From: a virus
DNA length: 26,034 nucleotides
Direction: 5' to 3' (one strand)
Virus record (IMG/VR): IMGVR_UViG_3300044825_000246
Span: 1 to 26,034 of that record
Shown piece after piece: positions 1-26,034 of this stretch. The notes below the pieces were generated by a model. The model saw nothing but the letters and a program-made list of their open reading frames with translations, was not told the origin of the DNA and made no database searches. The translations under genes were made by a program, and so were the position numbers. Each line of letters starts with the position of its first letter. Position 1 is the stretch's first letter.

Positions 1-1
1 C

Positions 2-832
2 CCCACCATTGACCGTCTGGAGAGGAACCAGCGTGTTACCGCTGGAATCCCCGCAGAGTTTGGCGGCGAGTCCGGTGGCAATATTCGTACTGGGCGGCGA
101 GGTGACGCTGTACTTTCCGCTGTCATCGACTATCCCGTAGCGGAAGCACAGGAAACGTTCGCGTTCTCGCTGCAAGAGGAAGACCGGATCGCTATTGAAC
201 TGTCAAAGGCGTGGGCCGGTAACGAAAAGCGCACCATTTATGTTGGGACCGGGAATAGCGCTCGGCCCGTAACATATGTTCCTAACGACACGTTTGAAAC
301 AAGCGAGCATGTTGTCTCCTACCCCGCTAGCGGCGCAGACATCAACAGCCTCATTATTGGTATCGGTCAGCGTGTCGGACTGGGCATCATGTCCAAAGAG
401 ACAGCCGCAACCCTTGACCCGTACATTGATAACCCTGAGGTCGAGCGGGACAGCATTATCGCTGAGGGACTAGAGCAGGCTCTCATGTCTGGCCTTCAGC
501 AGCAGGCAGCATCCGGCGCTATTCCCCCGCTTGTCGTGGCTAAGGTCATGCAACTAGTCAAGAACGACCGCATGGAACTTGCTGAAGCACTGAACAAAGT
601 CACTGAGGATGCTTTGAAGGAGCAGAAGCAGGAGCAGGCAGTTACCGCTCCTGAGGAGATGACCCCAGATATGGCTGCTGCTGGCGCGACAGTGCAGGCT
701 ATGGCTGGCCCCCAGTCCCCTATCCCGGGCCTTGGCAGCGGGATGGCTTCTCTTGGTGACATGCTGGGCCAGTTGCGTAGGCCAGCGATGACTGTCCAGC
801 CTATGCGCGGCATTGAGAGGGGAGCGGTGTAA
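2..832 (+). CDS. Portal protein, C-terminal part (5' end outside window)
   Basis: The frame is open from base 2 to a TAA stop, giving the last 276 residues of a protein that begins upstream. The portal forms the dodecameric DNA channel at one capsid vertex and contacts terminase during packaging. Visible support is the regularly folded segment ending in the acidic stretch DPYIDNPEVERDSIIAEGL, followed by a helical region and a low-complexity tail rich in Met, Pro, Gly and Gln, a pattern I associate with the C-terminus of actinobacteriophage-type portals. Position also fits: it comes first in a head-gene series, ahead of scaffold and capsid genes. The first internal Met lies at base 389, but the conserved-looking sequence continues well upstream, so that Met is not the start. 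The N-terminal and wing domains cannot be inspected, so the assignment is probable rather than certain. Confidence 0.7.
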   Translation, partial: PTIDRLERNQRVTAGIPAEFGGESGGNIRTGRRGDAVLSAVIDYPVAEAQETFAFSLQEEDRIAIELSKAWAGNEKRTIYVGTGNSARPVTYVPNDTFETSEHVVSYPASGADINSLIIGIGQRVGLGIMSKETAATLDPYIDNPEVERDSIIAEGLEQALMSGLQQQAASGAIPPLVVAKVMQLVKNDRMELAEALNKVTEDALKEQKQEQAVTAPEEMTPDMAAAGATVQAMAGPQSPIPGLGSGMASLGDMLGQLRRPAMTVQPMRGIERGAV

Positions 833-1224
833 TGCCTCGTGGTCGTGGAGGGTCACGTCAGGGAACACCCGGGAAGGCGTACACCAACCGGACTGACATG
901 ATGATGAACTACAACATGGAGGCTGGCTCCCCGGCTGCTGGAGGCGTAGACGCTCCTAGCATGGAAGCCCCCATGATTGGCGTGTCACCCGACGATATCC
1001 CGTCTATCTCTACCCCCACGCAGCGTCCCGGTGAACCCATTACCACTGGTCTGGGCATTGGCCCGGGCGCTGGCCGTGAAGCCCTCACCGGGTTTGATCC
1101 CCGCGCACAGGAGACTGCCCGCCTAGCGCAACGGTGGGGGCCAATGATGGATATTCTGTCTAACGACCCGGAAACCCCAGATAGTGTCCGCATGCTGGCC
1201 CGCTACATTAAGGGATTTGGCTGA
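832..1224 (+). CDS. Small conserved phage protein next to portal, function unknown
   Basis: This 130-residue protein starts at an ATG that overlaps the portal stop codon by one base (TAATG), so it is probably translationally coupled. The N-terminus is basic (MPRGRGGSRQGTPGKAY). The middle is rich in Pro, Gly and Met and probably disordered, and the last 35 residues look like a compact helical segment. I recognise the Arg/Gly start as typical of small genes that follow the portal in phages of Gram-positive bacteria, but I know of no established function. It has no signal peptide, membrane segment or catalytic motif. It could be a head accessory or portal-associated protein, which is inference from position alone. 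Confidence 0.75.
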   Translation: MPRGRGGSRQGTPGKAYTNRTDMMMNYNMEAGSPAAGGVDAPSMEAPMIGVSPDDIPSISTPTQRPGEPITTGLGIGPGAGREALTGFDPRAQETARLAQRWGPMMDILSNDPETPDSVRMLARYIKGFG

Positions 1225-1394
1225 TGTCATTCGTGGATGACCTTGATGCTTTCACTCGTGCTTTTGGTATTGAGAACGCACCAATGATTATCTCGTTTGC
1301 AACACTCCCATGGGATTCCATAGACCAGAGAGACAGTTTTATTCTTGACGTTACGGGGATTAACCTTGCTCAGGTGAACGCATATGGCGCGTAA
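1224..1394 (+). CDS. 56-residue hypothetical protein
   Basis: A short frame begins at an ATG overlapping the previous stop by one base (TGATG) and runs 56 codons to a TAA at 1392-1394, overlapping the giant downstream gene by 11 bases. It translates as a plausible folded peptide (start MSFVDDLDAF, end VNAYGA) with hydrophobic and acidic residues and no low-complexity stretch. Without it there would be an otherwise unexplained 159-base gap in a tightly packed operon. The stop/start overlaps on both sides match neighbouring junctions, which is the main reason to call it real. I do not recognise the family. It may be a small virion or head-assembly factor, or may act mainly to couple translation of the next gene. 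Confidence 0.6.
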   Translation: MSFVDDLDAFTRAFGIENAPMIISFATLPWDSIDQRDSFILDVTGINLAQVNAYGA

Positions 1395-4300
1395 GAAGAA
1401 GCAGCCGTATCGTCCCCCAGTTATCTCCCCCGAGGGTTACGGTATTGATGTAAGCCGTGGCGGGGTAAAGGTAACCGCTGCTGGCGCTAAGCCAGCGGAA
1501 AGCACTGCCGCAACATCAGGGCTTAACCTGTATGGCGCGAACATTGTTGGCGGCTCTGTTAACACGTCAACACTGGGCACGGGCCAGAACCCTGTAACAC
1601 CAGAGGGTAAGACTCTCCCGCAGCCGACAGCGCCGCGTAGCGCAAACCAGTTCCTGACTCCTGAAGAGCAGCAGCAGGTACGTGACGTCCAGAACGTGGC
1701 TAAGACTGTCGAGGCTAGCGAACCCCCAGAGAAGTCATGGATCGCTAACCTGTTTGACACGAGTGACACGTTTGACGAGAACGGGAACTTTAAGTCAGAT
1801 GATCTTGCCGTTGTTGGTGGCGAGGCAGCGTTTGATGGGTTTCTTCGTGGATTGCAGTGGGGGTTTGACCGGGTAAACCAGTACACGGTAGCGGCAATGT
1901 CCGCTGCTCCCGGTGGCACGCGAACGCTTACCTTTGATGAAGCCAACGATGTTTCTTTTGGGCAGATGCTTGTCGCTAACGCTGGCATTTCCATGGGCCG
2001 TGTCAGGCGTGGAGAATCAACTGTTGGAGACGCTATCGCTGTAGCGTTCGGCGCACTCCCCACTATTGGTGCTGCTATCACAGCAGAGATTGACCCAGAC
2101 ACCCCAGTACAGCGGTCAGACTTTGATATCACTGACCCTAAGGACCGTGAGGTTTTCAATAACGGCGCTGAACGCATCTTCTCCGGTATGGGAGACTTCG
2201 GTTTCGCGTTTGCGGACCCCACCCTTGTCGCTGGCTGGGGAGCAAAGATCGCCCGCCTACGCTACGTCGATCAACTCATTGACAGCCCCGCAAAACTTCA
2301 GCGAGCAACAGATGAGATTTACGAAGGCCAGCGCATCCTCCAGAATAATCTGGATGCCCGTTACGGCACCGACGCTGTAATTGACGGCAGGCAACGCAGC
2401 ATTGAGGTTGACCTCGACGACCTTAATGATCTGGACATTTCTCCTCGCGCCATGTTCCTGCGTAACGCTGTCCGACAGGACGCTGACGGGAAGAAACTCT
2501 CATCGTGGGAAGAAATCTATAACCATAAGGTTATTCGGTTTGCTGGTAACCGTGACGCGCTAGCGACAGCGTTGTATAACGCTCGCACGTATGACGAGGC
2601 TGCTCTTGTTATGCGACAGGCAATGGGCGATAAGGATGCTGTCGCTGAACTGATGACCAAGCGTCCCGATATTTTCACTGAACTTATTGATGGCGAACGG
2701 GCACTAATCTCTAACATCGTCTTGTCTGATCCTAAGAAGAAAGCCAAGATGATCGCTGAGCATCAGGCTCGGCTGGATCGTTACGACCGCGAGTTGAAGG
2801 TCCTTTACAACAATGCTGATGACCCAGATTTTCTGGCTAAGGTCGATGATGTCCTGACTCGCAAGAACACTGAAATCCAGAAGTGGTTGGATGTTGTTGA
2901 CGATAACGGGTCTAGGGTTTTTGATCCCGCTGAACTTGAACTTACTAAGAGGCGCATTGAGTTTGCTCGCGCTAGGAATAGTCAACTGGATCAAACTATT
3001 CGTCAGGCCCAGAACGCTACTGGCTCTCTTGTCGAGATTACTAAGGGATTTTCTGCTAATAATCGGTTTGGTCGTTTTGTCGAGGGTTCCCGGCAGCGTC
3101 GTGCTCGCGCTCAGTATGAGACTGAGACAACTCGTGGTAGCAAGTTGTGGGATTCAACTGAGTTCACATACTTGAATAGCCCGCTGGGTAAGGCCCGTCG
3201 TACTCTGCGGGTATGGCGCTATCTTGGCGCTGAGGCGCCTTCGGGCATTATCCGCATTGCTGGTGTTGGCGCTCAGGAATCAGCGCGTGAGGTTCGCGCC
3301 ATGCTTAACAGCATGCGTTTTTATGGCGGCAAGGGTAAGGAAGTTGTTGACAAGAACGGGAATGTAAGAACTGTTGGTGGTTCTCAGCGCAAGGAAGAAC
3401 TGCTAACCATGTACGTCAACAGTGTTACTCGTGGTGGAGTGAAGGGGCAGGCTGATACTGCTGAAGCGCTACGAGTTATAGAGCGCACTATTACTGAAGA
3501 AATGGAACTGTTTTACGGAATCCAAAACAGTAATCTTCAGGCGATCATTAATAAGACTAATAGCGCACGTGCCCAGATAAAAGACAACATTATCAAGCAC
3601 GGTGTCTGGGTTGATGAGGTAGATGGCAAAAAGGTTGAAAACGCCGTGCCATACCTTGAAAGCCAGTTGCAGGGAGCAGAAATTGCGTACAACTGGCGTG
3701 CTATTGAGAACGGCATTATCCGGGATAAGAAAACTACTCGGCAACTATTTGATCCGGCAATTGCGTGGTCAGCAGAGGCGTACAACAATTTTCAGGATAT
3801 CTGGCGTCCCGCTGTTCTTCTACGCCTTGGGTACACGCAGCGTAACGTAGCGGAGGGCTTGTTCCGTTCTGCTGCCTTTCAGTTCTCTCTCGCCCCGTTT
3901 GGGTTTGCTGCACGCCAGTTGGGGATGAGCACGGGTAACACGATTCGGTCTGCGCGGTATGGGCGTGAAGGTGGGCGTGGCGCTGTGCAGGCAGCGACAG
4001 TTGCTGCTCGGGAGGGCGCAACCATTGAGCAGATGCCTAGGGCATTTCGCAAGTGGCATGCGAAGAATGTTGAAGGTATCGACGCAACGATTAGTCATCA
4101 CGTGCTGGTCATGGATGAGGCTGTCCGTGAACTTGCTCGTGAGAATAAGACTTGGCGACTTGCAAAGCAGCAGAGCCTTCGGGTCCGCTTGGGGAAACTT
4201 GCTAAGGAAAAGGAACGGCTGAGGAATAATCGTCCGGCTGGGATGACTGAGAATCAGGCCGACGCGGCTGTTGCTCGGCTTGATCTTTTCTCTAACGATA

Positions 4301-7300
4301 TTGAGCGTCGTCTTGCTCTCATGGACGGAATTGAGGGTGGCGCTGTTGGTGCGCTGCCAGATGATTTGGCAAGCGTGGCAAGTAATCTTGACTATTTTGA
4401 TGAACTAGTCATGCCGATGCTGTTTGCTCAGCGCGAGATGCTTACTGATATGCGGTCGTCTGCGTTGATGTTCCGCGAACAGACTCTTGCTAAGCGTCGT
4501 GTGTTTCAGGGGCAGGCTAACGTTACTGATCCTGAGACGTTGCGTAGCACATTTATGGCTTACTCAAATCGTGGAGCATTTGACCCTAACGATACTTACG
4601 CAAATATTGCGCTAGCAAACCTGAGTTCTGATGCTACAAACCGTCAGGTTATGGCATTGCGTGTAAACACGATGAAGAGCCTGATGTCGCATCAGATTAC
4701 TAAGGTGTATGTGGCACGCAGCCCGGGGGAGGAGGGCTACTGGGATGGTCTTGCCACAATGCTTAACCAGTGGAAGCAGTCTGATGTTGGGGCGATCATT
4801 ATTCGTGAGATTGCTCAGGGTCAGCGGACAGATGATGAGATTGCTGCACTTGTAGGCACTTTCCTGCGTGATACTCCGCGTGGGCGCGAGATCGCGCATT
4901 GGGTGACTGATGCTAATAATGTCAAGGGCGAGTACCTGATTGAGTATGGGCAGCGGGTAGCACAAGCACATGAGGCCGCGCTGAAGGCTGCTCTTCCTGA
5001 ACGTGAGGCTGCTGACACGGCTAGGGACGCTATTCGTCAGGCTGAGGATGATGTTGCGTGGGCTAGGCGTAAGTTGGCTGAGGATCAGCGAACAAAGCCT
5101 TCTCGCACTACTTTGATTGGGCCTGATGGTAGGCAGATTCGTGATCCTGAAAAGTATATTCAGACGCGTCGTGACGCGTACACGAAGGCTGAGCGGAAGT
5201 ATCAGGACAAGGTTGAGAAACTTGATAAGCCTAAGGACCTTCCCGGTACTGGTCTAGCCCCAGCGATTAGCGTTGAGGACGCTATCGCTTACGCGACCCG
5301 CATGATTCAACGGTACCGTCAACTGACGGCAAATAGCCCTGAGTTGCAGCGTGACTTGTTCGTGCGCGGCTCTCTTAGCACAGCCGATCAGCAGCCTTTC
5401 GCCAAGTTTGCTAGTGAACTAGAAACAATGATCGGGTCAAATGCTCGTAACGCTAACGGCGATAGGTACAACCTGATTCCTGTTATTGGCAATGATGGGG
5501 AGATCGTTGGTAGCAAGTCGTTCATGGACACTATTCGCGCAGTGTCGGATAAGGGTTTCCGTATTCTTGGCACTATCCCTGAAGACACGTTTGTTCGTGC
5601 CCCGTTCTATGGGCGTCGCTTCCAGAAGACATATGACACGCTGACTCGACTGTACTTGGCTCAGAAGCCTGATAACGCTTCGCTTAGCGTGAGTGAAGTT
5701 AACGCTATCCGTCAAGCATCGCATAGTCGGGCGTTGAAGGATACAAAGGACTGGCTGTACACCATTGACCGGCGCACGCTACTGGGCCAGTATGGTGAGG
5801 CGGTCTTCCCGTTTATTAGCGCTAGCCAGAACTCTCTGACAGCGGTGGGTCGTATTCTATGGAATGACCCGCGCGTAGCGGCACTGATGGTGATGATCTG
5901 GAACGCTCCTTCTCGCGCTGGGCTAGAGGACGAGGAAGGCAGGATTCATTTCTCTGCACCATTGGAGTGGATTCCTGAAGGGCTGCGAGACAAACTGGGC
6001 CTGAGTTCAATGCTTGACTTTACGTTCAATAAGCAGCAATTCAACCTGATCGCACCGCCTACGGGTTTTGGTGGGGCGCTTCCTATCCCGACCCCGGGAC
6101 CGGTCGTTGTGCTTCCTGTCTCTGAGTTGATGAAGCATGACATTCTTGGCATGTCCCCGACCGCGCCTGACCCGCTTGTCTCAGTGCTGGGGCAGGATAC
6201 TGCGGATCAGGTGTGGGATTTTACTAAGAGTTACATTTTTGGCAGCGATGAGGACATTAGTGGAATGTCTGCTGCCCCGTTCTCTATCGACAAGGTGCTT
6301 CCCGCGTGGGGCCAGAAGGTGTTTCAGTTCCTACAGGGTGAGGGTTCATCTTCGGCTTACACGGCGTGGTATGACAAGATTTACCAGAGCGAGCAGTTGA
6401 AGTACTTCAGCGGATACCGGGATGAGCCTCCCACGCCGGATGAGATCAGCGATAAGACTCGTAACTTCTACTTCATGCGCATGGCATTCAACCTTGCCGC
6501 GTTCACTCCTCCGGGTTTCACGTCCGAGATAACACCTGTTATGGATGCTGCTCGTCGTATTTACGAGAGCGAGCCAAACACTGATATCGCTAACATGAAA
6601 ATTTACGAGAAGTTTGGTGGCACTGTCCAGCAGATTCTTAGGATTCGTAGCACGGAGAGTGTGGCTGGACTGGATGCTACAGCGGACTCTATCCGGCTTG
6701 CGAAGAATCACTCGGACCTGATTGGCGCTGTCGCTCCTCGCCTGTCTAATAACAACACGCTGAACCTGATTGGCGTGCTGGCGGGTAATACTCGCGGTGA
6801 CTATGACCCGTCGTTTAGTGCGGCTCAGCAGTTGGCGAATATCCCGAACACTGACCGGTTTTTCCGTGAGGTGAAGAACCCGGCTCAGGCGGCGATTGAT
6901 ACTCAGATTTCAGCGGGGTGGGCACAGTACCTGCGGAATATGGATGTGATTAACGCGAAGTTGGCTGAGCGTGGGTTGAAGTCGCTTCGGTCGGCTGGCG
7001 CTGAGGGTTTGATGCAGTTGAAGAAGGAGATGGTGGCTCGCCTGAGGGTTGATCCCCGGTATGAGGCTTGGTATGGGGATTACATGAGTGGCGTGTCTAG
7101 TCGTACTCTTGACACTGTGATGGTTATCCAGACCGCTCTTAGTGACCAGCGGTGGCGGGACGCGCATAAGGATGACCCGATTTGGGGTCTGAATGGTGCA
7201 GCGGACCAGTACATGTATGCCCGGGATCAGGTGCTGGAGGCTTTGGCGAGCACGGATGATTCTGAGGTGAAGAAGCAGATTAAGGAGCAGTGGATTAGTT

Positions 7301-7482
7301 TCCGGTTTGATCTGGGGATGAGGTTCCCTGACTGGGGTACGAAGCAGGAGCGGTACTTGTCTGGGGATGAGGACCCGGATCAGCCTCAGATTGTGTTGAC
7401 TTCGGATATTATTCCTTTTACTCCAGCACAGGCGGATATGAGTAACCAGATGCCTAACTATTACCCGGAGGGGATGGGCTGA
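1384..7482 (+). CDS. Giant 2032-residue virion protein, probable internal/ejected protein
   Basis: This is by far the largest gene in the window. The first 25 residues are Lys/Arg/Pro-rich, and residues to about 110 look disordered. Most of the remainder is helix-rich. A W-R-P motif near residue 807 begins a segment ending RNVAEGLFRSA. Residues about 1193-1281 are highly charged and coiled-coil-like. Residues about 1468-1510 form a semi-hydrophobic stretch (QYGEAVFPFISASQNSLTAV, then AALMVMIW) that could associate with membrane. I see no lysozyme, transglycosylase, protease or polymerase motif. It lies between portal and scaffold rather than among tail genes, so it is unlikely to be a tape measure. 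Large proteins in podoviruses (T7 gp16, N4 vRNAP, P22 gp16-type) are often packaged and ejected with DNA; a similar role here is inference. The ATG lies 11 bases inside the preceding small gene. Confidence is high for the gene, low for the role. Confidence 0.7.
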   Translation: MARKKKQPYRPPVISPEGYGIDVSRGGVKVTAAGAKPAESTAATSGLNLYGANIVGGSVNTSTLGTGQNPVTPEGKTLPQPTAPRSANQFLTPEEQQQVRDVQNVAKTVEASEPPEKSWIANLFDTSDTFDENGNFKSDDLAVVGGEAAFDGFLRGLQWGFDRVNQYTVAAMSAAPGGTRTLTFDEANDVSFGQMLVANAGISMGRVRRGESTVGDAIAVAFGALPTIGAAITAEIDPDTPVQRSDFDITDPKDREVFNNGAERIFSGMGDFGFAFADPTLVAGWGAKIARLRYVDQLIDSPAKLQRATDEIYEGQRILQNNLDARYGTDAVIDGRQRSIEVDLDDLNDLDISPRAMFLRNAVRQDADGKKLSSWEEIYNHKVIRFAGNRDALATALYNARTYDEAALVMRQAMGDKDAVAELMTKRPDIFTELIDGERALISNIVLSDPKKKAKMIAEHQARLDRYDRELKVLYNNADDPDFLAKVDDVLTRKNTEIQKWLDVVDDNGSRVFDPAELELTKRRIEFARARNSQLDQTIRQAQNATGSLVEITKGFSANNRFGRFVEGSRQRRARAQYETETTRGSKLWDSTEFTYLNSPLGKARRTLRVWRYLGAEAPSGIIRIAGVGAQESAREVRAMLNSMRFYGGKGKEVVDKNGNVRTVGGSQRKEELLTMYVNSVTRGGVKGQADTAEALRVIERTITEEMELFYGIQNSNLQAIINKTNSARAQIKDNIIKHGVWVDEVDGKKVENAVPYLESQLQGAEIAYNWRAIENGIIRDKKTTRQLFDPAIAWSAEAYNNFQDIWRPAVLLRLGYTQRNVAEGLFRSAAFQFSLAPFGFAARQLGMSTGNTIRSARYGREGGRGAVQAATVAAREGATIEQMPRAFRKWHAKNVEGIDATISHHVLVMDEAVRELARENKTWRLAKQQSLRVRLGKLAKEKERLRNNRPAGMTENQADAAVARLDLFSNDIERRLALMDGIEGGAVGALPDDLASVASNLDYFDELVMPMLFAQREMLTDMRSSALMFREQTLAKRRVFQGQANVTDPETLRSTFMAYSNRGAFDPNDTYANIALANLSSDATNRQVMALRVNTMKSLMSHQITKVYVARSPGEEGYWDGLATMLNQWKQSDVGAIIIREIAQGQRTDDEIAALVGTFLRDTPRGREIAHWVTDANNVKGEYLIEYGQRVAQAHEAALKAALPEREAADTARDAIRQAEDDVAWARRKLAEDQRTKPSRTTLIGPDGRQIRDPEKYIQTRRDAYTKAERKYQDKVEKLDKPKDLPGTGLAPAISVEDAIAYATRMIQRYRQLTANSPELQRDLFVRGSLSTADQQPFAKFASELETMIGSNARNANGDRYNLIPVIGNDGEIVGSKSFMDTIRAVSDKGFRILGTIPEDTFVRAPFYGRRFQKTYDTLTRLYLAQKPDNASLSVSEVNAIRQASHSRALKDTKDWLYTIDRRTLLGQYGEAVFPFISASQNSLTAVGRILWNDPRVAALMVMIWNAPSRAGLEDEEGRIHFSAPLEWIPEGLRDKLGLSSMLDFTFNKQQFNLIAPPTGFGGALPIPTPGPVVVLPVSELMKHDILGMSPTAPDPLVSVLGQDTADQVWDFTKSYIFGSDEDISGMSAAPFSIDKVLPAWGQKVFQFLQGEGSSSAYTAWYDKIYQSEQLKYFSGYRDEPPTPDEISDKTRNFYFMRMAFNLAAFTPPGFTSEITPVMDAARRIYESEPNTDIANMKIYEKFGGTVQQILRIRSTESVAGLDATADSIRLAKNHSDLIGAVAPRLSNNNTLNLIGVLAGNTRGDYDPSFSAAQQLANIPNTDRFFREVKNPAQAAIDTQISAGWAQYLRNMDVINAKLAERGLKSLRSAGAEGLMQLKKEMVARLRVDPRYEAWYGDYMSGVSSRTLDTVMVIQTALSDQRWRDAHKDDPIWGLNGAADQYMYARDQVLEALASTDDSEVKKQIKEQWISFRFDLGMRFPDWGTKQERYLSGDEDPDQPQIVLTSDIIPFTPAQADMSNQMPNYYPEGMG

Positions 7483-8219
7483 TGCCTGATATGGTTTCTA
7501 CCCCGCTGAACGACCGTTTTGGTATTCCTCTTATTACGTCTGAGGCTGCCACTCAGGGCGTTTATATGGGTTCTAAGTATGGGTATCAGGCTGGTGCTGC
7601 GCAGCCTATTACCGTGCAGGATGTGTTTGATCCTTCGCAGGATATTTGGGGGGCTTACGCGGCTCTTGGTGAGCAGGAGAATGCGCTGCTAAATCGCATT
7701 ATGAATGCGAAGCGCCCGTATGGGTGGAATGAGGAGGAGAAGAAGGGGGTTTGGTCTGACGGCATAATGATGTCTAACTACATTGTCCGTAAGACCGGTC
7801 AGCGTGTTAGTCCTCTGGAGGCTCTTGCTAAGCAGTATCTGGGTGATAACGGTGCGCCCGGTGTTGGTGGCGGCAAGGACGGTAAAGGCGGTCGTTACTC
7901 TGGGCCGGTCACTCAGACACGACTCACAGACCCTATGACCGCTGAGGGGCTGCTGAATAACTCGCTGCGCACGTATCTTGGGCGTGCGGCTACGAATAAG
8001 GAGAAGAGCGAGTTTGTTCGCGCCCTTAACCGGTATGAGATGGAGAACCCGACTGTTACTACCCCGATGGGGCAGGCAGCGACGGTGACTACTGGTGGCG
8101 CTCAACCGACCCAGTTTGCGGAGCAGTTTGCTCAGGCTCAGGAGGGTGCTGCTGAGTACGCTGCTGCGACCACGTATCTTGATGCGTTTCTTGGTGCTCT
8201 ACGGAATCCGGTGGGTTGA
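7482..8219 (+). CDS. Virion-associated protein of unknown function
   Basis: This 245-residue protein starts at an ATG overlapping the giant gene's stop by one base (TGATG). The N-terminal half contains aromatic and charged residues (DVFDPSQDIWGAYAALGEQE), followed by a Gly/Lys linker near residues 125-140. After that comes a helical segment with LNNSLRTYLGRAATNKEKSEF, a pattern I have seen in structural proteins of phages of Gram-positive hosts. The C-terminus is Ala/Gln-rich and probably helical. It has no transmembrane segment or enzyme motif. Coupling to the giant gene and to the two genes after it suggests the four products act together, perhaps as internal head or ejection proteins. That is inferred from gene order only. 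Confidence 0.6.
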   Translation: MPDMVSTPLNDRFGIPLITSEAATQGVYMGSKYGYQAGAAQPITVQDVFDPSQDIWGAYAALGEQENALLNRIMNAKRPYGWNEEEKKGVWSDGIMMSNYIVRKTGQRVSPLEALAKQYLGDNGAPGVGGGKDGKGGRYSGPVTQTRLTDPMTAEGLLNNSLRTYLGRAATNKEKSEFVRALNRYEMENPTVTTPMGQAATVTTGGAQPTQFAEQFAQAQEGAAEYAAATTYLDAFLGALRNPVG

Positions 8220-8221
8220 TT

Positions 8222-9190
8222 ATGGCTACTGATTTTAAGCCTGCTGACTTGAATAAGGATGGCGAGGTTACGCCTCGTGAGCGGCGGAAGTATCGGGAGA
8301 GCCGTCCTGACCCGCTGTCATCAGACGAACTTGCCGCTAATTACAAAATCGCGTGGCAGGTTTTTCAGAGTGACAATGAGTTGATGGAGTTGCTTCAGAC
8401 TGCTACTCGGGAGCAGTGGGAGCCTGCCCTGTTTCAGTCGCAGTTGCAGCAGACTCAATGGTTTCAGACAAATAATGAGTATGCGCGTGATTATCTGACT
8501 CGTAAGGCTATTGGTGGGGCTGACTGGGAGGCGACTCTTCAGGATGCTCGTAACTTTGTGCAGCGGCGTGCTGTTGATGTGGGCGCTCAACTGTCTGCCG
8601 CTGAGTTGGAAAGCATTGCGGATCAGTTTTTGATGGGGGGATGGGGCCAGACTGGGCGTCAGATGCTACTGGATCAGGCGCTCGCAACCCAGATTGAAGG
8701 TGTCGGTGGGCAGGGGATGCTACGCGGTGGAGCGGGAACGCTTCAGGAGCGTTTGTATCAGACCGCTGTCGCAAATGGATTGAATTTGAGCGGCGCTTAC
8801 TATGAGGGTGCGGCTCGTTCTGTAGTGGCTGGATTGACTACAGAAGAAGACCAGTTGCGAGATATTCGCCAGCAGGCGGCTTCGTTGTGGCCTACGTGGT
8901 CGGAGAAGATCATGGCGGGTATGGATGCGCGTGATCTGGCTAGCGGGTATATCAATGTGATGGCTGAGACTTTTGAGATCATGCCGGATCAGATTCGTCT
9001 AGATGACCCGTACCTGCGTGAGGCGATGACTGGCGTGGACGATAAGGGCAACCCGAAAGTAATGGGATTGTGGGATTTTCAGAAGAAACTGCGGAATGAC
9101 CCCCGCTGGATGGGGACGAAGCAGGCTCAGGATGAGATCACTGGTATCGCTAATGATGTGCTGAAGATGTTCGGATTCGTGGGAGCCTGA
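8222..9190 (+). CDS. Virion-associated protein with N-terminal EF-hand-like loop
   Basis: This 322-residue protein most likely starts at the ATG at 8222, two bases after the previous stop. A TTG at 8216 is also in frame but adds only two residues. Residues 9-20 (DLNKDGEVTPRE) match the 12-residue EF-hand calcium loop, with D, N, D, G, V and a final E at the expected places. The rest is mostly helical, with Gln- and Trp-rich segments (FQSQLQQTQWFQTNNEYARD) and a repeated AxxLxxIADQF-type helix, and a C-terminus of WDFQKKLRNDPRWMGTKQA. It has no signal or membrane segment. The context is a coupled set with the giant protein, suggesting an internal virion role. Function is unknown. Confidence 0.6.
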   Translation: MATDFKPADLNKDGEVTPRERRKYRESRPDPLSSDELAANYKIAWQVFQSDNELMELLQTATREQWEPALFQSQLQQTQWFQTNNEYARDYLTRKAIGGADWEATLQDARNFVQRRAVDVGAQLSAAELESIADQFLMGGWGQTGRQMLLDQALATQIEGVGGQGMLRGGAGTLQERLYQTAVANGLNLSGAYYEGAARSVVAGLTTEEDQLRDIRQQAASLWPTWSEKIMAGMDARDLASGYINVMAETFEIMPDQIRLDDPYLREAMTGVDDKGNPKVMGLWDFQKKLRNDPRWMGTKQAQDEITGIANDVLKMFGFVGA

Positions 9191-9191
9191 C

Positions 9192-10226
9192 ATGAGCGTT
9201 GATACTTCTTTCTTTGGAGCGATGCAGGCGGCTCGCACTGCTGCGAATAATCAGGCTGCTGCTAGTTACTGGCAGGCAAAGGATCGTGCTGTTGCTCAGG
9301 GTATCGGCAACCAGCCAACCCCAACTACTTCTTCTGGGCCGTCAGAATCTGATCTTCAGAAGCAGGCCGATGATGCTGCTATGGCTCGCCAGTTGCAGCA
9401 GCAGGATTACGAGCGATCAATGCAGCGGAACGCTGTTATCGACAGTCTGAAGGCTCTGTTTGCCCAGTATGGGTTGTCGTCTCTGGGTGACAAGATTGTG
9501 GAGTACGCGAAGCAGGGCATGTCTGCGGACGCTATCGCTATCACTTTGCGGCAGACCCCAGAGTACAAGCAGCGGTTTCCTGCGATGGAGGCTCTTGCTT
9601 CTCGGGGTCGCGCCCTGAGTGAGGCTGAGTATATTGAGTATGAGCGTACTGCGGCTCAACTAGAGCAGAGGTATGGTTTTCCTTCGGGGCTACTGTCAAG
9701 TAGTGTGACTGATCTGTTGACGAATGAGGTGTCTGCGGCTGAGTTGAATGACCGGGCGATCATGGCGTCAGCGGCAGCGATTGAGGCTCCCGAGGATGTG
9801 CGCCGCACGATGACAGATTTCTACGGCGTGGATCAGGGTGGCCTAGCGGCGTACTTCCTTGACCCAGATAAGGCTCTCCCGCTGTTGGAGAAGCAGTACG
9901 CGACCAGCCTGATTGGCACTGAGGCCGCCCGTCAGGGTGTGGGTATTGGGGTGACTGGGGCTGAGCAGTTGCAGGGGCTTGGTATTAGTCAGGAGCAGGC
10001 CCGGGCTGGGTTTGGTCAGGTCGCTGCGCTTGGTGGCCTGACTCAGGGCCGGGGCGATGTGGTGTCCCAGCAGCAGTTGATCTCGGGCACGTTTGCTCAG
10101 GAGGAGCAGGCACTGAGGGATATTGAGCGCGCTCAGCAGGCTCGTGTCGGCAGGTTCCAGCAGGGCGGCGGGTTTGTTTCCGGTCAACAGGGTGTGACTG
10201 GGCTTGGGTCAGCAGCGACACGCTAG
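9192..10226 (+). CDS. Virion-associated helical protein of unknown function
   Basis: This 344-residue protein begins at an ATG one base after the preceding stop. The N-terminus is Ala-rich and low in complexity, followed by a Pro/Ser/Thr linker and a Gln-rich helix. A compact domain at about residues 80-160 (KALFAQYGLSSLGDKIVEYA, then TLRQTPEYKQRFPAM) resembles segments in structural proteins of other phages of this gene order. The C-terminal 100 residues are Gly/Gln-rich. It is the last of four unassigned genes upstream of the scaffold and ends at the intergenic regulatory region. By position and composition it may be an internal core or ejection protein. No enzymatic motif is visible. Confidence 0.6.
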   Translation: MSVDTSFFGAMQAARTAANNQAAASYWQAKDRAVAQGIGNQPTPTTSSGPSESDLQKQADDAAMARQLQQQDYERSMQRNAVIDSLKALFAQYGLSSLGDKIVEYAKQGMSADAIAITLRQTPEYKQRFPAMEALASRGRALSEAEYIEYERTAAQLEQRYGFPSGLLSSSVTDLLTNEVSAAELNDRAIMASAAAIEAPEDVRRTMTDFYGVDQGGLAAYFLDPDKALPLLEKQYATSLIGTEAARQGVGIGVTGAEQLQGLGISQEQARAGFGQVAALGGLTQGRGDVVSQQQLISGTFAQEEQALRDIERAQQARVGRFQQGGGFVSGQQGVTGLGSAATR

Positions 10227-10231
10227 TCCCC

Positions 10232-10262
10232 TTGCGTTGCATTCCCGGTATGTGCTTATACT
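10232..10262 (+). promoter_or_regulatory. Candidate promoter for scaffold/capsid genes
   Basis: In the only sizeable gap of the left half, TTGCGT (10232-10237) and TATACT (10257-10262) resemble sigma-70-type -35 and -10 boxes. They are separated by 19 bases, slightly longer than the preferred 17. A TTGCAT alternative at 10237 would give a spacing of only 14. Independent transcription of scaffold and capsid, which are needed in large amounts, would make sense. The match is suggestive, not decisive. Confidence 0.4.
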
Positions 10263-10286
10263 CTACCTGTAACGCTAGTAGTCGGC

Positions 10287-10430
10287 CCTGCCGCAAGGTG
10301 GGTGCGCTGAAACTGGCTACATCCAGCAAGGCATTGGCCGTCCTTGTCTGAGTATTCCGGCTTTCTATCTCCCTACGCTCAAACCTGAGTCGTGGGAATA
10401 AACCTCCACTCCACTACTCCCGGTGGGGTG
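10287..10430 (+). promoter_or_regulatory. Hairpin-rich 5' leader upstream of the scaffold gene
   Basis: The 226-base gap between 10226 and 10453 has no convincing gene but can form five successive hairpins. 10287-10302 is a 6-pair stem with a GCAA loop. 10313-10326 pairs CTGG with CCAG. 10327-10346 pairs CAAGG with CCTTG. 10372-10396 is a 10-pair stem with an AACC loop and one bulged T. 10407-10430 pairs CACTCCAC with GTGGGGTG. The ribosome-binding site (AAGGAAAGGGA, about 10437-10447) follows directly. The spacing resembles a structured mRNA leader. No known riboswitch is recognised and there is no clear tRNA fold. Confidence 0.45.
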
Positions 10431-10452
10431 TGTTCAAGGAAAGGGAAGAGCA

Positions 10453-10926
10453 ATGTCTGACAATTACACAGATGACGACTTCGACTCCGACGATATTGAG
10501 TCAAGCGGCGACACTGGCGATATTAAGAGCCTGCGTCGTGCGGCGAATGGCAAGAAGAAGTTGGAGCAGGAACTCAACGAACTGAAGCGTGAACTGGCTT
10601 TCGCTAAGGCTGGCCTCCCCATGGATGACCCGAAACTGAAGTACTTCGTTAAGGGTTACGACGGTGAGATGTCCGCTGACGCGATCAGGCAGGCCGCTCT
10701 GGAAGCGGGGTTCCTAGCATCGCAGTCTCAGAGCGATGACCCGAATGTTGCGGCAGCGGCAGCGGCTCAGCAGCGGGTTATCAGCGCCTCGGCAGGAGCC
10801 GCGTATGAGGGGGTTTCTGAGGAGGCTGCTCTCGCGCAACTGGAGGCAGCGATGGAGGAAGGCGGCATCGAAGCAATGTTGGATGTTGCTCGACAGTTCG
10901 GCATCCCCACTAACATCGAACAGTAA
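10453..10926 (+). CDS. Capsid scaffolding protein
   Basis: This 157-residue acidic protein guides assembly of the major capsid protein into procapsids and is normally released or degraded before maturation. The first 25 residues are strongly acidic. Residues about 28-52 form a charged coiled-coil (KKKLEQELNELKRELAFAKA). The following segment, GLPMDDPKLKYFVKGYDG, is one I associate with scaffold proteins of phages of Gram-positive hosts. The rest is Ala/Gln/Glu-rich helix. Location immediately upstream of the capsid gene fits. I chose the ATG at 10453 because AAGGAAAGGGA lies just before it. An in-frame GTG at 10423 would place the start inside the leader hairpin. Confidence 0.8.
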   Translation: MSDNYTDDDFDSDDIESSGDTGDIKSLRRAANGKKKLEQELNELKRELAFAKAGLPMDDPKLKYFVKGYDGEMSADAIRQAALEAGFLASQSQSDDPNVAAAAAAQQRVISASAGAAYEGVSEEAALAQLEAAMEEGGIEAMLDVARQFGIPTNIEQ

Positions 10927-10938
10927 AGGAACAAGAAA

Positions 10939-11979
10939 ATGCCTGCTGGCACTGGCACTCCCGGGGCTAATCAGAACGGTCCCGGCACGTCCCCCATGTA
11001 CTCGCCCGGTGAGATTGTCACCGCTGCGGGTCCGCTTTCCATTAACGCACCGGCCCCGATTGTCGATATCACCCTTGGCTCGCAGTTCGTCACCAAGGCT
11101 TACGATCTCGCCATCTACCCGGCGCTCCGCCCGGAACTGATCTTCGACCAGTTCGCTACGGTCCGGGCGACTAACACCACGCACCGTGGCGGCAGCGTCC
11201 GCTTCTCGTTCGTGAATGACATCGCGGAGCAGACCACCCCGCTGCTGGAGAACATCGACGTTGACTCGGTGACTCTCTCCAGCAAGGCGCTCACGGTCAA
11301 CATGCGTGAGTACGGTACTGCTGTCACGAACACGGCCCTGATCCGTGGCACTTCGATGATCGCTATGGACCCGCTGATCGCGGAGCGTGTCGGCTACAAC
11401 GCTGGCCTCTCCATCGACACGCTGGCCCGTACCGCTCTCGACGCCACGACCATCACCTACGACGACGGCACCACGGGCTCCATCGGCTCCGTGGGTAACG
11501 CTGCCGCCCCGCTGGACGGCGACGCCCTGCGTAACGGTGTGGCGATCCTGCGGTCGAACAATGTCCGTCCGCTCCGTGGCGGCATGTACGTGGCTGTCAT
11601 CAGCCCGTATCAGGCGCAGCACATCATGTCTGACACGACCGACACCGGTTGGCGTTGGATGGTTGGCTACGCTGGTGGTGAGGGCACTGCTGGGAACAGC
11701 GTGTTCATGGGTGAGGTCGGCACCTACGAGGGTGTCCGTATTGTCATCAACAATCACCTGACGAATCAGGGTAAGGGCTACCTGATGGGCGCTGAGGCTC
11801 TGGCTAAGGCGTACTCGACGGCTCCCGGTTTCGGTGCGAACCCGAAGACTGTGGTGTCGCCGGTTGTTGATAAGTTGCGTCGTTTCGCGTCGGTTGGCTG
11901 GTACCACCTTGTTGGGTACTCGGTGTTCCGTAGCGAGGCTCTGCTTCACATCAACACGCAGTCCACGCTCGCTTCGTAG
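10939..11979 (+). CDS. Major capsid protein, N4-gp56-like family
   Basis: This 346-residue protein would form the icosahedral shell. The segment around residues 120-160, with MREYGTAVTNTALIRG and then DPLIAERVGYNAGLSIDTLA, is characteristic of the N4-gp56 family of HK97-fold capsid proteins. The N-terminal 30 residues are Gly/Pro/Ser-rich, and the C-terminal part is beta-rich (SPVVDKLRRFASVGWYHLVG). The start ATG is preceded by AGGAACAAG and lies 12 bases after the scaffold stop. Codons are strikingly C-ending compared with neighbouring genes, consistent with selection for high expression. A strong hairpin follows the stop. No separate head-maturation protease is visible in the window. Confidence 0.85.
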   Translation: MPAGTGTPGANQNGPGTSPMYSPGEIVTAAGPLSINAPAPIVDITLGSQFVTKAYDLAIYPALRPELIFDQFATVRATNTTHRGGSVRFSFVNDIAEQTTPLLENIDVDSVTLSSKALTVNMREYGTAVTNTALIRGTSMIAMDPLIAERVGYNAGLSIDTLARTALDATTITYDDGTTGSIGSVGNAAAPLDGDALRNGVAILRSNNVRPLRGGMYVAVISPYQAQHIMSDTTDTGWRWMVGYAGGEGTAGNSVFMGEVGTYEGVRIVINNHLTNQGKGYLMGAEALAKAYSTAPGFGANPKTVVSPVVDKLRRFASVGWYHLVGYSVFRSEALLHINTQSTLAS

Positions 11980-11985
11980 CGTGTG

Positions 11986-12020
11986 GCCCCCTCTCCTCGT
12001 CACGAGCGGGGGGAGGGGGC
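11986..12020 (+). terminator. GC-rich hairpin after capsid gene
   Basis: Seven bases after the capsid stop, GCCCCCTC (11986-11993) pairs perfectly with GAGGGGGC (12013-12020). An inner CTCG/CGAG stem closes on a TCA loop, giving a very stable hairpin. There is no proper run of T after it (only TCTTT about 10 bases on), so it may be a weak or U-less terminator of the sort reported in actinobacteria, an attenuator that lowers downstream expression, or a stabiliser of the capsid mRNA 3' end. Confidence 0.6.
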
Positions 12021-12045
12021 ACTGCCCTATCTTTGAGGAGTCGCT

Positions 12046-12342
12046 ATGGCTACGAAGCCTAGTAAGAGCGGGAAGAAGGTTTCTAAGCCTGTCCCGCTGG
12101 GTGGCGTGAAGCGTAAGAAGAATTCTGAGGATGCCCTGTGGGGCGCGGCTAAGCCTGTACGGAAGAACACCCCTGCGCCAAAGCCGAAGTCGGCTAAGGA
12201 GATGTCCGCGACGTACCGTAAGAAGGCTCAGGCTGGGCGTCTTACTGCCGCTCAGCGGCGTATCGTGACACAGCGGGATAAGGATCGTGAGATGGATACG
12301 ATGATTGAGACTATCCGTAACCGCAGTAGAGGGAGCCGGTAA
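12046..12342 (+). CDS. Small highly basic phage protein
   Basis: This 98-residue protein has about 28 Lys/Arg residues by hand count and only about eight acidic ones. The N-terminal half is Lys/Pro-rich and probably disordered. The C-terminal half (ATYRKKAQAGRLTAAQRRIV onward) looks helical. The GAGGAG ribosome-binding site eight bases upstream of the ATG is strong. It opens a run of basic genes after the capsid hairpin. I do not recognise the family. Charge and position suggest nucleic-acid binding, perhaps a packaged DNA-associated protein, but this is inference. Confidence 0.6.
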   Translation: MATKPSKSGKKVSKPVPLGGVKRKKNSEDALWGAAKPVRKNTPAPKPKSAKEMSATYRKKAQAGRLTAAQRRIVTQRDKDREMDTMIETIRNRSRGSR

Positions 12343-13061
12343 TGGCTATTAAGCAGGAGTACACGAAGTGGGTGAAGAAGCCCGGTCAGAAGGGCTACGT
12401 CATTGACACCCGCACCGGTAAGAAGGTTACTGGCGGTATCAAACTGGTAGCAGACACTACTAAGGGCAAGGCTGGTCAGACCCAGATGTACAAGAAGGGT
12501 CGTGGTCAGGCTGTTGGTAGGAAGCCGTCTGCTATGGGTGGCGGTCAGATGCCCGGTGGTTCTAAGAAGGTCGGCGGCGGCAGCGGTGGTAGTGGCGGGA
12601 AGACTCCTCCTCCTGCAACTGATAAGCCGGGTAAGAAGGCTACTGATCTTCAGAAGGCTAAGAAGAAGATGGGTGCGGCTGCTGGCTATGGCAAGGGTGG
12701 CAAGACTCCTTCTAATCTGATGTCTCAGCAGACGGTTATGGATAAGTGGAAGTCGATGACTCCCGCGCAGAAGAAGGCTGCTACGAGTAGTGCTGCTGCG
12801 TTTGCTCGGCGTCTTGGCGTGAACCCGACTAAGTATCTTGCTGGTCGGCTTGGTGTCCCGATGCCGCCTCAGGGTAGCCCTCGCCCGCGTAGCCCGCTGA
12901 GTGTTAAGGGGCAGGCTGAGATTATTGGTGGTGGTGCGAGCGCAATTGCGAACATGACCGCTAGTCAGGCTAGTGCTCTTCTCTCTAAGGCCGATAAGGG
13001 TCTTGTGAAGATTAGCGCTGCTCAGAAGGCTGTACTGCGGCGGATCATTGAGGGTCGCTGA
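12342..13061 (+). CDS. Basic Gly/Lys-rich phage protein
   Basis: This 239-residue protein starts at an ATG overlapping the preceding stop by one base. Residues 1-65 contain Lys-rich, possibly beta-forming sequence (KKPGQKGYVIDTRTGKKVTG). Residues about 65-125 are low-complexity Gly/Ser/Lys/Pro. The second half is more folded, with helices around DKWKSMTPAQKKAATSSAAA and a C-terminal helix ending LRRIIEGR. It has no Cys pairs, membrane segments or catalytic motif. Unknown function; it shares strong positive charge with its neighbours on both sides. Confidence 0.6.
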   Translation: MAIKQEYTKWVKKPGQKGYVIDTRTGKKVTGGIKLVADTTKGKAGQTQMYKKGRGQAVGRKPSAMGGGQMPGGSKKVGGGSGGSGGKTPPPATDKPGKKATDLQKAKKKMGAAAGYGKGGKTPSNLMSQQTVMDKWKSMTPAQKKAATSSAAAFARRLGVNPTKYLAGRLGVPMPPQGSPRPRSPLSVKGQAEIIGGGASAIANMTASQASALLSKADKGLVKISAAQKAVLRRIIEGR

Positions 13062-13336
13062 TGGCTTCTCCTGCGTGGCAGCGGAAGGCGGGCAAGAACC
13101 CTAAGGGGGGCTTGAACGCTAAGGGACGTGCCTCTTACAACAAGGCTAACCCGGGTAAGCCGGGGTTGAAGCCTCCGGTGAAGAAGGCTCAGGCTAAGAA
13201 GTCCCCGAAGTCCGCTGCCCGCAGGAAGTCGTTCTGTGCCCGGATGAGCGGGATGAAGAAGAAGTTGACGAGTGAGAAGACTCGGAATGATCCGAACTCT
13301 CGGATTAATAAGTCGCTGCGGGCGTGGGACTGTTAG
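13061..13336 (+). CDS. DUF6321-like small basic protein
   Basis: This 91-residue protein starts at an ATG overlapping the previous stop (TGATG). It opens with AWQRKAGKNPKGGLNAKGR and closes with RKSFCARMSGMKKKL, then NDPNSRINKSLRAWDC. I recognise these two blocks as the hallmark of the DUF6321 family of phage and bacterial proteins of unknown function. The Lys-rich centre is likely flexible. Two Cys residues, one in FCARM and one at the C-terminus, are part of the conserved blocks and could pair or bind metal. Family assignment is from memory; function is unknown, and nucleic-acid binding is a guess from charge. Confidence 0.75.
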   Translation: MASPAWQRKAGKNPKGGLNAKGRASYNKANPGKPGLKPPVKKAQAKKSPKSAARRKSFCARMSGMKKKLTSEKTRNDPNSRINKSLRAWDC

Positions 13337-13569
13337 TGGCTCCGCTGGGCATAACATTTGTTACTAAGTCTTACGAGAAGGGCGGCGGGATGAAGGGCAA
13401 GAAGCATCCGGGGTTTAAGGCGGTGCAGGCGAAGATCGCTAAGCGTCAGGGGATCAGCATGGAGCGTTCTGGGGCGATTGTCGCGGCTGGTGCGCGTAAA
13501 GCATCGAAGAAGGCCGTGCGGGCGAATCCTCGCCTGAAGCGGGTTAGCGGCGTGAAGAAGGGAAAGTAG
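13336..13569 (+). CDS. Small basic phage protein
   Basis: This protein is 77 residues if read from the GTG at 13336, whose G is shared with the previous stop (TAGTG), matching the overlap style of neighbouring genes. The ATG at 13390 (59 residues), preceded by a purine-rich GGGCGGCGGG, is an equally reasonable start. The core, KGKKHPGFKAVQAKIAKRQG and then AGARKASKKAVRANPRLKRV, is a pattern I associate with short phage proteins found beside DUF6321-like genes. It is almost entirely basic. Function is unknown; it belongs to the block of Lys/Arg-rich genes after the capsid. Confidence 0.6.
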   Translation: MAPLGITFVTKSYEKGGGMKGKKHPGFKAVQAKIAKRQGISMERSGAIVAAGARKASKKAVRANPRLKRVSGVKKGK

Positions 13570-13571
13570 TC

Positions 13572-13709
13572 ATGTGCATGAAGTGTGGATGCTCCACTCC
13601 GAACGATAAGAAGAGCGGCCCGCAGAACTTTGGGTCTAATGGTGGTAGCGGTAAGACCGTAATCGTGCCCGCTAGTGATACTCGTCCTTACATGGACGAC
13701 GAGGACTAA
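13572..13709 (+). CDS. 45-residue Cys-rich microprotein
   Basis: An ATG two bases after the preceding stop opens a 45-codon frame ending in a TAA that overlaps the next gene's ATG by one base. The first seven residues are MCMKCGC, giving a C-x2-C-x-C cluster that could bind a metal ion. The rest is polar and Gly-rich with an acidic end (YMDDED). I recall similar MCMxCGC starts in small phage proteins from this genomic region. The tight fit between neighbours and this N-terminus argue that it is a real gene. Function unknown. Confidence 0.65.
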   Translation: MCMKCGCSTPNDKKSGPQNFGSNGGSGKTVIVPASDTRPYMDDED

Positions 13710-14089
13710 TGCCGTACACGAATCCCGCTATGCGTGAGCGGATCAAGAACCGCATCATGGCTGGCTCCAAGGGGGGCAAGCCGGGTCAGTGGTCTGCTCG
13801 TAAAGCGCAACTTCTCGCTGCTGAGTATAAGAAGTCTGGCGGCGGGTACTCGGGTGGGAAGACGAAGGCGCAGAAGTCTTTGTCGAAGTGGACTGGTGAG
13901 AAGTGGCGCACGTCGGACGGCTCTAAGAGTGAGGGCCGGAAGCGGTACCTGCCTGATAAGGCGTGGAAGGCGTTGACTCCGGGGGAGAAGCGGGCGACGA
14001 ACGCTGCTAAGGCTCGGGGTAACGCTAAGGGTAAGCAGTTTGTGGCTCAGCCGAAGAAGATTGCTAGGAAGGCTGCGAGGTTCCGGTGA
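13709..14089 (+). CDS. DUF5872-like basic protein
   Basis: This 126-residue protein starts at an ATG overlapping the preceding stop (TAATG). Blocks visible in order are RERIKNRIMAGSKGGKPGQW, SARKAQLLAAEYKKSGGGY, KSLSKWTGEKWRT, RYLPDKAWKALTPGEKRAT and KGKQFVAQPKKIARKAARFR. I recognise this arrangement as the DUF5872 family, found in phages and, as I recall, in some large eukaryotic viruses and bacteria. The protein is strongly basic with conserved Trp residues. No biochemical function is established to my knowledge; DNA binding in the virion is a possible role. Confidence 0.8.
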   Translation: MPYTNPAMRERIKNRIMAGSKGGKPGQWSARKAQLLAAEYKKSGGGYSGGKTKAQKSLSKWTGEKWRTSDGSKSEGRKRYLPDKAWKALTPGEKRATNAAKARGNAKGKQFVAQPKKIARKAARFR

Positions 14090-14418
14090 CGGTTCAGGTG
14101 CAGTTGCTGGGTAGGGCGACTACCCCGCCGAGGGTGGTGCAGGGGCCGGGTATTAGCCCGCTGTGGTCATTCTTCTTGTCGCCTTCCTCGCAGCACAGCA
14201 TCATCGTGTATGACGATGGGTCGGTGGTGGAGCGTGAAACGTTTGAGAATGACGACACTATCGCTGATAACGTGTATGTGTTTATTCTTGGTGGGACTGA
14301 TTACCGGACTGAGGTTGGGTCGTTCGCTTATAACGCGTTGACGGCTGCTGGGTACACTTGGCGGAACGTGTATAGCAATGACGTGTATCCCGAAGACTAT
14401 GATTCGCAGTACAACTAG
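14086..14418 (+). CDS. Hypothetical protein between basic block and tail genes
   Basis: This 110-residue protein starts at a GTG overlapping the previous stop by four bases (GTGA). The sequence turns abruptly from basic to neutral/acidic and looks beta-rich: SIIVYDDGSVVERETFEND, then NVYVFILGGTDYRTEVGSFA. The C-terminus is acidic and Tyr-rich. It has no membrane segment or enzyme motif. Position between capsid-associated genes and fibres would suit a head-completion or tail protein, but the family is not recognised. Confidence 0.6.
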   Translation: MTVQVQLLGRATTPPRVVQGPGISPLWSFFLSPSSQHSIIVYDDGSVVERETFENDDTIADNVYVFILGGTDYRTEVGSFAYNALTAAGYTWRNVYSNDVYPEDYDSQYN

Positions 14419-14427
14419 GAGCGGTTG

Positions 14428-15741
14428 ATGCCTACTCTACCTACGCCGAATAAGACACCGGGCGACGGTGCTCCTGCTGATGACATTAATCTTGTCATTG
14501 AGGCTATTAACACGCTCCAGTCGCAGGTAGATAATATTCCCGCTGGTCCTCAGGGGCCGCAGGGTGACCCGGGTACGCCGGGTGCTGCTGGCGCGGCGGC
14601 GACGATCACGGTTGCTTCGACGACGACAACTGCTCCGGGCGCTGATGCTCAGGTTGTGCAGTCGGGTACTGCTCAGAATGTATCGCTAGCGTTCTACATT
14701 CCAAGGGGTCAGACTGGGCCGACTGGCGCGACTGGTCCTCAGGGTCCAGCGGGCGCTACTGGTGCTACCGGTGCTACGGGTGCTACGGGCGCGGGCGTGA
14801 AGCCGGGTGGCCTTGACGGTTACATTCTGGCTAAGGCATCGAACGCTGACTATGACACGGCGTGGGTTCCTGCTGGTGCTGCTCCGCCTGTCTCGTCGGT
14901 TGATAACCGGACTGGCGCTGTCACGCTGAATGACCTGTATGACGCTTACGGGGATGCGGCTGCTGCTCAGGCTGCTGCCGAAGCGTATGCGGATGGGCTG
15001 GCAGGGAACTATGACCCGGCTGGTAGTGCTGCTGCGGTGGCGGGCAACTTGTCTACGCATGAGTCAGATACGACCAGTGTTCACGGGATCAGCAACACGG
15101 CGAATCTGGTGTACACGAATGACTCGCGGCTTACTGATGCTCGTACTCCTACTGCTCACGCGACCACGCACGGGTCGGCGGGTAGCGATCCTGTCACCAT
15201 TGCTAACACTCAGGTCACGGGTCTGGGTACAGCGTCTACGAAGAATGTTGCGGCTGCTGGCGATGCTAGTAGCACGGAGGTTGTGCAGGGCAATGACACT
15301 CGTCTGACGAACTCTCGCACTCCTACAGCGCACGCCGCAAGCCACGGCTCCGCTGGCAGCGACCCAGTGGCTATCGCCAACACTCAGGTGACTGGGCTTG
15401 GTACGGCTTCCACGGTGAATGTTCCTGCTGCTGGTAACGCTGGTGTGACTGAGGCTGTTCTCGGGTCGGATACTCGGCTGACGGATCAGCGGACTCCTCT
15501 TGATGGTTCTGTCACGACGACGAAGATCGTTGACGCGAATGTCACGAACGCCAAACTTCAGAACTCTGCTATCACGATTAACGGGACAGCGGTGTCTCTG
15601 GGCGGCACTGTCACGATTAGTGGCCTGCCGTCTCAGGCTGGTAATGCTGGCGAGTACCTGACGACTGATGGTAGTACAGCGTCGTGGGCGCCGATTGTCA
15701 CGGACCCGACTCCGACTGTGTTCCTGCTGGGAGGCATGTAG
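14428..15741 (+). CDS. Collagen-like tail fibre protein with tandem repeats
   Basis: This 437-residue protein probably forms trimeric fibres. It has a short N-terminal region with a coiled-coil-like helix (VIEAINTLQSQVDNI). A first Gly-X-Y stretch spans residues about 40-55. A small beta module ends in LAFYIPRG near 94, and a second collagen-like stretch runs from about 94 to 123. From residue 231 there are 58-residue tandem repeats. The C-terminus carries AGEYLTTDGSTASWA, common in fibre-tip regions. I chose the ATG at 14428 because AGGAG lies six bases ahead. A TTG at 14425 is also in frame. Whether this is a side fibre or part of the tail hub is not clear. Confidence 0.8.
   Translation: MPTLPTPNKTPGDGAPADDINLVIEAINTLQSQVDNIPAGPQGPQGDPGTPGAAGAAATITVASTTTTAPGADAQVVQSGTAQNVSLAFYIPRGQTGPTGATGPQGPAGATGATGATGATGAGVKPGGLDGYILAKASNADYDTAWVPAGAAPPVSSVDNRTGAVTLNDLYDAYGDAAAAQAAAEAYADGLAGNYDPAGSAAAVAGNLSTHESDTTSVHGISNTANLVYTNDSRLTDARTPTAHATTHGSAGSDPVTIANTQVTGLGTASTKNVAAAGDASSTEVVQGNDTRLTNSRTPTAHAASHGSAGSDPVAIANTQVTGLGTASTVNVPAAGNAGVTEAVLGSDTRLTDQRTPLDGSVTTTKIVDANVTNAKLQNSAITINGTAVSLGGTVTISGLPSQAGNAGEYLTTDGSTASWAPIVTDPTPTVFLLGGM
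15118..15498 (+). repeat. 174-bp tandem repeats in fibre gene
   Basis: Two full 174-bp (58-codon) units occupy 15118-15291 and 15292-15465, with the first 11 residues of a third following. Shared peptide blocks include TRLTxxRTPTAHA, HGSAGSDPV and IANTQVTGLGTAST. Synonymous positions differ between the copies, so the duplication is not very recent or has been drifting under protein-level selection. Confidence 0.9.
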
Positions 15742-16632
15742 ATGACTACGATGCAGGACCTTGTGTCTGAGACTCGCCGGATGGCTTACGGGTCGCTGGG
15801 CGATCAGATCAATCTTGTCGCTACGCAGTACACGGCGAATGCTACGTCGCTGGTGCTGGACATGGACGTGTCGAACATTACTCAGGGCATGATGCTGTCT
15901 GGTGGCTTGAACGTGTGGTATGTGAAGGCCACGGATGTAGCGTCGAAGACGGTGTACGTGATCCCGGGTTACGACAACTCCCCTAGTGAGACGCTGAGCG
16001 TGGGCACGTTTGTTTACATTAAGCCTCGCGTCACGGACTGGTTCCTGTTCGACACGATGAACACGGAGATTCTGCGCCTGTCGTCGCCCAGTAACGGCCT
16101 GTACAAGATCGCCGTGTGGGAGGCTGAGGTTGACCCGACATGGCAGACCTACGCTATCCCTACGACAGCGTTCAACATGATTGGGCTGCTGCGGGTTAGG
16201 TACCGTGTCCCGGGTTCGACGGACGTGTGGCTGGATATACCTGAGAAGGCATACCGGGTCCAGATTAACCCGACGCAGGGTGACTCGTATATTCGGTTGC
16301 TGCGGAATATTCCTAGCGGCACGGATATCCAGTTCGTGTATAAGGCTCCGTTCTCTAAGGCAGACTCGCTGACGGATGACGTGACAACGGTGTGTGGGCT
16401 GACGGACACGATGACAGACATCCCCCCGCTGGGGGCGTTGTCGACGCTGTTGAAGACCACGGAGTCGCGCCGGGGTCAGGTGCAGCAGCAGGGTGATGCG
16501 CGTAGGGCTGGCGAGATTGGGCAGGGCAGTAACCTTCAGACTGCGCTAAGAATTGACCGGGATTACCAGTCGCGGGTGCAGGAGGAGGCTGTGCGGTTGA
16601 CGCAGCGGGTTCCGATTGTGAGGAGCCTGTAA
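15742..16632 (+). CDS. Probable head-tail adaptor / tail tube A-like protein
   Basis: This 296-residue protein starts directly after the fibre stop. It opens with a helix (MTTMQDLVSETRRMAYGSLG), then a beta-rich domain with VWYVKATDVASKTVYVIPGY and DWFLFDTMNTEILRLS. The second half includes RAYRV/Trp-containing beta strands (TDVWLDIPEKAYRVQINP). The C-terminus is a charged helix (QTALRIDRDYQSRVQEEAVR). This architecture, and the position before a roughly 630-residue tail protein, resembles the gp11/gp12 (tail tubular A/B) order of T7-like viruses and adaptor-type proteins of actinobacteriophages. The role as adaptor is inferred from order and layout; sequence identity to T7 gp11 is not evident by eye. 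Confidence 0.5.
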   Translation: MTTMQDLVSETRRMAYGSLGDQINLVATQYTANATSLVLDMDVSNITQGMMLSGGLNVWYVKATDVASKTVYVIPGYDNSPSETLSVGTFVYIKPRVTDWFLFDTMNTEILRLSSPSNGLYKIAVWEAEVDPTWQTYAIPTTAFNMIGLLRVRYRVPGSTDVWLDIPEKAYRVQINPTQGDSYIRLLRNIPSGTDIQFVYKAPFSKADSLTDDVTTVCGLTDTMTDIPPLGALSTLLKTTESRRGQVQQQGDARRAGEIGQGSNLQTALRIDRDYQSRVQEEAVRLTQRVPIVRSL

Positions 16633-18540
16633 GTGGCGCAGATTACCCGCGAGTTTGATGAACCGTACTTCGGTAATGGGGAGGGCGGCACGTCACCGCT
16701 GTCTAACTTTTCCCCGTCCGTTGTGGGTATTGCGGGTGTCCCGTACCTGTTGGATACGGAGAGTGGTAACTATCGACGTGAATCGTTTGACGTGGTGCAG
16801 CAGCGGAATAACGCTAGCCAGCGGGATGTGCTGCTTCTGCCTCAGGATGTGTGGCGTCAGCAGTCTGAGTCGTGGCATCTGGGGTCGGGGCAGTCGAATA
16901 TTGACCGGGATAACAGTCTGACGTACCGGTATCAGGAGTCGTTTGGTATTGACCCGTTTGCTAACCAGTGGCAGTTCGGGTTGCTGAAGAAGACAACTCT
17001 GCTGGCGGGAACTGACGCGTTCGCTGGCGAGTTGTGGTTGACGACGAATGAGGATTATCTGGCAGCGGTGAATGGTGCTGGCGTGTACTGGTGGGCTGGG
17101 CTGGGTTCGGCGTCGGTGGGGTCTACTGCTGCCCCAGCGGGGTTCACGATTGCTGATATTGCTAATGATGGTTACATCGTTACGGTGATGGCGTATGACG
17201 CTACGCGCACGCACGTGTATTCGATTGAGGGTCCTGCGGGTTCGTGGACTCAGTGGGGTTCAGCGAACTACTCGCTTAATGCTTCGTTTATTGCGTGGGA
17301 GAAGGATTACCTTCTCGTGGGTGACGGGAACGTGTTGAAGCAGGCTCCGAAGAGTGGTGGCGCTAACACGGTGTACACGCACCCGGATTCGGCGTTCCGC
17401 TGGTACTCGGCGTGCGCTGGTGACTCGTGCATCTACGTGCTGGGACGCTTGGGTGACCGGACTGTTATTCACCGGGTGAACATTAAGCAGGACGGTAGTG
17501 GCTTGCAGCCGTGTATTCAGGCAGCGGTTCTCCCGGATGGTGAGGTCGGGTACACGGTTGAGTCGTATCTGGGGTTCATCCTGATTGGCACGTCTAAGGG
17601 TGTGCGGGTAGCGACGTCGACGAATGATGTGGGCGACCTGCTGCTGGGTCCGGTCATCCCTACGTCTCAGCCGGTGCGGTGTTTCGAGGGGCAGGACCGG
17701 TTTGTCTGGTACGGGAATAATGTGATGGATTCGGCGTACTCGGTGACGGGTGCGACTGCGCCGACTGTCCCGGTGTTCCCGACAACGTGCGCTGGGCTGG
17801 GGCGACTGGACTTGTCAGCGGCGACGACTAGCCCGCAGACCCCGGCCTATATTCAGGATATTGCGGCTACGTCGATTACGAGCGGTGTTGTTCGCTCGGT
17901 GCGGACGTTTGACGGGAAGCGGGTGTTTTCTATTGATGATGAGGGGGTGTGGTTTGAGAGTGATGAGTACATGGATGCTGGCTGGTTGAAGGAGGGCACC
18001 ATGTCGTTTGGGGTGGAGGATTTGAAGACGGGCTTGTATGTGCAGGGTAAGTGGCTGCCGTTGACGGGGAAGATCGCACTGGATGTTGCTTACGATTCGG
18101 GGTCGTGGCAGCGGGTGGGTGTGATGCAGATTCAGGGGTCTATCCGGTCGAGTAACTTGTCGCTGGGTGGGAACCAGTTTTCTCGGATGAACTCGCGGAC
18201 GTTGCTGATTCGTGACCCGGATTTGCCTGAGACTAGCCCGGTGTTTACTCGCTGGGAGATGAGGGCTATACCTGCTAAGGGTCGGGCTTCTCGGTGGACG
18301 CTTCCGGTGATGAACTATGAGGAGATTGAGATTGATGGGGTTAAGTACACGCGGGACTGCCTGACGGTGCTTAATACTCTCCTCGGGTACGGCTACAATG
18401 GCAAGATATTCGCATTGCAGGAATCCGGTCAGTCTTATCAGGTTCACGTGAAGGATTACGTGTGGCAGCCTGAGAAACTGACTATTAACGGTAAAGCGTG
18501 GCAGGGAACCCTGACACTAGTGGTGGAGGAGGTCGCATGA
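16633..18540 (+). CDS. Large tail protein, candidate tail nozzle / tube B
   Basis: This 635-residue protein starts at a GTG one codon after the adaptor's stop, with AGGAG eight bases upstream. The N-terminal region includes QQRNNASQRDVLLLPQDVWR and the glycine-rich GSGQSNIDRD block. The centre (about residues 120-420) has repeated short beta strands ending in Gly/Asp turns, suggesting a beta-propeller. The C-terminal third is beta-rich, with Trp-containing strands. It has no membrane segment or hydrolase motif. I associate this kind of protein with tail genes of phages of Gram-positive bacteria. Its place after the adaptor and before the adhesins fits a nozzle or tail-hub role, comparable to T7 gp12. 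That assignment is inference. Confidence 0.6.
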   Translation: MAQITREFDEPYFGNGEGGTSPLSNFSPSVVGIAGVPYLLDTESGNYRRESFDVVQQRNNASQRDVLLLPQDVWRQQSESWHLGSGQSNIDRDNSLTYRYQESFGIDPFANQWQFGLLKKTTLLAGTDAFAGELWLTTNEDYLAAVNGAGVYWWAGLGSASVGSTAAPAGFTIADIANDGYIVTVMAYDATRTHVYSIEGPAGSWTQWGSANYSLNASFIAWEKDYLLVGDGNVLKQAPKSGGANTVYTHPDSAFRWYSACAGDSCIYVLGRLGDRTVIHRVNIKQDGSGLQPCIQAAVLPDGEVGYTVESYLGFILIGTSKGVRVATSTNDVGDLLLGPVIPTSQPVRCFEGQDRFVWYGNNVMDSAYSVTGATAPTVPVFPTTCAGLGRLDLSAATTSPQTPAYIQDIAATSITSGVVRSVRTFDGKRVFSIDDEGVWFESDEYMDAGWLKEGTMSFGVEDLKTGLYVQGKWLPLTGKIALDVAYDSGSWQRVGVMQIQGSIRSSNLSLGGNQFSRMNSRTLLIRDPDLPETSPVFTRWEMRAIPAKGRASRWTLPVMNYEEIEIDGVKYTRDCLTVLNTLLGYGYNGKIFALQESGQSYQVHVKDYVWQPEKLTINGKAWQGTLTLVVEEVA

Positions 18541-19037
18541 GGCGCGAGTATGCGGGCGCAGCGTTCGCCACGGTCCTGACCGCTGAACTGGCAGCGTCAA
18601 CGGGTGCCCTGACGATCTCTTGTGATGATTGCACGAACTGGCCTGACGGCACTGTGGGGCCGTTCTACGTGGTCGTGGACCGGGGGCTGGCGACGGAGGA
18701 GAAGATTCTCTGCGTCTCCCGGGCGAGCAACACTCTCACTGTCTATAACAGTGGCGGGGTGAATGGTCGGGGCGCGGATGGGACCAGTGTTCAGGCTCAC
18801 GGTGTTAACGCTGTCATTGAGCATGTGTTTACCGCTACTGACGCTGATGAGGCTAACCTCCACGTCAACTCTAACTCCAGTGTCCATGGGGTCACTGGTA
18901 GCGTTGTGGGTACTACGGACACCCAGACGTTAACAAATAAGACACTCTCTGGCGCTACTATGTCAGGAGTGACCACTTTTACTGGAACAACGGAAGGACT
19001 GGAACTCACCAGCCCCTTCCTGCTGATGGGAGCATAA
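18537..19037 (+). CDS. Tail fibre / attachment protein
   Basis: This 166-residue protein starts at the ATG overlapping the previous stop by four bases (ATGA), with GGAGGAGGT just upstream. An in-frame GTG at 18498 would extend it into the previous gene and is less likely. The first 110 residues form a beta-rich domain (SCDDCTNWPDGTVGPFYVVV, then NTLTVYNSGGVNGRGADGTS) commonly placed at the base of phage fibres. The C-terminus has the repeat-like VVGTTDTQTLTNKTLSGATM, typical of fibre shafts. It may bind the tail through its first domain and to the following adhesins through its shaft. Confidence 0.65.
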   Translation: MRREYAGAAFATVLTAELAASTGALTISCDDCTNWPDGTVGPFYVVVDRGLATEEKILCVSRASNTLTVYNSGGVNGRGADGTSVQAHGVNAVIEHVFTATDADEANLHVNSNSSVHGVTGSVVGTTDTQTLTNKTLSGATMSGVTTFTGTTEGLELTSPFLLMGA

Positions 19038-19041
19038 ACCA

Positions 19042-19386
19042 ATGGCACAGGTCTACAAGCAACTCGCTGCCGCCGCTGGCAACGGCACCATCGGCACGGC
19101 AGCCAACCTCTACTCCGCTAGCGGTACGGCTAGCACGTCCACGATCATCTCCAGCATCGTCATCTGCAACACGTCGTCGTCGTCAGCGACGTACACGATC
19201 GCTATCAACACGGCTTCGGCTACTTACGCTGCTGGTCGGTATGTGGTGTATCAGGCGACGATTGCGGGTAATGACACGGTGGCGTTGACGCTGGGTCTGA
19301 CGATGGATCCGACGAACCGTTACCTGAACGTGTCGTCGTCTGCGAACACGGTGAACTTCTCGGTGTACGGGGTGGAGAACTCCTAA
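19042..19386 (+). CDS. Small beta-rich tail-associated protein
   Basis: This 114-residue protein is rich in Thr, Ser and Ala, with alternating hydrophobic residues (IISSIVICNTSSSSATYTIA, then RYLNVSSSANTVNFSVYGVE), indicating a beta sandwich. GGGAG lies about 10 bases before the ATG. The same kind of short protein is often found between fibre genes in marine and freshwater phages. It could be a fibre tip, connector or decoration of the tail. There is no catalytic motif. Confidence 0.6.
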   Translation: MAQVYKQLAAAAGNGTIGTAANLYSASGTASTSTIISSIVICNTSSSSATYTIAINTASATYAAGRYVVYQATIAGNDTVALTLGLTMDPTNRYLNVSSSANTVNFSVYGVENS

Positions 19387-19943
19387 TGGCGATCAATGGG
19401 CTCCGCTATGAGAGCGGGGAGTATGCCACGCAGTCTGATCTGACTACGGCTGGCGGCTTGGTGCTGGTGGCGTCGCAGTCGTTCTCTGCGGTGTCGAGTG
19501 TGTCGGTGAACAACTGCTTCTCGGCGACGTATGACAACTATCGGCTCATCGTGACGCATACGGGCACAGCGGCATCTCCTGTCGGCGTCAGGCTCAGGAT
19601 GCGCGTTTCCGGCGCTGACAACAGCACATCAAATTACAGTTACGCTGGAAGATATGACAGTACCTTGGGTGAAGGCAGGCTCCTCGCTACGAGCCAGACC
19701 TCCGCGTTGGTGGGCGATGCTGGGGATACCAATGCTGGCCAGACCATTGACATTCTGTCGCCTGCATTGGCCTTTAGGACTCTGATTCTCGCGCAATCTA
19801 GCGCATGGGGAACTACTCAAGGCGGGGCCGCTTGGCTCAACGGAGTATTTTTCGCAAACACCACTTTTGATGGGGTTAGCATCTTCCCCGCCTCCTCAAC
19901 TATCACCGGCTCTCTCCGCGTCTACGGCTACCGCAACTCCTAG
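19386..19943 (+). CDS. Tail adhesin / receptor-binding candidate
   Basis: This 185-residue protein starts at an ATG overlapping the preceding stop (TAATG). After a short N-terminal linker it reads as a beta-jelly-roll-like domain, starting SATYDNYRLIVTHTGTAAS and ending STITGSLRVYGYRNS. The ending is one I associate with receptor-binding tips of phage fibres. From about base 19530 the codon choice changes (AGG, AGA and A-rich codons appear), unlike the first 45 codons, suggesting exchange of the tip domain. Host receptor is unknown. Confidence 0.6.
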   Translation: MAINGLRYESGEYATQSDLTTAGGLVLVASQSFSAVSSVSVNNCFSATYDNYRLIVTHTGTAASPVGVRLRMRVSGADNSTSNYSYAGRYDSTLGEGRLLATSQTSALVGDAGDTNAGQTIDILSPALAFRTLILAQSSAWGTTQGGAAWLNGVFFANTTFDGVSIFPASSTITGSLRVYGYRNS

Positions 19944-19953
19944 GAAAGGCAGC

Positions 19954-20166
19954 ATGAAAATGGGTCAGGTTATCGAGATTGACGCCGCTACCGGCATCGT
20001 GGTGGAGCGGGACTTTACCCCGGAGGAACTGGCGCAGCGTGAGGTGGATGCTGCTGCTGAGGTTGAGCGTCAGTCTGTGATTGCGGAGAAGGCTGCTGCG
20101 CGTGCTGCCCTATTGGAGCGGCTTGGTATTACGGCTGATGAGGCGTCACTTCTACTTGGAGCGTAA
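19954..20166 (+). CDS. Small helical protein, possible fibre-associated chaperone
   Basis: This 70-residue protein starts at an ATG preceded by AGGAAAGGC. An upstream in-frame start at 19867 lies inside the previous gene and lacks a ribosome-binding site. It begins with a short beta hairpin (GQVIEIDAATGIVVERDFTP), followed by an Ala/Glu-rich helix and the ending ALLERLGITADEASLLLGA. I associate this ending with small proteins located among tail-fibre genes in many phages, where a role in fibre assembly or attachment is often proposed. No firm function can be assigned. Confidence 0.6.
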   Translation: MKMGQVIEIDAATGIVVERDFTPEELAQREVDAAAEVERQSVIAEKAAARAALLERLGITADEASLLLGA

Positions 20167-20169
20167 CTA

Positions 20170-21705
20170 GTGTCTATCCAGAAACTGTCTACTACTACGG
20201 GTGCTGGCTCTACTGCTCCTTCTGCTGGTCGTTTCGCGCAAACGTCGGGTGGCACGATCACGACGTATTCGAGTGGTGGTGTGACGTATCAGGTACAGAC
20301 TTTCACGTCGTCGGGCACGCTCACGGTGAACAGCAGCGGTGTGGTGGATGTGCTTGTCGTTGGCGGTGGCGGTGGTGGCGGCGGAAACGTTCGTCCCGGC
20401 GGTGGTGGCGGCGGTTTCAACTACAAAATCAGTCATTATTTAGAGGCGGGTTCCCACACCGTGACGGTCGGCGCGGGTGGCGGAACTGGAACCGGGTCAA
20501 ACATTAGCCCCGGGACAACGAGCAAAGTTGATGCCGTGTATGGGTTCGGCGGTGGGGCTGGAACCAACAGTTACGCCTCACAGGGCGGCTCGGGTGGTGG
20601 CTCAGAATCCACAAACGTCAATCCCGGTGTCTCAGGCCAGGGCTATAACGGTGGTCAGGGTGCCGGTAGTGCTGGTGGTGGTGGCGGTGGTGCGGGAGCC
20701 GTTGGCGGCAACAACTCTGGTACTACGGGTGGTGCTGGCGGTGCCGGGCTTGCAAATAGCATCACGGGATCGTCTGTTACTTACGCTGGCGGTGGCGGTG
20801 GGGGCGGCACTACGGGCGGTGCTGCCGGTTCCGGTGGCGGTGGTGCTGGTGCTAGTGGAACAAGCGCTGGCACGGCGGGTACTGCGAACACTGGTGGCGG
20901 CGGTGGGGGCGGCGGCTCCAGTAGCGCCACTGGTGGCGCTGGTGGCAGCGGCATTGTCATTGTTCGCACGATCATTGCCGGTAGTGCAGCGGGTGTAGCG
21001 GCGTCTGGTGGTACGGAGACGACGTACACGGGTGATGGTTCGAATGGTGTGAATGGTCAGGCGTACCGGGTGCACACGTTCACATCGTCTGGTTCACTGT
21101 CGGTTGCTGCTCCGGGGTTTGTGGATGTGCTAGTCGTGGGGGGCGGCGGTTCTGGTGGTGGAATCGTCAACGCCGACTGGGGTGGTGGTGGTGGTGGCGC
21201 TGGTGGAATGTTGGCCGCTTCAAGTGTCTACCTTCCGACAGGATCAGCAGCAGTAGTTGTCGGCGCTGGCGGCGATGGCTCCGATGGGTCGCCATATTCA
21301 GGGCAGGGAAACACTAGTTACGTCTGGCCTTATGTCGCTCCGGGTGGTGGACACGGTGGCACATATAACATTGCTGTGCGCGGAGAGCCGGGTGGTTCCG
21401 GTGGTGGCGCAGGTAACGCAAGCGAGCAGGGGGCCGGTACCGCATCGCTGGGCAACGCGGGTTCGTCCACGCTCAAAGGCGGGGGAGGTGGCGCTGGTGC
21501 TGCCGGGTCGGGTAACACCGGAGGTACTGGTAGCGCATCTTTGATTACTGGTTCGTCAGTTACTTACGCTGCTGGTGGCAATGGGAATGTGGGATCGCCA
21601 ACTGCCGGTACTGCTAATAGGGGTAATGGCGGACAGGGTGGAAGTGGAACAGCCGTAGGAGCATCTGGTGGTTCCGGCATCGTGGTCATTCGGTACGCAA
21701 TCTAG
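20170..21705 (+). CDS. Glycine-rich tail adhesin with duplicated domain
   Basis: This 511-residue protein starts at a GTG with TTGGAG upstream. It contains two copies of a glycine-rich domain. Each starts with YxVxTFTSSGxLxV and FVDVLVVGGGG-type strands (near residues 40 and 298) and ends with GGSGIVIVR or GGSGIVVIR (near 260 and 505). Between them are long glycine clusters, as in glycine-rich phage adhesins whose tips bind host receptors through polyglycine-II-like packing. The variable loops between glycine runs differ in base composition from the framework. It is the best candidate for the terminal receptor-binding protein, although that has to be judged from structure. Confidence 0.7.
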   Translation: MSIQKLSTTTGAGSTAPSAGRFAQTSGGTITTYSSGGVTYQVQTFTSSGTLTVNSSGVVDVLVVGGGGGGGGNVRPGGGGGGFNYKISHYLEAGSHTVTVGAGGGTGTGSNISPGTTSKVDAVYGFGGGAGTNSYASQGGSGGGSESTNVNPGVSGQGYNGGQGAGSAGGGGGGAGAVGGNNSGTTGGAGGAGLANSITGSSVTYAGGGGGGGTTGGAAGSGGGGAGASGTSAGTAGTANTGGGGGGGGSSSATGGAGGSGIVIVRTIIAGSAAGVAASGGTETTYTGDGSNGVNGQAYRVHTFTSSGSLSVAAPGFVDVLVVGGGGSGGGIVNADWGGGGGGAGGMLAASSVYLPTGSAAVVVGAGGDGSDGSPYSGQGNTSYVWPYVAPGGGHGGTYNIAVRGEPGGSGGGAGNASEQGAGTASLGNAGSSTLKGGGGGAGAAGSGNTGGTGSASLITGSSVTYAAGGNGNVGSPTAGTANRGNGGQGGSGTAVGASGGSGIVVIRYAI

Positions 21706-21717
21706 GAAAGAGGAAAA

Positions 21718-21951
21718 ATGCCTTACGAGAACGCTCACGCAGCGAAGATTGAGAACGGTGTCGTCACACAGGTCATCGTCATCCCGTTCATGGACGATGA
21801 TGATGCGAAGGTGACCGCGTACTGCCAGAGTATTGGGCTGGACGGTACGTGGGTGGACACCTCGTACACGGGTTCCCGTCGCGGTAAGTATGCGGGACTG
21901 GGTGACCTGTGGGATGGGGAGAACTTCACCAGCCCGGTCGTCGCTGAGTAA
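21718..21951 (+). CDS. Small conserved tail-region protein
   Basis: This 77-residue protein has an excellent ribosome-binding site (AGGAAAGAGGAAAA) before its ATG. It contains NGVVTQVIVIPFMDD, then GTWVDTSYTGSRRGKYAGLG. I recognise this as a frequent small protein at the end of fibre operons in phages of aquatic and soil bacteria, usually annotated as hypothetical. The conserved aromatic/Gly pattern suggests a compact beta fold, perhaps associated with fibres. Its stop codon is the first three bases of a 12-bp palindrome. Confidence 0.65.
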   Translation: MPYENAHAAKIENGVVTQVIVIPFMDDDDAKVTAYCQSIGLDGTWVDTSYTGSRRGKYAGLGDLWDGENFTSPVVAE

Positions 21952-21960
21952 CACGTGTTA
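21949..21960. promoter_or_regulatory. 12-bp palindrome TAACACGTGTTA, copy 1
   Basis: A perfect inverted repeat includes the stop codon of the preceding gene and the first base of the next ATG. The same 12 bases recur at 23020-23031, just after the amidase. It sits where a ribosome-binding site would normally be, so it could act as a protein-binding site or affect translation of the membrane protein that follows. Confidence 0.6.
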
Positions 21961-22181
21961 TGTCTCCGGGCGAATGGGTTGGCCTCGTTGTTGGGGTCAT
22001 AGCGATCATCACGGGAATCCTTGCCGGGTTCTCGTGGTTGACTCGCGCTATCGTTCGGGATGAGTTGGTGAAGGCGACGAAGCCGATCCAGCCGGGATAC
22101 CGGAATGGTGGGGAATCGCTCGCTGATGTGGCTAATAACGTGAAGCGGATTATGGCGCGGCTGGAGTTGGAGGACGAGTGA
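21960..22181 (+). CDS. Small membrane protein of the lysis cassette
   Basis: This 73-residue protein has one N-terminal transmembrane segment (about residues 6-26, VGLVVGVIAIITGILAGFSW) followed by a charged, helical cytoplasmic-type tail (KRIMARLELEDE). It lies directly before a second membrane protein and the amidase, so a holin, antiholin or spanin-like lysis role is likely, though not proven. The ATG has no visible Shine-Dalgarno sequence; a palindrome covers that place. The next gene overlaps by four bases. Confidence 0.6.
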   Translation: MSPGEWVGLVVGVIAIITGILAGFSWLTRAIVRDELVKATKPIQPGYRNGGESLADVANNVKRIMARLELEDE

Positions 22182-22411
22182 GTCGCTTGTTTACTAGGAG
22201 TGGGCGGAAGTGGATATACGGGGTGTGCCTGTCCGTTGTGCCGCTGCTTGTCCTTTATGGGGTGATCGACGAGCAGGCTGCCCCGTTGTGGATTGCGTTG
22301 TTCGCTGCGGTTATTGCACCGGCGACCGCGTTGACGCATCTCACGCCTGTCCCTCAGGAGCCTGACGATCTGACTACTGTGCCCCCGGAGGCGCGTGATG
22401 ACGTTCGCTAG
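22178..22411 (+). CDS. Probable holin
   Basis: This 77-residue protein has two hydrophobic segments at about residues 13-27 (YGVCLSVVPLLVLYG) and 34-52 (APLWIALFAAVIAPATALTH). Basic residues lie before the first and an acidic, Pro-rich C-terminal tail follows. This layout, and the position immediately before an amidase, match small two-helix holins of actinobacteriophages, which permeabilise the membrane so the endolysin can reach the wall. It starts at a GTG overlapping the preceding stop by four bases (GTGA), with GGAGTTGGAGGA upstream. Confidence 0.65.
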   Translation: MSRLFTRSGRKWIYGVCLSVVPLLVLYGVIDEQAAPLWIALFAAVIAPATALTHLTPVPQEPDDLTTVPPEARDDVR

Positions 22412-23003
22412 TAACTTTCAGCGTGCCTTGACTCGTGAACTGGGTGACCGGGTGGTGTTTCAGAAGGATTGGAAGGTGAAGCGGCGTGGCCCGTGGCGGG
22501 GCGAGTCGGGGAAGCCTGACGCGTTGATGCTGCATCACACTGCGGCGGCGGCTACGGAGTCGACTGATCCGAGGAATCCGGGTAATAAGTGGGGCGCGAA
22601 CGATAACGTGATCCGGTTTATTCAGTCGCATTACGAGGTGCCTGCCGCTAACTTCACGCTGGACCGGGATGGCACGGTGTATGTGCATTCGGTGTTCCCG
22701 GTGTGGCATGCGGGTAAGGGGTCGTTTCGGTTGAAGAAGCCGTGGTCGACGTTCAGCATTCCTGACGACATGGGTAATGATTACCTGCTGGGTGTGGAGA
22801 TCATGTCGAAGGGCCGGAAGAAGGATTTCACGAAGGCTCAGAAGGCGTCGCTGAGGGCGCTTCAGGAGGCGTGTGGGGTGGCGTGTGGGTGGCCGGTGGA
22901 GAAGCGGCTGGACACGGTGCGGCACCCGAGGCATAAGGATTGGACGACTCGGAAGGTTGACATCCTGTATGAGCAGGATGAAGTTAACTCGTGGATGAAG
23001 TAG
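22398..23003 (+). CDS. N-acetylmuramoyl-L-alanine amidase (endolysin)
   Basis: This 201-residue endolysin of the Amidase_2/PGRP fold cleaves the bond between N-acetylmuramic acid and the peptide stem. Evidence in order: LMLHHTAAAA with zinc-ligand candidate His46/His47; VWHAGKGSF; LLGVEIMSKG, equivalent to the central strand of the fold; and RHPRHKDW followed by TTRKVDI, where His179 and Asp188 would complete the zinc site and Lys186 matches the catalytic Lys region. The ATG at 22398 has GGAGG six bases upstream and overlaps the holin gene by 14 bases; an in-frame GTG at 22395 is less likely. No separate wall-binding domain is visible, so it may be a single-domain lysin. Confidence 0.85.
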   Translation: MTFASNFQRALTRELGDRVVFQKDWKVKRRGPWRGESGKPDALMLHHTAAAATESTDPRNPGNKWGANDNVIRFIQSHYEVPAANFTLDRDGTVYVHSVFPVWHAGKGSFRLKKPWSTFSIPDDMGNDYLLGVEIMSKGRKKDFTKAQKASLRALQEACGVACGWPVEKRLDTVRHPRHKDWTTRKVDILYEQDEVNSWMK

Positions 23004-23019
23004 GCTCCTGTCTCACCAG

Positions 23020-23031
23020 TAACACGTGTTA
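23020..23031. promoter_or_regulatory. 12-bp palindrome TAACACGTGTTA, copy 2
   Basis: An exact second copy of the palindrome at 21949-21960 lies in the short gap after the amidase, directly before the GGGGGAG ribosome-binding site of the next gene. The two copies bracket the lysis genes. It could be a regulator-binding site or a remnant of a module-exchange boundary. Confidence 0.6.
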
Positions 23032-23042
23032 GGGGGAGTGGT

Positions 23043-23279
23043 ATGAGCCTGTCCCAGCGGATCGCTGACTTTGAGCCTCCTCAGATGGGGTTGCGGTGCT
23101 TGACGTGCCAGATGGCGGATTCGCTGTCGGAGGAGGATCGGGAGGCTTTTGATAAGGCTTGTGCTGATCCGCGTATCTCTCACACGGCGTTGGCGAGGAT
23201 TCTGCGTGAGGAGGGGTACCGGATTGGGGATAGTGCCCTGAGGCGGCACCGTAAGGGTGAGTGCAGGGGTGGGAAGTGA
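23043..23279 (+). CDS. Small Cys/His HTH-like protein
   Basis: This 78-residue protein has a GGGGGAGTGG ribosome-binding site. A CLTC pair (Cys19, Cys22) and later His69 and Cys74 could form a zinc site. Residues 46-70 (SHTALARILREEGYRIGDSA, then LRRHR) look like a helix-turn-helix ending in a basic recognition helix. I associate this pattern with small DNA-binding proteins of actinobacteriophages, some near terminase or nuclease genes. Here it overlaps the metallophosphoesterase gene by four bases, so both may be co-expressed. A role as transcription factor or small-terminase-like protein is possible but unproven. Confidence 0.6.
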   Translation: MSLSQRIADFEPPQMGLRCLTCQMADSLSEEDREAFDKACADPRISHTALARILREEGYRIGDSALRRHRKGECRGGK

Positions 23280-24310
23280 GCCTGTCTAAGCGGGTTTCTG
23301 AGGAGGGCTTGCAGCGGGAGGCGGAGATTGAGGACCTGAGGGGTGCTCTGGTCCGTGCTCAGAAGGATTTGCTGCGGGCTAAGGCTCGGACGGATCACCT
23401 CGTGGAGGCGGTCATAGAGGCCGCTAGGGACGCTGTTTTGGCTCACCCTCTCCAGATACCTAGGCCGGTAAAGGATGCGCGTAAGGGCCGTTCTGAGGCC
23501 GCCTTGTGGCATTTGACGGACTGGCAGGGGGCGAAGCGGACGACAACCTATGATTCTGAGGTCATGGTTCAGCGGGTGGACCGGTTTACTAGTAAAGCCG
23601 CCCGGATAACGGACATCCAGCGGAAAGACCACCCCGTCAAGGACTGCTGGATTCTCCTCGGCGGAGACATGATCGAAGGCTTGTTCAACTTCCCCACCCA
23701 GCCCTACGAGATCGATGCCACCCTGTTCGGCCAGTTCGTCAACGTCTCCAACCTCCTCGTCAAGACCGTCCTCACCGCTGCCAGCATCTACGAGAACGTC
23801 ACCGTCGTAGCAGAGTGGGGCAACCATGGCAGGCTGGGGTCGAAGAGGGCCGCTGTCCCCCGATCCGATAACGCTGACCGGATGACGTATGAGTTGGCCC
23901 GCCAAACCATACTAAGCAGCGGCGTGCAGAACGTGGTCTGGGAAGACTGCCCTGAGGACATTCAGCAGGTAGAAATCGGTAACTATCGGGCACTTGTCAT
24001 ACATGGGGACGAGATAGGGCGTAACGGGTACGCCTCCCCCACCACCATCGTGAACCACGTGAACCGCTGGCGGTCAGGGTCCTACCCATGGGCGTTCCGG
24101 GATGTCTATATTGGGCACTATCACACTCACTATCAACTATCGCTAGCGGACGGAGCGGGGGCTGTGTATGGGACAGGGAGCACAGAGTCGGACAACAGGT
24201 ACGCATCCGTCGGGCTGGCGTCAGCGGGCGTCCCATCACAGCGGCTTCACTTCATCGACCCAGAAGATGGTCGAGTCACCGCCCAGTATCAGGTGTGGCT
24301 CAATGATTGA
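23276..24310 (+). CDS. Calcineurin-like metallophosphoesterase
   Basis: This 344-residue protein starts at a GTG overlapping the previous stop by four bases (GTGA). The first 60 residues are a charged coiled-coil. The metallophosphoesterase core follows, with D82-W-Q84 as motif I, GGD131 as motif II, GNH184 as motif III, HGD245, and GHYH283 at the C-terminal metal site. This fold includes SbcD/Mre11 nucleases and phosphatases; many phages carry one as a presumed DNA-processing nuclease. Motif I has Gln where most families have His. Codons at 23627-23809 are mostly C-ending, unlike the rest of the gene. Substrate is not known. Confidence 0.8.
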   Translation: MSLSKRVSEEGLQREAEIEDLRGALVRAQKDLLRAKARTDHLVEAVIEAARDAVLAHPLQIPRPVKDARKGRSEAALWHLTDWQGAKRTTTYDSEVMVQRVDRFTSKAARITDIQRKDHPVKDCWILLGGDMIEGLFNFPTQPYEIDATLFGQFVNVSNLLVKTVLTAASIYENVTVVAEWGNHGRLGSKRAAVPRSDNADRMTYELARQTILSSGVQNVVWEDCPEDIQQVEIGNYRALVIHGDEIGRNGYASPTTIVNHVNRWRSGSYPWAFRDVYIGHYHTHYQLSLADGAGAVYGTGSTESDNRYASVGLASAGVPSQRLHFIDPEDGRVTAQYQVWLND

Positions 24311-24572
24311 CCCGACCGTCGCTGTCGACGCTATTCGTCTCGTTGATGAGGACCGGCACGATCAGTACGGTTCCTACCAAGAAAACCTGTCACGCATAGC
24401 GGGGATGTGGGGAAACTACCTTAACGTGCCGGTTTCAGCGGAAGACGTAGCGCTGATGATGGTGCTGGTGAAGATCAGCCGCTCAAAGGCTGGGTACTCA
24501 CGGGACAACGCGGTGGATGGTGTGGCGTACTTCCTGATCCACGACAGCATGGCGAGGTATGGAGATGGCTAG
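24303..24572 (+). CDS. DUF6378-like phage protein
   Basis: This 89-residue protein starts at an ATG overlapping the preceding stop by eight bases. It carries a run resembling the DUF6378 family: EDRHDQYGSYQENLSRIAGM, then VSAEDVALMMVLVKISR and DNAVDGVAYFLIHD. The family is widespread in phages of diverse bacteria, with no established activity. Conserved acidic residues and the all-helical look recall MazG-like nucleotide hydrolase helices, but I cannot confirm that link from sequence alone. An upstream in-frame start at 24168 lies inside the previous gene and is rejected. Confidence 0.7.
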   Translation: MIDPTVAVDAIRLVDEDRHDQYGSYQENLSRIAGMWGNYLNVPVSAEDVALMMVLVKISRSKAGYSRDNAVDGVAYFLIHDSMARYGDG

Positions 24573-24771
24573 GAGCGTAGCGTCGAAGGACATGGTGGTG
24601 CGCGTCCAGTATGGGGATTTGAAGACGGAGATCATTGTCGAGAATCAGGGTTGGAATCCTGACGTGGCGGACGATGTGATTTCTCGTATCAAGGCTCTGT
24701 GGCGGGACTCGCTGGATTCCATGGTTCAGACGGGGGCGTGGAACATGGTCGACGTCGACGAAGATGAGTGA
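24565..24771 (+). CDS. Small hypothetical protein
   Basis: This 68-residue protein is read from the ATG at 24565, which has AGG at a suitable distance. An in-frame ATG at 24559 adds two residues. It overlaps the DUF6378-like gene and the following gene by eight bases each. The first half is beta-like (DMVVRVQYGDLKTEIIVENQ), followed by a helix (DDVISRIKALWRDSLDSMV) and an acidic end. It has no membrane segment or known motif. Function unknown. Confidence 0.55.
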   Translation: MARSVASKDMVVRVQYGDLKTEIIVENQGWNPDVADDVISRIKALWRDSLDSMVQTGAWNMVDVDEDE

Positions 24772-25372
24772 CCACTTCTACCATGTTTACGCTGGCGGGG
24801 GTTGGGAAGAGCCTGTAGCGGAGCACGTGGAGGCTCTGCACCGGTCAGGGCTTGTCTCCTACTTTGACAATATTTATGTCGGCTACGTCGGCCCTATAGA
24901 TCGTATTGCTGCCGCCGAGAAGGAGATCATGGCGGCGCTACCAGCGGTCACGGTTACGCGGACTGGTACTGGGTGGGAGCAGGAGACGATGAGCCTTATC
25001 CCGCACTATCTCAGTAGCGGCCCAGTCCTGTACGCGCACACGAAAGGCTCTAGCGACCCGTCCCCCATTAATAAGGCGTGGCGTCGGTCGATGACATTGG
25101 AGTGCGTCATCCGCTGGGAGCGGGCCGTTGAAGCGTTACATGAATGGGATATCGCCGGGTGTCACTGGCTGATGGCGGACGATTTGAAATGGTTTTTTGG
25201 TGGAACATTCTGGTGGGCGAACAGTGACTACCTGAGGACTCTGCCCCCGGTCAGCGTGGAGAACAGGTGGCAGGCTGAACACTGGGTAGGGTTGAACCCT
25301 CAGGTGCGGGCGTTTGACTTGAAGCCGGGGCACCCCGGTGATATCCCTCTGGACACGGATTGGCGGCTATGA
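24764..25372 (+). CDS. Probable glycosyltransferase (HTKG/FWW family)
   Basis: This 202-residue protein has an ATG overlapping the previous stop by eight bases. Motifs in order: VYAGGGWEEPV near the start, FDNIYVGYVG, LYAHTKGSS at about 89-97, WRRSM, and FFGGTFWWANSDYL at 144-157 followed by R168 and E172-x-W174. I recognise this set, particularly YxHTKG and the GxFWWA block, from a family of short glycosyltransferase-like proteins in bacterial surface-polysaccharide loci and some phages. It is likely a sugar transferase acting on a cell-surface or virion glycan. Substrate cannot be told. It sits beside a methyltransferase, supporting a joint role in glycan decoration. Confidence 0.6.
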   Translation: MSDHFYHVYAGGGWEEPVAEHVEALHRSGLVSYFDNIYVGYVGPIDRIAAAEKEIMAALPAVTVTRTGTGWEQETMSLIPHYLSSGPVLYAHTKGSSDPSPINKAWRRSMTLECVIRWERAVEALHEWDIAGCHWLMADDLKWFFGGTFWWANSDYLRTLPPVSVENRWQAEHWVGLNPQVRAFDLKPGHPGDIPLDTDWRL

Positions 25373-25902
25373 GCAGGCTCACTGATATTTACGCTAACTA
25401 CTCCGCTCCCGGTGGGTGGGGCGATAAGGGCACGGCGCACAACTACCTACCAACGTATGAGAAGTACATGACCCGTACTGATGGTGTGACGGTGCTGGAG
25501 ATCGGTGTGATGCGCGGGCACTCAATCAAGATGTGGAATGAGTTCTTCACGAATAGCCGGATTATCGGTATTGATATCACGCTGGTGAATGTGGAGTTCC
25601 ACTTGGAGAACGTGTTCAAGTGTGATGGGACTAGCGCCGCTCAGGTCGATGCGCTGATGCCGGGTTTGACGTTTGACTATGTGATTGATGACGGGTCACA
25701 TTTCGTGACCGACCAGTTGGCTTCACTGGACGTGTTCTTACCTCGCATGAACCCGGGCGGCGTGTACTTCATTGAGGATATTGCTGGGGACGAGCCGCTG
25801 GCGTTGCTGGAGCAGCGACTGGAGGGCTGTGACTACATTGTAGTTGATGGTCGTGGTGAGGGCAGGCCGATGGATGAGATCATGCTGGTTGTGCGTTGCT
25901 GA
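25369..25902 (+). CDS. Class I SAM-dependent methyltransferase
   Basis: This 177-residue protein starts at an ATG overlapping the preceding stop (ATGA); a TTG at 25360 would add three residues and is less likely. It has the Rossmann motif VLEIGVMRGHS (E44 and the glycines bind S-adenosylmethionine), the acidic end of strand 2 (GIDI, D69), and FDYVIDDGSH at 102-111 followed by NPGGVYFIEDI (E136, D137). The DDGSH and IED acidic residues match metal-dependent sugar O-methyltransferases of the macrocin/mycinamicin type and related proteins. Coupling to the glycosyltransferase-like gene suggests methylation of a sugar. The 3' end overlaps a convergent gene by 23 bases. Confidence 0.7.
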   Translation: MSRLTDIYANYSAPGGWGDKGTAHNYLPTYEKYMTRTDGVTVLEIGVMRGHSIKMWNEFFTNSRIIGIDITLVNVEFHLENVFKCDGTSAAQVDALMPGLTFDYVIDDGSHFVTDQLASLDVFLPRMNPGGVYFIEDIAGDEPLALLEQRLEGCDYIVVDGRGEGRPMDEIMLVVRC

Positions 25903-26032
25903 ACACTTCCTGCCAGTCGTCTGCTCGGGCTTCAATCGACCAGTCTTTAGCGACAATGCTGTGGTTCCGTGCTGCTTCTTGCTTGCGGGTCTTGTAGTCC
26001 AGTAGTGTTTCGATGTGCGATACCCATTCGGT
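25880..26032 (-). CDS. C-terminus of a minus-strand gene, possible glycosyltransferase (partial)
   Basis: Reading the reverse strand inward from the window edge gives 50 open codons ending in TGA at 25882-25880. The peptide includes WVSHIETLLDYKTRKQEAAR and NHSIVAKDWSIEARADDWQE, with alternating helices and Trp residues resembling the C-terminal helices of group 1 (GT-B) glycosyltransferases. This fits the neighbouring sugar and methyl transferase genes, but only the end is visible. It is the only gene I can support on the minus strand and is convergent with the methyltransferase. No terminator hairpin is evident between them. Confidence 0.55.
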   Translation of the reverse strand, partial: TEWVSHIETLLDYKTRKQEAARNHSIVAKDWSIEARADDWQEVFSNAQPA

Positions 26033-26034
26033 GC

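Follow-up and report, generated by a model that had tools for sequence, protein, structure and literature searches.

A hypervariable cassette of small basic proteins behind the major capsid protein gene of a phage and its putative capsid-mimicking tag

Introduction

Adenovirus VII and baculovirus P6.9 are small, Lys/Arg-rich core proteins that condense viral DNA. Unlike those systems, tailed phages use a motor that packages the DNA into a preformed head. Phage T4 has internal proteins in its head, one of which, IPI, inhibits the gmrS/gmrD restriction enzyme, and the T4-type capsid targeting sequence is one that we take to be MKTYQEFIAE-like. A ten-residue N-terminal sequence draws diverse proteins into the T4 prohead (PMC3012670; PMC7697877), and about 10 N-terminal residues suffice to package virtually any protein (PMC7697877). 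The lysines of the T4 internal proteins contact DNA phosphates, and prepackaging of these proteins raises the packaging rate (PMC3012670; PMC7697877). Across the T-even phages, the internal proteins are highly diverse defense proteins with only the targeting sequence in common (PMC3012670).

Here, we describe a block of small basic genes that directly follows the capsid gene in a group of phages and would, by analogy, work like the T4 internal-protein system without being a member of it, because its targeting sequence differs. As far as we found in the literature, a capsid-tagged cassette of basic phage proteins has no earlier description.

Results

The window analyzed comes from an aquatic phage and is an IMG/VR virus record of 26,034 nucleotides; all positions are those of the whole stretch. 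Six consecutive open reading frames (ORFs) with overlapping stops and starts occupy positions 12046-14089, between the major capsid protein (MCP) gene (10939-11979, + strand, 346 aa; phrog_1357, major head protein, E=7e-42; PF13252, E=1e-11) and an acidic gene (14086-14418, + strand) that forms the right border and is found in all relatives compared. A preliminary description had noted six consecutive genes after the capsid gene, five of them Lys/Arg-rich, and this was confirmed by the ORFs and by their isoelectric points (pI 10.9-11.8 for the five); the arrangement also recurred in 24/24 relatives. Taken together at one copy each, the six proteins have a net charge of +125. The 18 other main genes tested had a pI of 6.4 or lower, with the single exception of an amidase at 22395 (pI 9.6), and the clustering of basic genes at 12046-14089 is therefore not due to chance. 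No promoters or terminators of its own were seen in the cassette above the shuffled expectation.

All six genes lie on the + strand. The first (12046-12342, 98 aa, pI 11.4, net +20) has no relative in the other MCP loci compared, and the second (12342-13061, 239 aa, pI 10.9, net +37) has relatives in two of them only (L020 and L032). The third (13061-13336, 91 aa, pI 11.4, net +23) encodes a DUF6321 protein. The fourth (13336-13569, about 77 aa, pI 11.8, net +19) joins an N-terminal tag, MAPLGITFVTKSY (13336-13374, + strand), to a basic tail of the HPGFKAV type. Its ORF was listed from 13324, and a GTG at 13336 overlaps the stop of the DUF6321 gene (TAGTG); the true start is probably this GTG rather than 13324. 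The fifth gene (13572-13709, 45 aa, pI 5.0) is the non-basic member. It belongs to the Cys-rich MCMKCGCSTPNDKK family, which was found in 17 other MCP loci, and its Cys residues suggest a metal-binding knuckle. The sixth (13709-14089, 126 aa, pI 11.2, net +27) is DUF5872-like.

Directly upstream of the MCP gene lies the gene for an acidic protein of 157 aa (10453-10926, + strand, pI 4.2), which matched phrog_7813, a family of unknown function (E=1e-13). Its position and charge make it a probable scaffolding protein. Further upstream, positions 1384-7482 encode a protein of 2032 aa with no Pfam match, unusually large for a head-side gene, whose C-terminal part matched phrog_10618 (unknown function, E=2e-47). 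The preliminary description had placed the block between capsid and tail genes; the capsid side was borne out, and the tail side is suggested by gene order and by a protein with collagen-like repeats (14425-15741). Together with a glycine-rich domain protein further downstream (20170-21705; PF21722, E=4e-32), this product is a probable tail or fiber component.

The cassette was compared across 25 loci, consisting of the window and 24 IMG/VR relatives (67-92% MCP identity) that span the region from the MCP stop to the homologue of the gene at 14086. A small basic gene array of 0.8-2.9 kb directly followed the MCP gene in 25/25 loci. The arrays held 131 ORFs, which were called mechanically so that a few short ones may be spurious, and 114 of the 131 had a pI above 10; the mean net charge was about +106 per locus. 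Membership varied from phage to phage: families had disappeared, been added or changed order, and 27 of those represented in the 131 ORFs were singletons. DUF6321 was a near-constant member (23/25 loci), and its mean identity to the window was 84%, compared to 83% for the MCP and 65% for the gene after the cassette. Further recurrent members were the GRPYPNLVDN family, the KARHAKN family and the small Cys protein; DUF6496 accounted for eight cassette proteins across the MCP loci, and DUF5872 was present in three of the loci. Basic genes, including DUF6496 and KARHAKN family members, were also found downstream of the MCP gene in phage ct2KA10, whose MCP is about 32% identical. The block was absent in three distant MCP relatives (L395-L397, 25-27% MCP identity) and, thus, is not general to the capsid family. 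These data show that the block at 12046-14089 is a swappable, hypervariable cassette at a constant position after the MCP gene.

The preliminary description had also likened two of the genes to domain families of unknown function. For DUF6321, a profile search agreed: the product of 13061-13336 matched PF19846 over positions 1-72 of 72 (E=1e-23, 84.2 bits, cut-off 28.5), so that by its sequence cassette gene 3 is certainly a full-length member. The AlphaFold2 model of the domain is mostly helical (pLDDT 89.5, pTM 0.71), and as modeled DUF6321 is a folded domain and not a mere disordered basic tail. Against the PDB, there was no match by fold and none by sequence apart from one insignificant match. 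Significant fold matches in BFVD were DUF6321-named or unnamed proteins, one S-SCSM1 protein annotated as a virion protein, and one AAA protein. We found no papers on DUF6321 or DUF6496. For the second family, the likeness was weaker. The product of 13709-14089 scored below the Pfam cut-off for DUF5872 (PF19197; 25.8 bits, cut-off 27.5, E=1.7e-5, positions 3-100 of 116) and was clear in PHROGs, where its N-terminal half matched phrog_17747 (E=4e-22) and its C-terminal half phrog_14910 (E=1e-31). Beyond these matches, none of the block proteins matched a characterized family in Pfam, NCBIfam or PHROGs, bacterial nucleoid proteins included, and a placement in characterized non-structural families, the outcome that would have counted against a structural role, did not occur in these databases.

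DUF6321 has no assigned function. Of 50,697 phage records, 475 contained it; most of these came from marine cyanophages, phages of ocean cyanobacteria, and some from SAR11 phages. The description of the locus as an uncommon feature of tailed phages therefore holds in part. The gene lies in the head or packaging region of several unrelated phages. In the T7-like cyanophage P-SCSP1u, it directly follows the MCP gene; in the pelagiphage HTVC104P, it follows the MCP gene with two very small genes between them; in HTVC031P and S-SBP1, it lies between the scaffold and MCP genes; and in T4-like cyanophages, it lies between two terminase genes. Some phages have their DUF6321 or DUF5872 genes close to lysis or terminase genes and not to the capsid gene. 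In the window, the DUF6321 domain makes up a protein of its own, encoded beside the MCP gene; T4-like cyanophages often have it at the C-terminal end of a larger protein.

An occurrence outside phages, which had been suggested for both families, was weakly supported in the case of DUF6321: 84,980 species genomes yielded 83 matches, nearly all of them on contigs of metagenome-assembled genomes (MAGs) from aquatic samples. The nearest match (88%) was on L290, a 43-kb Actinomycetales MAG contig with the same MCP and cassette. This contig is therefore a sister phage, a hint that the phage group may infect actinobacteria. Contigs with DUF6321 genes (L290-L369) occur in MAGs that represent species from many bacterial and archaeal phyla. 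They are likely to be binned viral contigs, as L290 has phage head genes.

Other basic families travel with DUF6321. Cassette gene 6 is a fusion, the halves of which are separate genes in HTVC033P, CRP-9, MEP401 and most of the annotated phages seen. In HTVC033P, both DUF5872 halves and DUF6321 belong to a series of seven consecutive small genes. Among IMG/VR loci outside this group, a DUF5872 half was found within 2.5 kb of DUF6321 in 42 of 79, and the KARHAKN family was present at 41 of 80 IMG/VR DUF5872 loci. A second conserved basic family in several DUF6321 phages, GLYANIHAKR, occurred in 97 phage records (examples are L202:6201-6377, L203:4564-4716, L001:7925-8056, L287:5001-5156 and L289:3995-4144). 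Members of this family (GLYANIHAKRxRIxxGSGEKMRxxGxxGAPT) are 43-58 aa long; in T7-like cyanophages and pelagiphages, they form a pair with DUF6321 or lie in its vicinity. Homology of DUF5872 to the Trp-rich N-terminal domain of the T4-like DUF6321 proteins was rejected (hhalign probability 0.5%), and alignment likewise gave none between DUF5872 and DUF6321. In the literature, DUF5872 was mentioned once, in a paper on an algal giant-virus genome.

In 14 of the 25 loci, one cassette protein starts with a tag of 11-14 residues that copies an N-terminal segment of the MCP; since the loci are related to one another, these counts are not independent events. The tag is a short leader with FVTKSY at its end, in most cases M-x(2-3)-LG-xx-FVTKSY, and in the window it takes the form MAPLGITFVTKSY, beginning at the GTG at 13336. 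The MCPs of tagged phages carry LG[SG]QFVTK[AS]YD at residues 46-56, where FVTK and Y were invariant in 15 aligned MCPs; the source segment in the window is LGSQFVTKAYD (11074-11106, + strand). The pattern F[VI]T[KR][AS]Y matched 41 times among the 960,956 residues of a six-frame translation of 29 loci, compared to about 0.1 expected by composition; every match fell in the MCP or close to the N-terminus of a cassette ORF, with a single such ORF per locus. In the other fetched loci, the tag pattern gave two chance matches in 5.5 million residues. A degenerate DNA pattern for LGxxFVTKSY gave 10 matches in 2.9 million viral contigs, nine from this group and one unrelated or due to chance. Between the tag core and the MCP copy of the same genome, 2-6 of 18 bases differ, so what is kept is the peptide and not a DNA repeat.

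The tag heads six mutually unrelated tails, four of which also exist untagged, and in L015 it is a free-standing peptide with a length of about 17 residues. From these sequences, an N-terminal peptide that moves independently and is joined to unrelated cargo looks like a targeting tag. It was missing in 11/25 loci, and the tagged loci carry it on one protein per cassette. MCP-mimic peptides were sought in HTVC104P, P-SCSP1u, HTVC031P, S-SBP1 and MEP401 and none was found; the tag is thus essentially confined to this phage group. A shallow MCP alignment limited the AlphaFold2 model of the MCP to a pLDDT of 32, too low to locate the copied segment on the capsid.

The cassette resembles IPI, IPII, IPIII and Alt of T4 in being a set of diverse small or medium proteins with a proposed association with the head and DNA, and in having a short N-terminal peptide common to otherwise unrelated proteins. 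It differs in that the tag copies a segment of the phage's own MCP and has a sequence unrelated to that of the T4 type, in that there is one tagged protein per cassette, and in its capsid lineage. The T4-type targeting pattern was found in no ORF of the window-like DUF6321 loci. Among the general Pfam and PHROG matches of the window, there was no prohead protease. T4-type targeting was also rejected as a rule for the cyanophage DUF6321 proteins since the strict pattern was present in only 3/80; beyond these, there were S-SZBM1_192 and, by eye, a few near-matches. In cyanophage DUF6321 loci, 12 other ORFs carried the T4-type pattern, mostly just downstream of the DUF6321 gene. Some T4-like cyanophage contigs (among L122-L201) have a protein that begins with MKS[FY]xxFLSE right after DUF6321, which recalls the T4 targeting sequence.

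Virion data come from S-CREM2, S-SCSM1 and S-SZBM1, which lie outside this phage and its relatives. S-CREM2 gp137, which ends in DUF6321 (40.8 bits), was detected with four unique peptides in the proteome of CsCl-purified virions (PMC10665884, Table 3), as was its Lys-rich neighbor gp136 (PMC10665884). S-SCSM1_29 (SSCSM1_29) is a protein of 517 aa with DUF6321 at residues 445-515 (79.5 bits). It is annotated as a virion protein, a label that the flanking terminase genes do not have and that is also given to products such as NMNAT, detected by mass spectrometry (MS) according to the S-SCSM1 paper; on our reading of the record, the label appears to denote an MS-detected protein. In both phages, the DUF6321 proteins are large fusions, the peptides may lie outside DUF6321, and co-purification is possible. 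The DUF6321 protein of the third phage, S-SZBM1_192, was not one of the 30 proteins found in S-SZBM1 virions, although proteins rich in Lys readily escape detection after trypsin digestion. The cryo-EM paper on P-SCSP1u has no virion proteomics text on its DUF6321 gene.

Discussion

We consider it fairly probable that this hypervariable cassette encodes internal head proteins that act in the manner of those of T4 and use a capsid-mimicking tag. The basic proteins would be produced along with the capsid protein from consecutive genes that overlap. The tag would dock where the MCP segment docks, on a neighboring MCP or on the acidic candidate scaffold, either competing for that site or sharing it, and the docked tagged protein (gene 4 in the window) would be drawn into the procapsid. 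DUF6321, an Arg/Lys-rich helical domain and proposed DNA binder, would be the constant working part, with the other basic modules as exchangeable extras. Inside the head, the basic proteins would neutralize and organize the incoming DNA, and some would perhaps be ejected with it. We infer packaging in this phage, docking of the tag, DNA binding, charge neutralization and ejection from the evidence above. In their small size, their Lys/Arg-rich composition and the proposed neutralization of packaged DNA, the cassette proteins can be compared to adenovirus VII and baculovirus P6.9, a comparison of analogy. A packaged, head-associated role had already been suggested in the preliminary description. 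It gained indirect support from the head-module position in unrelated phages, the MCP-like tag and two virion proteomes, and the third proteome, from S-SZBM1, speaks against it. The more specific proposal made there, a DNA-condensing or head-lining function, is plausible as a hypothesis.

The same packaging step would serve a different end if the cassette proteins were ejected effectors or anti-defense proteins, packaged by tag or by charge and acting on host defenses or the host nucleoid. The swapping of members would then reflect an arms race, not DNA condensation. The strong turnover between close relatives, with its many singleton families, fits this reading, as does the precedent of the T-even internal proteins, diverse defense proteins with a common targeting sequence (PMC3012670). 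However, DUF6321 is near-constant and as conserved as the MCP, unlike an arms-race effector; nearly all of the members are basic, which fits a common physical role; and no defense-related family was matched in Pfam, PHROGs or NCBIfam. We therefore regard effectors as unlikely.

Another possible explanation of the tag is that the proteins are assembly factors, such as scaffold co-factors, minor capsid proteins or head-completion proteins. In this case, the tag would occupy MCP N-terminal sites at special positions, for example at the vertices or the portal collar. The basic tails would touch the acidic scaffold instead of DNA. The low pI of the protein before the MCP, the mimicry of an N-terminal MCP segment and the position of the DUF6321 gene between scaffold and MCP in T7-like relatives are all consistent with this, but such factors are not usually swapped so freely and the charge of +125 per set far exceeds what docking needs, making the explanation quite improbable. 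That the proteins are late intracellular nucleic-acid binders, which take over the nucleoid, bind RNA or help packaging or lysis outside the virion and lie near the capsid gene incidentally, would accommodate the same families beside lysis or terminase genes in several phages and the non-detection of S-SZBM1_192, but the MCP-mimicking tag and the DUF6321 proteins in the virion proteomes of S-CREM2 and S-SCSM1 argue against it and render it very improbable.

If the reading as internal head proteins is taken further, aquatic tailed phages may, tentatively, have a mobile pool of basic head-packing modules that are traded between lineages, with the tag as a capsid-mimicry address. Such a pool would cover the DUF6321, DUF5872, DUF6496, GLYANIH-type and KARHAKN-type modules in unrelated lineages, and the tag in this group. 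Were the modules packaged DNA binders, ions and polyamines would not be the sole means by which many abundant aquatic phages pack their DNA. The loading of cargo into a phage head by a short tag derived from the capsid would, if true, be a new addressing principle, and capsid mimicry would be a different solution to the problem that T4 solves with its targeting sequence.

Some public records carry another name for these genes. In the Pelagibacter phage Greip (L006:3876-4127) and the Synechococcus phage MinM2 (L007:4992-5237), DUF6321-type genes are labelled as a RecA-like recombination protein. Both are matches to the DUF6321 query, with 61-63% across 98% of its length, and the label looks like a copied mis-annotation.
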